From contig JANQEN010000146.1 in assembly GCA_028278335.1 (NCBI GenBank), positions 62,001 to 126,000 on the forward strand: a stretch of 64,000 nt of DNA, in the 5' to 3' direction. Positions 1 to 64,000 of this stretch are shown here, piece by piece. Position 1 is the first letter of the stretch; every line of letters starts with the position of its first letter. The position numbers and the translations under genes are program-made. The stretch comes from Chitinivibrionales bacterium. GTDB lineage: Bacteria; Fibrobacterota; Chitinivibrionia; Chitinivibrionales; JANQEN01. Under the pieces are notes generated by a model that was not told the DNA's origin, did no database searches, and saw nothing but the letters and a program-made list of their open reading frames with translations.

Positions 1-159
1 AACCTTTAAATCTTACTAAATCATAATCTTGCACTTCTGCATCTACTCCTACTGCATAATCTGGGATAAAAAGTTTCCCCAATTATTAATCTCATATTCT
101 GGGATAATGGTATTTTACTTTCATTGCGCACAATGAAAACTTTTATTAGGAGGAATTAT
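1..159. other. left-edge non-coding stretch, possible minus-strand gene start
   Basis: No assured gene lies here. On the minus strand a frame is open from a TTG at 82..80 to the window edge, directly preceded by an in-frame TAA. It has no clear ribosome binding site. Its peptide includes GVDAEVQDYDL, which resembles a minus-strand peptide encoded near 20790 (GVEAEMQPYDL). It may be the start of a gene cut by the window or a remnant. The plus-strand leader of ridA also lies here. Confidence 0.2.
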
Positions 160-537
160 ATGCAAAGCATTACCACAGACAAGGCACCCAAAGCAGTTGG
201 CCCCTATGCACAGGCTCAACGAGCTGGAAACTTACTATTTTGCTCCGGTCAGATCGGACTAAATCCTACAAATTCCCAATTAGCAGGAGAAGATATTTTA
301 AGCCAGGCAACTCAGGTATTTTCAAATCTTAAGGAAGTTCTTGAAGCTGCAGATCTTAGCTTACAATCTGTTGCAAAAACAACGGTATATCTTACAAATA
401 TCGCTGATTTTCCTAAAGTTAATGAGCTCTATGCCAATGCTTTTGGTGACCATAAACCAGCTCGTGCTGCAGTAGAAGTAAAGAGCCTTCCCTTAGGGGC
501 ACTTATTATGGTTGAGTGTATTGCCGTGTATGAATAA
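160..537 (+). CDS. ridA: RidA family enamine/imine deaminase
   Basis: A 125-residue protein of normal RidA (YjgF/YER057c/UK114) length. The family hydrolyses reactive enamine/imine intermediates, such as 2-aminoacrylate made by PLP enzymes, to keto acids and ammonia in the cytoplasm. Visible family marks are the N-terminal KAPKAVGPYAQA, the segment FCSGQIGL and the C-terminal block around PARAAVEVKSLPLGA, whose Arg contacts the substrate carboxylate. The ATG at 160 is chosen because it follows TAGGAGG with good spacing; an in-frame upstream ATG at 124 lacks this. The gene stands alone and ends at a strong terminator. Family assignment is secure; the physiological substrate is not visible. Confidence 0.95.
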   Translation: MQSITTDKAPKAVGPYAQAQRAGNLLFCSGQIGLNPTNSQLAGEDILSQATQVFSNLKEVLEAADLSLQSVAKTTVYLTNIADFPKVNELYANAFGDHKPARAAVEVKSLPLGALIMVECIAVYE

Positions 538-541
538 TAGC

Positions 542-574
542 AAAAAGGGCGGAGAGTTGTTCTCCACCCTTTTT
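542..574 (+). terminator. rho-independent terminator of ridA
   Basis: The arms AAAAGGG-C-GGAGA and TCTCC-A-CCCTTTT form a stem with one C/A mismatch and a short loop, followed by a T tract. It begins right after the ridA stop. The A-rich 5' side makes it potentially bidirectional, so it may also serve the convergent gene ending at 601. Confidence 0.85.
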
Positions 575-600
575 ATTTTCATTGCATGAAACTTTTCAAA

Positions 601-2472
601 TTAGTAATTGAGAATCTCTGCAAGAAGCTCCTTTGCTTCAACGAGCAATGGGTAGACTAATTCTTGACTTTCGCATTTTCTGATCCAGTCATTCCGATCA
701 GGACAGCCATTTCTTTCACAGCCATCAAGTTTACGTATGATACCATACCGCATCTGCATATAGGCCCCTCTGTAGCGGCCTCTATCGGCAAGCATCATAT
801 TAATATAGATGATCTTAGTCAATATCTTCTTCATTCTCCGACAACGAAAATGACTTCGAGGAATACTCTTAACCTCACAAATAGCCTCGCGCAAAATATC
901 AGTTAAGGCATCATTGTAAGATACCGCAACAACCGTTACTAAACTTGGATCACTATCAACAGTGCCGTCATTGACTGTCAGGCTAATAACATATTCACCT
1001 GCAACATCTGGTACAATTGAGGCTTCTGTATCCGTAGGATCAGTAATGATTGCCTCGCTTCCATCAGGAAAGGAGACTAACTGCCAATTGTAGGTCAACT
1101 CATCACCATTCTGATCGGAGCCAGATCCCTCTAACACAACAGCCTCATTAATGACACAGGATTGGTTTTCTCCAGCATCGGCAATGGGTGCGACATTTTC
1201 AAAACTCACGCTCACTTCATCAGGAGCACTTTCCACCCAACCATCATGAACAACTAGACTGAACACATAGGTACCGTATTCATCAGGAATAAAGGTTGGC
1301 TGCATACTCTCGGGATCATCTAACGTTGCTTGACTATTTACAGGGGCACTTACGATTTCCCAAAGATAGGATAAAAGGTCTCCGTCAGGATCGTTACTTT
1401 GTGACCCATCCAATTGCACTGGCTCTCCAATGATAGTTGCAGCTTGATTCTCTCCAGCATCTGCAACAGGAGCCGCATTGATACCACTAACCGTAACTAA
1501 ATCTGGTTCGCTTGCCAGTCCCTTGGCATCAGTTACAATGAGTTGTACAACATAATCACCCATCTTATCCATTTCAAAGGTTGTAGTCGCTGAAGCAGGA
1601 TCAGATAGTTCAGCTACACTTTCAACTGGTCTTTCTACAAAAGACCAGGCATAGGTGAGTGGATTATTATTATCAGGATCACTGCCAGAGCCAGTTAAAA
1701 CAACTTCCTCACCAACACGGGCTGTTTGATCTTCACCAGCGTTTGCAACAGGTTGCTGATTGATAAATTCACCATAACGGGCAGCAACATCGTCGGCAGA
1801 TAAGGCATGGTTATAAATACGAATAATATCAAGTTTACCGCGAGTAGGTGCATTACCATCACCATCTATGCCAACTCTTAGGGGCGCTTCCCCAACATGA
1901 GGCATAAAACCAATAGGGACATCCCTTTCAGCAATAAGCACTCCATTCATATAAATACACATTTTCACACCATCAAAGGTTCCCACAAAATGGTTCCAAT
2001 CCCCCCAAAGAGGGTAGATAACACTTTGAACAAGAATTGTATCTGAGCCGTCCGGTGAAATAGAGAAACTTGGCTTTCCCTTTAAAAGGTTTAGTGCATA
2101 ACTGCGTGATTCTGGTTTATCAGGATCATCTTGGTAGGCAGCCCATTTATTAATCACATTCATATCAAAGGGGAATTGTGGCCAAAACCATGCTTCCAAG
2201 GTCATGACTCCCAAATCAAAGGCAGGATCTTGAGGTGCGGTAAAATTCTCCCCTTCCTCTTTAGGAGCATAATCTAAGGATGTTCCATCAAATCCTGGAA
2301 CAAAGTTTACCAGTTCATAGTTAGCATCAAGATTATTATCAGTTGCATCAGTACCAAAATATCCCGTGCCATCATCTTCAAAGTTGTACTCCGCAACTAA
2401 TTCAGCAAAACAAAATCCGACATGGACCGTTAACAGTACAAAACAGATTTGCTTGAGCTTGGTAAAAAACAT
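601..2472 (-). CDS. secreted LamG/PKD-repeat protein
   Basis: A 623-residue exported protein. Residues 1-23 form a signal peptide ending FCFA. Residues about 24-235 form a concanavalin A/LamG-like jelly roll (LEAWFWPQF, WNHFVGTFDG, IRIYNHALSADDVAARYGEF). Three PKD/Ig-like repeats follow at about 240-330, 332-425 and 427-515, each opening with PVADAGENQ-type sequence and containing LxGSxSxDPxxD. The last 110 residues are a basic, Cys-containing domain (CRRMKK, CERNGCPDR) that I do not recognise; it has no sorting tail of the kind seen elsewhere in the window. The role is probably glycan or surface binding outside the cell. A GGGAAA-type ribosome site precedes the start. The gene is alone and convergent with ridA. 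Confidence 0.8.
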   Translation of the reverse strand: MFFTKLKQICFVLLTVHVGFCFAELVAEYNFEDDGTGYFGTDATDNNLDANYELVNFVPGFDGTSLDYAPKEEGENFTAPQDPAFDLGVMTLEAWFWPQFPFDMNVINKWAAYQDDPDKPESRSYALNLLKGKPSFSISPDGSDTILVQSVIYPLWGDWNHFVGTFDGVKMCIYMNGVLIAERDVPIGFMPHVGEAPLRVGIDGDGNAPTRGKLDIIRIYNHALSADDVAARYGEFINQQPVANAGEDQTARVGEEVVLTGSGSDPDNNNPLTYAWSFVERPVESVAELSDPASATTTFEMDKMGDYVVQLIVTDAKGLASEPDLVTVSGINAAPVADAGENQAATIIGEPVQLDGSQSNDPDGDLLSYLWEIVSAPVNSQATLDDPESMQPTFIPDEYGTYVFSLVVHDGWVESAPDEVSVSFENVAPIADAGENQSCVINEAVVLEGSGSDQNGDELTYNWQLVSFPDGSEAIITDPTDTEASIVPDVAGEYVISLTVNDGTVDSDPSLVTVVAVSYNDALTDILREAICEVKSIPRSHFRCRRMKKILTKIIYINMMLADRGRYRGAYMQMRYGIIRKLDGCERNGCPDRNDWIRKCESQELVYPLLVEAKELLAEILNY

Positions 2473-2839
2473 TGTTGAATTTCCCTTTCTTTGCTAAATG
2501 ATTATCTTAGAGTGCTTTAATAAAATTGATATTCAAAATTCAATTATTTGTGACAATGATACGTTGTTTCACTCTCCTTTCATTTCAATGGCACAAGTTG
2601 CATTTATGTAAATTTAACCGCTTTAATTGCTTGAACACTATTTTATAAATATAACATAAAATCGTAAATTTGAAACAAACTTTTTCAATAAAATGAAGAT
2701 AATGTTTGTAACTCTTTTAATTTCATCAACTTTTATTATATAAATTGTTTAAGTCTCCTTCGCAGAATTAGGCATAGTTCCAGAATATGCAATAAATACA
2801 ATGTTAGGTATTACTAAGAACTATTAAAATGAAATTACA
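2473..2839. other. AT-rich intergenic region
   Basis: This 367-base stretch lies between two minus-strand genes and presumably holds the promoter of the LamG/PKD gene. I see no convincing RNA gene, repeat or conserved coding frame, and no -35/-10 pair good enough to call. Confidence 0.4.
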
Positions 2840-3049
2840 TCAAGCAACTTTGGGAATCTTTGTTCTTCGATTAAAAAGGCGATTTTTAAAAATGAGACCC
2901 TGTTTTTGACGACACTCTTCAAAGGCTGCTGCGATTTTTGATTTAATGTTCTTTGAACGTGATCCACAGTAATTAATAAACATCCTTGTTTTTTGAGAAC
3001 AGACCTTATATTGAGGACAATTAACACACAATATCTTTGTATATTGCAT
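2840..3049 (-). CDS. small Cys-rich protein
   Basis: A 69-residue protein when started at the ATG at 3049, which follows AGGGGGAA with 6-7 nt spacing; a longer in-frame start at 3118 has no comparable site. It has a CxxC at the N-terminus (ILCVNCPQYKVC), then further Cys (INYC, EEC) and a basic C-terminal half. The spacing C-x2-C-x5-C suggests a small metal-binding or Fe-S protein; no family is recognised. It stands apart from its neighbours, in AT-rich DNA, downstream of the rnf operon on the same strand, separated from rnfB by 267 bases. That it is expressed is inferred from the Cys pattern and ribosome site only. Confidence 0.5.
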   Translation of the reverse strand: MQYTKILCVNCPQYKVCSQKTRMFINYCGSRSKNIKSKIAAAFEECRQKQGLIFKNRLFNRRTKIPKVA

Positions 3050-3316
3050 ATAGGTTCCCCCTAAAATTAGGTTTAAGCTATCTCCCTTTTCGGGAACAAG
3101 TAAGACTCGCCAAATCATGCACCTATATAATGATACCCTACAAAATGTTGTATGTCAACAATTAATTTATTTAGTGATATAATAATCTTATTAATTTATT
3201 TAATATCAATACATTAATTAGATTCTATTTTTTATATACCGATAAAATTAAAAAGTTGGACCACTATATGATGTATAAATAATCCTTGTATTTTGTAGTA
3301 AAAAAAGCTTTGACAC

Positions 3317-4339
3317 CTAACTCCGTTGTCGCTTGCTTTTATCGTCAGCACTGTATCCGAGACCACCCCATAAAGAGATGGCATGAACATGACAGCTGTC
3401 TAAACAGATACCACAACCAATACATTTATTACGGTCTATGGAGTGTCTTTCTCCTTCAGATCCGTTTATTGCTCCCTTAACTGGACAAACAGTAACACAC
3501 TTACCACAGCCATCACATTTTGTGTCAATATTCGCTTTGGGACGAGCTTTTACTAAGTCCACAAAGCATTTAGAGGGGCACTTAAAAGCAGCTGTAATAA
3601 AGTTTTCATCCTTTGAATAGTCTAATTTCGGAAGGTTATTATCCATTTCAATAGCTCCAGAGGGTGTAGCTTTTACACAAAGTGTACAAGCAGTACAACC
3701 AACAGAGCAGTATTTTTTTACTTTAGCACCACGTTCACGATTATTGCAGGCAAGAAAAATTTTATGGACCTTTGGAATAAGCTCAATAATTTTACGAGGA
3801 CAGGCAGTAATACACTTACCACACCCGGTACACTTATCAGGAAAAACTTCAGCAATACCATTATCGTTAATGACTATTGCCTCAAAGGGACAAGCAGTAA
3901 CACAGGTGCCAAGCCCCAAGCAACCATTGGAGCATCTCTTGGATCCATTTGCTGCAAGCACTGCTGCATTACAGTCAGCAATACCGTGGTATTGACTCCG
4001 CTCTTTCGCTTCCTTTTCCCCACCCTTGCATTGAACAACAGCCATCATAGGCTCATTGGTGGATGCTTCTAACCCAAGGATTTCTGCAACTTTAGAGGAA
4101 GTGTTTGAACCACCGGGGATGCAACCGGAAGCGTCGGTTTTACCCTCTGCAACAGCTTTGGCAAACCCACTACATCCAGGGTACCCACAGGCACCACAGT
4201 TAGCACCGGGAAGCACATCCAAAACCTTTTCAACATTGGGGTCTACATGAACATGCAGCTTTTTAGAGGCTATACTGAGGCCGAATCCCAGGATACAACC
4301 AACACCGCCAACAACCATTGCGGGAATAAATATAGCCAT
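3317..4339 (-). CDS. rnfB: Rnf electron transport complex subunit RnfB
   Basis: Iron-sulfur entry subunit of the membrane Rnf complex, which couples reduced ferredoxin oxidation and NAD+ reduction to Na+ or H+ pumping. At 340 residues it is longer than the roughly 190-residue proteobacterial form and like the ferredoxin-extended form of anaerobes. Residues 1-25 are the membrane anchor. The Cys-rich Fe-S domain shows CGACGYPGC near residue 50. Ferredoxin-like clusters follow: CLGLGTCVTACP, CTGCGKCITACP, CTACTLCVKATP (the last Cys is Ala/Thr-flanked and missing), CDGCGKCVTVCP and CIGCGICLDSCH. Last gene of rnfCDGEAB, 6 bases after rnfA. Assignment is secure; which ion is pumped cannot be seen. 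Confidence 0.96.
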   Translation of the reverse strand: MAIFIPAMVVGGVGCILGFGLSIASKKLHVHVDPNVEKVLDVLPGANCGACGYPGCSGFAKAVAEGKTDASGCIPGGSNTSSKVAEILGLEASTNEPMMAVVQCKGGEKEAKERSQYHGIADCNAAVLAANGSKRCSNGCLGLGTCVTACPFEAIVINDNGIAEVFPDKCTGCGKCITACPRKIIELIPKVHKIFLACNNRERGAKVKKYCSVGCTACTLCVKATPSGAIEMDNNLPKLDYSKDENFITAAFKCPSKCFVDLVKARPKANIDTKCDGCGKCVTVCPVKGAINGSEGERHSIDRNKCIGCGICLDSCHVHAISLWGGLGYSADDKSKRQRS

Positions 4340-4345
4340 CTACTA

Positions 4346-4951
4346 CTATCCTCCGATATTGGGGAAAAAATTAAGTCCAGCAAATCCTAAAAAGGCAATT
4401 GCCATAAGCCCGGCTGTGATAAAAGCAATCGGGAGTCCCTCTAAGGACTTTGGAATATCAGCTAATTCAAGTCGTTCACGGATACCGGCCATTAATACCA
4501 AGGCAAGGGTAAATCCAACTCCCGACATAATACCATTAACAATACTCTCTAAAAAATTGTAATCTTCTTTAACTGTATTTAAAACGGCAACGCCTAAAAT
4601 GGCGCAGTTTGTTGTAATGAGCGGCAAGAAAATCCCCAAAGCATCATAAAGTGCTGGAGAGAATTTTTGCAGAACCATCTCTACCAATTGTACCAACGAA
4701 GCAATAACCAAAATGAAAACAATTGTATAAAGATAGATAACCTCATAGGGAACCAAGACAAATTTGTAAATTACCCAGGTAAACATTGAAGCCACAGTCA
4801 TAACAAAAATTACGGCCATGCCCATACCCATGGCACTGGATAGCTTTTTGGACACACCAAAAAAGGGACATAATCCTAAAAATCGTGCCAGAACAAAGTT
4901 ATTTATAAAAATCGCTGCAATTGATATCTGAATAAGACCAATGAAATTCAT
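4346..4951 (-). CDS. rnfA: Rnf complex membrane subunit RnfA
   Basis: A 201-residue integral membrane protein with six predicted helices, homologous to NqrE. It opens with IFINNFVLARFLGLCPFFGVSK and has a second conserved Cys in TNCAILG. In this family RnfA and RnfE are inverted homologues, and these Cys residues bind a shared intramembrane iron-sulfur centre. Length is normal for the family. It lies between rnfE and rnfB with 6-base gaps, so translation is probably coupled. The FFGVSK sequence and the C-terminal GFAGLNFFPN separate it from RnfE. Confidence 0.96.
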   Translation of the reverse strand: MNFIGLIQISIAAIFINNFVLARFLGLCPFFGVSKKLSSAMGMGMAVIFVMTVASMFTWVIYKFVLVPYEVIYLYTIVFILVIASLVQLVEMVLQKFSPALYDALGIFLPLITTNCAILGVAVLNTVKEDYNFLESIVNGIMSGVGFTLALVLMAGIRERLELADIPKSLEGLPIAFITAGLMAIAFLGFAGLNFFPNIGG

Positions 4952-4957
4952 AGGTTT

Positions 4958-5551
4958 TTATGCTTTCGCTTTCTTCTGACGAAAATAATTGATAATACCC
5001 ATAACAAAGGCTATGGTAAAAAAACCTCCCGGTGCGAGTATAAAAATGGTCATTGGTTGGAAGCCAGGAAAAAACTTAAGTCCCAATAGTTTGTTGCTTC
5101 CTAAGATCTCGCGAATAACACTTAAAATGCACAGGGCAATAGTGAAGCCAAGTCCCATGACTATACCGTCTACAATTGACTTAAATAGGGTATTCTTTGA
5201 AGCAAAGGCCTCAGCTCGCCCTAATATAACGCAATTTACTACAATAAGCGGTACAAAGATACCAAGCTTTTTATCTAAACCCGGTAAATATGCTTTTAGA
5301 ACTAATTGTACGATGGTAACAAAGGTTGCAATAACCACAATATAGCAGGGAATGCGAACCTTGGCTGGAATTCCTTTTTTAACTAAAGAAACAATAATAT
5401 TAGAACAGACCAAAACAAACGTTGCAGCACCGCCCATTCCCAATCCATTAATCAGCGAGGTACTAACAGCTAAAGCAGGACACAATCCTAATGCTAATAT
5501 TAGAATTGGATTTTCAGTAACTATTCCTCGTTTTAATTCTTCTCCGATCAT
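4958..5551 (-). CDS. rnfE: Rnf complex membrane subunit RnfE
   Basis: A 197-residue membrane protein with six helices, homologous to NqrD. Diagnostic segments are NPILILALGLCPALAVS, whose Cys is an Fe-S ligand, and VVNCVILGRAEAFAS, which holds the second Cys. The C-terminal part (GFFTIAFVMGIINYFRQKK) is normal. It pairs with RnfA in the membrane to pass electrons between the FMN of RnfG/RnfD and the cytoplasmic clusters. The gene sits 24 bases after rnfG and 6 before rnfA. Nothing is unusual. Confidence 0.96.
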   Translation of the reverse strand: MIGEELKRGIVTENPILILALGLCPALAVSTSLINGLGMGGAATFVLVCSNIIVSLVKKGIPAKVRIPCYIVVIATFVTIVQLVLKAYLPGLDKKLGIFVPLIVVNCVILGRAEAFASKNTLFKSIVDGIVMGLGFTIALCILSVIREILGSNKLLGLKFFPGFQPMTIFILAPGGFFTIAFVMGIINYFRQKKAKA

Positions 5552-5575
5552 CCTTTTGGCCTTGTTTTCAATCCC

Positions 5576-6226
5576 TTATTCAGTTTCTTGAAGGGCACTT
5601 AAATAGGTGTAGGCGAATTTCTTGATACCCTTGGTAACAGCCCTAGTTGAAATAGTGGCGCCGGTTAGGCAGGAAACGTTGTTATCCTCTAAGAGAGTCT
5701 GCTTTTCTTGATCAGACATCACATGCCACTCTTTTGATTTATCAATTCCAATATCTTTTGTTACATCAATCCTTTTGAATTGCTTGGTAAACCAAGGCGA
5801 ATCTTTCTCTTTTTCCCCTAAGAGACCATTCCAGATATATTTCTTTGAAACAACCTCTTGAACACGATCACCCAAGCCGGGTGTCTCAGTTTGAGAAAGA
5901 ACAGACAGACCTAATATGGAGCCATTTTCATCAATACCAACAATAAATTTTATCGAGCCTGAATACCCAGCACCTTCTCCCTTAAAAGCATAGCCAATTA
6001 CTTGACCATCCTTTTTTCCAATCCAATAGGGAGCGGGAAGTGATTCCTTTGTCTCTTCAGAGATATCTGTACCCTCTGGAAATACTTGAGCAAGCGCTTC
6101 TTGTTGAGCAAGGGCCTTCTGTTCTTCTATCTTTGCATAGGTCTGTTGATTAGTAATTGCAATGGCAAGACCAGCCACAAAGGAGACAATAAGAAGAACC
6201 ATGGTCAATTTTAGAATATCACCCAT
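5576..6226 (-). CDS. rnfG: Rnf complex FMN-binding subunit RnfG
   Basis: A 216-residue protein with one N-terminal membrane helix (about 5-25) and an extracytoplasmic FMN_bind domain. The flavinylation motif LTGAT is present near the C-terminus, so Thr191 should carry FMN by a phosphoester bond, added by the ApbE flavin transferase (not in this window). The conserved segment SQTETPGLGDRV is also present. The start codon overlaps the rnfD stop, giving translational coupling. Length is normal. The covalent FMN passes electrons within the complex. Confidence 0.95.
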   Translation of the reverse strand: MGDILKLTMVLLIVSFVAGLAIAITNQQTYAKIEEQKALAQQEALAQVFPEGTDISEETKESLPAPYWIGKKDGQVIGYAFKGEGAGYSGSIKFIVGIDENGSILGLSVLSQTETPGLGDRVQEVVSKKYIWNGLLGEKEKDSPWFTKQFKRIDVTKDIGIDKSKEWHVMSDQEKQTLLEDNNVSCLTGATISTRAVTKGIKKFAYTYLSALQETE

Positions 6227-7257
6227 CAGGCAGACACCTTTCCATAGAGTCGCGGACGGGAATACCGATCTATCAAGGGTACCACAAGGTTCATCAAAAG
6301 AATTGAATAGGAAACACCTTCGGGATAGCCGCCAAACTTACGAATTAAAAAAGTTAGAACACCACATCCAATGCCAAAGATTATGCGCCCCTTGGTTGTT
6401 ATTGGTGAGGTGACCATGTCTGTAGCCATGAACAGTGCGCCTAACATGAGTCCGCCGGAAAATATTTGGAATGTTGCTATGATCAAGGCATCTGAAGAGA
6501 GGATATCCGAGGTTACTCCATTAAAAATCCAGAACAGGAGAAAGACCACGCCAATATAAGTCATGGTAATGCTAAATCCGATAATCCGCTTGTACCAAAG
6601 AATTGCCGCGCCAATAAGTAAGGCAATAGCAGAGGTTTCACCAATACATCCACCGACATTTCCCGTAAGTAAATTGGGGATGGCAGCTTGAAAGTCTAAG
6701 GCTTGGAAGGTACCATTGGCAAGTGATTCCTTAAAGGCTGCCAAAGGAGTAGCTTGTGAAATCGCATCAATCGGTTGAGCTAATCCATTTATCGAGCCCT
6801 GTCGTGTTGGGCAAAAGGTTGTCATAGCAGCGGGGTATGAAGCTAAAAGAAAGGCTCTACCTGCCAGTGCCGGGTTGATAAAGTTATTTCCTAATCCACC
6901 AAAGGCCATTTTTCCAATACCTATGGCAACGACACCGCCTAAGGCAGCCATCCATAAAGGTAAATCTGGTGGAAGGTTAAAGGCAAGAAGAATACCGGTA
7001 AGAATGGCACTATAATCGGAAAGAGTCGAAGGCTTTTTGAGCAAAAATCGAACAATGACCCACTCCGTAGCAACACAAAAAAGGATGCTCACTAAGGTAA
7101 GGATAATTGAGCGAATCCCAAAAAACCAAACTGACGCAATGAATGAAGGAACCAAAGCAATTATGACAAAAAGCATAATTGAAGGCACTGTCTCATTATG
7201 CCTAATATGAGGTGATGTTGATACGTGTAACATAGAAGGTGCTGTTTCTTCTGCCAT
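6226..7257 (-). CDS. rnfD: Rnf complex membrane subunit RnfD
   Basis: A 343-residue polytopic protein of the NqrB/RnfD family. The covalent-FMN motif is DAISQATPLA, putting the acceptor at Thr170. Other family blocks are FGGLGNNFINPALAGRAF and FMATDMVTSPIT. It ends in TGA at 6226..6228, overlapping the ATG of rnfG, which also shows that TGA is an ordinary stop in this genome. The N-terminal 25 residues carry a SPHIRH segment typical of RnfD. It follows rnfC by 17 bases. Confidence 0.96.
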   Translation of the reverse strand: MAEETAPSMLHVSTSPHIRHNETVPSIMLFVIIALVPSFIASVWFFGIRSIILTLVSILFCVATEWVIVRFLLKKPSTLSDYSAILTGILLAFNLPPDLPLWMAALGGVVAIGIGKMAFGGLGNNFINPALAGRAFLLASYPAAMTTFCPTRQGSINGLAQPIDAISQATPLAAFKESLANGTFQALDFQAAIPNLLTGNVGGCIGETSAIALLIGAAILWYKRIIGFSITMTYIGVVFLLFWIFNGVTSDILSSDALIIATFQIFSGGLMLGALFMATDMVTSPITTKGRIIFGIGCGVLTFLIRKFGGYPEGVSYSILLMNLVVPLIDRYSRPRLYGKVSA

Positions 7258-7274
7258 GCTTTATCTTTCTAAAG

Positions 7275-8615
7275 TTATTCCTTTTTCGAAGCTGCTTTTT
7301 TTATTGCGTTAATATGGTATTTGCCCAATTTAATAAAGTGGACAAGATTGATCTTTGAAGGACAAACATACGCACAGGAGCCACACTCCATGCAATCTAA
7401 GGCATTCCAATCCAAGGCATCTTCATAGAGATCTTTCTCTACATACCGTGCTAAGAGGGAAGGGACAAGATTAATAGGGCACGCAGTGGCACACTTTCCG
7501 CAGCTTATGCAGTTATAGGACTTGACACCAGGATGAATTTCCATAGACGTCAAGAGACCTGAGGTTGACTTAATAACCGGGGCGTCAAGTTCGGGCTGGG
7601 CAAGACCCATCATAGGGCCTCCAATAATAAGCTTTTTTGTTTTTGTGAGATCAACACCACAGTGTTCTAAAACATTCCGAATGGGTGTTCCAATCCGTAC
7701 CAATAAATTTGCCGGTTTTGCAACGGTTGGTCCAGTTACGGTAACCACACGCTGATACAGCGGTGTCCCAGTACAGACAGCTTCATACACAGCAAGGGCA
7801 GTCCCAACATTTTGAACGACACACCCTACATCCATGGGTAATCCACCAGAGGGAACCTCTCGCTTTGTTGCTGCGCTAATGAGCTGTTTTTCCCCACCCT
7901 GTGGATACTTTGTATGCATGGTGACCAATCGAAGCGCACTAAACTTTGAGTCCTGCAATGTTTTATTTACCAGGGCTAAAGCATCGGGTTTATTATCTTC
8001 AATTGCAATGATACCATCGTTTGCACCAAGGGTTTTCTTTAAAATGAGAGCCCCTGTGAGAAACTCTTCAGTTTTTTCAAGAATGACTCGATGGTCGGCT
8101 GTCAAAAAGGGCTCACATTCGGCACCATTAATTATCAGTGTATCTATTTTTTTGTCGCTCGGGGGTGAAAGCTTTACATGCGTTGGAAAACTGGCACCAC
8201 CAAGTCCTACGATACCACTAGAATTAATTTTCTGAATTATCTCTCCTGGGGCAGCCTCACGCCAATCTTTGTCAAGAGGTTCGGTTGCCACAGCGTCATC
8301 CTGGTTGTCGTTCTCTATTTCTACGGCTGTAATATTTTGACCAAGGGGATGGGGAAAATTTCCTATGGATAGAACTTTTCCAGAAACAGAGGAGTGGGCT
8401 GGCACCGAGACAAAACCACCTGATTCTGCAAGTATCTGACCAATTTTTACTGACTCACCCCTTTTAACAGCAATTTTTGATGGTGCTCCAATATGCATGG
8501 AGAGAGGAATAATGACTTTTTCCGGAGCAGGGAGTGTTTCAATGGCTACAGTTTCTGTCTGTTTTTTGCTATGTGGTGGATGTACTCCACCTTTAAAACT
8601 TACTTTTCCGAACAA
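7275..8615 (-). CDS. rnfC: Rnf complex NADH-binding subunit RnfC
   Basis: A 446-residue peripheral subunit. The N-terminal beta-barrel region begins KGGVHPPHSKKQT. The FMN/NADH-binding domain has IGLGGASFPTHVKL and INGAECEPFLTADHR. Two C-terminal [4Fe-4S] clusters are seen as CISCGKCATACP and CMECGSCAYVCP. It performs NAD+/NADH exchange on the cytoplasmic face. First gene of the operon; its promoter must lie in 8616..8819. Length and motif order match the Clostridium/Acetobacterium type of RnfC. Confidence 0.96.
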   Translation of the reverse strand: MFGKVSFKGGVHPPHSKKQTETVAIETLPAPEKVIIPLSMHIGAPSKIAVKRGESVKIGQILAESGGFVSVPAHSSVSGKVLSIGNFPHPLGQNITAVEIENDNQDDAVATEPLDKDWREAAPGEIIQKINSSGIVGLGGASFPTHVKLSPPSDKKIDTLIINGAECEPFLTADHRVILEKTEEFLTGALILKKTLGANDGIIAIEDNKPDALALVNKTLQDSKFSALRLVTMHTKYPQGGEKQLISAATKREVPSGGLPMDVGCVVQNVGTALAVYEAVCTGTPLYQRVVTVTGPTVAKPANLLVRIGTPIRNVLEHCGVDLTKTKKLIIGGPMMGLAQPELDAPVIKSTSGLLTSMEIHPGVKSYNCISCGKCATACPINLVPSLLARYVEKDLYEDALDWNALDCMECGSCAYVCPSKINLVHFIKLGKYHINAIKKAASKKE

Positions 8616-8819
8616 TTATTCTATCCTCTCAAGACAAATCTAAGCGATTTAAGTGCCTAATTTGAATGGATAAAAATGGTAATCGACTTAGGATAAAGTC
8701 AAGTGGAATCTCTCTTTTTATACTTCTCTCTATTCTATTATATAGTGATGAACGCAATTATTGCCTGGTCACCCTAGTGGAGAAGGGAAAGTTCATAAAA
8801 AGAGGATTAGATTGAAGTC

Positions 8820-11800
8820 CTACTCTTCCTTATAAACACTTTTTGTTAGGTCAATGTCATACTTTTTTGAGAGCACTGACTCGGTATGACGAATCTCTCC
8901 ATCGTTTAAGAATCTGTCATAAATGACCACTTCAGCGACTCCCCCAAACCATGGATTTAAAAGTGATGCTGTATTGGCGCCTAATTGAGTATTCGATAAC
9001 GGTAAGATTTGAACAGTAGACAAACGAAGGGTATCACCCTGCCCATTTATCCTACAATAGAAATTATTATTACCCTGTGCATTATAGTAATAGGCGAAGA
9101 TATAGTAGAGACTCGGGGTAAAACTATAATTCTTTTGAAAAAACTGGAAGTTTATCTCATCATCTATATAGTTAAATACTCCAGGAGCAGTATTAACAAC
9201 ACCAAAATTAGTGGCATCACCATAACCTGTTGTTGCTATTAAGGAGTATAACTTATCATCACCGGGGCTGATTGTAAGCATGGCTACGATAAAAATGGTA
9301 AAACTACTATCAGCCCAATCGGAATAACCATCCATATAGACCCCAGCAGGAGTCGATCCAGTTGCTAAGGAAACCATCTCTCCTTCATAAGAATTATTCC
9401 CATGAAGAACTAAACGCGGCATTCTCCCATTTCCAGGGTTAAAACCCTGGAAATATCGATTCGGTGTCACACAATCATACCAACGATCGATTTCCTTAGT
9501 ATTGGAGTCATAGAGAACAGCAGTATCAGCTCTGCACCACAATGCTATGCGATTAGATGGTATGGTGTCAATTGGGTGTTTAATAAAAAATCGCATAGAA
9601 GGTGATTTTGATTTAGTGATAGTATCATTCACCGATACGACTAACTCTTCAATCCCCCTGTTGAGAATCGGCTTTATCTGTTCCTGAAAACGCATACTAT
9701 CAACAGTATACTCTTTTGTTTCTGTAGGCCGTGTGATTGAAGCGACATATTTTTCAAAAGGATTTGAGTTATCATCATGAATAGCAAAATCCAACACTGC
9801 AACTATAGAGTCACTAATATCAAGAGTGTCCTCTCGCAGTACCTGAGAAGGAGTTACAGAGACAGAGAGTGAACAGGTAGTATTATGTAAATTGTGCACC
9901 CGGAAAGTATGGTAGAGAGTATCACCAGTTTGAGAATTATCATGTACCGTGAGGACCAATGTTTTTTGACCCGGATCTGCTAACTGAGGCACCCAGAAAA
10001 CAATGCTATCTTGGGTACTATCCAACAGAGAGATTGCACCGGGAGTAATGAATGCATCATATCGTGCAGAAGCGCTTGGCGTGGTTGTAGCGCAGGTTAA
10101 TGTAAGTGTATCCTGCCCAACAATTAAGTTTCGTGGCAATGTGTCAATCAGACCCTTGGCGAATCGTACCGGAATAATAACTGAAAAGGTATAGGTGAAT
10201 TCTTTAGATTTTTGAAATCCATCGGAGAGATAAAATTTAACTGTATCGGTTTTAACCTCCTGAGGAGTCCAGGAAATTGTTTTTCCTGTTCTTTGCCACC
10301 ATGATCCAAGCTGGACAAAAGAGTGTGATACTCTATCGCCATCGGCATCCGGATCTGTATAGGGCAAAGTCTTTGAGTAGGCCTTACCCAAGGGAATAAA
10401 AAAGTTGGTTGTTGTATCAACTAGATTGGGAATTTGATTCTGACAAAGATAAATTGCAGTATCCTTTTTATTACCCCATTTGTCTGACACTAAAATAGGG
10501 ACAGAGAAGTTTGTATCATGTTGAAGAGAAACTGGTAATTGCCAGGTATTGGAATTTATACTATCAGCTGGTTGACTATTAACCAGTACTTTTTCTACTG
10601 CTGATTCCCGGTCAAAGGCCTTAACAGACAATGTTATTTCACGATTGGGCAAATACATGGGTCTACCGGTCACATCAACCGAGTCAGCCTGTATACGCCA
10701 AATAACTGGAGCTTTTTTATCTTCAATAGTAGAGTCATAAAAAATAGTCACTGATTTCTGTGCAAGTTTTACTAAATTAGTATCATAGGCAAAGACTGAA
10801 ACTTCAGTTGTGGCGTTTTTTAAATAAAGTCTAAAACTCCAATCTCCCTCGCCAGATAGAATGGTATCTCTTTCGTCAATGAGCGAATCTTCAAGACTTG
10901 CCCGAAGTATGAGGGGAATACCTTTTCTATTTAATACCCATCCATGAATATCATAATGTTGAACAGATACGGTATCGATTGTATCAACAACCGACGTAAA
11001 GGAGATATTAGTACTATTTGATGTGTCGCCACCCTTATTGTAGTAGATCCAATAGGTATGTTCAGCAACGTTGCCCGCCTCATCAGTGGCAGCTACAAAG
11101 GCTTTAAAGGGCGTAAGTTTTGAATATCTATAGATCTCGGGCATTATTTCGAAGTGATACTTCTTGTGACGATTTTTATTTGTAAAGGAACTGTCGTTAA
11201 TGGTTACCGAGTCAACAAAAATATCTCCTCTATCCAATGCTTGTATCTCAAAGATAAAAATAGAGTCACCAGTCGCAATGGAATCTTTACCTGGCTTGTT
11301 CAAACAGGTGATTACTGGTTTTGTATTATCTATAAAGGTATAGAAAAAAGTGTCTTCTGGTGACTGTGAGGTACCGCTTTTATCTGATACGTAAAGCGTA
11401 CCTTTATTATTATGTGCAGCATGTTTAATTATTGTATCAAACTTCGATCGAGGAGAAGAGATGAGATGACCATTGCCAAAGGACCAATGAAACATAATAT
11501 CCTTATCAGTGATATGCTCTGCGTGCGCATTGAGTGTTATGGTTGAGTCAAATACTCCCTGTAGCGAATCCTGATAAAGTTTACAAAAAAGATGGAGTCT
11601 AAATTCCTGGGTGATGTTTTCAAATCCTTTACGAAAGGTTGTAACACTAATTTGTTTGGTCCCCGTTGTATCAAAGGAGAAGTTAAAGAGATAGGTGTTT
11701 TTTAGGGAACCAGTATTAATGATAGTTGTATCATGTTTTGACCATAGGCGATTGTCGAAAACGCTTACAGTGAAAGAATCAATTTTTTCTTGAACTAAGG

Positions 11801-11972
11801 GTTTTATCTCAATATACTGGGTTGTAAAAATTGAGATTGAGTCGCCATTCCTAAAGCTTTTATCACTAACAAAGGCAACCATATTATTAGGGTCTTCATA
11901 GGGGTTATATTTTTGAATGCAGGTGAGTAGAAGCAATAATATAGAACCGGTAACAATTATGATAAAACGCAT
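8820..11972 (-). CDS. large LamG-containing surface lipoprotein
   Basis: A 1050-residue lipoprotein. The signal peptide ends in a lipobox-like LLLTC with Cys18 as the lipidation site, followed by IQKYNPYEDPNN. The middle is a chain of Ig/PKD-like beta domains with repeated DxxSxxF and VTxxDxxGN strands (about 40-840). The last 200 residues form a concanavalin A/LamG-like domain starting RIALWCRADTAVL and ending GGVAEVVIYDRFLNDGEI. It is a paralogue of the next gene upstream, sharing the YNPYEDPN opening and domain order, but it adds the LamG domain. It starts 4 bases after that gene stops. Its place at the end of a kinase operon suggests a cell-surface binding role; the ligand is unknown. Confidence 0.75.
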   Translation of the reverse strand: MRFIIIVTGSILLLLLTCIQKYNPYEDPNNMVAFVSDKSFRNGDSISIFTTQYIEIKPLVQEKIDSFTVSVFDNRLWSKHDTTIINTGSLKNTYLFNFSFDTTGTKQISVTTFRKGFENITQEFRLHLFCKLYQDSLQGVFDSTITLNAHAEHITDKDIMFHWSFGNGHLISSPRSKFDTIIKHAAHNNKGTLYVSDKSGTSQSPEDTFFYTFIDNTKPVITCLNKPGKDSIATGDSIFIFEIQALDRGDIFVDSVTINDSSFTNKNRHKKYHFEIMPEIYRYSKLTPFKAFVAATDEAGNVAEHTYWIYYNKGGDTSNSTNISFTSVVDTIDTVSVQHYDIHGWVLNRKGIPLILRASLEDSLIDERDTILSGEGDWSFRLYLKNATTEVSVFAYDTNLVKLAQKSVTIFYDSTIEDKKAPVIWRIQADSVDVTGRPMYLPNREITLSVKAFDRESAVEKVLVNSQPADSINSNTWQLPVSLQHDTNFSVPILVSDKWGNKKDTAIYLCQNQIPNLVDTTTNFFIPLGKAYSKTLPYTDPDADGDRVSHSFVQLGSWWQRTGKTISWTPQEVKTDTVKFYLSDGFQKSKEFTYTFSVIIPVRFAKGLIDTLPRNLIVGQDTLTLTCATTTPSASARYDAFITPGAISLLDSTQDSIVFWVPQLADPGQKTLVLTVHDNSQTGDTLYHTFRVHNLHNTTCSLSVSVTPSQVLREDTLDISDSIVAVLDFAIHDDNSNPFEKYVASITRPTETKEYTVDSMRFQEQIKPILNRGIEELVVSVNDTITKSKSPSMRFFIKHPIDTIPSNRIALWCRADTAVLYDSNTKEIDRWYDCVTPNRYFQGFNPGNGRMPRLVLHGNNSYEGEMVSLATGSTPAGVYMDGYSDWADSSFTIFIVAMLTISPGDDKLYSLIATTGYGDATNFGVVNTAPGVFNYIDDEINFQFFQKNYSFTPSLYYIFAYYYNAQGNNNFYCRINGQGDTLRLSTVQILPLSNTQLGANTASLLNPWFGGVAEVVIYDRFLNDGEIRHTESVLSKKYDIDLTKSVYKEE

Positions 11973-11976
11973 TTAC

Positions 11977-14496
11977 CTAGTCCCCACTGCCTTGATTTGA
12001 TGTTTGTTTAAGAGCATGGTGTCTTTTCCGCTCTATTGCGGGATGAAGTATGGTCAGCTGTTTTATTGCATTGGTACCAGTTTTATCTTTAATACTAATG
12101 CGTAATGATTCAACTGGTGCCAGTGGTGTTGGTTTTATGAACCATGCAATAGTCCTCTCTTTTGTGTGATAGTCAGAGGTTCCAGTTTTGCTCTCAATGA
12201 GAACATGGAAAATTTCAGATAAGGGATGATCCTTATCAATAATAGTAAATACAAGAGGAATCAGTGTATCCTGTGTGCTAGACAAATCAAGGGTGTCATT
12301 AATAATAACAGCAGAAGTACAGGAGACTGTTAATGAACAGGGATGTTCATTTTTGGGAATAACGGTCAATGAATGAAACAGGGTATCTGAATTCCACACT
12401 CTATCAATTACCGTAACAAAAAGCTGATGCGTACCAGTGTCCTTTTGAAAGGGTTCCCACTTTAGTACATTGTCCGATGTTCCATGTATCAAAAAGGTAT
12501 CTAATGTTGTAACTAAGGCGGTAAAAGAAAAGGGCCTTACACCCGTAGTATCTTGCACCGCCAAGGTGAGATTCAAGGGATTGCCTGCTCCAGTTTCTAT
12601 ATGCTCGGGAAAATCCTCTATACGAGTTTTAAACCTTACGCGAGGAATATTCGACTTTTCCTTGATTGTATAGGGATATTCATAAAAATACTCATTGGCT
12701 TTGCTTTCAAAACCAACATCCTTTAACCAAAATTTCAAGATGGCTGTGCCCGTATCAGCAATTGTGGGGCTCCAGGTGACAAGAAACTTAGCATTTAGTG
12801 GTTGTACAGTAAAATTGGGCAGGCTCTTTTCGATATGCAGAATTACTGAATCAGCACCATTCATTTCGTCAAGAATCTCAAGGGTATCCACATAGGTCGA
12901 ATCAGCAAAGATATCTTGAGGAAAATTAAGGCCCTTGGCTAAAGAGGGAAAGGTGTTCTGAATAAGGCTAAAGGAAGCATGTTTTTTATTATTTGCCTTG
13001 TCAACAGCCTCAATTAAGATGACTTTTCCCTCAGAATCATGGGGAACATATTCTTCACCTTTCCAAAGTAAATCATTAACCTCTGTTAATTTTTTATTAT
13101 TTATCAGAACCTTTTCCATTCCAGAGGTATTATCAAAGGCAGTGACTTTTAGAATCGCCCTGTTATTGGGAATATAGATCTTCTCACTAAGAGGATAGAG
13201 CGTATCATTTATGAGCACTTCCCAAATTACGGGCTTATCTTTATCAACCCCAGAGTTGTTATGATAGACCTGTACAGAGTCTTTGGCTATAAGTGTCGAG
13301 CCAAGAGAGTCAAATACTTTCACCGTAATGGTATTTAACTCATTGCTAACAAGACGCAAATCTTTCCAAATCCATGGCGCTGGGGATTGTGAGACCACGG
13401 TATCCTGATTCATATCCGTATTGTTTATGAAAACCTTAAGTCGTGCAGGTAATACCTTTGATTCAACCTTTCCAAAGATGGTAAAAAAGCTAATCGTCGT
13501 AAGTATAGAATCCTGCTCAATGCTTTCAAAGAGTATTGTTGCATCGTTACTGGGATTGACATTTTTATCAAAGAGTATATAAAAGGTTTTTGTGAGTGAG
13601 TCACTCTCATTTACTAGTGAGATATCTTTAAAAGCTGTTACTTTGGCAACAAAGGGTGTGTCTGTATAGGTATACATTTTATTAATGGTATATCGATATA
13701 TATTTCTAATAGTAGTATCAAAAGCATGTCCATTAATTGAGGCAGAGTCAACACTAAGACCACTTTGTTCTGCAATAAACACCTTAAATGTGAATATAGA
13801 ATCAGCGGTCCTAATGGTGTCACCGGTTGTCTGATAGCAACGAATTGTGGGTGATAGGGTATCTAAAAGGTTAATATTAAATAACCTTGCCGGTGATGTA
13901 TTGTAAAGTGTGTCGTACACAACTAATTTTCCATTAAAACCATTTTGAGCAGTTGTCAACACACAGCTTAACGTATTTGTAGGAGAATATTTTCTATCAT
14001 AGCCAAAATCCCATCTATAAAAGACATCTGGATCCTCTACCGGCTCAGTTCTAAGAATGAGCGTTTCACCAAAATAGCCCTGCACCGAGTCTGCAGTGAG
14101 AGGTGAGTAAGTATAAAAATTTACCGTTTGAATTTTTGGATCAATTCCTCTTCGGTAGGTTTTAAGAGTAATCTGTTGTGGCCCTTCATTAATATAGGAA
14201 ACACAAAATTGCATATTAGAGTAATTAATATCCTGCTTAGCTAATACCGTATCAGTAACAAAGCGGTTTGAATCACCAGTCTGAATGGAAAAGGAGTCTA
14301 TTAAGTCTTTAACAGTAAAGGTGACGATCAATGTTTCTGCACTAAATATTTTTAACGAGTCACCTTCTTCGAAGGATTGGTACCGAATGTGGTGCTGTGC
14401 CATGTTAGGGTCCTCATAGGGATTGTAATTATCAACACAACCACAGAGGATCAATACAATACCAATAAGATTAAGGAGGGTTACTTTCATAAACAC
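11977..14496 (-). CDS. surface lipoprotein with Ig-like repeats
   Basis: An 839-residue lipoprotein. Its signal peptide ends LILCGC, with Cys20 (or Cys18) as the lipidated residue, followed by VDNYNPYEDPN. Ig-like domains fill the rest; one segment per repeat resembles DNTSGMEKVLINN, matching AVEKVLVNS in the downstream paralogue. No LamG domain is present and the C-terminus is short and basic (RKRHHALKQ). The pair looks like a tandem duplication followed by loss or gain of the terminal domain. It sits 3 bases after the beta-helix gene, so it is operonic with the kinase. Function is unknown. Confidence 0.72.
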   Translation of the reverse strand: MFMKVTLLNLIGIVLILCGCVDNYNPYEDPNMAQHHIRYQSFEEGDSLKIFSAETLIVTFTVKDLIDSFSIQTGDSNRFVTDTVLAKQDINYSNMQFCVSYINEGPQQITLKTYRRGIDPKIQTVNFYTYSPLTADSVQGYFGETLILRTEPVEDPDVFYRWDFGYDRKYSPTNTLSCVLTTAQNGFNGKLVVYDTLYNTSPARLFNINLLDTLSPTIRCYQTTGDTIRTADSIFTFKVFIAEQSGLSVDSASINGHAFDTTIRNIYRYTINKMYTYTDTPFVAKVTAFKDISLVNESDSLTKTFYILFDKNVNPSNDATILFESIEQDSILTTISFFTIFGKVESKVLPARLKVFINNTDMNQDTVVSQSPAPWIWKDLRLVSNELNTITVKVFDSLGSTLIAKDSVQVYHNNSGVDKDKPVIWEVLINDTLYPLSEKIYIPNNRAILKVTAFDNTSGMEKVLINNKKLTEVNDLLWKGEEYVPHDSEGKVILIEAVDKANNKKHASFSLIQNTFPSLAKGLNFPQDIFADSTYVDTLEILDEMNGADSVILHIEKSLPNFTVQPLNAKFLVTWSPTIADTGTAILKFWLKDVGFESKANEYFYEYPYTIKEKSNIPRVRFKTRIEDFPEHIETGAGNPLNLTLAVQDTTGVRPFSFTALVTTLDTFLIHGTSDNVLKWEPFQKDTGTHQLFVTVIDRVWNSDTLFHSLTVIPKNEHPCSLTVSCTSAVIINDTLDLSSTQDTLIPLVFTIIDKDHPLSEIFHVLIESKTGTSDYHTKERTIAWFIKPTPLAPVESLRISIKDKTGTNAIKQLTILHPAIERKRHHALKQTSNQGSGD

Positions 14497-14499
14497 AAT

Positions 14500-15384
14500 T
14501 TAAAAAGTAAAGGACCAGGTAAAACCAAAAATACCAGCAATGGCAAGTGCAGCACCGGAAGAGGTTAGAATAATATCTTGATTCTTTTTCCGCCTTCGAA
14601 CAGGGTAAGTATTAGTCTCCCTCTGATATAAAGGGTTATAATCATCATCATTTCTCTTATTAATTTCTACCCATTCAGGCCAGGAAGTTTGCAGTTGAAG
14701 AGCAGAATAAACACCCAAACCAATTCCTCCCAAAGCCACAGCCAGACCACTGTAGCGCACCGTGTTCCTTTTTGGTGCAAGAGGATCTTTCAAAATATCG
14801 ATAGGAACACCATCCTTAGTAACATCCTTAACAGAAAGGTTATAGTTGTAGGGTTTATCAGAAATTGCATACTCTTTGGATTCTATTTTTAAATTCATTT
14901 TCCCATTATGTAAACAGGTTATCTGTTCCAATCGAATAAACTTTGATTCTGAGATAAGCCCATACACTGTATAGGTAATCCGACAGTGTGTCAAAATGGT
15001 ACCAAAACCACTTTCATGAATATACACGCCATTCCAGTCATAGGGATTGGGTAACAGTTTACTTGCAGGATTATACCGTTGATTGAATTCAGAGGTAAAA
15101 ACAATAGGATTTGCTTTCGTTCCCTTTGCCTGTAATCGACCTTCAACATGAAGGCCGGTAAAATTTTTAAAGACAAATACCACGCCGGGCTCAATGGTAA
15201 CGGTTTTGTTCGGTGGGACCTCGATATTGGCTAGAATATAGTAGGGAGTTGATTTTGCCTTTATAATTTTTGGTAAAGGACCGCTCAGTGTATCCATGCC
15301 AGTAGTGGTTGCTAACAATACTGTACAAAGTGTAAGGAGAGTTAATGGTAATGTTGAGAGTGTAAAGGGAAGAGTGAATTTCAT
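14500..15384 (-). CDS. beta-helix-like membrane protein
   Basis: A 294-residue protein with an N-terminal signal sequence (about 1-26). A right-handed beta-helix-like segment at about 55-160 carries the usual VTIEPGVVFVF, LHVEGRLQAKGTKANPIVFTS and WNGVYIHESG strands. Two C-terminal hydrophobic segments (SGLAVALGGIGLGVYSAL and ILTSSGAALAIAGIFGFTW) flank a charged loop with RRRKK. Parallel beta-helices of this sort often bind polysaccharide, but no catalytic residues are evident. It starts 2 bases after the kinase stop and overlaps it in function by position only. Confidence in the fold is moderate; the job is unknown. Confidence 0.65.
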   Translation of the reverse strand: MKFTLPFTLSTLPLTLLTLCTVLLATTTGMDTLSGPLPKIIKAKSTPYYILANIEVPPNKTVTIEPGVVFVFKNFTGLHVEGRLQAKGTKANPIVFTSEFNQRYNPASKLLPNPYDWNGVYIHESGFGTILTHCRITYTVYGLISESKFIRLEQITCLHNGKMNLKIESKEYAISDKPYNYNLSVKDVTKDGVPIDILKDPLAPKRNTVRYSGLAVALGGIGLGVYSALQLQTSWPEWVEINKRNDDDYNPLYQRETNTYPVRRRKKNQDIILTSSGAALAIAGIFGFTWSFTF

Positions 15385-15386
15385 TG

Positions 15387-17273
15387 TTATCCTTTGTTGT
15401 TTCTAAATTTTACACCGATCCTTTGCATTTCGTCAACAGCTTTTTTAAAATAGTAATTGTTGGGGTTCGCCTTTACTTCGGCTTTTAAATCATGCCAAAC
15501 ACCGAGGGTTGTTTTATAGTTTGATTCAGTGGGGTTTTCATCAAAGCGTTTTGTAGCGCAAAGGGCCTTGTAAAAGTATACATTCTGCTTTAGTTCTCTT
15601 CTGCTTAAAATAGTACATGGCGCCTTAAGGGCGGCATCAAGATGATCCTCAGCACGGGCAATTTTATTTTCATAAAATGCTACTCGTGCACGAGCTAGAT
15701 AATACTCTCCATCATCTAAAGTAAAGGTAGCAAGAAACAACTTCAACTGACTCATCTGCTTGAGGCCCACAAAGGCCCTAATCTTAAACAATCGTGGGCG
15801 AGATAAGAGGCTATCTTCACTTGAAAGCTGTGCAAAGACGTCTAAAATGATTTGATACTGTTTACCCTCATCAGCGCGGGACATACGGGAGATGAGTTGG
15901 TCACGGTCATAGGGAACAACAATTTCTGACTCTTTTTCCTCTGTCAATTGCTGTGGTTGTGAGTCTTGACTCACCACGTTGACTGAGCTTTTCTTCAATA
16001 TTTTTTTACTCGATGTTGCAACTCGTGAAGGAGCAACGCTCTTTCTTGTGTTGGTCTTCACCGAAGGCTTTGAACTACCAAGGGATTTTGATTGAACTGC
16101 TCGATCCTGCTCAATGGCATAGGACACCTCCGTAGGAGTCAACTCCTTTGCCTTGCTTCCCTGCAATAGTGAGTACGCATGGATTGCCAATCGAGTAGAA
16201 AGCCCCAGGGCGAGTAAAATCATTGCTGCCATGAGGGCATTACGCAAATAGTGTTTTCGTGGTGGAATGACGATTCGTTCATAGGAACGAGTGGTTACGG
16301 TCTTTTGAATGACCTCTTCCGGTTCCTGAGATGTCAATTTTTTATGAAGCAGTTCTAGTTTATGTCGTAAAATGCCCGCATCGGGATATCGTTTCCGGGG
16401 GTTGCTGTGCATACTTCTATTTATCAAGGAGACCAGTTGATGGGGGATTTTTATATCATACTCACTTAATGGCTTAAAATGATTTTTATTCTTTTCAACC
16501 ATAAGCTTGGATACGTTATGCTCAGGAAAGGCTTTATGACCACAAAGAGCTTCATATATTGTAGCGGCAAAAGAGTAGATGTCCGTGCGAATATCAATCG
16601 GCTCACTATTGAGCTGCTCCGGGGGTAAATAATGAATGGTGCCTACAAAGGTTCCTTCAATAGTATGCAATGATTCGTCAATTGGTCGAGCTATTCCAAA
16701 ATCCATTAGTTTTACTGTACCACTCTTACAAAGCATAATATTACTTGGTTTGAGATCCCGATGGATCATGCCACGATACTTTTTCCCCAGAAGAGTAAAA
16801 TCATGACTATGGGTATATTCTAAGGCACGGCAAATCATTATGCCCATGGCAGAGCAAACCGGTACTGGCAAGGCCCCTCGCTCCTCAATCAACTCCTTAA
16901 GTGAAACACCGTCGATTTTTTCCATCTCAAGATAATAGAGATTGTTCCACTTCCCCACCCCATAGATCTCGGTAATATTGGGATGATGTAATTTTGCACT
17001 GATACGAATCTCTGTATCAAAGCGATCTTTGTCAGTATCTGTTGCAGAGGGGTGGATCAGTTTAACTGCTCGATAGACTTCGAGGTTGGGATTCCAAATT
17101 TCATAGACATTGGCCATACCTCCCTTACCAAGTAAGGAGGTAATATATCCCGAGCCAAGGGGTATTTGCTCTTGATTTTCCGCACCCGTATTAAGGTCAG
17201 GAAAAACAAAGGGCATATCCTCTCGTGCTAATCTGCTAAACTCTTCCGGTAATTTGGGTCCTTGGTCATCCAT
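15387..17273 (-). CDS. transmembrane Ser/Thr protein kinase (PknB type)
   Basis: A 628-residue Hanks-type kinase. The Gly-rich loop LGKGGMANVYE is at 48-58, the ATP-binding Lys at 71 (AVKL), the helix C Glu at 88, the catalytic HRDLKPSN at 171-178 (Asp173) and DFGIARP at 191-197. One membrane helix lies at about 345-362. After a Ser/Thr/Lys-rich linker, residues 450-620 look alpha-helical and TPR-like and are presumably outside the cytoplasm. All catalytic residues are present, so the enzyme should be active. First gene of an operon with a beta-helix protein and two surface lipoproteins (gaps of 2-4 bases), which suggests it senses or controls an envelope process. Confidence 0.9.
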   Translation of the reverse strand: MDDQGPKLPEEFSRLAREDMPFVFPDLNTGAENQEQIPLGSGYITSLLGKGGMANVYEIWNPNLEVYRAVKLIHPSATDTDKDRFDTEIRISAKLHHPNITEIYGVGKWNNLYYLEMEKIDGVSLKELIEERGALPVPVCSAMGIMICRALEYTHSHDFTLLGKKYRGMIHRDLKPSNIMLCKSGTVKLMDFGIARPIDESLHTIEGTFVGTIHYLPPEQLNSEPIDIRTDIYSFAATIYEALCGHKAFPEHNVSKLMVEKNKNHFKPLSEYDIKIPHQLVSLINRSMHSNPRKRYPDAGILRHKLELLHKKLTSQEPEEVIQKTVTTRSYERIVIPPRKHYLRNALMAAMILLALGLSTRLAIHAYSLLQGSKAKELTPTEVSYAIEQDRAVQSKSLGSSKPSVKTNTRKSVAPSRVATSSKKILKKSSVNVVSQDSQPQQLTEEKESEIVVPYDRDQLISRMSRADEGKQYQIILDVFAQLSSEDSLLSRPRLFKIRAFVGLKQMSQLKLFLATFTLDDGEYYLARARVAFYENKIARAEDHLDAALKAPCTILSRRELKQNVYFYKALCATKRFDENPTESNYKTTLGVWHDLKAEVKANPNNYYFKKAVDEMQRIGVKFRNNKG

Positions 17274-17602
17274 TAGCGTGTTACAATTTTGGAGTAAGCC
17301 GAATGTAAATGATATGATCTATATAAGCAGATTCATACTGCGGAGGGGATCTACACACAAAGGATCATTTCCTCAATGATAAATCCCATTGCCAGAAAAA
17401 CGTATAAAAATATTAATTAAAATGTGTAATGTCTATTACTTTTATCATAAATATAATAAGATATTTAATAAGTATTATTAAATTTTTATACATAATATTG
17501 AATATTATGAGTTATTTGGGTATTAACAAAGCTTTACCATGAATAGTATAATCTAAACATTATCATTGATTGACTGTTTTCCAAAGAATAGGAAATCTGG
17601 CA
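17274..17602. other. divergent AT-rich promoter region
   Basis: This 329-base region separates the divergent kinase operon and the receiver-like gene. Its right half is extremely A+T rich with many TAT/ATA steps, as expected for promoters. No single -35/-10 pair stands out. No gene, hairpin or repeat was found. Confidence 0.4.
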
Positions 17603-17980
17603 ATGAAACCTAGGGTTTTGCTTTCTGGTGTGGAGCCCCATACGCGCAAACTAATTATTGATGTGCTATCACTTACACTATCAACCATCTCCGTTGAAAC
17701 TGCTCAATCCTTAGACGAGTTCTATACTCTTTTAAACAACGCATCCAATCAGTATACTTTGATTATTTTAAATTGTGAAACTGGTGGTAAGGACAAATAC
17801 AGTGCGGCAATTCTAAAAATTCGACAACAATTCAAAAAAATATTGGGAACAGTGGTCCTCCTATTCGAATCAACTCAAGATATTCCCGATGATACCATTC
17901 TTTTAGATATTCCTTATGTTGTAAAGCCCTTTTCATTGGATCGGTTTGAAGAGATAGTCAAAACCATTTGTTCTCCCTAA
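17603..17980 (+). CDS. receiver-like domain protein
   Basis: A 125-residue protein with the outline of a response-regulator receiver: PRVLLSGVEPHTRKLI at strand 1, a central TLIILNCE at strand 3, and VVKPF with the usual Lys-Pro near the C-terminus. The acidic pocket of strand 1 (normally DD) is replaced by SGVE, and the phospho-acceptor Asp at strand 3 is replaced by Asn/Cys (LNCE). It is therefore probably a phosphorylation-independent receiver. ATG 17603 is preferred over a TTG at 17570 because AGGA lies upstream at fair spacing. It lies 15 bases before a glycosyltransferase gene, likely in one transcript. Confidence 0.6.
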   Translation: MKPRVLLSGVEPHTRKLIIDVLSLTLSTISVETAQSLDEFYTLLNNASNQYTLIILNCETGGKDKYSAAILKIRQQFKKILGTVVLLFESTQDIPDDTILLDIPYVVKPFSLDRFEEIVKTICSP

Positions 17981-17995
17981 TCGTGTAATCAAATT

Positions 17996-19408
17996 ATGAA
18001 AAACAGTAGAGCCACCTTAAGTATCGCCATGATTGTTAAAAACGAAGCTGCAATCATGGCGCAATGCCTGGATAGCATTTCACCCGTGGCTGATGAAATT
18101 GTGGTTGTAGACACAGGCTCAACTGATGAAACCGCAGAAATTGCTCGGGAATACCACGCCAAGGTCATTCTTTCTGATTGGCGGGACGACTTTTCCTATT
18201 CCCGGAATCTCTCTTTGCAAGCTTGCTCAAGTACTTGGATCCTATGGATTGATGCCGATGATAGAGTACCCACAAACTCCCTTCCTCTGTTGGCCCATCT
18301 TAAACGGGAACAGCCAGATAAGGTCTTTGCCATGATTATAAAAAATCAAAGACTCGATGGCACAGGCACGGAGTTTCTTCAAGCGCGCATGTTTCCCAAT
18401 AATCCAGCAATTCGATTTAATGGTGCCATTCATGAGCAAATGATGCCCAGCGCTTCTCGCTTGGGCATGAACATGGTATCAACCGAGGTTGTTATTGAGC
18501 ACCATGGGTATGCCAGTCATGAGGAGTTAAAAAAGAAAGCCCAGAGAAATGTGCGCCTCCTCTTAAAACATACAAAAACAACCTCCAATGACCCAGTCAC
18601 CTGTATTGAAATCGGTGATTCCTTTCAAATTATGGAGGATTTTAATCAGGCAACTGAATGGTATAAAAAAGTGATCCACAATAAACAGGAAGACAAAACA
18701 ACAAAAACTTTAGCAAGTCAGGCCCATATGGGACTGGGAAACATCCTCAACAGGGCAGACAACTTTCAAGAGGCACTTGACCATTTTGATCAGGCCCACC
18801 TCCTTTGCCCAGAACGAAGTGATGTACTCTATTGCAAGGCAGTCTCCTTAGAGATGCTTAAGCAAAAAGAAGAGGCTGTTCAATGTCTTAGTGAAATTTT
18901 TTCGATGAAGCCCGTAGCCCTGCCTGTAGGTGTTGACTTCAGACAGACTGAAATTAAAGCATATTTACGCGCCATACGGCTGTTAAGAGAGCTCGGTGAA
19001 AAGGAAAAACTCCTTAATCTCTGCGAGCAAGCCTTACGAAAGTTGAGTGACCGGCAGGAGATTCAAAACATGGCTGGAGTCTCATTTTTACAGTGTAACA
19101 AGCTTTTAGAAGCGCTCCACTGTTTTGAAAAGAGCCTTTCTATTATTTTTGATAATAATATCGATGCATACACAGGATTATGTATGATCTATCGTATGGT
19201 CGGGAAACTGGATGTAGCCAAGGATACGATAAAAAATATCAAGACGCTCTTTTCAGCATATGCACAGTTTTGGGCGCTCTACCATTTAATTGATCCTACC
19301 GAAGCAGCAAAAGCAATGCCTGCCTCAATTTCTAAACAGGAGCTTGAATTTGAAATGCAGGCCATAGAATCACAATTCCAACCAATTCTGGATTCCAACC
19401 CTCAATAA
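17996..19408 (+). CDS. family 2 glycosyltransferase with TPR repeats
   Basis: A 470-residue cytoplasmic protein. The GT2 fold covers about 1-235: SIAMIVKNEAAIM at strand 1, VVVDTGSTDET at 37-46 for nucleotide-sugar binding, and WIDADDR at 84-90 as the DxD metal site. From about 240 on there are TPR-like helix pairs (MGLGNILNRADNFQEALDHF, VLYCKAVSLEMLKQKEEAV). This architecture is common in enzymes that glycosylate peptides or surface structures. The acceptor is not visible. The upstream receiver-like gene may control it. Confidence 0.82.
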   Translation: MKNSRATLSIAMIVKNEAAIMAQCLDSISPVADEIVVVDTGSTDETAEIAREYHAKVILSDWRDDFSYSRNLSLQACSSTWILWIDADDRVPTNSLPLLAHLKREQPDKVFAMIIKNQRLDGTGTEFLQARMFPNNPAIRFNGAIHEQMMPSASRLGMNMVSTEVVIEHHGYASHEELKKKAQRNVRLLLKHTKTTSNDPVTCIEIGDSFQIMEDFNQATEWYKKVIHNKQEDKTTKTLASQAHMGLGNILNRADNFQEALDHFDQAHLLCPERSDVLYCKAVSLEMLKQKEEAVQCLSEIFSMKPVALPVGVDFRQTEIKAYLRAIRLLRELGEKEKLLNLCEQALRKLSDRQEIQNMAGVSFLQCNKLLEALHCFEKSLSIIFDNNIDAYTGLCMIYRMVGKLDVAKDTIKNIKTLFSAYAQFWALYHLIDPTEAAKAMPASISKQELEFEMQAIESQFQPILDSNPQ

Positions 19409-19490
19409 TCCCGTACTTCTTTGGGCACTGTTTATTTTAAAATGTGACACTTTACTTTAAAGCATACCTGATTATGGAAGATAAACCGAT

Positions 19491-20714
19491 ATGATCACCA
19501 AGACAACCATTCCCTTACTAAAAGATAACCACAACCACCCCTATCTCTATGCCTCATTTAAAAACACCATTCATTTAGAGTCAGTTAGGGATAAAGAGTT
19601 GGCTTTTGCCTTGATTAGAGCGAGTAACAAAGAGATCACCGTTGCAACCGGATGGAACAATAGTTTCTTTGATTTGACACCAGAGGAGCTCAATTCGCTT
19701 CCTCCATTGGTTGTATGCAATGTCTCATTTCACGGGTATCTTATAAACCAGCCAGCTCGTGAGCTATTGGCCTTCTCCCATAAAGAGATTGTTGAGAATA
19801 TTGATGATGCAGCCTGGGTTGAACGTAACCTCTTTTCGGTTTTTAAATTTATTGCAACCATAAACCCTCCCACCGATCAGGAGGTACAAGAATTTTATGA
19901 TGTTCTTCTTTTACAGTATGGCATATGGTATGCTGAGGAGATGTTATTGCCCAACTCATCAGTTTTAAACACCTTCTACAATATTGATCATATGGATAGG
20001 ACTGCTTTTTGGGCTGATATTGACACCTTCGACAGCTTAAGCCAGGAAAAAAAGGAGTATATCAAGGGGATCAAAATATTTACAGACGGCGCCTTAGGTT
20101 CAAGGACCGCAGCGCTTAAATCACCGCTGTTAACTGGTGAACAGGGCGTTCTCAATTACACCAATGAACAACTATATCTTGTCGTCAATAAAGCAGTTGA
20201 CACTGGCAAGGCGCTCTCCCTCCATGCTATTGGAGACCATGCTTTCGAACAGGTTCTCTCGGTTTTAAATGAGGTAAAAGTACAACGTGGCTACATCCCT
20301 GCTACCCGTGTTGAACATTGCCAGTTTGTCACACCAGATATGGCACAACAGGCAAAAAACCTTCGTATCACACTCTCGATGCAACCAAACTTCAACTGCG
20401 ACTCTCAGCAATATAGTGATCGTCTCCCCGAGGATTATAGAAAAAACAATAATAACTTTCGCATGTTAATTGACGAAATCGGATTCACCCCTGGTCATGA
20501 TCTTATTTTTGGTTCCGACGGCATGCCCCATGGAATGCCTTTTGCGTTGGAACAAGTCCTCTTTCCAACCTATCCAAGCCAACAAATGAGTATAGAAGAA
20601 TTTGCCGCAGCCTATTGCCTTCCTGATATGGAGCGAGGCCATTTAGAAGTCACTATAGACAATGAAAAGAGAAAAGTTAGCTCACAGATTACATTAGCCG
20701 AGACACTGTTATAA
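19491..20714 (+). CDS. compact YtcJ-like metal-dependent amidohydrolase
   Basis: A 407-residue protein of the amidohydrolase_3/YtcJ group. Metal and catalytic motifs are HNHP near residue 14-17, KIFTDGALGSRTAA, SLHAIGDHAFEQ, RVEHCQFV and FGSDGMPHGMPF. The usual N-terminal beta-sandwich half (about 60-80 residues before the first HxH) is missing, and only 82 bases separate the gene from its neighbour, so it cannot be upstream. The C-terminal strand region is also short. Either this is a compact subfamily or the gene is trimmed; the ORF is otherwise intact. The substrate (an amide, carbamate or deaminated ring) cannot be told. Confidence 0.78.
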   Translation: MITKTTIPLLKDNHNHPYLYASFKNTIHLESVRDKELAFALIRASNKEITVATGWNNSFFDLTPEELNSLPPLVVCNVSFHGYLINQPARELLAFSHKEIVENIDDAAWVERNLFSVFKFIATINPPTDQEVQEFYDVLLLQYGIWYAEEMLLPNSSVLNTFYNIDHMDRTAFWADIDTFDSLSQEKKEYIKGIKIFTDGALGSRTAALKSPLLTGEQGVLNYTNEQLYLVVNKAVDTGKALSLHAIGDHAFEQVLSVLNEVKVQRGYIPATRVEHCQFVTPDMAQQAKNLRITLSMQPNFNCDSQQYSDRLPEDYRKNNNNFRMLIDEIGFTPGHDLIFGSDGMPHGMPFALEQVLFPTYPSQQMSIEEFAAAYCLPDMERGHLEVTIDNEKRKVSSQITLAETLL

Positions 20715-20915
20715 ATAGTTTCATAAAAGAACACCTCGATTATAAGAACTCTTTCAAAGTCTTCAACCCCTTTCAAATCATATGGTTGCATTTCTGCTTC
20801 TACTCCCGAACCATAATTGCGATGCATTCGACAACACATATAAACAGACCATTTTTGGGTTTAAACAATCCTCCCATTATTATATAATTAGTGCAAAGGA
20901 ACAGTGTATTGCATC

Positions 20916-21209
20916 ATGGGAAAGAAAAAAAATCCTCCGATTGAAAAGGCGGTAGCGCTTAAATATGATGAGAAGGTGTCCCCAGCACCCCGAGTCTCTG
21001 CTAAGGGTGATGGGCATATTGCCCGACAGATTAAAGCTATTGCTGAGGAATACGGTATCCCGATTCGTCAGGATGAGGATTTAGTCGAACTATTGGCTCA
21101 GGTAGATCTTGATCGAGAGATTCCCCCAGAGCTCTATACTGCGGTTGCGGAAGTTCTCAGTTGGATTTACAAAGCGAATGAAGAGATGCGAGGTAACCCA
21201 ATCAAATGA
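20916..21209 (+). CDS. stand-alone FlhB C-terminal-domain protein
   Basis: A 97-residue protein matching the cytoplasmic C-terminal domain of FlhB/EscU export-gate proteins (FlhX/YlqH-like): EKAVALKYDEKVSPAPRVSAKG, GHIARQIKAIAEEYGIPI and VDLDREIPPELYTAVAEVLSWIY. The autocleavage NPTH is absent. In other bacteria such paralogues can stand in for the FlhB C-terminus in flagellar substrate switching. The ATG at 20916 matches the conserved MGKKK start; a GTG at 20904 sits too near AAAGGA. Its last bases (ATGA) overlap the start of the next gene, and it ends in TGA, a normal stop. No other flagellar gene is in the window. Confidence 0.8.
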   Translation: MGKKKNPPIEKAVALKYDEKVSPAPRVSAKGDGHIARQIKAIAEEYGIPIRQDEDLVELLAQVDLDREIPPELYTAVAEVLSWIYKANEEMRGNPIK

Positions 21210-21961
21210 AGTATTCTGTTATAATTGTTTTTCTACTATCATTCTCACTCTTCTCTCAGAGTCTAAAAGTTCTTTTTATGGGGATAAGTCCCAATCAAGC
21301 CCCTGCCATAGAAAAAAATCTTGAAGAGCAGCTACGGGAAGGTATTACGGTTCTCTCCGGAGTTGACATTGCAGATTATAATGATACCGAATATCTAAAA
21401 CGTAAGAATGATTTTAACGCCAATGCGGTAATTTCACGCACCTTTATCCAATCACTCCAGAGTATTTCGGCCACCCGAATGCTTGTTGTATGGGGAAGAA
21501 TTGACTCCTACTCTGTAAAGGCAAAGCGACAAGCGCTTTTTGGTGCCAAAGTTGAAGGAAAGCTTCGAGTAACTATTAATATGTATAGCCTCCGGTTTCG
21601 TGACCACCTCTATATGGGGGCCTTAGAGAGCATTGCAGAACTACCAAAACCACCGGTTCCCTTTGGTAATGTAGAAAAAAATACACACATCAGTGCCTCT
21701 GATCGAGAAGAGCTTTCCGAAGACCTCATCAAACAAACCGTGGAAAAAACATCGGAGATCCTAGCCGGTATGGTACGCAATCTCATCTCACGAGAGGGGA
21801 TTTTACCAACGCCATCCAGGGTGATCCAAGCGAAAAAAATGCCCTCTGTATCAGATCTTTTTGACATACCTTCTGTAGAAGCTCCGGATGTTCAAAATCG
21901 AAATCGGAGAACACCAAAGAAAAAAAGCGAGACCCAAAGCCCAATTGAGGGTGAGGAATAG
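21206..21961 (+). CDS. exported protein of unknown function
   Basis: A 251-residue protein with a signal peptide (MKYSVIIVFLLSFSLFSQS). The mature part has alternating strands and helices (LKVLFMGISPNQAPAIEKNLEEQL, TRMLVVWGRIDSYSV, GKLRVTINMYSLRFRDHLY) and a basic, Ser/Thr-rich tail. The N-terminal part resembles curli/CsgG-like or DUF-type periplasmic domains in pattern only; no family is assigned. Its start overlaps the stop of the FlhB-like gene by 4 bases (ATGA), so the two are translationally coupled. Confidence 0.6.
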   Translation: MKYSVIIVFLLSFSLFSQSLKVLFMGISPNQAPAIEKNLEEQLREGITVLSGVDIADYNDTEYLKRKNDFNANAVISRTFIQSLQSISATRMLVVWGRIDSYSVKAKRQALFGAKVEGKLRVTINMYSLRFRDHLYMGALESIAELPKPPVPFGNVEKNTHISASDREELSEDLIKQTVEKTSEILAGMVRNLISREGILPTPSRVIQAKKMPSVSDLFDIPSVEAPDVQNRNRRTPKKKSETQSPIEGEE

Positions 21962-22100
21962 ATGAAGTTGCTGACAGAGATATTTAAAAAAAATGCAAAA
22001 AAATTTATTTTTCAATTTATATATTTTTGTAAGACTATATAATAAATAATGTATATTCGATATATTATCCTAAAATTCATTCACCCATGAGGAGGAAAGA

Positions 22101-22433
22101 ATGGGTACCATGCAATCGTACCATAACGTGTTTGACGACCAGAATGAATTTAACAAATTAAATGACTTAATACTTGGGGCCATTCAAGAATTCTCTGACT
22201 ATCGAAAGGGTAACTTGACATACGGTGAAATCATGTTTGTCATGGAGTGTATTCTTGACTCTATGCGTAGTTCCTCGGAAAAGGATGTTAAAAAAGCGCA
22301 AAATATCAAAGGAATCGTAGAAGCGCCATCCTTTTCGCTTCTTCTTTCTATCATGTCAAGACTTGTCGAAACCATGGTAAAACAAAATATTATCAATGCC
22401 AAGGATGAAGATTTTATTCTTCATGGAGAATAA
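22101..22433 (+). CDS. small helical protein beside a partner-switching module
   Basis: A 110-residue, mostly helical cytoplasmic protein (LNDLILGAIQEFSDYRKGNLTYGEIMFVMECILDSMR). No family is recognised. A very strong ribosome site, GAGGAGGAAAG, precedes the ATG at ideal spacing, so it is probably well expressed. It is followed 51 bases later by an RsbW-like kinase gene and then STAS proteins, so it may be part of that signalling set. Confidence 0.6.
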   Translation: MGTMQSYHNVFDDQNEFNKLNDLILGAIQEFSDYRKGNLTYGEIMFVMECILDSMRSSSEKDVKKAQNIKGIVEAPSFSLLLSIMSRLVETMVKQNIINAKDEDFILHGE

Positions 22434-22484
22434 CTTAATTGAACATATGGTAATTACTCAATAAAAAGGATGCTGTGAACGTTT

Positions 22485-22958
22485 ATGGAAAGCACGAAAC
22501 CATATAAAATTGCTCTCTCATTTCCCGGAAACCTGGAATATGTCTCTCCAGTAAGGAAATTCATTTCTGAAATCCTAATTAGACGAAGCTTTAGCGAAAA
22601 ATTTGCTTACCGCTCCGAAGTTATCGTTGATGAGATCTGTACCAACGCAATATGTTATGGCTGCAAATCATCAAATGCCATAATTCACTTTACCTGTTTT
22701 ATTCATGAAGATCGAATTGAATTCGAGATTAAGGATGAGGGAGGTAAATCGGAAGATCTCAACCGTCTTAAGGTTGCAGTTGACGATCCCAAGGAGCGAC
22801 AAAAGAGCACACTGAGCCCTTTTAAGGAGATGGAAAAGGAGTGCTTGGGACTTGAGATTGTTAAAATGCTCTCAGAAAAAATTGATTTGGATATTGACGA
22901 AAACAATGTCACAACCATTCGTATTGAACGGAAGTGTAAGGCTGTAGATAATCTGTAA
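22485..22958 (+). CDS. RsbW/SpoIIAB-like HATPase (anti-sigma kinase type)
   Basis: A 157-residue GHKL ATPase of the HATPase_c_2 class. The N-box is VDEICTNAICYG, the G1 box FEIKDEGG and the G2-like segment ECLGLEIVKMLSEKIDL. This family binds a sigma factor or other target and phosphorylates a STAS-domain antagonist on Ser. It precedes a STAS-HATPase fusion and a STAS protein in the same direction. No sigma factor gene is linked, so its target is probably encoded elsewhere or is not a sigma factor. Confidence 0.82.
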   Translation: MESTKPYKIALSFPGNLEYVSPVRKFISEILIRRSFSEKFAYRSEVIVDEICTNAICYGCKSSNAIIHFTCFIHEDRIEFEIKDEGGKSEDLNRLKVAVDDPKERQKSTLSPFKEMEKECLGLEIVKMLSEKIDLDIDENNVTTIRIERKCKAVDNL

Positions 22959-23017
22959 ATATAGTGTGGTTAGGTAATAGAATCAGATAATTAACCCATC
23001 AGGAACAGACGCAGAGT

Positions 23018-23812
23018 ATGGAACCATTACAAATTGACGTTTCGAAGAGTATCAACTTTCCAAAGGTGACGGTTATCTCATTTGCAGGGAAAATGGGATT
23101 CTCTTCGATCAAACCAATTAGCAGTACCTTTGAGAAAGAGATCAACGACGATAACAAGTTTATTGTCGCTGATATGTCCAAAGTCGCTTCGATCTCATCA
23201 CCGGTGATTGGGGAACTCATGGGGTGCCGGACCTCACTTCTTGCTAAAGAGGGTGATCTTGTCTTGGCTGGATGTAAAATGGATGTGCTGGAAACCCTCA
23301 ATGCCCTAGATGCCGACAAAATCTTTAAGATTTTTATCGATGTGAGAAGCGCCTCCAACTACTATTATTGGGAATTTCATGGTCAGCGGGAAAATATCGA
23401 CCTCTCATTCCCCTCGGACCTCAGTTTTGTGCCACCGGTACGCGCTTTTATCCGGCGAATCGCAAAACAGAAACGTTACAATAACAAAGACGCCTTTCGT
23501 ATTGAAACCATTGTTGATGAAATCTGTAATAATGCAGTTGAACATGGGGCCAATGAAGAGAAGGATGAAGGCATTGGCGTTCGTGTCACCATTGATAGAG
23601 ATAAAATCGAACTATCGATTTCAAATAAAACAGACCCTGGCAAAGTAGAAGCACTCAAGAAAATGTCCAAGTATCTTACTAAACCTAAGACCTCGCTCAA
23701 AGAGACTCGGGGGCACGGATTGGCTCTGGTTAAGATGCTTGCCAATGATTTTCAAATTGATAGTTCCGAAAGCGGAACCTGTGTTAAGATTACCAAATTG
23801 AGAGAGGAATAG
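23018..23812 (+). CDS. STAS-HATPase fusion (antagonist fused to kinase)
   Basis: A 264-residue two-domain protein. Residues about 5-115 are a STAS domain with the phospho-acceptor region SISSPVIGELMG, which keeps Ser. Residues about 125-262 are a HATPase_c_2 domain with N-box VDEICNNAVEHGA, a G1-like LSISNKTDPG and GHGLALVKMLANDF. Normally the STAS antagonist and the RsbW-like kinase are separate proteins that trade partners, so joining them is unusual. The fusion may self-regulate or act on the free STAS protein encoded 5 bases downstream. The reading frame crosses both domains with no break. Confidence 0.85.
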   Translation: MEPLQIDVSKSINFPKVTVISFAGKMGFSSIKPISSTFEKEINDDNKFIVADMSKVASISSPVIGELMGCRTSLLAKEGDLVLAGCKMDVLETLNALDADKIFKIFIDVRSASNYYYWEFHGQRENIDLSFPSDLSFVPPVRAFIRRIAKQKRYNNKDAFRIETIVDEICNNAVEHGANEEKDEGIGVRVTIDRDKIELSISNKTDPGKVEALKKMSKYLTKPKTSLKETRGHGLALVKMLANDFQIDSSESGTCVKITKLREE

Positions 23813-23817
23813 AAGAT

Positions 23818-24171
23818 ATGCTGTCACAAATTGAGCTGCAATATGAGGATATTAAAGATAAGTCCAATGCGAAAATTATTCGATTTGTCGGTGACTTAGA
23901 TGCAACAAACGTTGAAAAAGTAGTAGAAAAGGTATTTAGCCTGCTAAATAGTGGTATTGTCAATATCGTCGCTGATTTTGAACGGTTACGCTATGTGAAC
24001 AGCACCGGCCTTGGTATCTTATTACACTTTAGTAAGTCAGCAAAAGAGAAGGGCGGATGTTTTAAAATTGTTAATGTCAATGAGAACGTCTATGAGATCA
24101 TTGAGATTATAGGAGCAACAACCCTCCTTGAAATATATGATGAACTTGACGAGGTAATCAATTCCTTATAA
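23818..24171 (+). CDS. STAS-domain anti-anti-sigma factor (RsbV/SpoIIAA type)
   Basis: A 117-residue single STAS domain: IIRFVGDLDATNVEKV at the N-terminus, VADFERLRYVNSTGLGILLHF with the conserved phosphorylatable Ser of NSTGLG, and FKIVNVNENVYEIIEIIG. It begins 5 bases after the fusion gene with GAGGAAT as ribosome site. It is the likely substrate and partner of the two upstream HATPases; dephosphorylation would be done by a PP2C phosphatase not found in this window. Confidence 0.87.
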   Translation: MLSQIELQYEDIKDKSNAKIIRFVGDLDATNVEKVVEKVFSLLNSGIVNIVADFERLRYVNSTGLGILLHFSKSAKEKGGCFKIVNVNENVYEIIEIIGATTLLEIYDELDEVINSL

Positions 24172-24268
24172 GTGGTACATCATATATATTTATCATAATA
24201 AACTCTACATAAGTGGATAGTTTTTTAACTTTTTAGTAAAGTTTAAACTTTAGTAAAGGTGCAATTGT

Positions 24269-25984
24269 ATGGTATCAAAATTTGCTAAACTCTGTTCTAT
24301 TGTCCTTATCGTTCTTGTCATGAGTTCATTGTTCTGTGCCAAAAAGGCCAAAGAGGAGGAAAAGGTTTTTGCCACGGTGGGTAATAAAAAAATCATGCAG
24401 GAGAGCTTTCACGCATTTGATAATATGCGCTATATGTATCCTGCAATGAGGCCAGATGCTTTTTATCCTGGTAAAAGAACAAGCCCCACACTTTGTGTTG
24501 AGACAGAAGCGCTTTATAAAAAAGCTAAATCTCTCAAACGATCGATTGAAAATAGTGACGATTGGAAATGGAAGGAAATTTTCTTTCCCGCTCAAATGTA
24601 TATCCAAAATGTATTGGATAAAAATCTTGGTGTTACTAAAGCGCGGATTGAAGCATACTATGAAGAACATAAAAGTGAATACAAGGATACTATTAAGGTA
24701 AAGGTTGTCACAGACACTACCAAAAAGGATTCCTCTGCAACAAAAACCGCTGACACCTATAAGGATTCAATCGGTCAGCTCTCACTCTTTGCTGTAAGAA
24801 GTATGATAGTGAAGAATCTTTTTCTGGAGGAGAATCCTCCAACTGAAGAATTTTTCAAGCAACAATCAGAATTGCAAAAGGCAAAAGACACCAGTGCCTC
24901 CAATGCAGATAAAGTTGCCGCTATTGACACTTCCGCCATAGAAGAAGAGTGGTATAGAAAGGTTCGTAGAAATCCTCCTGACTTTTTTATGAGAAAGTTT
25001 TTTAAAGCCAAAGAGGGAAAAGAGTATGATGATTCGCTCAACTCTATTGTTGGTGAGGGAAAAATATTAAATCAATCCGATGTGGATGTGATTATGAATT
25101 GGCTTCCCGAGGGGAGACGGGCCCAATATTCATCTCCAGACAAGCAGCGCTATTTGGCTGAATGGTTGTTAAAATGGAAACTCTTTGCGTTGGAAGCCGA
25201 CAAAATTGGTGAGAGTAAGACCGAAGAGATGAAAAATATTTTAGGATGGGCACTTAAGTATGATGCTGTTCTTAAATATATCAATAGCACCTTATTAGAA
25301 AAAGTTGAAGCCAGTGTGACCATAGATGATCAGATGTGCCTCTATGATTATTGGGATACTAAGGGTGTTCCCGGTGAAACTCCGGACTCTGCAGAATACG
25401 CAGAATTTGTAGAATCAAAACGAAAAATGAAAACCCGTATCGGTCTTGAAAAAGAGATCTATGCTTTACGTAAAAAGGCAAAGGTCTCCTTTTCCAATCC
25501 TGATTACAAAGATGACAAGATTGAAGATCCAATCGAGCTTTCAGCAAAGGCTGATTCCCTCTATGGAGCAGGCGAAACCCGCGAAGCCGAGCGTATTTAT
25601 CGCAAGCTTAAGGACAACTTCCCCTTCACCACAGAAGGTGAGAATGCCTACGTTGAGTTAGCAAAAATCCTTACAGAAAAGGCTAACTACTACGACGCGG
25701 TCCGTAATTATCGCGAATTTTTGCAGCTTTCAAAAGATGTTGGTCGCCGTTGTAATATCTTTTTTATGATTGGCTTTATATATGGTGAAAACCTCAATAA
25801 ACCGGTTCTTGCAGAGACAAACTACAAATGGATATTAAAAAATACTCCAGACTGCGAACTCTCCGATGATGCAGAGTTTATGTGCCTCCATCTTGATGAA
25901 CCAATGATTGGTGTGGAGGAACTCCGTAATGAAGCACTTCGCCAGGGTAGAAAAACCGAAGAGGGAGATGAATCAGCTATTTAA
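24269..25984 (+). CDS. lipoprotein with SurA-like N-terminus and TPR-like C-terminus
   Basis: A 571-residue lipoprotein; the signal peptide ends SSLFC with Cys23 as lipid site. Residues about 30-140 resemble the N-terminal region of SurA/PpiC-type chaperones (FATVGNKKIMQESFHAF, RIEAYYEEHKSEYKD), and a central region repeats this. Residues about 430-560 are TPR-like (ADSLYGAGETREAERIYRKLKDNFPF, ANYYDAVRNYREFLQL). No catalytic parvulin signature is complete, so it is more likely an outer-membrane assembly chaperone or tether than a confirmed isomerase. A terminator follows. Confidence 0.65.
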   Translation: MVSKFAKLCSIVLIVLVMSSLFCAKKAKEEEKVFATVGNKKIMQESFHAFDNMRYMYPAMRPDAFYPGKRTSPTLCVETEALYKKAKSLKRSIENSDDWKWKEIFFPAQMYIQNVLDKNLGVTKARIEAYYEEHKSEYKDTIKVKVVTDTTKKDSSATKTADTYKDSIGQLSLFAVRSMIVKNLFLEENPPTEEFFKQQSELQKAKDTSASNADKVAAIDTSAIEEEWYRKVRRNPPDFFMRKFFKAKEGKEYDDSLNSIVGEGKILNQSDVDVIMNWLPEGRRAQYSSPDKQRYLAEWLLKWKLFALEADKIGESKTEEMKNILGWALKYDAVLKYINSTLLEKVEASVTIDDQMCLYDYWDTKGVPGETPDSAEYAEFVESKRKMKTRIGLEKEIYALRKKAKVSFSNPDYKDDKIEDPIELSAKADSLYGAGETREAERIYRKLKDNFPFTTEGENAYVELAKILTEKANYYDAVRNYREFLQLSKDVGRRCNIFFMIGFIYGENLNKPVLAETNYKWILKNTPDCELSDDAEFMCLHLDEPMIGVEELRNEALRQGRKTEEGDESAI

Positions 25985-26010
25985 ACTCTTTAAATAGATT
26001 CGAAATATTA

Positions 26011-26040
26011 GGGGAGAGTATGTAATGCTCTCCCTTTTTT
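26011..26040 (+). terminator. rho-independent terminator
   Basis: GGGAGAG (26012-26018) pairs with CTCTCCC (26028-26034), followed by six T. It lies 27 bases after the lipoprotein stop. Confidence 0.85.
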
Positions 26041-26098
26041 ATTGCCCATTATTAAAAAAAAATAGTGCCCTATCATCACCCCAGACTATGGCATGGTC

Positions 26099-27022
26099 TC
26101 ACGCATTAAAATCAACAGACTCTTGATTCATAATCTCAGGGAAGCAGAGCTCCTGATAATTGCAGAAGCGACAAATCGCTGTTGAGGGTGTTTTAGGAAA
26201 AGCTTCAATCTCTTTGGGGACATTGCTGTTTTTATCTTTGCAATAGGAGTACATCTCCTCAGTCTGCTCTTTTACTTTGGTAAAAAGTGAGGAAAAGGCA
26301 TCTTCATTGAGGGGTATTTCTAATTCGCTAAACTCAGGTGAGAGATAGACAATTTTTGGAAAAATCACCTTCCAGGAAATATTAAAATTACTGCTTGCAG
26401 CTGCAGCATATCCTAAAAGTTGTCCCTTATGTTTATACTCATCCCGCTTACCAGTTTTCCAATCAAGAATATACACATGGTCATCAACAGGAAATAAAAA
26501 ATCCATTTTGCAATATGCCTTAAGCGAATCCAAGCGTGTTTCACCATACCCTTCGGGTTCGATCATCCAATTGTCTCGATTGCACATGGCCTTCATAAAA
26601 ATCCAGCTATAAATGGGGCTCTTAAGAAAGTTCTGTAAACAGAGGTCTATCCTTTCATACACAGGAGTTAAATCAATCTCCTTTTTCTGTTTGTAATAAA
26701 CCTCCATAAATGTTTTATGGGAGCAATACTCCTGTGCTTTATGTCGTGCATACTCATAGAAACGACTCTCATCAATATCACTATCACTTTTTTGCAAACG
26801 TCGTAAAAAGGCCTCAATAACATCATGAATCACATTGCCAATCTCCAAGGGCACAGAAGTCAGAGCCTTTAGCATTTGCATTTTATAGGTAGGAACATCC
26901 TTCACATATTTTGCATAGTACTGATAAAAGTACTGTCGTTTACACTTATCAAAAACCTCAAACCGAGAGGTAGACCATCCCAAAATTGGCGTAAAGTTAT
27001 ATGTCTTGTACTTTAAATGCAT
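26099..27022 (-). CDS. stand-alone PD-(D/E)XK nuclease with Fe-S cluster (RecB/AddB/Cas4-like)
   Basis: A 307-residue nuclease-domain protein. An N-terminal SxxxxFxxCKRQYFY carries Cys27; IGNVIHDVIEAF carries His66. The active site is CKMDFLF (Asp174), then YILDWKTGK (Asp187, Lys189) and the QLLGYA motif (Gln201, Tyr205). C-terminal CRFCNYQELC gives Cys284, 287 and 293, which with Cys27 form the four-Cys staple known from AddB, RecB-family and Cas4 proteins. No helicase domain or cas gene is nearby, so it acts alone or with a distant partner. Role is probably DNA end processing or repair. Confidence 0.85.
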   Translation of the reverse strand: MHLKYKTYNFTPILGWSTSRFEVFDKCKRQYFYQYYAKYVKDVPTYKMQMLKALTSVPLEIGNVIHDVIEAFLRRLQKSDSDIDESRFYEYARHKAQEYCSHKTFMEVYYKQKKEIDLTPVYERIDLCLQNFLKSPIYSWIFMKAMCNRDNWMIEPEGYGETRLDSLKAYCKMDFLFPVDDHVYILDWKTGKRDEYKHKGQLLGYAAAASSNFNISWKVIFPKIVYLSPEFSELEIPLNEDAFSSLFTKVKEQTEEMYSYCKDKNSNVPKEIEAFPKTPSTAICRFCNYQELCFPEIMNQESVDFNA

Positions 27023-27207
27023 GATGATTATGAAACTCCTTTTTGTAACTGATCATTGATAGTATTTCATTGAACTAATACTATGATTTTAATGAGTAAT
27101 AATGGAATATATCATTGAATCACTCATGTAATAAAAAATAACACATGCCAATTGAACCTGTAAACAGAGGCATTTTACAGAAGAGGATAGACTCTTACTA
27201 AAGTAAA

Positions 27208-27642
27208 CTAAATTTTTTCGATCAATTCCTGAATATCTTCACATTGGGCAAGAGCAATTCGAAGATCGATAATATCATCTTCAGTTATTCTGCCCCTACT
27301 CCCATTGATTTTACTGTGCATCTTGGGAATCGTAGGTTGTTTTCTATTTCGCACAGTGGGAGCCTTGGGAAAACCTTCCAGCTCATCCTTTATGGTCTTA
27401 CTCTTATTTTTCTTTATCTCAGGCAATTCTTTACCTAAGAGACTTTGCACATCTTTTGTCTTGTCAGATGTGGAAATCTTTCTAAGTTCGTATTTAGAAA
27501 GCAAACGTACTTCATCGTCGCTATACATTAAGGGAGCCCAGCATTCAGGGCAATTAAGTATAATTATTGACGGGTCAATTGATAAAAACAATTCCGACTT
27601 CTCAGCGCAAAAGGGGCAGCGAATTTTAATTGACTTAATCAT
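27208..27642 (-). CDS. zinc-ribbon protein of unknown function
   Basis: A 144-residue protein. The N-terminal zinc ribbon has CPFC at 9-12 and CPEC at 31-34 with the usual knuckle spacing. The middle is Lys-rich and likely disordered. The C-terminal 35 residues form an acidic helical segment (EDDIIDLRIALAQCEDIQELIEKI). Such proteins often bind nucleic acid or another protein. It is divergent from the NFACT-R gene 89 bases away. No family is recognised. Confidence 0.6.
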   Translation of the reverse strand: MIKSIKIRCPFCAEKSELFLSIDPSIIILNCPECWAPLMYSDDEVRLLSKYELRKISTSDKTKDVQSLLGKELPEIKKNKSKTIKDELEGFPKAPTVRNRKQPTIPKMHSKINGSRGRITEDDIIDLRIALAQCEDIQELIEKI

Positions 27643-27731
27643 GCTATGAACTACTTCGGTTAATTGATATAATGAATTATTTTAGTTAATCGTTGCTTTA
27701 ATTTTACACCATTTTAGGTAAGAAGTCAAGC

Positions 27732-28667
27732 GTGAAAAACAGTGAAAATGATAAAAGCAAAACAGCTTCTGACTCTTTATTATCAGGCAAAGCGAAGCTA
27801 ATTGCAATTAAGAAACAATGTAAGTCCACTCTTAAAAAACTCCTTAGAAAATCAGAGAAACAACAGGAGGAATTGGAAAATGCCGGTAAGTGGTTATGGT
27901 ATCAGCAGATTGGTGATTCACTCCTTGCAAAATTAGCAGAAATATCCAAAGGAATTACCGAAATAACCCTTAAAAATATCCATTCTGGGCAATCTGAAAC
28001 CATTAAAATGAATCCTAAACTCAATGCCTTAGGAAATGCCAATCTCTTCTTTAAAAAGGCAAAAAAGGGAAAGCGTGGCTTTGAAATCTGCCAAAAACAG
28101 CTAAAAGCAACAAATGAAGAGATCAAAGCCGTTGAACAGGCACTAAGTTCCTGTCAGAATTACCTTGGTTTAGAAGAACCTTCCTTAGAATGGCAGGAGA
28201 AAAAATCGGAAATCGAGACCTTTATTGAAAATGCTTTAAAAAATGAGCATTCCAATCAAACTGATAAAAAAGAAGCAAGTCCTACTGTTCCCTATAGACA
28301 CCTCACGATTAAGGGGTGGGAGATATTTATTGGAAAAAATACCAGGCAAAACGATGAAATTTCAATTCGCTTTGCCAAGCCCTCCTATATTTGGATGCAT
28401 GTCGCTGCCCATGCTGGTTCACATTGTGTGATAAGACGAGGCAAAAATGACCCTTGGCCCCCAAAAGAGGTCCTTGAGCAGGTTGCTGCTCTTGCTGTAT
28501 GGTTTTCTAAGGCAAAACACACCTCCTATGCAGAAGTGCATGTGACAGAAGCACGGTACGTGCGAAAGCCTCGGAAATCCCCGCCGGGTGAGGTGGTTAT
28601 TTCACAATACAAGACCCTTAGGGTCTCTCCAAAATCACCGCAGGAACTCTTTAAAGAGGAACGGTAA
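27732..28667 (+). CDS. NFACT-R domain protein (RqcH-related)
   Basis: A 311-residue protein with a basic coiled-coil region (about 20-190: KKLLRKSEKQQEELENAGKWL) and an NFACT-R domain (about 195-305: GWEIFIGKNTRQNDEIS, SYIWMHVAAHAGSHCVIRR, ARYVRKPRKSPPGEVVI). In full-length RqcH/NEMF this domain binds tRNA or RNA, and the protein adds Ala tails to stalled nascent chains. The N-terminal NFACT-N and HhH domains are absent here, so this is the shorter class. A GTG start at 27732 gives the full coiled coil. It likely has an RNA- or ribosome-linked role. Confidence 0.83.
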   Translation: MKNSENDKSKTASDSLLSGKAKLIAIKKQCKSTLKKLLRKSEKQQEELENAGKWLWYQQIGDSLLAKLAEISKGITEITLKNIHSGQSETIKMNPKLNALGNANLFFKKAKKGKRGFEICQKQLKATNEEIKAVEQALSSCQNYLGLEEPSLEWQEKKSEIETFIENALKNEHSNQTDKKEASPTVPYRHLTIKGWEIFIGKNTRQNDEISIRFAKPSYIWMHVAAHAGSHCVIRRGKNDPWPPKEVLEQVAALAVWFSKAKHTSYAEVHVTEARYVRKPRKSPPGEVVISQYKTLRVSPKSPQELFKEER

Positions 28668-28792
28668 ATAATTTCTATTATCCATATTAATTTTTTACAA
28701 GAAAGATACCTGTTCCCCTTGATTTTACCTATCACTCTGTTCTATATTTGTACCCAGCTTACGGTAGTAACCAAAGGCGAATTTGAAATTAT

Positions 28793-28869
28793 CGCGGGGT
28801 GGAGCAGTCCGGTAGCTCGTTGTGCTCATAACCCAAAGCTCGGAGGTTCGAATCCTCCCCCCGCTACCA
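28793..28869 (+). tRNA. initiator tRNA-fMet (CAT)
   Basis: A 77-base tRNA with CCA encoded. The anticodon CAT is at 28827-28829. Initiator marks: C1 faces T72 without pairing, and the A11-T24-type D-stem and GGTAGCTCG region match initiators. The acceptor, D and T stems pair fully (T stem GGAGG/CCTCC, loop TTCGAAT). The anticodon stem TTGTG/CCCAA has a T30/C40 mismatch where initiators normally show three G-C pairs, which is unusual. A terminator follows. Confidence 0.93.
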
Positions 28870-28878
28870 ATACAAAAT

Positions 28879-28908
28879 AAAAAAGCCAGCTTTGTAGCTG
28901 GCTTTTTT
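28879..28908 (+). terminator. terminator of the initiator tRNA
   Basis: AAAAAAGCCAGC pairs with GCTGGCTTTTTT around a TTTGTA loop, just after the tRNA. The symmetric A/T flanks make it potentially bidirectional. Confidence 0.9.
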
Positions 28909-28979
28909 ATTTTATGCTGATACCAGTGGGTTTGATAAGAAACTCGGGTTCGACCACGGAGCCAATCCTCCCCTATCAA

Positions 28980-29203
28980 ATAATAAATAAGTTTCGGACA
29001 TAATTACAGGAAATCCACAGTACGACAGTTGATTTTATCCCACAGGGTATCCACGGTGATTAGCACATAACTTCCTCATATACATAGAATTACTTGGTAT
29101 TATGAATGGTAATTTGGATCCTTATTTTAAGTTACTAAAGGTTGTGAATGAAAAAGTACAATCTCTACCTTGAGTTACTCAGGGTTGTGAACCAGCTTTT
29201 TAA
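28980..29203. other. intergenic region leading into the 43-bp array
   Basis: No gene. Two short repeat-like pieces occur, AGTTACTAAAGGTTGTGA near 29131 and GAGTTACTCAGGGTTGTGA near 29172. They resemble the sequence at the end of the tandem array (29591-29610, reverse strand) and a site at 47510. Confidence 0.5.
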
Positions 29204-29590
29204 CTCAGTACCGTGTGTTACTGCTGGTAGAGAGTCAACTCTTTGACTCAGTACCGTGTGTTACTCTCTGTAGAGAATCAACTCTTCGACTCGGTACAGA
29301 GTGTTACTGCTGGTAGAGAGTCAACTCTTTGACTCGGTACCGAGTGTTACTGCTGGTAGAGAATCAACTCTTTAACACGGTACAGAGTGTTACTGCTGGT
29401 AGAGAGTCAACTCTTTGACTCAGTACCGTGTGTTACTGCTGGTAGAGAGTCAACTCTTTGACTCAGTACCGTGTGTTACTCTCTGTAGAGAATCAACTCT
29501 TTGACTCAGTACCGTGTGTTACTCTCTGTAGAGAATCAACTCTTTGACTCGGTACAGGGAGTTACTCCTGGTAGAGAAAAGGTTCTTGAA
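29204..29590. repeat. 43-bp tandem repeat array
   Basis: Eight full units of exactly 43 bp (boundaries 29204, 29247, 29290, 29333, 29376, 29419, 29462, 29505) plus a diverged ninth from 29548. The unit reads CTCAGTACCGTGTGTTACTG then CTGGTAGAGAGTCAACTCTTTGA. Each carries two small inverted repeats, CAGTA..TACTG and AGAGT..ACTCT. Two subtypes alternate (GTTACTGCTGG and GTTACTCTCTG). There are no unique spacers, so it is not CRISPR. No coding frame explains it. Confidence 0.85.
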
Positions 29591-29610
29591 CTCACAACCA
29601 GGAGTAACTC
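29559..29610. repeat. 14-bp inverted repeat closing the array
   Basis: GAGTTACTCCTGGT (29559-29572) and ACCAGGAGTAACTC (29597-29610) are perfect inverted copies separated by 24 bases. The right arm with its flank is the reverse complement of a 19-nt sequence at 47510-47528. Confidence 0.75.
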
Positions 29611-29689
29611 TGTTGTCGATTCCAGCTTATTTTGGCCAATTATGGTGAGTTTTCTTATGATTTCTCAACTTTAAACTCTACTATTATGA

Positions 29690-30000
29690 GCACGATTTTG
29701 TGTCGCCCCTTCAGGGCTTAGTTGTGGGAGGGTTTTCATTGACCCAGGGTGGCGCTTCGCTTACCCTGGGCTGGTATGTTTCTCGCTTTCAGCGCTTAAG
29801 AGCAATCAAATATTTTCATATGCGCATTCCTCTGTAATGAACATTTAATCTTTTGCGATAGGGATTTGGAAGGTGCGAAGCAGTATTTTTGCAAAGCAAA
29901 AATACCGAAGCGAATGCGGAGCCTGTAAAAGCCCGGTCGAGCGAAGCGAGAATCGCCCAAATTCTTTAAAAATTTATTGATTCAAACAGGGCAACGCCCA
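29690..30000. repeat. cluster of dispersed hairpin repeats
   Basis: Hairpin-rich, comparatively G+C-rich DNA with no gene. It includes CGCCCCTTCAGGGCT, CCAGGGTGGCGCTTCGCTTACCCTGG and TATTTTTGCAAAGCAAAAATA. A CCCGGTCGAGCGAAGCGAG segment (about 29931-29949) partly matches the CCCGGTC end of the element at 32320. This composition is typical of interspersed palindromic repeats seen between genes in many bacteria. Confidence 0.6.
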
Positions 30001-30343
30001 AAAAATCTATTAGTGTGATAAAAATTCAGGTCACACAACTAAAGTATTATAGTATTTAATGACAAAAATCATAGCTCACTTCACACCAAGAAGAATCTTT
30101 TTTTACCTCCTTTAAGCCACTGTTTTCTGCTCCCTCAGTTGTTTCCTCTATCTCAATAAGGCTCAGAAACATTACAGCACCCACTTAATGTAACTCGGTG
30201 ATAAATTATTGATCATTCAGATTAACTGATCATACTTCTATAACATTTTTTCTCATCATAAATATTGGAAGGAAACCCCTGGTATTTATATATTATCAAT
30301 ACCTTAAACTATTGAACACTATATCCAAGTAAAGGAGCATGTT

Positions 30344-30727
30344 TTGAAAACACAAAAAATAACCTGGGCTGGCTCAATAATCGCTGCAGCCTTTGCCTCC
30401 AGTTGATGTTGGCTGCCATTAGTTCTAATGGCTTTTGGTATTTCTGGAGCTGCCTTAAGTTCCAAAATAATGGAGTACAGGATCCTTCTTCTTATTGTTG
30501 CCTTTGCCCTGTTGGCAGTTGCATTCTGGTTTGCTTACAAGCCAAGAGGAAAAACTGACAATGAGCAGAGCAAAGACTCTTCAAAAAAGAGCACCGGCAT
30601 TAATTTCCTGCAACTAAATAGGATTCTTTTGTGGATTGTGGCAGCACTTACTATTGCCTTTGCCTTTATGCCCTACTATCATCAAATATTCCACAGGCAA
30701 AAAATCCCCAAGGAATATTCACTGTAA
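30344..30727 (+). CDS. merT: MerT-like mercuric transporter with selenocysteine (in-frame TGA)
   Basis: A 127-residue membrane protein read from TTG at 30344 through the TGA at 30404-30406 (codon 21) to the stop at 30725. AAAGGAG lies 6 bases before the TTG. The protein aligns well with MerT: AAAFASS-Sec-CWLPLVLMAFGISGA matches the MerT first helix, where a Cys-Cys pair takes Hg(II) from MerP; here the first Cys is Sec. Helices are at about 9-35, 40-60 and 88-108. The Cys pair of the cytosolic loop is missing. A 7-bp hairpin follows the TGA. An ATG at 30428 would lose helix 1. No mer operon partner is adjacent. Selenium binds mercury very tightly, so a role in Hg(II) uptake or sensing is plausible inference. 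Confidence 0.87.
30415..30432 (+). promoter_or_regulatory. SECIS-like hairpin of the merT-like gene
   Basis: GCCATTA (30415-30421) pairs perfectly with TAATGGC (30426-30432) around the loop GTTC. The loop begins 15 nt after the TGA and starts with G. Bacterial SECIS elements recognised by SelB have a short stem after the UGA and a G in the first two loop positions; the distance is at the short end of the known range. Confidence 0.75.
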
Positions 30728-30755
30728 GTGATATAATTTAAGAAATAATCGGGCT

Positions 30756-31241
30756 CTACAGGCCCTCTTCATTTGTTTCTTCTGACTCTTCTGTTTCCTT
30801 GGTGCTCTCTTGATCTGCACCCGTTTCGTTTTCAAAGTAAAGCGGATAGATCACCTCGGTCTTTTTTCGGCCCTTTTTAATCTTTTCAAATTTATGATTA
30901 CTCACAGCATGGAGCAGTTCATCTTCAAACTCGGGATTTTTTATAGTGTTCTTTCCAATGTCAACAAAGAAGGCCGTACCATTCTTGTCAACATCAATAA
31001 TAAGCTCTATCATACCGGCTAGTTCTGGGTCAATCTTGCGATATTTTTTTACAAGAAAATTAAAGCGTGGAGCCAATTGGTTCATATGTTTGACAATATT
31101 CTCCACTGGCCGGGGCCCATTGACTTCTGCGCCTTTAGGAAGACCCTCTACTGCTGTCTGTTTTTCCTGCGCGAATAGAAACAAAAAAAAGACAACAAAA
31201 ACACAAAGTGCTGTTTTACCTACAAGGCGCCTACTTTTCAT
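30756..31241 (-). CDS. TonB/AgmX C-terminal-like exported protein
   Basis: A 161-residue protein started at the ATG at 31241, which follows AAGGAG at good spacing and opens a signal peptide (MKSRRLVGKTALCVFVVFFLFLFAQE); an in-frame ATG 90 bases upstream would bury it. The mature part (about 80-145) has the TonB-C/AgmX-PglI pattern: GMIELIIDVDKNGTAFFVDI, then NPEFEDELLHAVSNHKFEKI. The tail is Glu/Thr rich. Such domains often bind peptidoglycan or outer-membrane proteins in gliding or transport systems. No ExbBD partners are nearby. Confidence 0.62.
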   Translation of the reverse strand: MKSRRLVGKTALCVFVVFFLFLFAQEKQTAVEGLPKGAEVNGPRPVENIVKHMNQLAPRFNFLVKKYRKIDPELAGMIELIIDVDKNGTAFFVDIGKNTIKNPEFEDELLHAVSNHKFEKIKKGRKKTEVIYPLYFENETGADQESTKETEESEETNEEGL

Positions 31242-31342
31242 ACTAATTCTCCTTAAACCCAGATTATGCAATAGGAAGTGATCCACCAATGGTTTTTGAT
31301 CACTTCCACAATCTTTAACAAAACGTTTCAATAAATAAAGAT

Positions 31343-32047
31343 TTATTGAAAACGTTTTTCATTTTTACATTTTTGAAGGACCTCATACTTATCATCAAAC
31401 TTTCGAAGCCACTTGTCAACAGCTCCCGTAAGGTTGCATAGTTTATTGTCCAGTACATCAATATACTTGAGCTTCAATTTGGTAATTTGGGTTGGAAGGT
31501 TGCGCAGGCGATTGCCTTTTAGGTAGAGCTCCTGTAACGAAGAGAGATTGCCAATCTCCGGTGGAAGCGAGATGATATTATTACCCCAGAGGTGTAACTT
31601 CACTAATGATTTCACTTGACCGATCTCTTCGGGTAGTTCTCCGATCTGGTTGTTTCTTAAGTCAAGCTCGACTAATTGGTTAAGATTACTGATCCCAAAG
31701 GGAAGGTTGGACAGAGAATTACTCTGCACCTGCAACTTTCTTAAATTCGACAAAGTGAAGATTGCTGCAGGAAGATTGGTCAGGTCATTATCATTGATAG
31801 TCAACTCCCGTAATTCCGTGAGCAATCCAATTTCCGGACCAAGCGATGATATGCCCTGCTTTGCAACATCTTGATTATTCAGATTTAACGTGACAATACG
31901 GCCGTTTTCCGTTGTGGAGATCTTCTCGACGCTCCAGTCTAATTGGTTTTGCTGCAGAATTGCCTGGACAACATCCTGGTCTGTGTCAGTCTGAGCATAG
32001 ATAAACAATGCGCAGAGACTCATGATTAGAACAATACACTTTTTCAT
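31343..32047 (-). CDS. exported leucine-rich repeat protein
   Basis: A 234-residue protein with a signal peptide (about 1-18, ending IYAQ) and about six 23-residue LRRs from residue 55 to 200, such as LRELTINDNDLTNLPAAIFT, LVELDLRNNQIGELPEEIGQ and LQELYLKGNRLRNLPTQITK. These follow the plant/bacterial LRR consensus LxxLxLxxNxLxxLPxxI. The C-terminal 35 residues hold two Cys and cap the solenoid. It likely binds a protein or glycan in the envelope; the ligand is unknown. It is on the same strand as and 101 bases upstream of the TonB-like gene. Confidence 0.85.
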   Translation of the reverse strand: MKKCIVLIMSLCALFIYAQTDTDQDVVQAILQQNQLDWSVEKISTTENGRIVTLNLNNQDVAKQGISSLGPEIGLLTELRELTINDNDLTNLPAAIFTLSNLRKLQVQSNSLSNLPFGISNLNQLVELDLRNNQIGELPEEIGQVKSLVKLHLWGNNIISLPPEIGNLSSLQELYLKGNRLRNLPTQITKLKLKYIDVLDNKLCNLTGAVDKWLRKFDDKYEVLQKCKNEKRFQ

Positions 32048-32319
32048 TGATTCCCCCTCCTACATTAATGGTGAACATGATGGGAAAATGTATCATAAGA
32101 GATACATTTCTATCTAGTATAGAAAATAATAATAAATCTCCTAATCCGTGCAAATCTTTTATCTTTACTTTTTTTTATGCTATATGACATTTAAAATGTT
32201 CTATTGGCATCATCACGAAGTAAGTAAATTATTTCAGAGTTTAGCCTGGAATGGCTGCATTTAGATAATAATTATCCAACTTGCCCCTGTCTGCCATCTC
32301 CTTTTTTATTTGAATTAAG

Positions 32320-32440
32320 ATCGTCGGGACACTGCCCGACAGCAGCCTTACTTGGTCACTACGTTCTGCTGGGTAAGGAAGTAAAAATCCTTCGGATTTT
32401 ATTCTATTATATTGTTGCCCGGTCTTCTATAGCGAAGAAA
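32320..32440. repeat. dispersed structured element, copy 1
   Basis: Shared in reverse orientation with 42055-42178. Order: GTCGGG-ACACTG-CCCGAC hairpin (32323-32340), TGCTGGGTAAGG, hairpin AAAATCC-TTC-GGATTTT (32384-32400), TTCTATTATA, TTGCCCGGTC and a GAAGAAAAGTAAGC end. In the second copy the middle hairpin has a different sequence but keeps pairing. Confidence 0.7.
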
Positions 32441-32540
32441 AGTAAGCACTCGGAAGCCAGGGATGGCTGGAGAGCACTGTGCCGAAGGTGCAGCCCATAG
32501 GGTGTTTGCCAGGATGGCAAACATGACAAGACGCCACCCC

Positions 32541-32640
32541 GCAATCGCCCTTATCGCATAGATATTTGGCGCTTCGATAACTCGCCCTGCGGGCTCGAAC
32601 AGATCTTCGCTTTTCCCAAATATCTATACGGTGCGATTGA
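32541..32640. repeat. large imperfect palindrome (cruciform)
   Basis: ATAGATATTTGG (32558-32569) pairs with CCAAATATCTAT (32616-32627). Outer arms CAATCGC (about 32542) and GCGATTG (about 32633) extend it. The centre, CTCGCCCTGCGGGCTCG, forms its own small hairpin. It has the look of an interspersed palindromic repeat. Confidence 0.65.
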
Positions 32641-32812
32641 AGGGGATTAAAATCGTCTAATACATGCACAAAGATTTTTATTACACAAAATTGATTCGAT
32701 ATCTTCTTTAACTGAAGTTTAGTATATAGCTTTGAACACTACTCCATACCAACGCCTTCGTAGTCTTAAGGTCATGCCACTCAAGAATCATGACAATAAT
32801 AGGACTAGATCA

Positions 32813-33751
32813 TTACTCAATACGTGAAAAGGAATCAATAAAGGATTGCATATCTTTAGGGACAGATGCTTCAATAGTACAGGGGCTCTTTGTGATTGGA
32901 TGAATAAAGGCAACTCTGGCGCAATGAAGGGCACAGCGGGAAAAAGTTAGTCTATCTTTAAAAAGCTCGGGATTTTGTTGCCAGGCAATATAGTCATCAT
33001 CACTCATACCATAGAGCTTGTCGCCTAAAATAGTACAACCAAGTGCGTGCATATGCACCCGCAATTGGTGGGTTCTGCCAGTTTTAGGGAACAACCGAAC
33101 CAGGCTATACTCCTGTAATTGGTCAAGGGTCTCATACTTGGTAAGGGCGCTCTTTGGTTTCTCTCCATCTATGCCGAAACGGTAGGATATCTTTCCACCG
33201 GAGACCTTGCCAATAGGTTTGTCAATCGTCCCAGAGGCAGGTTGTAACGAGCCCTCCACAATAGCAACATACTCCTTTGTGACCTCCCCCTTAGCAAAGA
33301 GACGATTGAGCGCACTCAGTGTCTCCTTATCCTTGGCAACCACCACAATACCCGAGGTCTCTCGATCCAATCGATTGACAATGTCTGCGGTAGGATAGGG
33401 CGGTTGATGAACATATCGCAACTGGTAAATAAGGTTCGACTTAAAGGATCGCCCTTTATGGTGTACTAAAAGATTGCCCGGTTTGTCAATGCCCAATAAC
33501 CACTCATCCTCAAAGACGATTTTATAATGCAAGTCAGCGGGAGGTTCAACAAAATCGGGCATGTCATAGGCGATGGTCTCATTGGCCTGAATTATATCGT
33601 CCTCCTTCAGCGATGTCTCATCACGCTTGATGCGACCTTCGCTAATACGGATTTGCCACTCCTCTTTTGTCAGATAGGTAAATCGGGATACCAGGTACTC
33701 TAAGACCGTAAATTTAGCATAGGCGGGTGGAACCCGCGACGATATGATCAT
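32813..33751 (-). CDS. RluA/RluD family pseudouridine synthase
   Basis: A 312-residue RNA pseudouridine synthase. The N-terminal S4-like RNA-binding part (about 15-70) precedes the catalytic domain. The catalytic Asp is Asp129 in IVNRLDRETSGIVVVAKD. Other family blocks are the GIDKPGNLLVH entry strand and FPKTGRTHQLRVHMHALG. It converts uridine in rRNA or tRNA to pseudouridine; the exact site cannot be told. Its start ATG overlaps the TGA stop of the REC-HATPase gene by 4 bases, so the two are coupled. Confidence 0.92.
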   Translation of the reverse strand: MIISSRVPPAYAKFTVLEYLVSRFTYLTKEEWQIRISEGRIKRDETSLKEDDIIQANETIAYDMPDFVEPPADLHYKIVFEDEWLLGIDKPGNLLVHHKGRSFKSNLIYQLRYVHQPPYPTADIVNRLDRETSGIVVVAKDKETLSALNRLFAKGEVTKEYVAIVEGSLQPASGTIDKPIGKVSGGKISYRFGIDGEKPKSALTKYETLDQLQEYSLVRLFPKTGRTHQLRVHMHALGCTILGDKLYGMSDDDYIAWQQNPELFKDRLTFSRCALHCARVAFIHPITKSPCTIEASVPKDMQSFIDSFSRIE

Positions 33752-34686
33752 AGTTCGTTAATGTACAGAGGTTTATTGGTGCTATTGGTCTCATCAAAAT
33801 AGTTAATGATTATCACCTCTGTCTTTTTATTCTTATTAATATTGATCAAAAGTCGGTCTATGTACTTACGCACGATAAAGAATCCGCGGCCATGGGAGTC
33901 CATGATACCTAAGGGGAGACCATCTTTATCCTTTTTGATCTGCCGGTGGAGCCAATAGAGAACATTCTCTTTTGTCAGCTTACCACCTTTGTCTAGGATC
34001 GATATGGCAAACTTCTTCGAGTCCTTGTACACATTAATCTCTATGGCTTCCTCTTCACTGAGCACAAAATTATGGTTCCAGGTCTCCTTGCGGTCTGGGG
34101 GCTCGTCGCGAGCGCCATAGTAGACCGCATTGGAAAGGAGTTCAATAAGTACCAATTCCAATCGTACAATATTTTCATATTCCGAAAGCCAGGAGGAGAC
34201 CTTTTTAGCAGTCTCTTCTAAAGTAGCAGCATGGAGTACCTTGACTGTATGGTGTTCAGTCTTCTTCTCCATGTAGCGACGGGCACCAAAGATATCATTT
34301 TTAATGAGGTTATTTAGGATCGTAGAAAGCTCATCAAAATTAAAGGGAGTACTCTTTACAAAGATGTTTCCCACGTTATGTTTAATAGCAAGATCTAAAT
34401 AATCCTCTACATTATAGGCAGTGATCAATACCCGCTTAATGTGGGGATACTCCTTGCGGACTCTGCTTAATAGCTCAAAGCCCTTCATGCGGGGCATGTT
34501 GATATCTGAAATAATAAGGTCTACATCGTTATTGGGAAGGACGTTTTCTAATGCGTCAACCCCATCGGTGGCGGAGAGAACCTTGTATCCCATCTCCTCC
34601 TCGATGTAATCGACGATCATATCGCGCATTACATCTTCATCATCTACTACAAGTAAGGTAATATCCTTTTTTCTCTTAGTCCCCAT
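33748..34686 (-). CDS. response regulator with RsbW-like HATPase output
   Basis: A 312-residue protein. Residues about 8-128 form a full receiver: LLVVDDEDVMRDM with the acidic pair, LIISDINMPRMKG with the phospho-acceptor Asp, ITAY and the FVKSTPF Lys. Residues about 155-305 form a HATPase domain: N-box LIELLSNAVYYGA, G1 ISILDKGGKL, and DSHGRGFFIVRKYIDRL. This joins a two-component input to an anti-sigma-type kinase. It may report to the partner-switching STAS proteins at 23-24 kb, but that link is inference. It ends in TGA. Confidence 0.85.
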   Translation of the reverse strand: MGTKRKKDITLLVVDDEDVMRDMIVDYIEEEMGYKVLSATDGVDALENVLPNNDVDLIISDINMPRMKGFELLSRVRKEYPHIKRVLITAYNVEDYLDLAIKHNVGNIFVKSTPFNFDELSTILNNLIKNDIFGARRYMEKKTEHHTVKVLHAATLEETAKKVSSWLSEYENIVRLELVLIELLSNAVYYGARDEPPDRKETWNHNFVLSEEEAIEINVYKDSKKFAISILDKGGKLTKENVLYWLHRQIKKDKDGLPLGIMDSHGRGFFIVRKYIDRLLININKNKKTEVIIINYFDETNSTNKPLYINEL

Positions 34687-34835
34687 TCATTGCTCGCTCT
34701 TGATTTTTTCGCTATTACCTATTGGGTGAAACATACTGGGTTATTTCACGATCAGAGGAAGTATTTAAAGATTTTCGTACTTGCATTGCACCATAATTAT
34801 TTTAGATGTATCTGAGTACGTACAACTAAATTGTT

Positions 34836-37100
34836 ATGTTTAAAAGTGTCAAAGAGAAAATCCTTCTTTACTTTCCTCATTTGCAGGTTGTTCTATCCTG
34901 CCATGCCTTAGTAGGATGGCTCGCATTGAGCTTTGGTATCGTGATAGCACGATACATCCCCTATTGCACCGTAACCCAATTATATAATAACAAAATCCTC
35001 TATTCAATCCTTTTCTTACTTCTTATTGCACTAATTCTTAACCAGAGGATTATACGATGTTCACTCTTTTTTTACATTGGTATTCTCCTGATAAGTTATG
35101 GTAACCAAAAAGAGCAGACTCTCCTGCAAAAGTATCACTCTCTTGCCCACAGTAGCAGCTCTATTGGCTTTGAAGGCCGTGTTACAAATTCACCACTTTA
35201 TTCTCATGGGCACTATCATCATACGGTTTCATTGACGAAAATGTTTAATACCAGTGACACCATCGCTATTGCAGGGACGGCTATTCACTGGAAATCCAAT
35301 GCCCCTTGCTCTCTATTTGCATCAGTGCAAGGCCTGGGATCCCTTTTGCCCATAGATGCACCTGAAAATCCCTATGGATTTGATCGACGGAGTATACTGC
35401 TGTCTAAAGGTCTCTTTGGTATTTGTGTGATTGATTCTATTGCGCAACACCTCGAGAGTATGTCCCCGTTGTCAAAGATTTTCCATGTAACCTATAGCAT
35501 CGCCACCAAAACAATCGAGCAGGTGAGAAGCCCACAGGTGCGAGTGCTCCTATACGCTCTCTTTTTAGGAGATCGATCCCAGTTGGATGATTCAACAAAA
35601 GAGGCCTTTCGCAGGGCAGGCATTTTCCACCTTCTTGCCCTATCAGGTCTACATGTGGGGATTTTAGCAACATCACTCATGCTTTTATTTTTATATATAC
35701 CCTGCCCGCGACCAATAAAAATTGGAGTGACCATTCTCCTTTTATGGGCCTATCTCCTTTTTGTTGGGGCGCTTCCCTCGTTATTTCGTGCGGTTATAAT
35801 GGCCACGTTCATTCTCCTAGCTACTCTGTGGGAACGAAGAAGCCTGCCACTCAATGCATTGGGTATTGCTGGGATTGCTTGGCTTGTGATCTCACCATAT
35901 AGTCTCTTTACACCAGGGTTTCAGCTCTCTTTTGTAGCTACCTTTAGTATTATCACCCTCTACCCCTTTGTTCGTGATCATTTTACTCCTAACAAAATTC
36001 GTCAACACAAAAAAGGTATAGGAGCCTTTGTTTATGCAGCTCTCTTTGTATCAATGGCTGGATTTATTGGAACAGCACCACTTTTATCATGGCACTTTGG
36101 TCATCTATCGGTAGTAGGATTGATAGCAAATATTGGTGCAGTCTTTTTAATGACTTTAAGTCTAAACCTCTTTTTTGCTGCGCTGATAGTACAAGTTATT
36201 TGGCCCACACTTTCCCATTGGATCATGATTGGATGTGAAGGAACTCTTTCTTTATTGGTCAAGGGAGCGGAACTTTCTTGTTTGCTCCCCTTTTCACAAA
36301 TAACAACTAATAAACCCTGTGTATTCTCAACAACACTATATTGCACGTTCTTTATATCTCTTGTTCTGGTCAGTAAACAGTGGCTATATAGGTTGTTGAA
36401 ATGGTGGTGCCCAATCATACTCTTCTTTGTGCCCCTTATTGGATTGATCCATACAAACAAAAATGATTTAGCAGTTATTTTTTTTAAAACAAAGGAGTAT
36501 GGCCTAACGGGAATTCGCTTTCCCAACAATCGTGTATGGCTTATTGATGAAGAACCAGTGTCCACAGTTAAAAGTAGTCGCAGCCATAGTGCTTTTCCCT
36601 GGCTTAGAGCCCAAAAATGGTGTTCCTTTGATGCGCTTATACTCCCCCATATGTCAAACAACAGTATTCATACTCTGCACCAAGTAATAAATAATAGAAA
36701 ACCGAATATGGTTATCGTCCCTAAACTATCGCAGGAAACAAAGTATCAGCAAGGAATTGAAGCATATCTAAAGGACAACAATGTTGAATGCATCCAAGCA
36801 AAACACAATACCCGTTTTGTGCCAAGTCCACGATGCACTGTAACTATCCACCAATGTCAATCACCAACGGTTTGGTATGAACAAACCAGCCCTACTGAAA
36901 TCACAATTACCTATAATGGAATAACCATGGCACTGGTAAACAATAGAAAGAGCAACCTCTTTGTAAATGACTTTGACATTGTAAAGTCGAACAATAGAAT
37001 TTCAGTTGGTGATTCCATTTATAACCTTGATAGTATGGGTGCTGTGACTATCAAAATTAACCGCAAGGGAATATTACAGTTCTCTTCAATAATGAAATAA
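34836..37100 (+). CDS. comEC: ComEC/Rec2 family DNA-uptake channel
   Basis: A 754-residue inner-membrane protein. The N-terminal helices and OB-like segment (about 1-215) are followed by the competence core: REAGIFHLLALSGLHVGIL-type sequence (FRRAGIFHLLALSGLHVGILA), PSLFRAVIMATFILL and the 8-9 helices to about residue 540. ComEC carries single-stranded DNA across the inner membrane in transformation. The C-terminal metallo-beta-lactamase-like part (about 545-750) keeps the fold's strands but shows LPHMSNNSIHTL where the metal-binding HxHxDH should be, so it looks catalytically dead. No other com gene is adjacent. Confidence 0.88.
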   Translation: MFKSVKEKILLYFPHLQVVLSCHALVGWLALSFGIVIARYIPYCTVTQLYNNKILYSILFLLLIALILNQRIIRCSLFFYIGILLISYGNQKEQTLLQKYHSLAHSSSSIGFEGRVTNSPLYSHGHYHHTVSLTKMFNTSDTIAIAGTAIHWKSNAPCSLFASVQGLGSLLPIDAPENPYGFDRRSILLSKGLFGICVIDSIAQHLESMSPLSKIFHVTYSIATKTIEQVRSPQVRVLLYALFLGDRSQLDDSTKEAFRRAGIFHLLALSGLHVGILATSLMLLFLYIPCPRPIKIGVTILLLWAYLLFVGALPSLFRAVIMATFILLATLWERRSLPLNALGIAGIAWLVISPYSLFTPGFQLSFVATFSIITLYPFVRDHFTPNKIRQHKKGIGAFVYAALFVSMAGFIGTAPLLSWHFGHLSVVGLIANIGAVFLMTLSLNLFFAALIVQVIWPTLSHWIMIGCEGTLSLLVKGAELSCLLPFSQITTNKPCVFSTTLYCTFFISLVLVSKQWLYRLLKWWCPIILFFVPLIGLIHTNKNDLAVIFFKTKEYGLTGIRFPNNRVWLIDEEPVSTVKSSRSHSAFPWLRAQKWCSFDALILPHMSNNSIHTLHQVINNRKPNMVIVPKLSQETKYQQGIEAYLKDNNVECIQAKHNTRFVPSPRCTVTIHQCQSPTVWYEQTSPTEITITYNGITMALVNNRKSNLFVNDFDIVKSNNRISVGDSIYNLDSMGAVTIKINRKGILQFSSIMK

Positions 37101-37112
37101 ATCTTAAAAGAA

Positions 37113-37147
37113 CTTGCCGGGGGGAGAAAACCTCCCCCCATTGCAAG
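37113..37147 (+). terminator. strong hairpin after comEC
   Basis: GGGGGGAG (37119-37126) pairs with CTCCCCCC (37132-37139), loop AAAAC. An outer stem CTTGC/GCAAG extends it. The T tract after it is weak, so termination is likely but not certain. Confidence 0.65.
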
Positions 37148-37371
37148 CTTCCCCTTATTTTCAATTTGTCTAAGCAGGTTATACTAATGTAACGAATTTT
37201 ATATATTCTCAAAATATTTTTATTGAACAATCAATATTTAAACTTAATGCGACTCTATTTTTCAAAAAATAGAAGTCCAATTTTAAACAATTTATTATTT
37301 TAAACCTTAAGATATGGTCCATCTTAATGAATTGGACTGATTAAAAAGAGTAAACTGAAAAGGATGTCCCC

Positions 37372-39303
37372 ATGAAGAGACCGCTATGTATGCGCTTGCA
37401 GGGTATTAAAATTGGATTACTATGTCTTTTTGTTTCAAGCTGCTTATTTGCCAGGCTTATTACAAAGAAGCATCCCATGCTTAAGGTTGAAGTACCCAAG
37501 GAGTGGCAAAGAGAAGCCGTGGTTATTCTATGTGATACTATGAAAATAGATATCCTTAAGGAGGTTAAGAAAAAGAATCGAATAAATCTGAATAGCATAA
37601 AAGAGACCTATATAACCTGGTACAAAATTAACGATCCTTCAAATAAAGACTTACTTGAACTGATTTTCTCTTACAGTCCATTTATAGAATCAAAACCAAC
37701 AATTGTAGTAACAGCGATGTATAACAAAAACAAAATAAAACGAATAGTTAACTTTAAGCATGAAAAAGAATTAGTTAATAAATGGAGTCTCTTTAAACAT
37801 GGATCTGGAGACAATGTTTTGAGGACGACAATACCAGACTACAAGAACATAAAAATTCTCAGAATAAAATATACCAGAATGATTAAACAGGTACAGGAAG
37901 TCGGTCATTATTATATTCGGAACTCTTTTTTCAATACAGCAAAAAAATGTATTACTGTATCTTGGCCCTTATCTTATCAAATTAAATACTCTCTCCAAAA
38001 CCGTGAAAATTTAAAGATAAAAACTACAAAATCGGATAAAAAAAAGAGGTTTGAAATTAATATTGAAAGCAATATGTTACCAGAGTTGAGGAATACAAAA
38101 AATTGTAAATTTCCAGAAAATTGGTTTTCAAGTCTCCTTATATCCATTCCACCCTATGGTAAAAAATCACTCACTTGGCGGCAGACTGGCCAGCACTATT
38201 TAGATATGATCAATGACTCTCTTTCTAAAAAGGATACCACGGTATTCGAAGAACTTGCAACCAAGATCCAATGGCCTCAAAATACTGAGGGAATAATCAA
38301 CACCGCCTATAATTATGTAAAAAACAATATCCGTTATTATGGAAGCTGGGAAAAAAGTTATGGTTGGATTCCGCGAGATCCTAAAACCATACTTGAAAAG
38401 GGCTATGGCGATTGTAAAGAGATGTCCCACATGCTCGCTCTTTTACTTAGACAAAAAGGTGTGTATGCTACCACGGTACTTTTAAAACGAGGAAGAGGAG
38501 CTCATTTTCATCCGGATTATCCATCAACAGTTAATACTAACCATGCAATTACCTGTGTGGAGCGAAGCAATGGCGAGAAGGTTTATTTGGATGCGACCTC
38601 AAAAAATGCGACAAGCAAAACTGCCTATTACGAATATATAAACAAGCCTGTTCTTATTATCAAGAATAATGCCTCTGTTTTAGAAACAGTAAAACCGGGG
38701 AAGTATTACCAGAATAAAATCATTACTCATTCAACAGTAAAAAGGGATCCCCAAAATTCGAATTGGACGATAACTGGAACAATAAAACTATATGGTGAAG
38801 TTGCCTACTCATTGTACAATGACATCCATAAATATGAGCGCCAGGGAAGGAAAAAGGTAACTAAGGACTTTATACAGGACAACCTTCATTTTAAAGCATC
38901 AAAGGTCACCGTAAAATCAGTTGGTTCACAAACTACCACACTGGAATTTACTGCGGATTTTAATGCCGCTGTTCTTACTTCACCGGCCCAGGGAATAATA
39001 CTCTCCATACCATCAATCCACATTCCCCATGAACGTTTTAGCGACCTTACCTATGAGGGAGATCGCTATTTATGGAAAGTACACCAAGAAGATTCCTGGA
39101 CCTTACCAAATAAATTTAGCAAACTGAACTTCTCAAAACTGGTGAGTAAGTATGGCAATGGTCAATGGGAAAAAAATGGAAATACAATAACTCGTATATA
39201 TAAGAATGATTTTTTATCAGTAGATAATTCTGAACGGGAAAAGCTCAAGGCTTTTTATCATGAAAGGAGTCAATTTGTTCGCGGAATTGCTTGGTCGAAA
39301 TAG
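37372..39303 (+). CDS. exported transglutaminase-like (DUF3857-type) protein
   Basis: A 643-residue protein with a signal sequence (about 1-27). The N-terminal half (about 60-270) is beta-rich as in DUF3857 proteins. The transglutaminase/protease-like core is intact: GYGDCKEMSHML (Cys348), TNHAITCVE (His391) and VYLDATS (Asp407) give the Cys-His-Asp triad. The C-terminal 200 residues are beta-rich. Location is probably periplasmic. It overlaps the next gene, a diverged relative without the catalytic Cys. The reaction (crosslinking, hydrolysis or amide formation) is not known. Confidence 0.8.
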   Translation: MKRPLCMRLQGIKIGLLCLFVSSCLFARLITKKHPMLKVEVPKEWQREAVVILCDTMKIDILKEVKKKNRINLNSIKETYITWYKINDPSNKDLLELIFSYSPFIESKPTIVVTAMYNKNKIKRIVNFKHEKELVNKWSLFKHGSGDNVLRTTIPDYKNIKILRIKYTRMIKQVQEVGHYYIRNSFFNTAKKCITVSWPLSYQIKYSLQNRENLKIKTTKSDKKKRFEINIESNMLPELRNTKNCKFPENWFSSLLISIPPYGKKSLTWRQTGQHYLDMINDSLSKKDTTVFEELATKIQWPQNTEGIINTAYNYVKNNIRYYGSWEKSYGWIPRDPKTILEKGYGDCKEMSHMLALLLRQKGVYATTVLLKRGRGAHFHPDYPSTVNTNHAITCVERSNGEKVYLDATSKNATSKTAYYEYINKPVLIIKNNASVLETVKPGKYYQNKIITHSTVKRDPQNSNWTITGTIKLYGEVAYSLYNDIHKYERQGRKKVTKDFIQDNLHFKASKVTVKSVGSQTTTLEFTADFNAAVLTSPAQGIILSIPSIHIPHERFSDLTYEGDRYLWKVHQEDSWTLPNKFSKLNFSKLVSKYGNGQWEKNGNTITRIYKNDFLSVDNSEREKLKAFYHERSQFVRGIAWSK

Positions 39304-41161
39304 ACTTGTTTTTATAATGTATGGAGTCTCTCTTTTATTCCATTTACAAACTCCTGCATACTCCACCTTTAAAGATAGAGAGGAAAATCCCTCAATTATT
39401 TTAAGAAACAGTAGATATAATAAAAAGTGGAAAAAATATGGCGCCTACTATGACACCTATGATGTATCTCTATCCTCAACCTTTACCATGCGAGGTGCCA
39501 CCTCCAGAGTAAAAGTATATCGTGTAATGAAGATTTTGTCAACAGAGGGCGCGAAGCGGGGAGCAATACGAGTTTATGAATATGCGCCAGTATTATCCCA
39601 CTTTGAACCACGACTCTACAATGAAGACGGTATGGAAATACCCTTGGATAAAAGAAAGATGCGAAAGACGTACCTGCAATCAAATAAAGTGGTTTTTCCC
39701 AATGTTACTAAGGGCTCTGTTCTTGTTTTAGAAATGGAATTCTACTATCAAAACACCTACTATTCAGGATTCCATGAATGGTTTAATCCTGAAATTCCCA
39801 TAAGATCTGGGACTTTTCACCATAAAAAAAGCTCCAATTGTGTGTATGATTACCGAATCTATGGTTCTAAGCACAAATTAATTGAAACAAGAGAGGGAAA
39901 TACCTGGAACATAAATGATTACGAGCCCGAAAAGGATCTCTACTTTACTGACTACGATGCCTTTGTAGAACCAAAAATTATTTGCAAGCTCTTAAAAGTA
40001 AAATCCTGGAGTAGGAATTTTCACTCCAATAAAAAGATTCTTTCGGAGTACAAAAACAACCTCTTTGGCATTACCGTAAATTACAAAGGGGAGGGCTTTA
40101 ATAAAATTCTCCGTCAATGTGCTAAGGGAATTAAATCTCCACAAAAACGAGCCACAGCCATTTTAACATGGATTCAGGATAACATGAACTCCTCGGGCAG
40201 TTATACAAATGCCTACAAAGATGTTATCAATGTTCAAAATGCCTCAGACATGCAGATCAGTGGGCTCTGTTCCAAGCTTATGCAAAAGGCTGGCTTAAAA
40301 TCCCATGTTGTGATAACGGGAAGCAAAAACGAATATGTAATCGATACGACCTTCTTGATCCACAATAACTACATCACTATCCCCTTACCAGTTGTAGAAA
40401 TTGATGGAACTCCTTTAGTTGCCTATCCCTTTGATCGAGGATATGAATTGGGCGAATATCCTCTCTCTTTTAACAAAGTCCCCTGTTTGAATCTCGTTGA
40501 AAAGGAGATACAACAACTACCTCCTCCAAAATATGGTACCAAATGGATTAGAGAACAGAAAAAACTGAATTTAAATGCACCAAACAAGACCTTTTCATTG
40601 ATTTATGAGTACAAAGAGAACAGTGCCAGCTACCACAGAGAGGATTTACTCTCCTGTGACGACTCGCAACTAGAAAAAAAGTTCCAGAATTGGCTTAAAG
40701 ATAAATTTCAATCAAATAAACTCAAAACCTTTACTATTCAAAATTTACATGACTATTCACTTCCCCTCAATATTAACATCGAATACGACTGCGAAGAACC
40801 TCCGATTCCCTATGGAAAAAAGCAGATATATAAATTTGGCAAACTCTTTGATGACTATTTTAGCTCCATTACAGCTGATCGTAAAGAAGATGTGTTTATT
40901 CATAATAAGGCATTCTATATTGATGAGGTTGAATTAATGAAAATCCCCGGAAAAAAGATTAGCCTCGATATGCACATGGTCAATCTTGACAATGCACTCT
41001 TTACCAGTACCACTGCAAAATTGATAACCGACTCCAGTGTTATTTACAGAAGAGAGTTGCAGTACAAGCCAGGTGTGTTTACAAACAGTGAGTTTAAACC
41101 GCTCTGTAAAGATATACACACTCTCAACAGTATTAACCAGGCAAGCATTATAATAGAATAA
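39275..41161 (+). CDS. exported transglutaminase-like protein, catalytic Cys lost
   Basis: A 628-residue protein if started at TTG 39275, which follows AAAGGAG by 5 bases; an ATG at 39260 lies upstream of that site and an ATG at 39317 is a further choice. The signal sequence (FIMYGVSLLFHLQTPAYS) is read in all cases. The N-terminal DUF3857-like region includes VYRVMKILSTEGAKRGAIRVYEYAP. In the core, NASDMQISGLCSKLMQKAG stands where GYGDCKEMSHML is in the paralogue, so Met replaces the active Cys. It is probably a non-catalytic partner or scaffold of the upstream protein. It overlaps that gene by about 29 bases. Confidence 0.72.
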   Translation: MFAELLGRNRLVFIMYGVSLLFHLQTPAYSTFKDREENPSIILRNSRYNKKWKKYGAYYDTYDVSLSSTFTMRGATSRVKVYRVMKILSTEGAKRGAIRVYEYAPVLSHFEPRLYNEDGMEIPLDKRKMRKTYLQSNKVVFPNVTKGSVLVLEMEFYYQNTYYSGFHEWFNPEIPIRSGTFHHKKSSNCVYDYRIYGSKHKLIETREGNTWNINDYEPEKDLYFTDYDAFVEPKIICKLLKVKSWSRNFHSNKKILSEYKNNLFGITVNYKGEGFNKILRQCAKGIKSPQKRATAILTWIQDNMNSSGSYTNAYKDVINVQNASDMQISGLCSKLMQKAGLKSHVVITGSKNEYVIDTTFLIHNNYITIPLPVVEIDGTPLVAYPFDRGYELGEYPLSFNKVPCLNLVEKEIQQLPPPKYGTKWIREQKKLNLNAPNKTFSLIYEYKENSASYHREDLLSCDDSQLEKKFQNWLKDKFQSNKLKTFTIQNLHDYSLPLNINIEYDCEEPPIPYGKKQIYKFGKLFDDYFSSITADRKEDVFIHNKAFYIDEVELMKIPGKKISLDMHMVNLDNALFTSTTAKLITDSSVIYRRELQYKPGVFTNSEFKPLCKDIHTLNSINQASIIIE

Positions 41162-41165
41162 CCCA

Positions 41166-41897
41166 ATGCAACTCCCCCTATCCCCAACTCAGATTGCACT
41201 GGCCCTTTGTATCATTACTGTTGGTGCAATCATCCAGGGTTCCATAGGGTTTGGGCTTGGCCCCTTTGGCGTGCCCTTACTTTTGCTTATTCATCCACAA
41301 TTTGTTCCGGGACCGGTACTCTTTTCTGCACTTTTTTTAAACATTCTCATGATTCGTCGTGAGGGGTATGCGGTAAAACTCAATGAGACCTTTTGGGCAT
41401 TGATCGGGCGTGTTATTGGTACAATACTGGCAGCTCTGATACTAAAGTTTATAGCCAAGGATATCCTCACCCTTTACTTTGCAGCCATAGTGCTCTTTGG
41501 GTGCGCACTCTCCTTGAGTGGATTAACCCTTGCCATTAACCGGATCAATCTCAGTTTTGTGGGGCTGCTCTCAGGCTTTATGGGGACGACATCATCGATT
41601 GGTGGGCCTCCCATGGCGCTGCTCTATCAAAAAAGTAAAGGCCCACGGATTCGCTCAGCCCTTGCCGCAATTTTTCTTATTGGCACGATCCTTTCGATGC
41701 TCTCTTTAGTGGTTGTAGACTATTTTGGTAGTATTGAGCTACAACTCTCTTTCATTTTGCTTCCCGGTGTATGGCTTGGCTACTGGCTCTCCAAATTTAC
41801 CACCCCTATTGTTGATAAAGGCTTTGTAAGGCCTATTGTTCTGAGTATCTCTGTTGCAACTGCAGTTATACTCGTAATTCGAACCCTATTTTTTTAA
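41166..41897 (+). CDS. TSUP (TauE/SafE) family permease
   Basis: A 243-residue, eight-helix membrane protein. It opens with LALCIITVGAIIQGSIGFGLGPFGVPLLL and has the half-repeat LSGFMGTTSSIGGPPMALLYQ, both hallmarks of the family that exports sulfite, sulfoacetate or other organosulfur anions. It starts 4 bases after the transglutaminase-like gene stops, so may share its transcript, although no functional link is evident. Length is normal. Substrate unknown. Confidence 0.88.
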   Translation: MQLPLSPTQIALALCIITVGAIIQGSIGFGLGPFGVPLLLLIHPQFVPGPVLFSALFLNILMIRREGYAVKLNETFWALIGRVIGTILAALILKFIAKDILTLYFAAIVLFGCALSLSGLTLAINRINLSFVGLLSGFMGTTSSIGGPPMALLYQKSKGPRIRSALAAIFLIGTILSMLSLVVVDYFGSIELQLSFILLPGVWLGYWLSKFTTPIVDKGFVRPIVLSISVATAVILVIRTLFF

Positions 41898-41994
41898 ATA
41901 ATCTAAAGATTACAGAATAGAACACTGCACGTTTCAAACACTTTTTCCCCCTTCAATCGCAGGCATATAAAATTATTTCCATACTTCTTTTGCT

Positions 41995-42031
41995 ACCCTC
42001 TCCCCGTGGGAGAGGGGCTGGGGGAGAGGTC
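41995..42031. repeat. CCCTCTCCC/GGGAGAGGG palindrome
   Basis: ACCCTCTCCC CGT GGGAGAGGGG forms a 9-bp G+C-rich stem, then GCTGGGGGAGAGGTC. This is a well-known widely dispersed bacterial intergenic motif. Confidence 0.75.
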
Positions 42032-42054
42032 AAGCGGTATTTTTGGCTTACCTT

Positions 42055-42178
42055 TTTTTTGCTGGTGACCGGGCAAAAACTATAATAGAAACAATGCCGT
42101 CTGGCATTGACTCACCTAACCCAGCAGGCCGGTAGTGACAAAAAAGTTAAGGCTCCAGTCGGGCAGCGTCCCGACGAT
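42055..42178. repeat. dispersed structured element, copy 2 (inverted)
   Basis: Reverse complement of the element at 32320-32440. It has GACCGGGCA, CTATAATAGAA, hairpin CAATGCC-GTCT-GGCATTG region (42092-42109), CCTAACCCAGCA and GTCGGGCAGCGTCCCGAC (42158-42175). Three of seven pairs of the middle hairpin differ from copy 1 with pairing kept. Confidence 0.7.
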
Positions 42179-42367
42179 TTTTATTTATACTTAAAAAGGC
42201 AGCATCTTTTAAATGATTAGACTCTGTAATCAGAAACACTACAACGGAACATCTCTTTTAATTTTAAAATACTGGATAATCAAATTGCTCATTTCCCAAG
42301 ATTTTTTTTTATCTAATCATGCTTTATGCCTTTAGCACGAGCAAAAGAGCTATTCAAAAAGCTTTTG

Positions 42368-42515
42368 AGCCCATTACCAGAGAAATAATCCCATTTAGCG
42401 ATCATTTGAGTGCTTCTCCATGGAAATGGACTCATTTGAAGATCATCTGAGAGCCTCTCCATGGAAATACACACAATTAGAGCCCAATTTGGGGCTTCTC
42501 CACGGAAATACATAC
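42368..42515. repeat. degenerate 42-bp tandem repeat
   Basis: Three clear units and one weak one about 42 bp long. Each has CTTCTCCATGGAAAT or a close variant (about 42413, 42455, 42496), and some share GATCATTTGAG/GATCATCTGAG. No coding frame explains them. Confidence 0.6.
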
Positions 42516-43041
42516 AGTTAAAATCTCCTTAAGAGCGTCGCGCTGGTGAAGATACTTTTTTATCCCCATTTCACTCCCCCTCTTGTTCTAAGAACCCATT
42601 CAAAGAGTGGTCTAGGTAATTGCTTTGGAAATAGGCACTTTTAAACCTTGCCACCTCACATCAAATGCTCTGAGAAGGTTAACAAAGATCTTTTAGGAGG
42701 TATCTTGAATAGAACAATCAATAAATCAAAGCAATTGTCTCTGTTTTTTTGCGATATATGTGAATGGTGGTACACCAGGCTTCAGACACGCACATATTCT
42801 TATGCATTTTTATATTTATTTAGATTTTATTGAATAGTTTGATAATAGCTCACCATCCTAGCCTTTTTTTAAAAATATTTGCTCACAAAATTCATTTTCT
42901 TCATATTATTTTATCTTTTATTCCACATTCCCTATTTAATTAGTGAAATCATTACAACTATTTGAACAAACCAGATGACGCTTTGTATATTATTCACTAT
43001 ACAAACCAGCAAAGTGAACAATTGATTACAAAGAACATATC

Positions 43042-43749
43042 ATGAATTTTTCAGAGTACGTCTTTAGTGCTCCCTATTTGCATTGGCTGATATCCGGTGC
43101 ACAATATACCATTATCATAGCGGGGCTTACCTCAATTGTCTCGTTAATAATAGGCTGCCTTGTCTGTTTTCTTCACATCTCAAAGCAAAAGCTTTACCAT
43201 GTGTGCGCGCTGATATACATCAACATTTTCCGTAATATTCCACCCCTTCCCTTTTTGCTTTTCCTGGTGTTTGGACTCCCTGGTATTTACACACTGCTTA
43301 CGGGCAATATATTTCCACGAAACACTGTTTTTATGTTACTTATTTTGGGAATATCACTCAATACGGCTGCCTATTTAGCGGAGATTTTTAGGAGCGGTCT
43401 TAAGGGTGTACCCAAAAGTACCATTGATTCAGCGCGTGTATTAGGATTAAAACCATCTGACATAAGATTACACATTTTACTTCCTCAGGCATTACGCATC
43501 TCCTTTCCTGCCTTAGGCACCCGATTGATTCATAATATGAAAAATGCATCAATCGCCTTAGTGCTTCCCCTTGATGTCAATCACATGGAAGTCATGGGAC
43601 AGGCTGGCCGAATTGCAGGACAAACCTTTACATGGGCAGAACCTCTCATTTTTGCCGCCTCAGTCTATCTGGTTCTAACCATGATGTTACAGGGTGTTAT
43701 CACCTTTTTTTCACAGGGAATGCAAAAGAAAATTGTATGTCAGAATTAA
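43042..43749 (+). CDS. polar amino-acid ABC transporter permease 1
   Basis: A 235-residue HisM/GlnP-type permease with five or six helices. The EAA loop is VPKSTIDSARVLGLKPSDIR, and the following PQALRISFPALG contacts the ATPase. It forms a heterodimer with permease 2. Start overlaps nothing upstream; the 3' end overlaps permease 2 by 13 bases. Substrates of this family are polar amino acids. Confidence 0.92.
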   Translation: MNFSEYVFSAPYLHWLISGAQYTIIIAGLTSIVSLIIGCLVCFLHISKQKLYHVCALIYINIFRNIPPLPFLLFLVFGLPGIYTLLTGNIFPRNTVFMLLILGISLNTAAYLAEIFRSGLKGVPKSTIDSARVLGLKPSDIRLHILLPQALRISFPALGTRLIHNMKNASIALVLPLDVNHMEVMGQAGRIAGQTFTWAEPLIFAASVYLVLTMMLQGVITFFSQGMQKKIVCQN

Positions 43750-44510
43750 CTGTTGTTGACATTCTAAGAGTGTTGCTATTTGGCTACCCTCTCTCAGCGG
43801 AATTCATTGACCGCTCCTACCCGGTGTTTTTACAAGCTTCGGGTGGACTGGTTCTTACGCTTATAATATCTGTTCTCAGTTTTTCCTGTGGCATGATTCT
43901 GGCGACTCTTTTCGCATCTCTTCTAGAGTTAGAGAGAAAACCTATAAAACGTTTCTCATGGATAGGAACTCTGGTCAGTGTGCTACAAATAGGTATAAGA
44001 GGTATACTGTACGTATGCCAAAGCTTACCCATACTGATTCTGGTACTATTGTTCTACTATCTACCGTATCCGTTATTTGGCCTTCGAGTACCGGCAGTCC
44101 TTCTTGGGATTGGTGCCTTTAGCCTTTATGCGGCAGTATACCTAACCCAAATTTTTCGATCAGGATTTCGATCAGTTCCACAGGGGTTGACAGAATCATC
44201 ACGAATTCTTGGCTTAAATCATTTTCAGATATTTACCACTATTAAACTACCCTGCGCGCTGCGAGTAATGATACCAGCTATTGTGGGAGTTGCCATTACT
44301 GTATTTAAGGATACCTCAGTACTTATGGCTGCAGGGGTTGCAGAGCTTACCTTTACATCACGGCAACTTAGTGCGGCAAGTCCCGGTCACTATAGTGTGG
44401 TGTTGTTCTTGGTAATTGCCCTCTATTGGGCTATTGCATCACTGTTTTCATGGTGGGCCAGATCAATTGAGAAAAAAGTAACCATTTATGGATGGGGTGG
44501 CAGTGTTTAA
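43737..44510 (+). CDS. polar amino-acid ABC transporter permease 2
   Basis: A 257-residue permease from the ATG at 43737 (MSELTVVDILRVLL); a longer in-frame reading would run back inside permease 1. It has the EAA loop VPQGLTESSRILGLNHFQIF and PCALRVMIPAIVG. The N-terminal region is longer than in permease 1. Translational overlap of 13 bases suggests coupling in a fixed ratio. With permease 1 it makes the membrane channel. Confidence 0.9.
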   Translation: MSELTVVDILRVLLFGYPLSAEFIDRSYPVFLQASGGLVLTLIISVLSFSCGMILATLFASLLELERKPIKRFSWIGTLVSVLQIGIRGILYVCQSLPILILVLLFYYLPYPLFGLRVPAVLLGIGAFSLYAAVYLTQIFRSGFRSVPQGLTESSRILGLNHFQIFTTIKLPCALRVMIPAIVGVAITVFKDTSVLMAAGVAELTFTSRQLSAASPGHYSVVLFLVIALYWAIASLFSWWARSIEKKVTIYGWGGSV

Positions 44511-44635
44511 CACGGTTGTAAATCAAGAAGGGAGGGGAGGTATGTTTATGGGGTGTTGAATAGTTCATCATAGTGTTATAAGTCATTTTCATTAAATAAC
44601 TAAAACATTTTAAATCAGTTTAAAAAGGAATTATA

Positions 44636-45535
44636 ATGAAACGATTAGCATTTATAACAGCAATAACAGCATGTCTGTTATTTGTCATTGGTTGTAAAAC
44701 CGGTACTACCAATCAAGGATCTGCAGCAGCAAAAACAGAGTCTGTACTAGATAAAATAAAGGCAAGCGGCAAACTCATAGTGGGCATGGGTATGGAAGCG
44801 GCTCCCTTTGGATTCAGAGAAAATGAAGAGCTAGTAGGATTTGACGTGGATATTGCACGGGCAGTGGGAAAGCAACTTGCAGCCTATGTGGGTGTTGAAC
44901 CGGAACTTCAGTTTAAGGCAGTTTCCGATGAAACACGGATCAGCTGGGTTCAATCGGGCGAAGTGCATATGTCTTTGTGCCATACCAATAATACCCGGAA
45001 ACGGGACGCCAATATTGATTTCTCTGTCCCCTATGGTTGGGATGGTAAAGGTGTGCTCTATGATATCCGTAAAGGTAAAAAAGATCTCAAAGACTTTGCT
45101 GGCAAAGCAATTGGTATCAAACGTTCCTCATCCTCAGAAGGTGAAATCAAGGCTTACTTTGAAGCACAGGGTTGGGCAGCCCCAGTAATTAAGCAGTTTG
45201 ATAATCATGCTGCAGGCATCAAGGGATTAGTAGATGGTCAAGTTGATGGGTTTACTGATGACAATTCAATTATTATTAATACTGCCATGAAGATGAATTT
45301 TAAGGTCGGCCCTAAGGGCATTTTAGCCGTTACCGCAACACCCTATTCACCAGCCTATTTTGGTATTGGTGTTCCAGAGAATGATTCTGACTGGCGTGAT
45401 GCAGTCAACTACTCACTCCATGATCTCTGGAAGAGTGGCGAGTTTCAGAAAATTTATGACAAATGGTTCGGTGAAAAATCAATGTGTCCGCTTCCACTTG
45501 GCAAAAACAGAATGGAACCCTTTGTAAAGGGCTAA
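44636..45535 (+). CDS. amino-acid ABC transporter substrate-binding lipoprotein
   Basis: A 299-residue SBP_bac_3 protein. The signal peptide ends LLFVIGC with Cys20 as the lipid site. The mature part has IKASGKLIVGMGMEAAPFGF, ELVGFDVDIARAVGKQL and DGFTDDNSIIINTA, typical of polar amino-acid binding proteins. A ribosome site AAGGA precedes the start. It is lipid anchored and delivers substrate to the two permeases. The exact amino acid cannot be read from sequence. Confidence 0.92.
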   Translation: MKRLAFITAITACLLFVIGCKTGTTNQGSAAAKTESVLDKIKASGKLIVGMGMEAAPFGFRENEELVGFDVDIARAVGKQLAAYVGVEPELQFKAVSDETRISWVQSGEVHMSLCHTNNTRKRDANIDFSVPYGWDGKGVLYDIRKGKKDLKDFAGKAIGIKRSSSSEGEIKAYFEAQGWAAPVIKQFDNHAAGIKGLVDGQVDGFTDDNSIIINTAMKMNFKVGPKGILAVTATPYSPAYFGIGVPENDSDWRDAVNYSLHDLWKSGEFQKIYDKWFGEKSMCPLPLGKNRMEPFVKG

Positions 45536-45571
45536 CCAATAGATAATTAATAATAATATAAGGAGATAATA

Positions 45572-46627
45572 ATGCGAAAGAATATGCTTCAAAAGATAGT
45601 ATACACAACCTTTCTGGTATTAATGACTCTCTCTGTGGCATTGGTGGCAGAGGAGACAAAAAAGGAAGAGAAGAAGAAACCAGAATTCAAACAAAAGTTT
45701 GGTGGAGAAGCCTTTGTCCATTGGATGTGGGATTTTGACCACGATGCAGATCATGCGCCAAGCCAATTTGATTTCTCCCGTATTGAATTGAAACATGCTG
45801 TTTCCTATGGAGATTTCGAAGCGCAGGCAAAACTTGAAGCAGATCGCGTCAATGAAATTACCGGTGCCTCGGTTGACCCTAATTCCGGTGCAATCTCTTT
45901 TAAAACAGATAGTCGGCTAAAAATATCAGTTAAAAGAGCTTTTTTAACCTATAATTTTCTTGACAAGAAGCTTGCTGTTCATGCTGGTATTCATGACAAT
46001 TTAAGAATATGGCAACTTCCCGAAAAGTTGTGGGCCCACCGTTACATCTATAAATCATTTAAGGATCAGTATAAGTATGGCAACTCCGAAGGTTTGGGTC
46101 TTGGTTTTACAGCAAAACCCATTGAGATGCTTCGCTTTGATGTGGGTCTTATAAATGGTGAGGGACGAAAAAAACAACAAGATGCTGATGGACGATACAA
46201 AACAACCTTTAATGGTGAGCTGAAAGTTGCTGGATTAGAAGTACAGCTTTATGGTGATGTAGTGCCTAAAAAAGATACTGTTGCCCAGGCTACCTTTGCA
46301 GGTATGCTTGGCTACCGGTTGAAAAAAGTTTTTCGGATCGGTGCGGAGTATAACTTTCAATCCAACCATAAACATGCTGAAGATAGTGACCTTAATGGTG
46401 CTTCAGTCTATGCTGCAGGTACCGTAAAGATCCTTGATATCTTTGCTCGGGTAGATCTCTTTTCTAAGGATACTTGGGAAACAAATGAGACAATGGTTAT
46501 TGCCGGTGTTTCACTCAAACCAATCAAATACCTTGAGTTCTCTCCCAATATTAGGATTAAGGTTCCCAGTGATGAGAACGCTGACAATGAGGTTGACTTC
46601 TACATCAATGGAAAGTTCAAGTTTTAA
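45572..46627 (+). CDS. outer-membrane porin-like barrel
   Basis: A 351-residue protein with a signal peptide (about 1-27), a Lys/Glu-rich neck and a chain of amphipathic strands ending in Phe (VDFYINGKFKF), as in outer-membrane barrels. Segments such as FSRIELKHAVSYGDFEAQAKLEADR and VGLINGEGRKKQQDADGRYK resemble phosphate-selective or OprO-type porins weakly. It sits inside the amino-acid ABC operon, 36 bases after the binding protein, so it probably lets the same substrate cross the outer membrane. Strong evidence for a didermic cell. Confidence 0.78.
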   Translation: MRKNMLQKIVYTTFLVLMTLSVALVAEETKKEEKKKPEFKQKFGGEAFVHWMWDFDHDADHAPSQFDFSRIELKHAVSYGDFEAQAKLEADRVNEITGASVDPNSGAISFKTDSRLKISVKRAFLTYNFLDKKLAVHAGIHDNLRIWQLPEKLWAHRYIYKSFKDQYKYGNSEGLGLGFTAKPIEMLRFDVGLINGEGRKKQQDADGRYKTTFNGELKVAGLEVQLYGDVVPKKDTVAQATFAGMLGYRLKKVFRIGAEYNFQSNHKHAEDSDLNGASVYAAGTVKILDIFARVDLFSKDTWETNETMVIAGVSLKPIKYLEFSPNIRIKVPSDENADNEVDFYINGKFKF

Positions 46628-46682
46628 AACCCTAGTATCTCTTGCAGATTTTGTAAGAAGTAATAATTAAAACAACGATATT

Positions 46683-46720
46683 TATACTCCCTCACCAAAA
46701 CAGTGAGGGAGTATATTTTT
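46683..46720 (+). terminator. terminator/attenuator between porin and ATPase genes
   Basis: TATACTCCCTCAC pairs perfectly (13 bp) with GTGAGGGAGTATA around CAAAACA and is followed by five T. Because the ATPase gene of the same transporter lies just downstream, it probably lowers rather than abolishes readthrough. Confidence 0.85.
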
Positions 46721-46748
46721 AGAAACACCAATCATATCAGGAGAATAC

Positions 46749-47456
46749 GTGCTGCTTTCAGTTTCCCAGATCAGCAAGAAATATGATGACCAACAGGTGC
46801 TGAATAAGGTCAGTTTTGAAATTGAGAAGAACATGGTCATGGCCCTCTGTGGTGCTTCTGGCAGTGGCAAAACAACATTAGCCCGAATTATAAGCGGCCT
46901 GATACCCTTTGATGCAGGTACGCTGACTATTGATGGCACAACCATACAATCAAAAGATTCCTACCCCTCATCTCTTTATGGAAAGATTGGCGTCATATTT
47001 CAGGAGCACAATCTGTTCCCGCATATGACCGTATTACAGAATATTACTATTGGACTTATTAAGGTGCGTAAATTTACAAAAGAGGATGCCACAAAAAGAG
47101 CAGCGGTAGAATTAGAGAACATGGGACTTGGTGATAAGGCACAGCAGTACCCAGCCTTTCTTTCTGGTGGTGAACGTCAGCGAGTGGCTATAGCTCGGGC
47201 CTTGGCCATGGATCCCTTTTTACTCCTGCTTGATGAGCCTACCTCTGGCTTAGACCCCTTACGAATAGAGGATGTCTTTCAGACTATTTTACAATTGGCA
47301 AAAAGCAACACGACCATGCTTCTTATCACCCACCATTTGGAACTAGCATCCGCAGCTGCTGATATGTATAGTGTCATTGACAATGGCACCCTTTCCGTAT
47401 CACAGGACTCCTCCCTGTTAGACACCCTCAAGGGATCCTTTTCTTCCTCCCAATAA
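46749..47456 (+). CDS. amino-acid ABC transporter ATPase
   Basis: A 235-residue ABC ATPase from GTG 46749, preceded by AGGAGAA. Walker A is GASGSGKTT (35-43), the Q-loop follows as IFQEHNLFPHM, the signature LSGGERQRV is at 139-147, Walker B FLLLLDEPTSGLDP spans 158-171 and the switch His is in LLITHHLE. It energises the two permeases and belongs to the GlnQ/HisP group. It lies after an intercistronic terminator-like hairpin, so its amount is probably set apart from the other subunits. Confidence 0.93.
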   Translation: MLLSVSQISKKYDDQQVLNKVSFEIEKNMVMALCGASGSGKTTLARIISGLIPFDAGTLTIDGTTIQSKDSYPSSLYGKIGVIFQEHNLFPHMTVLQNITIGLIKVRKFTKEDATKRAAVELENMGLGDKAQQYPAFLSGGERQRVAIARALAMDPFLLLLDEPTSGLDPLRIEDVFQTILQLAKSNTTMLLITHHLELASAAADMYSVIDNGTLSVSQDSSLLDTLKGSFSSSQ

Positions 47457-47467
47457 AAAAAACAATA

Positions 47468-47500
47468 AAAAAGACATCCTACAAGAGGATGCCTTTTCCA
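47468..47500. terminator. convergent terminator
   Basis: AAAAGACATCC and GGATGCCTTTT form a stem with one mismatch around TACAAGA, with A and T flanks. It lies between the convergent ATPase and thioredoxin genes and may serve both. Confidence 0.7.
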
Positions 47501-47534
47501 TCGTCAAAAGAGTTACTCCTGGTTGTGACCGCTA

Positions 47535-48029
47535 TTACTGAGCTAAAAGTTCATCAATAGCTTTTTGCACTAACTCTTTCTTCTTTTTATTAAAGCCAAT
47601 AAAACTCTTGGCGATATTACCCTCTTTATCAACAAGCATAATCACCGGCAATGTTTTAATTTTGTAAGGTTTACCAGTTACTTTTCCTTCGGGATCATGG
47701 AGAACCGTGTATTCGATTCCCTTTTTCTCAACAAAGGTTGCCACCTGTTCAGTTGCCTTCTTGTCCATATTGATTGCCAGAACTGTTAATCCCTTTTCTG
47801 TATAATTTTTGGCAAGGTCATTAAAATAGGGTTTCATCACCGGAAAGGCAGTGCGACATTTTTTACACCAGCTAGTAAACCACTCAAGCAATACCACTTT
47901 ACCGGCATACTGGGAAAGAGAAATCTCCTCACCTTTGGTGCTTTTTAAGGTAAAATCAGCAGCTTTATCCTGAGAAAAGGTGAGAGTTGCAAATACTATA
48001 ATAATTAAGAGAGTAACAGCACGCATCAT
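47535..48029 (-). CDS. TlpA/ResA-like periplasmic thioredoxin
   Basis: A 164-residue protein with a signal peptide (about 1-19, ending TFSQ). The thioredoxin active site is WCKKC with Cys55 and Cys58. The central insertion LAINMDKKATEQVATFVEKKG and the cis-Pro TLPVIMLVD are typical of TlpA/ResA. It reduces or oxidises thiols outside the cytoplasm. It is last in a cluster with a multiheme cytochrome, DUF4266 and DUF3570 genes, and may keep heme-binding Cys reduced or act on those proteins. Confidence 0.9.
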   Translation of the reverse strand: MMRAVTLLIIIVFATLTFSQDKAADFTLKSTKGEEISLSQYAGKVVLLEWFTSWCKKCRTAFPVMKPYFNDLAKNYTEKGLTVLAINMDKKATEQVATFVEKKGIEYTVLHDPEGKVTGKPYKIKTLPVIMLVDKEGNIAKSFIGFNKKKKELVQKAIDELLAQ

Positions 48030-48051
48030 GCCTCCTAATGAGTAAAGTTAT

Positions 48052-49290
48052 TTAAAATGCAAATTTTAATCCTGCTTGAATCCAGAAATTCTGGTATTGA
48101 TCAGTCCAATAGTTATAGTGCGACCGTATGACCGCTTCATCAGTGGTGCCCGTACGCATCATATAGTTTCCCGCAACGTCAATAGCTGTGGGAAAGAGAC
48201 TCATAAAGGGTGAGTCCTCTGGTTCAAAAAAGTCACGTAATTCATAGATGAGTTTTAACCCAACCGCATGGGTCATGCATTCGCGATATTTAAAATCAGT
48301 GGTCACATAGCTTTTGTGGGATGAGGGATACTTATCTTTATAGAAAAAAGCAGAGTTCTGTGTATAAAATCTATAAGAGGGGCGCACAATAAAGAATTCT
48401 GCAAAGCGCCAATAATATTTAAGGTTGATGGTGTGACTAAGAAGCTCCCAGGAATCATTATAGAAGCGATAGTCAAAATGGATAGAAGAGCCATTTTTTG
48501 TGGGTATAAATTGATTGACTCGCAGTGTGTAGGTCATGGCTTTACGCTCGGTGGGGAGATTCTCATGGACCCAGGTTTCATTAGTCAATTGATATACATA
48601 GTAGGGTCGCGAGAGATAGCCACGATCAAAGGTGTATCCCCAGATTAAAGAGGCCAGTGTTTTAGTGGTTATACCCTGGGTGATACTGACCGAATATTTA
48701 TCGGTTTGACGCTTTCCTTCACCAAAGTAGTTCCACCCATCCCCCTTTGCAACAGCATGACGAAATCGTTCTGCCGGGTCAAAATCGTCAAAGCTCTTTG
48801 TATAGGATGTGGCAAGTGTTGTATTCCGCTGAAAAAGGTCTTGGCTGACACTGGCAGATACAGTACGTGAGGTATAATCGGTCTCGGCACTATTGATCCC
48901 AGTAATTGACACAAAGGTAGGATCCTCTGATTCCTTTTCCGTATTGAACCAAGCACCGACATCGAACTTCAACTGTACAGAGCCCTTAACCTCTTGCCTT
49001 TTTTCGTCGGTCTCAGAGGCAGCGGTTACTCCGTCAATTGCCTTTCCCCGATCGTCAACGCGGGATGCTCCTGTAATACCATCAATTAAATAGGAGACGC
49101 CCAGATTGACATGTTCACCCAAACTTTTACTGATCGTTGCTGCATTGGTTATGACCTGCACCTCATTATTGTCTTCATAATATTGGAACTTATATTGCAC
49201 ATGATCATCTTCGGCATTCACCATGCCAACAAAAAGCAATGTCATAATAATGGCTATGGTAAAAGCAAGAGGGGGTAACCGCCTTAGCAT
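48052..49290 (-). CDS. DUF3570 outer-membrane protein
   Basis: A 412-residue protein with a signal peptide (about 1-26). It has long amphipathic strands (VNLGVSYLIDGITGASRVDD, SIHFDYRFYNDSWELLSHTI) and ends in Phe (WIQAGLKFAF). It matches the DUF3570 family, which commonly sits beside DUF4266, a thioredoxin and a flavin transferase in Gram-negative bacteria. Its 5' end overlaps the 3' end of the DUF4266 gene by 7 bases. The family's function is not established; an outer-membrane partner for redox proteins is suspected. Confidence 0.85.
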   Translation of the reverse strand: MLRRLPPLAFTIAIIMTLLFVGMVNAEDDHVQYKFQYYEDNNEVQVITNAATISKSLGEHVNLGVSYLIDGITGASRVDDRGKAIDGVTAASETDEKRQEVKGSVQLKFDVGAWFNTEKESEDPTFVSITGINSAETDYTSRTVSASVSQDLFQRNTTLATSYTKSFDDFDPAERFRHAVAKGDGWNYFGEGKRQTDKYSVSITQGITTKTLASLIWGYTFDRGYLSRPYYVYQLTNETWVHENLPTERKAMTYTLRVNQFIPTKNGSSIHFDYRFYNDSWELLSHTINLKYYWRFAEFFIVRPSYRFYTQNSAFFYKDKYPSSHKSYVTTDFKYRECMTHAVGLKLIYELRDFFEPEDSPFMSLFPTAIDVAGNYMMRTGTTDEAVIRSHYNYWTDQYQNFWIQAGLKFAF

Positions 49291-49511
49291 CCGCAGCCTC
49301 CTCCTGCACCGCTATAGCCACCGGAACTTCCCTCACGTCGTGGATAGATATGGCCATTGAGCAAGCTCTCCTCTGCATCATAGTCGAAATACATTATGGT
49401 ATCACCCAAATTTTCACGCTGGTATTGTTGGATTGCCATAAAGCAACCGGAACAGCTCATAAGAACTACGATTACACTGATTATTTTGACAAGAGAGAAA
49501 ATTCTGTTCAT
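49284..49511 (-). CDS. DUF4266 small lipoprotein
   Basis: A 75-residue lipoprotein from the ATG at 49511 (MNRIFSLVK); an earlier in-frame ATG at 49532 is less likely. The lipobox is SCSGC. The mature part ends in the family signature SREG-like RREGSSGGYSGAGGGCGC, a Gly-rich tail with paired Cys. DUF4266 proteins always pair with DUF3570. The Cys-Gly-Cys end could bind metal or be a thioredoxin substrate. It is coupled by overlap to DUF3570. Confidence 0.82.
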   Translation of the reverse strand: MNRIFSLVKIISVIVVLMSCSGCFMAIQQYQRENLGDTIMYFDYDAEESLLNGHIYPRREGSSGGYSGAGGGCGC

Positions 49512-49516
49512 AGTGC

Positions 49517-50248
49517 CTAATCCTTTTTCCATACTTCATTCTGATAGTGATTAAAATTTGGACTTGGCCGGTGACAGTGCATCATATTGCCACAGGATTT
49601 CTTGAAGGGGTCCCAAAGATGCAGGGTATCATTAAAGTGTGTTACGTTTGTAGAGTCCTCTGCCCGTCGCAAAAAGCGGACATCCACCTTTTTATTTCTA
49701 TGGTGCAAGGCATCCACTCGAGGGATTGAGTCTTCACCCATACCAATATAGTTCTTCTGTCGAAAACGAGCTAGCGTTCCGGGGAGTGTTACATATTCAG
49801 TAGAAGAGAAATGGCACTCATTGCAGTTTTTCTTCAAGTTTACCACATGAGTGGTGTGATCACCGGTAGTTGGCGGATAGCCATGACAGATGTCACAGCG
49901 ACCGGGATTCACATCAACCTTTTTGTCCGCATGGAGTGAGTCCAGGGCTGGATAGAAAATGCCCCCTACTTCAACCATCTTATCATGATAAACTACCAGG
50001 TTTGAGTCAGTAATCGTTTTCTCAAACTTAACTGCACCCATATGACATTTCGAGCAGGTTGTCACTTGTTTGGTTCCCGAAGTAAAACCATCAACCCGAC
50101 AATATGCAGAGCCAGGAAAGGTGTGACACTCATCGCAGGAAGCAGCTACCAATTTGTTTTTATTGCCGGGTGTATCGACCGGTTTGACACAGAGGACCGC
50201 AAAGAGCATCAGTAAAACAGAGAGAATAACAAAGCCTACTTTTCTCAC
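49517..50248 (-). CDS. pentaheme c-type cytochrome lipoprotein
   Basis: A 243-residue exported protein; the signal peptide ends FAVLC, so Cys20 may be lipidated. Heme sites are CDECH (38-42), CSKCH (65-69), CDICH (118-122) and CNECH (142-146). A fifth, expanded site CGNMMHCH (219-226) is of the Cx5CH type. Several distant His can be axial ligands. It would carry electrons outside the membrane, matured by the CcsA/ResB system at 55-57 kb. First gene in a four-gene operon. Confidence 0.88.
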   Translation of the reverse strand: MRKVGFVILSVLLMLFAVLCVKPVDTPGNKNKLVAASCDECHTFPGSAYCRVDGFTSGTKQVTTCSKCHMGAVKFEKTITDSNLVVYHDKMVEVGGIFYPALDSLHADKKVDVNPGRCDICHGYPPTTGDHTTHVVNLKKNCNECHFSSTEYVTLPGTLARFRQKNYIGMGEDSIPRVDALHHRNKKVDVRFLRRAEDSTNVTHFNDTLHLWDPFKKSCGNMMHCHRPSPNFNHYQNEVWKKD

Positions 50249-50590
50249 CTTAGTGCACCCATTCTGATAAAGTAAATTTTTGTTAATAAAAAATAATATA
50301 AATCGTTTATCCGGTATATTTAATAATTTAAATTGTTTTTTCTAAAATATTTCAGAATGATATTTGGATAACTTGTAAATGTTTAAGGTCATTGTGGGGA
50401 TTATCTGCGATCATCATTTCTTTATTTATTGCACCTTAACCCCTTAACCAATCACCATTACTATCATGGCTTTTTAACTTCTATTCTAAACATTATACTT
50501 ATATCTTAACGCTTAAACTTTTATTATACTTGTATTGGCCCACTTTATCTAATATAATTCATGACACCCTGTTCCTGCCCGACTTATAAG
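50249..50590. other. AT-rich promoter region of the cytochrome operon
   Basis: A 342-base AT-rich stretch between two minus-strand operons. It should contain the cytochrome operon promoter. No gene, repeat or clear -35/-10 pair was found. Confidence 0.4.
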
Positions 50591-52309
50591 CTATTGCTTA
50601 CTAAAAAGGGCCTGAAATAGAGAGATTGGATTGAATCGCATCAATTTAAAGGGCCAATTAAGCTCTTCCTTGAGGCAAATTGATGCAGGTTCATAAGCGC
50701 CCTGTGCTTGCTTTAAAATAGCCTCTGATTGAGCAGTTGTATCCTGGTTTACCAATGCATCAATTTCTGCGATTTCCTTTTGTGCCCGCACAATTCGCTG
50801 CTCTAAAACAGATGCCTCTTTTTTTGAAATAATGCCAAATTCTGCTTTGATTGTATTCAATTTCATTGCAGCTTCATAGGTGGCATCAACAATCTGGTCA
50901 CGATTCATCCAGTCAGTTTCGTAGTTGAGCATATATTTCCAGCTTGGCTGTAAGAGCGCCTGTCGATGCTCTTCCAGGGTTTTACTAAATAGGGTAAATC
51001 CGTACCGTGAAGGATTCTCAAAGGCTAAACTTCCGGGATCTAAAAAGGGTGCTAAAGGTGAAATAAAGGGCAGTACTTTACCACTACCATAGGAGGCATA
51101 CTTGTCAAGTAAATACTCGCAGTAGTCAACGGTCACCATAACCGATTGTTTATCCTGACCAGCAAGGCCGATCATAAAAAAGAGATCGATCCGCTGGCAC
51201 CCAAGATCCAGGGCATCCTCAATAGTCTGTTCCATATCCCTGTTGGTGTAGTTCCTGCCAAAGGCCTTTCGTATTGCCTCATCGTGGGACTCGGGAGAGA
51301 TCTCCAAATTAAAGTTAGGGACCGCCTCAGCAACCTGCTGCAAATAGGATTTTGGTGCTGGGTAGAACAGCTCAACCGCCACATGGTTTTGAATGCGTTG
51401 TTTTTTTAGTGAAGCAAAAAGGGTATCAACGTACTCCTTGCCTGCTTGGCGCAACTCACCAAGAAGTATAATCGGTCCCTTTAAAAATTTAGTAACCAAA
51501 GCAATATCTTTAGTCACAAGATCGGGACTTCGATAGGCTGGCTGTTTTCTACCACAATGTTTGTTATAGAAATGTGCTGATCCGCCACAGGTAATACAGT
51601 TGTGTACACAGCCTCGCCAGGGAAGCATGGCCACAATGGGATAGGCCAACCATTTTAAAAAGGGCAGATGTCCAAGGACATCGCGAAACCGGACAGTTGA
51701 CTTAATGATACTCCGATAATCAAAGGGGTAGTAGTCGAGGTTTTTTGGTGAGTGGGTTAATTGATTAACCGAAATCTGACCAGTTGAATCTTTCCAAGTC
51801 AGGTTGGGAATAGTAGAATAATCGTCACTATTTTTAATAGTGGTAAGTAACGTGTCCAAAGGACCTTCAATAGAATCTCCCCGAAGAACAAAATCTACCT
51901 GGGGATAGGCTATAAGCTCTTCATGAAAATAGGATGAGGAGAGACCGCCAAAAATTACCGGTGTCTCAGGGTGATGCTTTTTAATGATCTCTGCAAGAGC
52001 CAAGCTTCCCTGAGCATGAGGAAGCCAGTGCAGATCAATACCAAAGGCCACAGGATTGAGCTTTTTAATGCACGCTTCAACATCAAAGCGTTTGCTTTTT
52101 AACATACGTAAAGCAATATTTATTATTCGTACCCGATGCCCTCTCTTCTGTAAATACCCCATCATGATCATAAAGCCAATGGGATACATCTCAAATATGG
52201 AGGTTGAGGGAACAACATCACTAATAGGGCCAAACATGGCTGGTTTTTTGCGAAAATCGTATACACTTGGTGCATGGAGGAGTATGAGATCAGTCTTTTT
52301 TCGTTTCAA
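50591..52309 (-). CDS. B12-binding-domain radical SAM enzyme
   Basis: A 572-residue enzyme. Residues about 1-170 have the cobalamin-binding Rossmann outline (YPIGFMIMMGYLQKRGHRVRIIN, AFGIDLHWLPHAQGSLALAEII, VIFGGLSSSY); the usual DxHxxG is changed to DLHWLP. The radical SAM site CVHNCITC (Cys234, 238, 241) binds the 4Fe-4S cluster and SAM. It resembles the archaeal/bacterial Ta0216-type family. Reaction unknown; these often methylate or rearrange lipids and cofactors. It lies 33 bases after a second radical SAM gene and a polyprenyl synthase, hinting at an isoprenoid or quinone substrate. Confidence 0.85.
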   Translation of the reverse strand: MKRKKTDLILLHAPSVYDFRKKPAMFGPISDVVPSTSIFEMYPIGFMIMMGYLQKRGHRVRIINIALRMLKSKRFDVEACIKKLNPVAFGIDLHWLPHAQGSLALAEIIKKHHPETPVIFGGLSSSYFHEELIAYPQVDFVLRGDSIEGPLDTLLTTIKNSDDYSTIPNLTWKDSTGQISVNQLTHSPKNLDYYPFDYRSIIKSTVRFRDVLGHLPFLKWLAYPIVAMLPWRGCVHNCITCGGSAHFYNKHCGRKQPAYRSPDLVTKDIALVTKFLKGPIILLGELRQAGKEYVDTLFASLKKQRIQNHVAVELFYPAPKSYLQQVAEAVPNFNLEISPESHDEAIRKAFGRNYTNRDMEQTIEDALDLGCQRIDLFFMIGLAGQDKQSVMVTVDYCEYLLDKYASYGSGKVLPFISPLAPFLDPGSLAFENPSRYGFTLFSKTLEEHRQALLQPSWKYMLNYETDWMNRDQIVDATYEAAMKLNTIKAEFGIISKKEASVLEQRIVRAQKEIAEIDALVNQDTTAQSEAILKQAQGAYEPASICLKEELNWPFKLMRFNPISLFQALFSKQ

Positions 52310-52342
52310 TAGCTTTCATTCCTTTATTTGTATTATCACAGA

Positions 52343-53290
52343 TTACATCATGGTTCTAGTCGGGCCGAAGATTGTTTGACCAAGAAGTATAGCACTCAGA
52401 GCACCATTATAGGCCAGTGATAACTCGGTATGAGCTGAAAAACCACAGAGGTTGCAATTCAGGGTACCACGATTTTTTACATAGCACCCCTGAGAGTATC
52501 CCCTTTCTGGATCAACAGAGGCAACCATCCAGGGCCTGCAGGTCCATTGATTTCTCTTTAACGCTTTCAGCGCAGCAACGGAGTTGATCAATGGATACCC
52601 CCGTTGCTTCATAAGAATAAGCTGATCACAAAGTGATTCTCGCTTGCCCCAGGGAAGTGTAAGATCATCTTCACCTTCATTGTAGGGATAATGAAATTGA
52701 ATTGATATCCCCGCAACTTTTGGAGAAAGTGTTGTTATGAGCGTTTCTATCTCCTGAACATTTTTTTTATTGATAGTGATATGCCCATAGATTTTTGGAT
52801 GCGTGGATGCTTCAATATTCTGTATTACCGTTGAAAAACTATCACTGCGCAATTGATTATGGGTTGACTCCAGTCCATCGATGCTCACCCACACCGCTTG
52901 AGCATTGGTTACAATGGGGAAGGTGCCATTGGTGGTTACTCCCACAAAGAAAAAAAGCTTTTGCGCCTCAGCAACAAGGTCCTCTACCGTATACTCGTCA
53001 TCCTTCCAGAGAAAGGGCTCACCACCTTCAATGATAACAATCCTTACACCCCGACGAAAGAGCATTCGTAATGCTGATCGTGCTTGAGAAAAGGTGAAGG
53101 GCTTTGTTGGTTTACGCCAAAAGGGGCAATGACAACAGGAGAGATTGCAGGCATTGGAGAGTTTAATACCCCCCAGCAAGGGTTTTTTAATTCCCAGCCG
53201 GCTTAACAGATAATACAGGATATAATAGGAAAATTGCTTTGCTGTGGTAAGGTTGTGTGGGTTGATCACGAAGCGTTCCTCACCATGCAA
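52343..53290 (-). CDS. radical SAM enzyme with C-terminal Cys region
   Basis: A 315-residue radical SAM protein. The core site is CNLSCCHC (Cys48, 52, 55), followed by VIIEGGEPFLW with the SAM-binding GGE. C-terminal Cys residues (CRPWM, GCYVKN, CNLCGF) may bind an auxiliary cluster as in SPASM/twitch enzymes. It precedes the B12 radical SAM gene and follows the polyprenyl synthase by 14 bases, so all three are probably one transcript. Substrate not known. Confidence 0.85.
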   Translation of the reverse strand: MHGEERFVINPHNLTTAKQFSYYILYYLLSRLGIKKPLLGGIKLSNACNLSCCHCPFWRKPTKPFTFSQARSALRMLFRRGVRIVIIEGGEPFLWKDDEYTVEDLVAEAQKLFFFVGVTTNGTFPIVTNAQAVWVSIDGLESTHNQLRSDSFSTVIQNIEASTHPKIYGHITINKKNVQEIETLITTLSPKVAGISIQFHYPYNEGEDDLTLPWGKRESLCDQLILMKQRGYPLINSVAALKALKRNQWTCRPWMVASVDPERGYSQGCYVKNRGTLNCNLCGFSAHTELSLAYNGALSAILLGQTIFGPTRTMM

Positions 53291-53304
53291 TTTGTGGTTA
53301 CACC

Positions 53305-54279
53305 CTAACAGGCGCGATTGATAACGTAATCAGTAAATAATTCAAGGCTATGGCGATTTTCTGACTGGTCAAGTTTTTTTAATCCCGCTTTACAGGCTTG
53401 GCCATAGTATTGTGCCTTTTCTTTACAATACTCAATCCCCTGATAGGCAGTGACCATCTCCTTCATTTTTAAGAGGGATGATGTATCAAGGGACTGGGCA
53501 GAGAGGGTTTGCTCAATCCATTGCCGATCCTGACGATCAGCCACGCGCATCGTACTAATCAGTGGCAGCGTCAGTTTGCCCTCTCTGATATCACTTCCTA
53601 GGGGTTTTCCCAGTTGCCTCTGATCGGCAGTCAAATCCAATAAATCATCCACGATCTGAAAGGCCATGCCTAAGTTTTTTCCATACTGGGTAAGAATAGC
53701 CACTTCCCCATTGGATTGCTCTCCTATGAGCGCTCCAATTTTGCAGGAGCAGGATAAGAGGGAGGCTGTTTTATCAGCATTGATTGCCAGATAGTGCTCC
53801 TCTGACAATTCGGTGTTAAACTTATTACGCAACTGTTTTAAATCACCCATTGCCATCTGGCTGGTTGTTGCAGCAATGCATCGGATAATATCTAAGTCAC
53901 CATCAATGGCGAGCACTTCGAATACCTTTGAGTAAAGGTAGTCACCCACAATCACCGAAAGAGACTCCCCCACTTGGGAATGGAGTGTGGGTGAACCTCT
54001 TCGTATTGCATCGTGGTCAATGATATCATCGTGGATGAGGCTTGCCGTATGGATGCACTCGATGATCGCGGCTAAGGTTACTGCCCGCTCACCGGTATAA
54101 TTACAAATGCGGGAGCTTAACAAAAGAAGAGCTGGTCGAATTCGTTTTCCACCAGCCCTAAATATTTTAGATACCGACTCAGATATAAAGTCACTTCCCG
54201 AATTGATCAATCCATGGAGGCTCTTTTCAACTTGAGCAAGGTCATCCTCTATGGGCTTATAAATTTTATCTTTCAGCAT
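53305..54279 (-). CDS. polyprenyl diphosphate synthase (IspB/HepT type)
   Basis: A 324-residue trans-prenyltransferase. The first Asp-rich motif is DDIID (84-88) with DHDAIRRG after it; the second is DDLLD (211-215). GGKRIRPALLLL at 43-54 is the diphosphate-binding block. It chains isopentenyl diphosphate to make a long prenyl diphosphate, usually for the quinone side chain. Chain length cannot be told without modelling the pocket. Placed with cytochrome c maturation genes, a respiratory quinone is the likely product. Confidence 0.92.
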   Translation of the reverse strand: MLKDKIYKPIEDDLAQVEKSLHGLINSGSDFISESVSKIFRAGGKRIRPALLLLSSRICNYTGERAVTLAAIIECIHTASLIHDDIIDHDAIRRGSPTLHSQVGESLSVIVGDYLYSKVFEVLAIDGDLDIIRCIAATTSQMAMGDLKQLRNKFNTELSEEHYLAINADKTASLLSCSCKIGALIGEQSNGEVAILTQYGKNLGMAFQIVDDLLDLTADQRQLGKPLGSDIREGKLTLPLISTMRVADRQDRQWIEQTLSAQSLDTSSLLKMKEMVTAYQGIEYCKEKAQYYGQACKAGLKKLDQSENRHSLELFTDYVINRAC

Positions 54280-54375
54280 TATTAAAAAAATACAACCAGC
54301 TTAGCTTCGAATGCACAAACTTCTTACAATTTGCTACACCATGCCCAGTTTGTGCCAGCCCCATCTTATAAAAAG

Positions 54376-54858
54376 CTATTTGGAGCGAAACAGTGGTAGA
54401 GAAAAAACCTCTCCTAATTTATTCTTAAACACCATCCATACCATCCAGACACTCAAAGCGGTAAGGGCAAAGTTTTCAAGGATCTTGGCAATGCCGATAC
54501 TGGAAGCTTCCTCATCAACGGAAAAGCAACCACAACTTATATCCAATCCTCTAAAATAGGCCTGGGTAACCAAGGTGGTAAAATTGACAAGCAGGATAAG
54601 GTTAATTACCACTGACGCATCGAGCCATATGCCAAAAATGAGAAACAATCCAACAACGATCTCTACATAGGGAAGCCAAATAGCTACCCAGCGGGATATG
54701 CCAATGGTGAGTACTGGTACCTGATAATTGGAGACCATTTGCGCAAAATCGTAAGGATGAATAAGCTTATCCACAGCGGCAGCAATCAACAGAATACCAA
54801 ACAAGATTCGAAGGCCTAAAAAGACCAGCTTTAACCAATTTTCTTTAAGATATGTCAT
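54376..54858 (-). CDS. DoxX/MauE-family membrane protein
   Basis: A 160-residue protein with four helices (LGLRILFGILLIAAAVDKLIHP, ISRWVAIWLPYVEIVVGLFLIF, SVVINLILLVNFTTLVTQAYF and ILENFALTALSVWMVW). The segment RGLDISCGCFS holds a CxC pair, as in MauE/DoxD proteins that move electrons to thiol partners. It stands between the rhodanese and polyprenyl synthase genes. In related clusters this family works with thioredoxins or rhodaneses on periplasmic disulfides. Confidence 0.82.
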   Translation of the reverse strand: MTYLKENWLKLVFLGLRILFGILLIAAAVDKLIHPYDFAQMVSNYQVPVLTIGISRWVAIWLPYVEIVVGLFLIFGIWLDASVVINLILLVNFTTLVTQAYFRGLDISCGCFSVDEEASSIGIAKILENFALTALSVWMVWMVFKNKLGEVFSLPLFRSK

Positions 54859-54868
54859 TTTTTTCTCC

Positions 54869-55348
54869 TTAGTAATCCAGTGGTAAACCCTGTTCTTCCC
54901 AATTCTCTATACCCTCTTTGAGGATATATACCTTTGTAAACCCCTTTTTGAGAAGATACTTTCCAAAGACAAGCTTGTTTTTTGTATCTTTACCCTCGTA
55001 GACAATGACCGGTTGGTTTCGATCTTTATCAGCTAAAAGTGATGCATCCTTGACAATATCCATAAAGGGTGTGGATGCCGCCTTTGCTATATGAGAGTAG
55101 TCATAGTCTTCTGCTGTTCGAATATCTAAAAAAAGCGCCCCCGCTGATTCTGCCATAGGTGCAGCATCTTTGGCAGAAATCTCTTCAACCCCACCCTTAC
55201 CAAAGGTGAGTGACAAAAGAAGGATCGGCAATCGAATGCCCTCGGTCAAAAACTGATTTGCGATCACTGCGATCAGCAAAGTGCTTACGCCTATGATAAT
55301 CATCCGGCGAAGCGTCCTTATATTTTCTGCGTTTAATAATTTTTCCAT
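54869..55348 (-). CDS. membrane-anchored rhodanese-like protein lacking the catalytic Cys
   Basis: A 159-residue protein: an N-terminal helix (about 16-32) followed by a rhodanese domain (LFLDIRTAEDYDYSHIAKAASTPF, FGKYLLKKGFTKVYILKEGIENWEEQGLPL). Where active rhodaneses have Cys in the loop after the beta strand VIVY, this protein has Glu118 (VIVYEGKDTKNK), so it cannot form a persulfide there. It is probably a binding module for its operon partner, the DoxX/MauE protein 10 bases downstream. Confidence 0.85.
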   Translation of the reverse strand: MEKLLNAENIRTLRRMIIIGVSTLLIAVIANQFLTEGIRLPILLLSLTFGKGGVEEISAKDAAPMAESAGALFLDIRTAEDYDYSHIAKAASTPFMDIVKDASLLADKDRNQPVIVYEGKDTKNKLVFGKYLLKKGFTKVYILKEGIENWEEQGLPLDY

Positions 55349-55479
55349 ATGGTTTTACCTTGTTAATAGTCCATTACAACATCTGTGTTTCGTTAACCTA
55401 CCAACTGTTTCTAAGAGTATACAATCGGGCGAGGTCACCATACAACTAAACCAATCATGACCATCCTCCTTTTTAAGGG

Positions 55480-56301
55480 TTATGTATATGCATGGAGTCC
55501 ACCCAAAACCATACTTGAAAAAAAAGTTAAAATCGCTGCTATAAATCCTCCAATGCTTAAAATATGGGGAAGAGCCCCTCGCACTCCTCGCACCAAGCGT
55601 GCATGAAGATAAAGTGAATAGATAATCCAGACAACCAAGGAGCAGGTCTCCTTGGGATCCCAACTCCAAAAGGAGCCCCAAGCCTGTTGCGCCCAAATGG
55701 CACCGGCAAAGAGCGCGCCCACAGTAAAAAGCGGATAGCCAATGGCAATGGCCCGATAGGTTATCATGTCAAGCACCTCTTGATTCGGTATTCGACTATA
55801 GAGCTTCCCCTTTTTTGCACAGGCACCTTTTATAAAGTAAAGAATACTGGAGGCAAAACCAATGGCAAAGATGGCCTCACTTGCTGCTGCCAGAGTAACA
55901 TGAATCTGGAGCCAATAGCTTTGTAAGGCCGGGAGTAGCTGAGTAGAACCCTCTTTGGGAAGCAACGAAGCTGCAACCATGAGCATAAAGATAACCATAC
56001 CACAGAGCGCACCAACCAAAGCGTTCTTTATCAATCGGATGACAATAAAGTAGCCAATTCCAGCAAACCATATAAAAACCGTGATATACTCATACATATT
56101 TGCCAAGGGCAAATGTTTAAGCTCTAAGGTTCTAACAATGAGACCCAAGGTTTGAAAGAGCAATCCGCCAGCCATGGCACCGTGACTGAGACGAATAAGC
56201 CATGACTTTTCCGTGGCAATAATCAAAAGGTATGAGACCATTGCAATGGAGTATGTTATAAAAGCTGCCCAAAAGAATTTTGTATTAATAGCCTGTTCCA
56301 A
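55480..56301 (-). CDS. ccsA: cytochrome c biogenesis protein CcsA/ResC
   Basis: A 273-residue polytopic membrane protein. The WWD heme-handling motif is WAQQAWGSFWSWDPKE (203-218). His residues in WLQIHVTLA (His134) and LYLHARL (His233) are the conserved heme ligands. With ResB it forms the system II complex that carries heme to the outside and attaches it to apocytochrome CxxCH sites, such as those of the pentaheme protein at 49.5 kb. Four bases separate it from resB. Confidence 0.94.
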   Translation of the reverse strand: MEQAINTKFFWAAFITYSIAMVSYLLIIATEKSWLIRLSHGAMAGGLLFQTLGLIVRTLELKHLPLANMYEYITVFIWFAGIGYFIVIRLIKNALVGALCGMVIFMLMVAASLLPKEGSTQLLPALQSYWLQIHVTLAAASEAIFAIGFASSILYFIKGACAKKGKLYSRIPNQEVLDMITYRAIAIGYPLFTVGALFAGAIWAQQAWGSFWSWDPKETCSLVVWIIYSLYLHARLVRGVRGALPHILSIGGFIAAILTFFSSMVLGGLHAYT

Positions 56302-56305
56302 AAAA

Positions 56306-57631
56306 TTATATCCTTTTTAATGCTGTGATTACCTGTTGTATCTCCCCTACTGACACCATCCGTAAAGGGTACAAAGAGAGTTCTAATCCTTCTCCCTTTT
56401 TAAAGATTTGGATTGCCATTGCGCGAAAGGGAAATAAAAAGACACCGATCAATCCGCAACTGACCACAAGAAGACACCCCAGGATAGCATTAGTGGCGGG
56501 GCTCTTTTTTATGGTGATCCCACTAAAGTATATGGGTTTATAGGAGAGAATTTTTATGGTAAATTCCTCGTCTGTTCTATGCATAACGGGTATTTTTAAA
56601 AAGTGCCACCGGGCACTGACTAAAGAGTCTTTTCGGGAGAGGGTAATAAAAAATGCTGGATTATTGTGCTCATGGGATCGACTAAAGACCTTTTTCGTCT
56701 GAGTATTATAGACAAAATCAGAGAGAAAAGCCGAACACCGTACCATGAAGGTACTATCGTTACAAGGGGTGGACTGATTAAATGAAATTGGTCCATAGTA
56801 TAGTGTATCCTTAGAGCTTCTCTGGGTAACCATGAGTTTAATCTGCTCCACTGAATCAGAATATGAGCCATAATGAGATTGATAAAAGTAATAGTCTCGA
56901 TAGCGAAAAGGCTTGTTTACTCTGCTTACCCCATTTGCAACAATAGTATCATTCGCATCAACGAGGGTGAGATGAGAAGCATAGTTACTCAGCGCTCCAG
57001 AGTTATCCTGCTCAATAGCAAAGGTATCCAAGGAAATAGAAAAACCAAATTTACTGAACCTGCTTTCCTTACGCTGGTCTAAAATGAAATTTTGCGAATC
57101 TCCCCTATAGTACTGGACCATGCTGCTTATTACCAAGGCAAAAAGTCCCACATGCAGTACGAGTGACCCCACAACACCAAAGGTTCCTTTATGGGCAAAG
57201 CTGGTATGTTTGTTTGAATCGTGGGAGGAAAAAACCTGATAGCCCTTTTTGTTAAGCACCAAACTTACCTGATGAGCAGCCTCCTGTTGAGTCAATCCAG
57301 TGATGGACCACCGCTCTTTTGTACTCTGTTTCTCCATTGGCCACTTTGATCGAAGTATCGACAAAAGAAAGAGTGCTCGGGTTACTGTACAGGCTCCTAA
57401 ATTGAGCAAAAAAATGAATAGGGTTATAATAAAAAGTGGTGATGAGAAAATGCGATGCAATTGAAAAAACAGCAGAGCGCGGGTCAACAACAGGCCATAC
57501 TTTTTTTCATAGAGTTCAACCGTCCAATCCTGTGGTACTACAATGCCAATACATGAAATAATTCCAATTATTACCAAGAGAATAAGGAGCAGTCGGATTG
57601 AATGAAGAAAGCGTACCACGTTACCAATCAT
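56306..57631 (-). CDS. resB: cytochrome c biogenesis protein ResB/CcsB
   Basis: A 441-residue membrane protein with ResB architecture: two N-terminal helices (IRLLLILLVIIGIISCIGIVV, LFIITLFIFLLNLGAC), a third at about 150-170 (GSLVLHVGLFALVISSM), a large extracytoplasmic loop with FYFYQSHYGSY-type sequence, and a last helix (ILGCLLVVSCGLIGVFLFPF). ResB and CcsA together are the heme handling and ligation complex. First gene of a seven-gene minus-strand cluster ending at 50591. Confidence 0.9.
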   Translation of the reverse strand: MIGNVVRFLHSIRLLLILLVIIGIISCIGIVVPQDWTVELYEKKYGLLLTRALLFFQLHRIFSSPLFIITLFIFLLNLGACTVTRALFLLSILRSKWPMEKQSTKERWSITGLTQQEAAHQVSLVLNKKGYQVFSSHDSNKHTSFAHKGTFGVVGSLVLHVGLFALVISSMVQYYRGDSQNFILDQRKESRFSKFGFSISLDTFAIEQDNSGALSNYASHLTLVDANDTIVANGVSRVNKPFRYRDYYFYQSHYGSYSDSVEQIKLMVTQRSSKDTLYYGPISFNQSTPCNDSTFMVRCSAFLSDFVYNTQTKKVFSRSHEHNNPAFFITLSRKDSLVSARWHFLKIPVMHRTDEEFTIKILSYKPIYFSGITIKKSPATNAILGCLLVVSCGLIGVFLFPFRAMAIQIFKKGEGLELSLYPLRMVSVGEIQQVITALKRI

Positions 57632-58004
57632 ATTTATTAAAATACATAATCAACTTAAACTAACTTGACAATATCATGAGAAAGCAGGCATTAGAATCAC
57701 CAAGGTTTTGTATCCTATTAACGCATTTTTCCAAGATCCACCTCGCCCATATAATATTGTCTTGATTTTTTTAGATTCCCCATTCAAAATTGTATAAACT
57801 AAATAAGGAATATAACCAGATTGTCATAATATTTAATGGGTTAAATTAATATATGCCCTAATCATATTTCAACACAACTGTCACATTCCGATTCATCTAT
57901 ATAAATAGAGTTGTTCATATATTTTGTGCTATATTATTAATATATACTAAAATAATGCGCCAATTTTTTAATAATTATTAAACCACTACTTGGAGGAGGT
58001 CGCG
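57632..58004. other. divergent promoter region of resB and the Sec gene
   Basis: A 373-base AT-rich stretch between divergent resB and the deiodinase-like gene. It holds both promoters. The right end has GGAGGAGGT (57992-58000), the ribosome site of the Sec gene. No other gene or repeat was seen. Confidence 0.5.
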
Positions 58005-58850
58005 GTGAAAAAGATAGCAACCACTATTGGGGTGATGGTATTACTCTGTGGTTACCTCAATGCGCAGCCAGCAAAAGACTTCACCATCCACAACTACGAC
58101 ACGCAAAAAGAGTGGACCTTAAAAGATTATCTGGGCGATCATGTCATTGCCCTGATCTCTGGAAGTTTCTGTTGACCACCCTTTCTCAGACTGACCGAGG
58201 CTCGGCAGAACCTTTACAGAAAATTTAAGGACAACCGTCATTTCCTCATGTTTGAGGTGTATATTCATGAGGCTCATCCGGGGGAAAACAATCCAACCTA
58301 CCCCGAATTCGCCCGATTTAAGCAACCAAAGACCATGGAAGATCGGATTGAGATCTTTGAATTCTATCGATCCTATATTCCATCAAAGCCTTTAGTTTCA
58401 GGAGACACAATAATAATACCAGCACTCATTGATTACATTGATAGAACCTGGGAAAACAAGTATAGTCGGTTGCCAACAGCAGGATTTGTGATCGGTTTTG
58501 ATGGAAATATCAAGGAAAACACCGGCTTCCTCACCCGCTCTAGTCAGATTAAAAACATGGAGGAGGCAATTGAAGAGGAGCTAGCTTCACGAATCAATCA
58601 TATTTCTCAAAAGGGAATCAGAGAAAAACCTTCTGCCTTCTTTGCATCAACAGATAAGATCATTATACAGGGAATACCCGGGACCAAGACTCTCTATTCT
58701 CTTTATACATTGAATGGAGCGCTTATTAAGAGTGGACGGGTATCAAAGACAGATAAGGCTATTACTTTGCAAAGCTCGGTTTCCCCAGGCATATACCTTT
58801 TAAAAATAGGCATGCAAAACAGGTATACTATTCCCATTGCGCTTCGATAA
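58005..58850 (+). CDS. deiodinase-like selenoprotein with C-terminal sorting domain (in-frame TGA)
   Basis: A 281-residue protein from GTG 58005 (ribosome site GGAGGAGGT; a TTG at 57990 overlaps that site). Signal peptide about 1-20, ending LNA. The thioredoxin-fold part has ALISGSFC-Sec-PPFLRL, with Sec57 from the TGA at 58173-58175, and then EVYIHEAHPGENN. In iodothyronine deiodinases the active site is (Sec)-Pro-Pro-Phe and the next conserved block is Y-x-x-E-A-H; both are here. Residues about 205-281 form a beta-sandwich tail (IIIQGIPGTKTLYSLYTLNG, SVSPGIYLLKIG) of the outer-membrane sorting type. Two separate frames result if TGA is read as stop. Iodide chemistry is not implied; a secreted selenol oxidoreductase is. 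Confidence 0.9.
58176..58208 (+). promoter_or_regulatory. SECIS-like hairpin of the first deiodinase-like gene
   Basis: CTG-A-CCGA (58191-58198) pairs with TCGG-CAG (58202-58208) around loop GGC (58199-58201), with one bulged A. The loop starts with G and lies 23 nt after the TGA, in the usual window for bacterial SECIS. It is inside the coding region and translates as LTEARQ. Confidence 0.78.
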
Positions 58851-58861
58851 TTAATATTTAT

Positions 58862-58884
58862 TAGGTCCCCCATTGGGGGATCTA
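58862..58884 (+). terminator. hairpin after the first deiodinase-like gene
   Basis: TAGGTCCCCC pairs with GGGGGATCTA (one G-T) around ATT, 11 bases after the stop. No T tract follows, so it may be a weak terminator or an mRNA end stabiliser. Confidence 0.6.
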
Positions 58885-59055
58885 AGATTGAACATAGAAA
58901 AATAGAATTAGGAAATATTGGCAAAAACATCAATTTTATTAATCTCAGATGGTTTTTTGATATATTTTATTACCAGTATTGAGATATTTGGCAATTCCGT
59001 TAAATGTAATCATTGTTAAACCGAAAATCTCTTACGCTAAAGGAGGAATAGCTCT

Positions 59056-59910
59056 ATGCAAAAGCGCCTATTCACTCTTACCATTTCTATTCTTATTGTA
59101 GTCGGTCTATTTTTCACCAACAGCTATAGTAGAAAACTTGAAATTCAGTGCAACACCAAAACCTATGGCGGCGTTAATGGGGGACATCATCCAGGATCTA
59201 ACGTTGCCGTAATGTTCGTTACCAAGGCAGATTCCACTTTTATTAAGACTTTATGGGTGTGGAGCTTTTATGGCTTTGATTTTATGTTAAAAAATTGGCG
59301 GACCTGGAGTGGATTAGGAAAAATATCCATGTATGATGGAGAAACCAGTGCTACCCGCCAAGACCATAAGGAGCAACTTAAAGCTGTTTGGGATTGTAAT
59401 GACACGACGGGTACTCCAGTTCCAGACGGAGACTATCTATTTTGGGTCGAGCTACAGGAACATGATTATTTCTGGGGCGATCATGATCCCAATGAAAAAT
59501 ACTATGGACGGATCACTCATGGAAAAATCAAAATAGATAATTCTGGAAAAGAAAAAGATGGAGATATGTCTGACACGGTCTTTTTCAATTTCAAAGCAAA
59601 ATATGATCCTAATGTTGGTATCGTTACCCCTAGGAAACATTCGCATAAAGATATCTCCTACACCTTTGATGCAGTTAGACAGCGGGTCACATTCTCTCTG
59701 AATAAACAGGTAGCCCAAGAGTCACAGTTGCATATACTTGATCTTAAGGGCCGATTTGTTGAAAAAGTTGCTCTCTTTTCATCATCTGGCCAGTTTGTTT
59801 GGGACATTCAGAACGGTAGGACACCCTCGGGAGTATACCTCTTTGAACTCCGGTCAAAGGCAACTGGTAAGCTTCTTGGCAAACCTCAGAGAATATCTTT
59901 GCTGAAATAG
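59056..59910 (+). CDS. DUF2271 secreted protein with sorting-type tail
   Basis: A 284-residue exported protein. Signal peptide about 1-24. Residues about 30-180 match DUF2271: NVAVMFVTKADSTFIKTLWVWS, GETSATRQDH and VWDCNDTTGTPVPDGDYLFWVE, an Ig/FlgD-like fold. The C-terminal region (about 205-284) is a sorting-type domain (SQLHILDLKGRFVEKVALFSS, PSGVYLFELRS). DUF2271 proteins often sit with flavinylated or PepSY membrane redox proteins. Here it follows a Sec gene by 205 bases with AAAGGAGGAA as ribosome site, so a shared extracellular redox role is plausible. Confidence 0.8.
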   Translation: MQKRLFTLTISILIVVGLFFTNSYSRKLEIQCNTKTYGGVNGGHHPGSNVAVMFVTKADSTFIKTLWVWSFYGFDFMLKNWRTWSGLGKISMYDGETSATRQDHKEQLKAVWDCNDTTGTPVPDGDYLFWVELQEHDYFWGDHDPNEKYYGRITHGKIKIDNSGKEKDGDMSDTVFFNFKAKYDPNVGIVTPRKHSHKDISYTFDAVRQRVTFSLNKQVAQESQLHILDLKGRFVEKVALFSSSGQFVWDIQNGRTPSGVYLFELRSKATGKLLGKPQRISLLK

Positions 59911-59980
59911 TTACTATCATCAGAATGATGTTTTTAAAAAAGTGCTTTGATGGAAAGAGGTTGTGTTATAACTCTTAAAT

Positions 59981-60070
59981 TGGCTCATGTCATTACGAGC
60001 GTAGCGCGGTAATCTCGTTTTCTGAGCCACTTTAAGGGATTGCCACGTCGCTTTGCTCCTCGCAATGACA
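59981..60070. repeat. dispersed inverted repeat (CATTACGAGCG...CGCAATGACA type)
   Basis: TGTCATTACGAGCGTAGCGCG at the left faces GTCGCTTTGCTCCTCGCAATGACA at the right, with AATCTCG and GGGATTGCC in between. This palindrome is very common between genes of diverse bacteria. Confidence 0.8.
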
Positions 60071-60154
60071 ACTGCTAACAGTTATGATACAGTCTGAGAA
60101 AATCAAAGCCTTTTTTATTATGCTCATACCTCTACATCGTAATGAAATTATCTG

Positions 60155-60410
60155 GACAACGCTTTTTACCCGGGTACAACGTTAGTAAGGTTCAGACAAC
60201 GCTATTTTAGCTTTGGCATCGCTATTTTATCTGAGCACATCGCTAATAAGGTTAAAACAACGCTATTTTAAATTTTGGTATCGCTATTTTGCCTAATCAC
60301 AACGCTAATAAGGTAAGCACAACGCTATTTTAGCTTTTGACATCGCTATTTTACCTAAGCACAACGCTAATAAGGTCAAGACAACGCTATTTTACCTAAT
60401 CGCATCGCTC
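60155..60410. repeat. 20-21-bp tandem repeat array with 62-bp higher order
   Basis: About twelve units of the form CAACGCTATTTTA plus 7-8 bases. Every third unit reads CAACGCTAATAAGGT, giving a 62-bp higher-order period: CAACGCTAATAAGG, CAACGCTATTTTAGC, CATCGCTATTTTACC. The core A(A/T)CGCTA is nearly constant. There are no unique spacers, so it is not CRISPR. Confidence 0.8.
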
Positions 60411-60475
60411 AGGGCAGGGATAAGGCCTCCCCAAGGCTATAATGAATCTCAACGTATCCTTCAGGATTCCCAAAT

Positions 60476-60505
60476 AAAAAGGGTCAACCAAAAAAGGTTG
60501 ACCCT
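60476..60505 (-). terminator. rho-independent terminator of the second Sec gene
   Basis: AGGGTCAACC and GGTTGACCCT form a perfect 10-bp stem around AAAAAA, followed on the minus strand by five T. It lies 26 bases after the stop at 60532. Confidence 0.9.
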
Positions 60506-60531
60506 AGACATAATCGATTATGCGTTAACTG

Positions 60532-61689
60532 TTACCGCATGTGCCAAACCTTTTTCACAATGGTTTTTCCAGGAGTGCGAATATTGATAATATGCATACC
60601 TGAGGTAAGTCCTGCAGGAATAGCGTACCATCCAACTCCCTTGGCAGTTGTAAATGAGGAAAGGAGCTTTCCACTTACATCGGTGACAGTGACTGAATAG
60701 TTACCGGCAAAGGGCATATAGAGCTCGTATGAGTTCGCTAATTTGCGCACCCGTATTGATTTGGTTGCACCGGCAACATTGTGTACAATACTGGTTTGAC
60801 CAATAGAGAATACACCTGACTCATCATTACCAACATTACCCATGGCATCATAGGCGTATACCTTGATTTTGCAGTCATTGGCAGTAACATTGGGTACGGT
60901 CCAATCATAGCTACCACTGTTACCAGAGGAGCTATCAACCAGTTCGTAATTAGAACCACCGTCCTTAGTAAAATAGATTGCTCGAGAAACAACACCCACA
61001 TTGTCGGTGGCATTCCATTTCACTTCAAAGGTATCGCCAGACTTGAGTTGCTCGCCACCGGAGGGGGCGTTCAACTTTGTTTCTGGAGCCTGTGTGTCAA
61101 TGTCATCCAACAGATCTTGGATTTTGCTATCTAAACCAGAATAGGCATTTCCAAAGTTGTTGGGGAAATCTTTACGATACACAATCTCACCCTTTAGATC
61201 AATGGTAATGATTGACGTGTAGTTTGCCCGGAACTTTTTAGAGACTTCACAATCTCTAAAGTAGCCTTTGTCAACAAGACCTGGACATTTGACGAAGCTA
61301 AACTTTTCTTGGTAGTCCTCGTAGTGTCGCACCCGTTCAGGCATATCGCATCGTGGGTGCCGTGAGTCTGGGTGGGCTTCCCAGTGGTACACATCATAGA
61401 GGGCAAAAAATTTGTTTGATTTGTATTTGTCGTATATTCTTTGTCTTTCACGCGCCGCGTTGTATGAATTACAAAACGGGGGTCAAGTAATACTACCAAA
61501 TACAAGGGTAAGGATCTTTTTACCATAGATACTATCAGTACTAAAGGTCTTATCTTTGTACTGATATATGGTAAACTCGGGAGCCTTGTCCGGAAGGACA
61601 TCCTTAGTCTGCGCTTGGAGCGCTGACATGCAGGCGATACCGACAATGACAATGGATATTGCCAGTACCTTTCTCAGGAAGCTATCCAT
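60532..61689 (-). CDS. deiodinase-like selenoprotein with Ig-like and sorting domains (in-frame TGA)
   Basis: A 385-residue protein from ATG 61689 (ribosome site GGAGAGGTGG). Signal peptide about 1-26, ending SALQA. Active site VFGSIT-Sec-PPFCNSY, with Sec69 from the TGA at 61485-61483; GSxT-Sec-PPF is exactly the iodothyronine deiodinase signature. The next block, VYHWEAHPDSRHP, keeps the E-A-H-P. A Cys four residues after Sec could form a selenylsulfide. Residues about 195-295 are an Ig/FN3-like domain (APETKLNAPSGGEQLKSGD), and 300-385 a sorting-type tail ending VKKVWHMR. With TGA as stop it breaks into a 68-residue and a 286-residue frame. It is convergent to the other Sec gene. Confidence 0.92.
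61440..61475 (-). promoter_or_regulatory. SECIS-like hairpin of the second deiodinase-like gene
   Basis: On the minus strand, upper stem ACGC (61460-61457) and GCGT (61453-61450) close the loop GGC; an outer stem TTTGT (61475-61471) pairs with ACAAA (61444-61440). The loop starts 26 nt after the TGA. Loop GGC is identical to the first deiodinase-like gene. Confidence 0.78.
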
Positions 61690-62031
61690 TATACCACCTC
61701 TCCTTCAATTAGGTTAAAGTTACTCTCCTCATGGAATATGGCAAACTTTTATTTAGTTTAGTTCGCACCTTTCCCACATTAATCAAATATTATTTGAGCC
61801 TTTGGCAATTTGTTCAACGTAACATAGTGAATATATTACGCCATTCCGTTATATACTAATATAACACAATTTTTAGCAAAGTATTAATTTTTTTTAGTAG
61901 GACTTAATTTTTTTTAATTGGGGATTAACCTTTAACCTGTAGTGGTACCCATCATTATACAATAATATAAGCTAATTTTCCTTAAAAACAACAAAAAAAT
62001 TTTTTTATAGTATTCCAGATCAAATAGTAGG
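61690..62031. other. AT-rich promoter region of the second Sec gene
   Basis: A 342-base AT-rich region upstream of the second Sec gene and downstream of the regulator. It should hold the Sec gene promoter; runs of A and T prevent a confident -35/-10 call. No gene or repeat was found. Confidence 0.4.
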
Positions 62032-62616
62032 TTACATTTGATCGCGTGGAGGAGAAAGGCTCCACACTGCTCGTAGCGTTGTATCGCCAATATTTTTAAA
62101 GGTATGGGTCACTAAAGAGCGAAATAATATGCTATCACCGGTATTCAAAAGCATTTCACTGTCGTCTTCTAAAATCACCAACATCTTTCCAGTAATAAGG
62201 TAACCCATAGCCACCACATCAAGTCCCTGCCCGCGTAGGGAGATTTCATTATCCGGTTGAATCTCCATCAGAAGAAACTGGGCGTTGATCGGATTGTCCG
62301 AAGTGGGAACGAGTTTTTCAAAAAAGGCATATTTATAATCCTCTTTGGGTCTTTTGTCAGGATTATATACATGAACCGGATTAGATTGATTAATCGCTTT
62401 TATGAGATAGGTCATATCCATGCCCATGGCATTGCAGAGTGCAAAAAGGGTGCTCACCGAGGGTGACACAATGGAACTCTCAATTTGGCTAAGCATGCTT
62501 GAAGAGATTCCTGCTTTTTTTGCAACATGGGACTGGGTTAAGCGAATGCTTTCTCTATACTGTTTGAGAAGCGGACCTATTTTTTCAGTGGGATTTTCAA
62601 CATGTGATTTTTCCAT
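62032..62616 (-). CDS. XRE-cupin transcriptional regulator
   Basis: A 194-residue regulator. The helix-turn-helix is at about 18-72: RLTQSHVAKKAGISSSMLSQIESS gives helices 2 and 3, a typical HTH_3 pattern. The C-terminal cupin (about 115-190: NEISLRGQGLDVVAMGYLITGKMLVIL) can bind a small ligand. Such proteins control polyamine, amino-acid or lipid genes. The neighbour at 62745 is spermidine-synthase-like, so polyamine control is a reasonable but unproved guess. Confidence 0.88.
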   Translation of the reverse strand: MEKSHVENPTEKIGPLLKQYRESIRLTQSHVAKKAGISSSMLSQIESSIVSPSVSTLFALCNAMGMDMTYLIKAINQSNPVHVYNPDKRPKEDYKYAFFEKLVPTSDNPINAQFLLMEIQPDNEISLRGQGLDVVAMGYLITGKMLVILEDDSEMLLNTGDSILFRSLVTHTFKNIGDTTLRAVWSLSPPRDQM

Positions 62617-62744
62617 AAGACCTTCAAGTTTTTATCAATAATTTCAATAGTAAATATGGAAATAGATAATTTATTATAACAATATAAATATATTTCGCAA
62701 GTTTGGTAAAGAAAAAGAGCGATTAGTTTTTGTGCACTAAAACG

Positions 62745-64000
62745 CTATTGAAATACATCAGACGTATTTAGAATATAATTTAATGAATCTGATCCGCCAA
62801 AAATTGGCGCTGCTTTAGCAAAATATTTTTCGTACTCCTCGGTGTCACCCACACGATTCTTTAAGAAATTGAGATAATCAACATACAACCACTTGATCTG
62901 GGGGGTTCGCTGAATCATTGGTGGAAATATCTCTTTATAATAGTTGTCAAAATCTGGTGATAGTTTAAAGGGGATCCCCTGGCTGAGTGCAAATTCTGGA
63001 TGTAGCTCATAGCTCTTCACATATTGAGCAATAGCCTCTTTTGGACGATCAGCCCGAAAGCCTGCCTCAATTGTTGCAATTTCCCCTAAAAGATAATTTA
63101 CAATTGCTTGACCAAAATCTTTGATCTCATTCTGAAGGGTAATTAAAGAATCATCTGATTGAGTATAAGTGAGTCCCGGAGGAAAGAGCATTTTATGATT
63201 GAGCACCGCCCTTAATGAGGCAACACGCTCCTTTGGAATGGACTCATAGGCAAGTTTGGGAACGTCGAACATTATTCGCGGATGCAAATCTCTATTTATT
63301 GGACCTGGACCAACAAACTCAGCAATCGTTTTATTATCAAATAGATAATAGCCTAATAACTGAGAAAGCTGAGGAATGAGGTCGTTAACCTGCTTATTCT
63401 GTGATATTCGCTCCTCTATTTTCTTTCCATCGATAAAGGGCAACTGCTCTTTGTTATTTATCCCAATCAGGATCATCACATTACGATAATCTGCCCGTCC
63501 AAGTAAAGCATGGCAATGGGGAAAGATTTGCTGAAAGGTGCGCATCACCACTTTGAGAGCCTCTTCATCATACTGATAAAGGGGAATAAACTGGATAAAC
63601 TGTCCATTTTCTTTTAGCCGTGATTTTATAGCAGCAAAGTGCTCAATGCTCAAAAGGAAGGTTGCACCTGGACGGGATGGGTGAAAAAGATCACCAAAGA
63701 TAACATCGTAGGTATAGGGAGAAGCAAAAATAAACCTTCGAGCATCAGAGCAGTAGATGTTCACCTCCTTTGCATTAAGGAGTCCATCATTGTGGGTAGA
63801 AAAATAGCGAAGCGATTGTATTATGGCCGGAACAATTTCCACAGCATCAATGGTATCAAAGTCAAAGGCACGGGCTGCATTCACAAAAATTCCAGTGCCA
63901 ACACCTAAAAAGCAGATACGTCCAACACCCTCAGTATAAAGCAGTGGCATGTATCCCTGGAGTTTCTCCTTTTGTATATCTCCCCCACCCATAGTATAGT
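62745..64000 (-). CDS. spermidine synthase-like protein, 5' end cut by window
   Basis: The C-terminal 415-plus residues of a larger protein; the frame stays open to the window edge and the ATG at 63992 is probably internal, because GGGDIQKEKLQGYMPLLYTEG is the usual entry to the synthase core. The SAM/dcSAM-binding loop is CFLGVGTGIFVNAARAF; EIVPAI and DARRFIFASPYTYDVIFGDLFHP follow. Membrane-fused versions begin with several helices that would lie outside the window. The last 150 residues are helical and not recognised. Polyamine or related aminopropyl transfer is likely but unproved. Confidence 0.8.
   Translation of the reverse strand, partial: YTMGGGDIQKEKLQGYMPLLYTEGVGRICFLGVGTGIFVNAARAFDFDTIDAVEIVPAIIQSLRYFSTHNDGLLNAKEVNIYCSDARRFIFASPYTYDVIFGDLFHPSRPGATFLLSIEHFAAIKSRLKENGQFIQFIPLYQYDEEALKVVMRTFQQIFPHCHALLGRADYRNVMILIGINNKEQLPFIDGKKIEERISQNKQVNDLIPQLSQLLGYYLFDNKTIAEFVGPGPINRDLHPRIMFDVPKLAYESIPKERVASLRAVLNHKMLFPPGLTYTQSDDSLITLQNEIKDFGQAIVNYLLGEIATIEAGFRADRPKEAIAQYVKSYELHPEFALSQGIPFKLSPDFDNYYKEIFPPMIQRTPQIKWLYVDYLNFLKNRVGDTEEYEKYFAKAAPIFGGSDSLNYILNTSDVFQ

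Follow-up and report, generated by a model that had tools for sequence, protein, structure and literature searches.

Almost certainly, the gene at positions 60532..61689 on the minus strand encodes a selenoprotein. Its product is probably a selenocysteine (Sec) enzyme of a deiodinase-related fold that is exported and would reduce a small electrophile. The selenoprotein assignment was made because Sec machinery was present in the genome, the TGA codon was conserved, a homologue with Cys was found and most family members showed a SECIS-like hairpin. The gene is referred to as P0001 and its paralogue, at 57990..58850 on the plus strand, as P0002. Both are located in the window, i.e. the whole 64-kb stretch of DNA that was analysed. 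G000 denotes the source genome and G034 the same-family (sister) genome; contigs carry C numbers and loci carry L numbers.

Reading frame and domain structure of P0001

P0001 was recognised by its reading frame and by homology as a deiodinase-like selenoprotein gene for 385 aa with a single in-frame TGA. It starts with ATG at 61689, preceded by a ribosome-binding-like stretch (AAGGAGAGG), and terminates with TAA at 60534-60532 (minus strand). The TGA is codon 69 (61483..61485, minus strand). It was read as Sec on the basis of the frame and its retention in relatives, giving a product of 68 + Sec + 316 = 385 residues. The first-pass annotation had joined frames of 68 and 286 residues through this TGA. 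The TGA and the 68 residues were correct, but the listed ORF of 286 aa starts only 30 codons past the TGA, at an internal GTG, and the real stretch behind the TGA comprises 316 codons. The site FGSIT-Sec-PPFC and the motif VYHWEAHP were both present as described there. An intrinsic terminator-like hairpin was located 3' of the gene (60480..60505, minus strand), where one was found and 1.4 were expected in shuffled sequences.

The N-terminus carries a putative hydrophobic signal or anchor helix (residues 1-26; 61612..61689, minus strand), seen in the sequence and as helix 3-28 in the structural model. Residues 33-200 (61090..61593, minus strand) were assigned to a thioredoxin-fold, deiodinase-like domain by the model, the fold search and the alignment. 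The alignment placed YHWEAHP (61369..61389, minus strand) as the counterpart of the deiodinase motif YIxEAHP at the edge of loop D. An Ig-like domain had been proposed from the letters of the DNA and proved to be real. It matched Pfam Big_7 with 30.6 bits (cut-off 24.1) at residues 202-277 (60859..61086, minus strand), a stretch of low confidence in the model.

Both marks of a T9SS type A cargo were found for P0001. The sorting domain TIGR04183 was over its cut-off (27.9 vs 23 bits; residues 327-381, 60547..60711, minus strand), and the genome held a SprA homologue, a 2144-aa frame with an SprA_N match of 51.1 bits. The tail had been considered different from that of the other copy. The T9SS tail of P0001 stood, but P0002 showed a similar one just below the threshold (22.6 bits, cut-off 23 of TIGR04183), so the tail of P0001 is less distinct than claimed. 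Taken as a whole, the product is likely to be an exported thioredoxin-fold reductase.

Conservation of the TGA codon

The family alignment (A5) was searched against 167 genomes of the phylum. Strong family matches were five genes in G000 and four in G034, each with one in-frame TGA and scoring 73.7-209.1 bits. G034, which is 68% complete, was the sole other genome marked as the same family among the matches listed. The TGA was kept in all nine strong same-family genes of the two genomes. The remaining matches reached at most 31.2 bits, had no internal stop and occurred in 19 of the 167 genomes, counting G000 and G034. These weak, stop-free matches included C2 of G000 (28.0 bits) and C118 of G034 (21.2 bits).

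Genome contigs were also scanned with a pattern around the YIxEAHP motif that leaves the Sec codon out. From the 473 relatives detected in this way, the best 80 were retained. They came from many phyla, and 79 of these best 80 had TGA at the Sec position. Homologues with Cys in place of Sec had been named as a check, and one was found among the best 80 of the 473, L099. TGA stood before PPF or PPY in 76 of the best 80 and before GPF in two (L055, L073), and L066 had TGA together with EIHP. L040 and L041, both counted among the 80, are identical and originate from one assembly. Thirty genomes were chosen from those of the 80 relatives and searched for SelA. It exceeded the cut-off in 26 of them. 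The genome that has the Cys form L099 yielded no such SelA, nor did three of the 30 with a Sec-type relative.

The TGA was aligned in three orthologue pairs, with an amino-acid identity of 49, 58 and 52% after it vs 50, 64 and 49% before it. Many silent changes occurred on both sides. Judged from these sequences, conservation is of the coding type before and behind the TGA. The first-pass annotation had argued from two independent copies sharing the same TGA. The two window copies are paralogues and not independent events. The conclusion it drew, that a chance stop is unlikely, was borne out on other grounds, with the TGA kept far beyond the window copies in 9/9 same-family genes and 79 of the best 80 relatives. 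A chance stop or a sequencing error was rejected in view of this conservation. An unusual genetic code was not required, since both tRNA-Sec genes have the anticodon UCA. Viral or plasmid origin was considered and rejected: three scans of viral contigs revealed no relative of the family, and the plasmid search returned one record with a weak match only (E 0.3).

Selenocysteine machinery

The source genome has a size of 6.33 Mb in 301 contigs, with 90.5% completeness and 1.15% contamination. The selenoprotein reading had been made to depend on Sec machinery in this genome, and SelA, SelB, SelD and tRNA-Sec were all present, two of each. The proteins were over their cut-offs and both tRNA-Sec genes, with anticodon UCA, were over the Rfam threshold. 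Both SelDs of G000 carry an in-frame TGA themselves. Cassettes of selA, selB and tRNA-Sec were located on C6 (L003, L010, L019) and C244 (L002, L011, L018), with differing gene order.

SelA of C6 clustered with the SelA proteins of 12 further phylum genomes (SH-aLRT 100). SelA of C244 fell among genomes reached from loci of other phyla, with a support of 94 for an open fork of 8 rows. The SelA fragment of the sister genome G034 shared 58% identity with SelA of C6 and 41% with SelA of C244. The tetranucleotide distance of C244 was 0.113 and 0.120, 18 other stretches of the genome itself ranged from 0.073 to 0.129, and six outside loci had distances of at least 0.179. Since the composition of C244 is within the range of the other contigs, contamination is not favoured. 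The C244 cassette was apparently acquired. SelA exceeded the cut-off in 15 of the 167 phylum genomes, and G000 alone had two. A precedent is Photobacterium profundum 3TCK, for which the available part of one article describes two tRNA-Sec located in different complete operons (PMC5330540). The doubled Sec machinery of G000, one copy of which looks acquired, provides a testable case of specialised decoding.

SECIS-like hairpins behind the TGA

A narrow rule for SECIS-like hairpins was set after inspection of the sequences. It asked for at least four pairs and a loop of 3-4 bases starting with GG, 18-31 nt from the TGA. P0001 showed the hairpin ACGC-GGC-GCGU (61450..61460, minus strand), whose loop lies 29 nt from the first base of the TGA, and P0002 showed CCGA-GGC-UCGG (58195..58205, plus strand). 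Such hairpins were found in six of the nine same-family genes, both window genes included, and were missing from three; these are not nine independent cases because orthologue pairs are among them, and two genes share one hairpin. Synonymous recodings of the nine gave a mean of 0.25 genes with a hairpin, and six or more were reached in 0 of 2000 sets. For the single genes, a hairpin arose in 6 of 2000 (P0001) and 17 of 2000 (P0002) synonymous recodings. The narrow rule also selected 80 of 2461 control TGAs of the window and 45 of 77 other relatives, the Cys form counted among the 77. Of the two SelD genes, the one on C179 had a GG-loop hairpin under the narrow rule and the one on C13 did not.

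A broad first rule had asked for G in the first two loop bases and a loop 16-37 nt away. Under this rule P0001 did not stand out (57 of 500 control TGAs did equally well), and P0002 was weakly singled out (27 of 500). The minimum-energy hairpin of P0001 was a stronger competitor at 61455-61479 without a loop G. The hairpin set as a whole would support the selenocysteine reading, and the P0001 hairpin is probably a SECIS element.

Relationship to the deiodinases

A phmmer search against all PDB chains placed mouse Dio3 first for both P0001 (E 4.7e-4) and P0002 (E 2e-6). The profile PF00837 (gathering cut-off 27) gave 33.5 bits for P0002, which is above the cut-off, and 22.4 bits for P0001, which is below. 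Both proteins were below the cut-off of NF038285 (250), with 32.3 bits for P0001 and 65.0 bits for P0002. With PF00837 as the sole probe, one of the 167 phylum genomes was detected, P0002 was the sole match and P0001 was missed.

The alignment with the deiodinase family, which had been suggested as a check, confirmed the signature GSxT-Sec-PPF in P0001. Ser, Thr, Sec, PPF, Tyr, Glu, His and Pro of this signature and of Y-x-x-E-A-H-P were all present. In mouse Dio2, the relay is given as Ser127, Thr129, Tyr157, Glu160, His162 and His182 in the available part of PMC11592359. P0001 aligned with the first five of these six residues. For the sixth, a His is nearby in P0001 where the alignment is unsure, and the 77-row consensus has Pro thereabouts. 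Across the nine same-family genes, Tyr was kept in nine, Glu in nine, His in eight, Ser in six and Thr in four, by eye in the alignment. The loop-D Trp (Trp207 of Dio3) was absent from the aligned sequences of P0001 and P0002.

The structural model of P0001 had a mean pLDDT of 74. Residues 31-200 averaged 81-95 per ten residues except for residues 101-120, which contain the EAHP loop, with values of 68 and 74. The fold search with P0001 listed thiol-disulfide oxidoreductases first and had peroxiredoxins within its first ten rows; the best 50 of 233 fold matches (E <=0.001) contained no Dio chain. For the P0002 model, Dio3 ranked first and Dio2 fifth. The term deiodinase-like used in the first-pass annotation was supported by the superfamily and the active-site signature and was not supported by the PF00837 and NF038285 cut-offs, the loop Trp and the fold ranking of P0001. 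P0001 deserves the name deiodinase only in part, and nothing here supports deiodination of thyroid hormone. P0001 was not filed under PF00837 because of the missed cut-offs, the lacking loop Trp and the lead of thiol-disulfide oxidoreductases in the fold search. From sequence and model, it would work as a deiodinase-related, Sec-dependent reductase of the thioredoxin fold.

Proposed function

SelB and Sec-tRNA(UCA) would read the TGA as Sec, and the short hairpin just past it may aid insertion, as comparison and genome content suggest. The domains and SprA point to a product that would be exported, would bear a T9SS-type sorting tail behind an Ig-like spacer and would work at the cell surface or outside. 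Sec69 would be the nucleophile of the thioredoxin-fold domain. The residues of a deiodinase-type relay are present (Ser66, Thr68, Tyr101, Glu104, His106), and by analogy with mouse Dio2 they may serve this role. A small electrophile would be reduced, with peroxide as the first choice and an organohalide as the second, and a thiol would reset the enzyme. The most likely role predicted for P0001 is to reduce a small electrophile outside the cytoplasm in a Sec-dependent reaction.

The top fold matches of P0001 would also suit a secreted ResA-like thiol-disulfide oxidoreductase with the task of resetting disulfides in proteins of the surface or the periplasm. Both copies had weak NCBIfam ResA matches (15.7 and 15.3 bits, cut-off 170), and genes for ResB, cytochrome c assembly, rhodanese and MauE start about 360 bases from P0002 on the opposite strand. 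Such a function is rather unlikely for a protein that has no CxxC and in which Sec is followed by PPFC and not by xxC. Nor is ResA known to have an EAHP motif or the loop-D insertion.

We consider it unlikely that P0001 is a secreted reductive dehalogenase proper, in which Sec would attack the halogen of an aromatic or other organohalide as in the animal deiodinases. The loop-D Trp is absent, the sites of the paralogues vary (GNLC-U-GPF, GSIT-U-QPF, GSVS-U-PPF), L184 is without EAH, and the fold matches of P0001 start with thiol-disulfide oxidoreductases and include peroxiredoxins in the first ten. These observations weigh against the conserved GSxT-Sec-PPF, Y-x-x-E-A-H-P and five relay residues and against mouse Dio3 as the top PDB chain by sequence for both window copies and the best fold match of P0002. 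That the TGA is a true stop, as under table 11, leaving two peptides or a pseudogene, is highly improbable in view of its presence in 9/9 strong same-family genes and 79 of the best 80 relatives, the coding conservation past it and the full Sec machinery, even with the P0001 hairpin weak under the broad rule.

Comparison with known selenoproteins

Bacterial deiodinase-like proteins with Sec and with Cys were reported in 2005 from the Sargasso Sea; the available part of that article lists four Sec sequences and suggests a redox function (PMC1088965). A review, as far as its available part goes, includes the deiodinase-like family among those found by bioinformatics and gives the bacterial site as UxxC (PMC13188914). 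The physiological function of these bacterial selenoproteins is not established according to the available parts of both sources (PMC1088965, PMC13188914). As in the published proteins, so far as these parts describe them, P0001 is bacterial, has Sec with Cys forms alongside and has a putative SECIS element of the bacterial kind. Its site U-PPF-C differs from the UxxC of the review (PMC13188914). Median core identity to the bacterial relatives was about 27%, the PF00837 and NF038285 cut-offs were missed and the loop Trp is missing. The fused Big_7 domain with a T9SS-type tail and the five paralogues in a single genome are further differences from the published proteins.

P0001 shares GSxT-Sec-PPF, Y-x-x-E-A-H-P, the thioredoxin fold and the best PDB sequence match with animal Dio1-3, but differs in being bacterial, in its Ig-like and sorting domains, in lacking the loop-D Trp and in an altered C-terminal half of the domain. 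In fold it resembles ResA-type oxidoreductases and the peroxiredoxins Bcp and AhpE, which were the best solved-structure matches, and differs from them in the EAHP motif. ResA-type proteins, Bcp and AhpE carry CxxC or a peroxiredoxin motif where P0001 has Sec followed by PPF.

Literature on selenocysteine with Fibrobacterota or Fibrobacteres contained nothing on a deiodinase-like family as judged by title and start of the abstract. Bacterial deiodinase-like selenoproteins are already known; what looks new is the divergent, expanded clade, its Ig-like and T9SS-type tails and a genome with two Sec cassettes. The clade bears on what the common ancestor of the animal deiodinases did.

Paralogues and gene neighbourhood

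The paralogue P0002 is a deiodinase-like selenoprotein gene with the site GSFC-Sec-PPF. It starts with TTG at 57990 or GTG at 58005 and has its TGA at 58173-58175 (plus strand). In a quick tree in which L184 and mouse Dio3 were flagged as long, the nine same-family genes formed one side of a branch vs mouse Dio3 and 77 named-record relatives belonging to other groups (SH-aLRT 99). An earlier family tree contained the two window genes but none of the other seven, and both were flagged as long branches joining each other. By sequence, P0001 is placed in a divergent clade of same-family genes that counts at least five Sec paralogues in G000. The sites of the paralogues include GNLC-U-GPF, GSIT-U-QPFC and GSVS-U-PPF, and L184 has lost the EAH triplet.

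Between P0002 and P0001 a DUF2271-like, probably exported protein is encoded (59056..59910, plus strand), identified by profile match and neighbourhood. Relatives were found in the clusters of three other deiodinase-like genes, on C115 and C18 of G000 and C407 of G034 (L179:117-956, L180:3365-4288, L183:2057-2911). The gene adjoins the deiodinase-like gene on C18 and is one gene further away on C115 and C407. Pairwise identity of the four proteins was 36-46%. At E 0.001, G000 had five PF10029 matches; three of the five sit in deiodinase-like clusters, so a chance linkage is unlikely. The DUF2271 neighbour was not found by eye in the stretches fetched at L178, L181, L182 and L184.

On C115 and C407, a further candidate selenoprotein gene with an in-frame TGA lies between the deiodinase-like and the DUF2271-like genes. 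Its site is GFYHC-U-EDHQ or GFYFC-U-EDHQ (L179:991-2064, minus strand; L183:888-1985, plus strand), and the proteins were 45% identical between the two genomes. Apart from a weak sorting tail, they had no Pfam or NCBIfam match. Among the matches listed for the 167 phylum genomes, these two were the only ones of full length and the others covered the sorting tail only. With five Sec paralogues that are probably exported and a DUF2271 neighbour that recurs, the lineage offers a concrete setting for finding the substrate of the family. As a tentative extension, one family may possess at least five surface selenoenzymes with degenerate sites, derived from a deiodinase-like ancestor, which together with the DUF2271-like partner, the GFYxC-U-EDHQ selenoprotein and the second Sec cassette could possibly form a Sec-dependent redox system of the outer surface.

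L178 and L182 are orthologous genes with the site GNLC-U-GPF, and a neighbouring protein looks alike by eye in both genomes; that of L178 matches PSII_BNR (YCF48-like repeats). Directly upstream of P0001, about 340 bases off on the same strand, a regulator with helix-turn-helix and cupin domains is encoded (62032-62616, minus strand). A 74-nt unit occurs four times at 60151-60409, between the DUF2271-like gene and the 3' end of P0001, with a spacing of 61-62 nt and rich in CAACGCTA and ATCGCTATTTTA. A search of the 64-kb window with Rfam detected a tRNA and nothing else. Genes for ResB, a cytochrome c assembly protein, rhodanese and MauE/DoxX stand in a row at 54376-57631 (minus strand), divergent from P0002 at a distance of about 360 bases. 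A probable multihaem cytochrome with several CxxCH motifs, recognised by eye in the translation, is encoded at 49517-50248 (minus strand).
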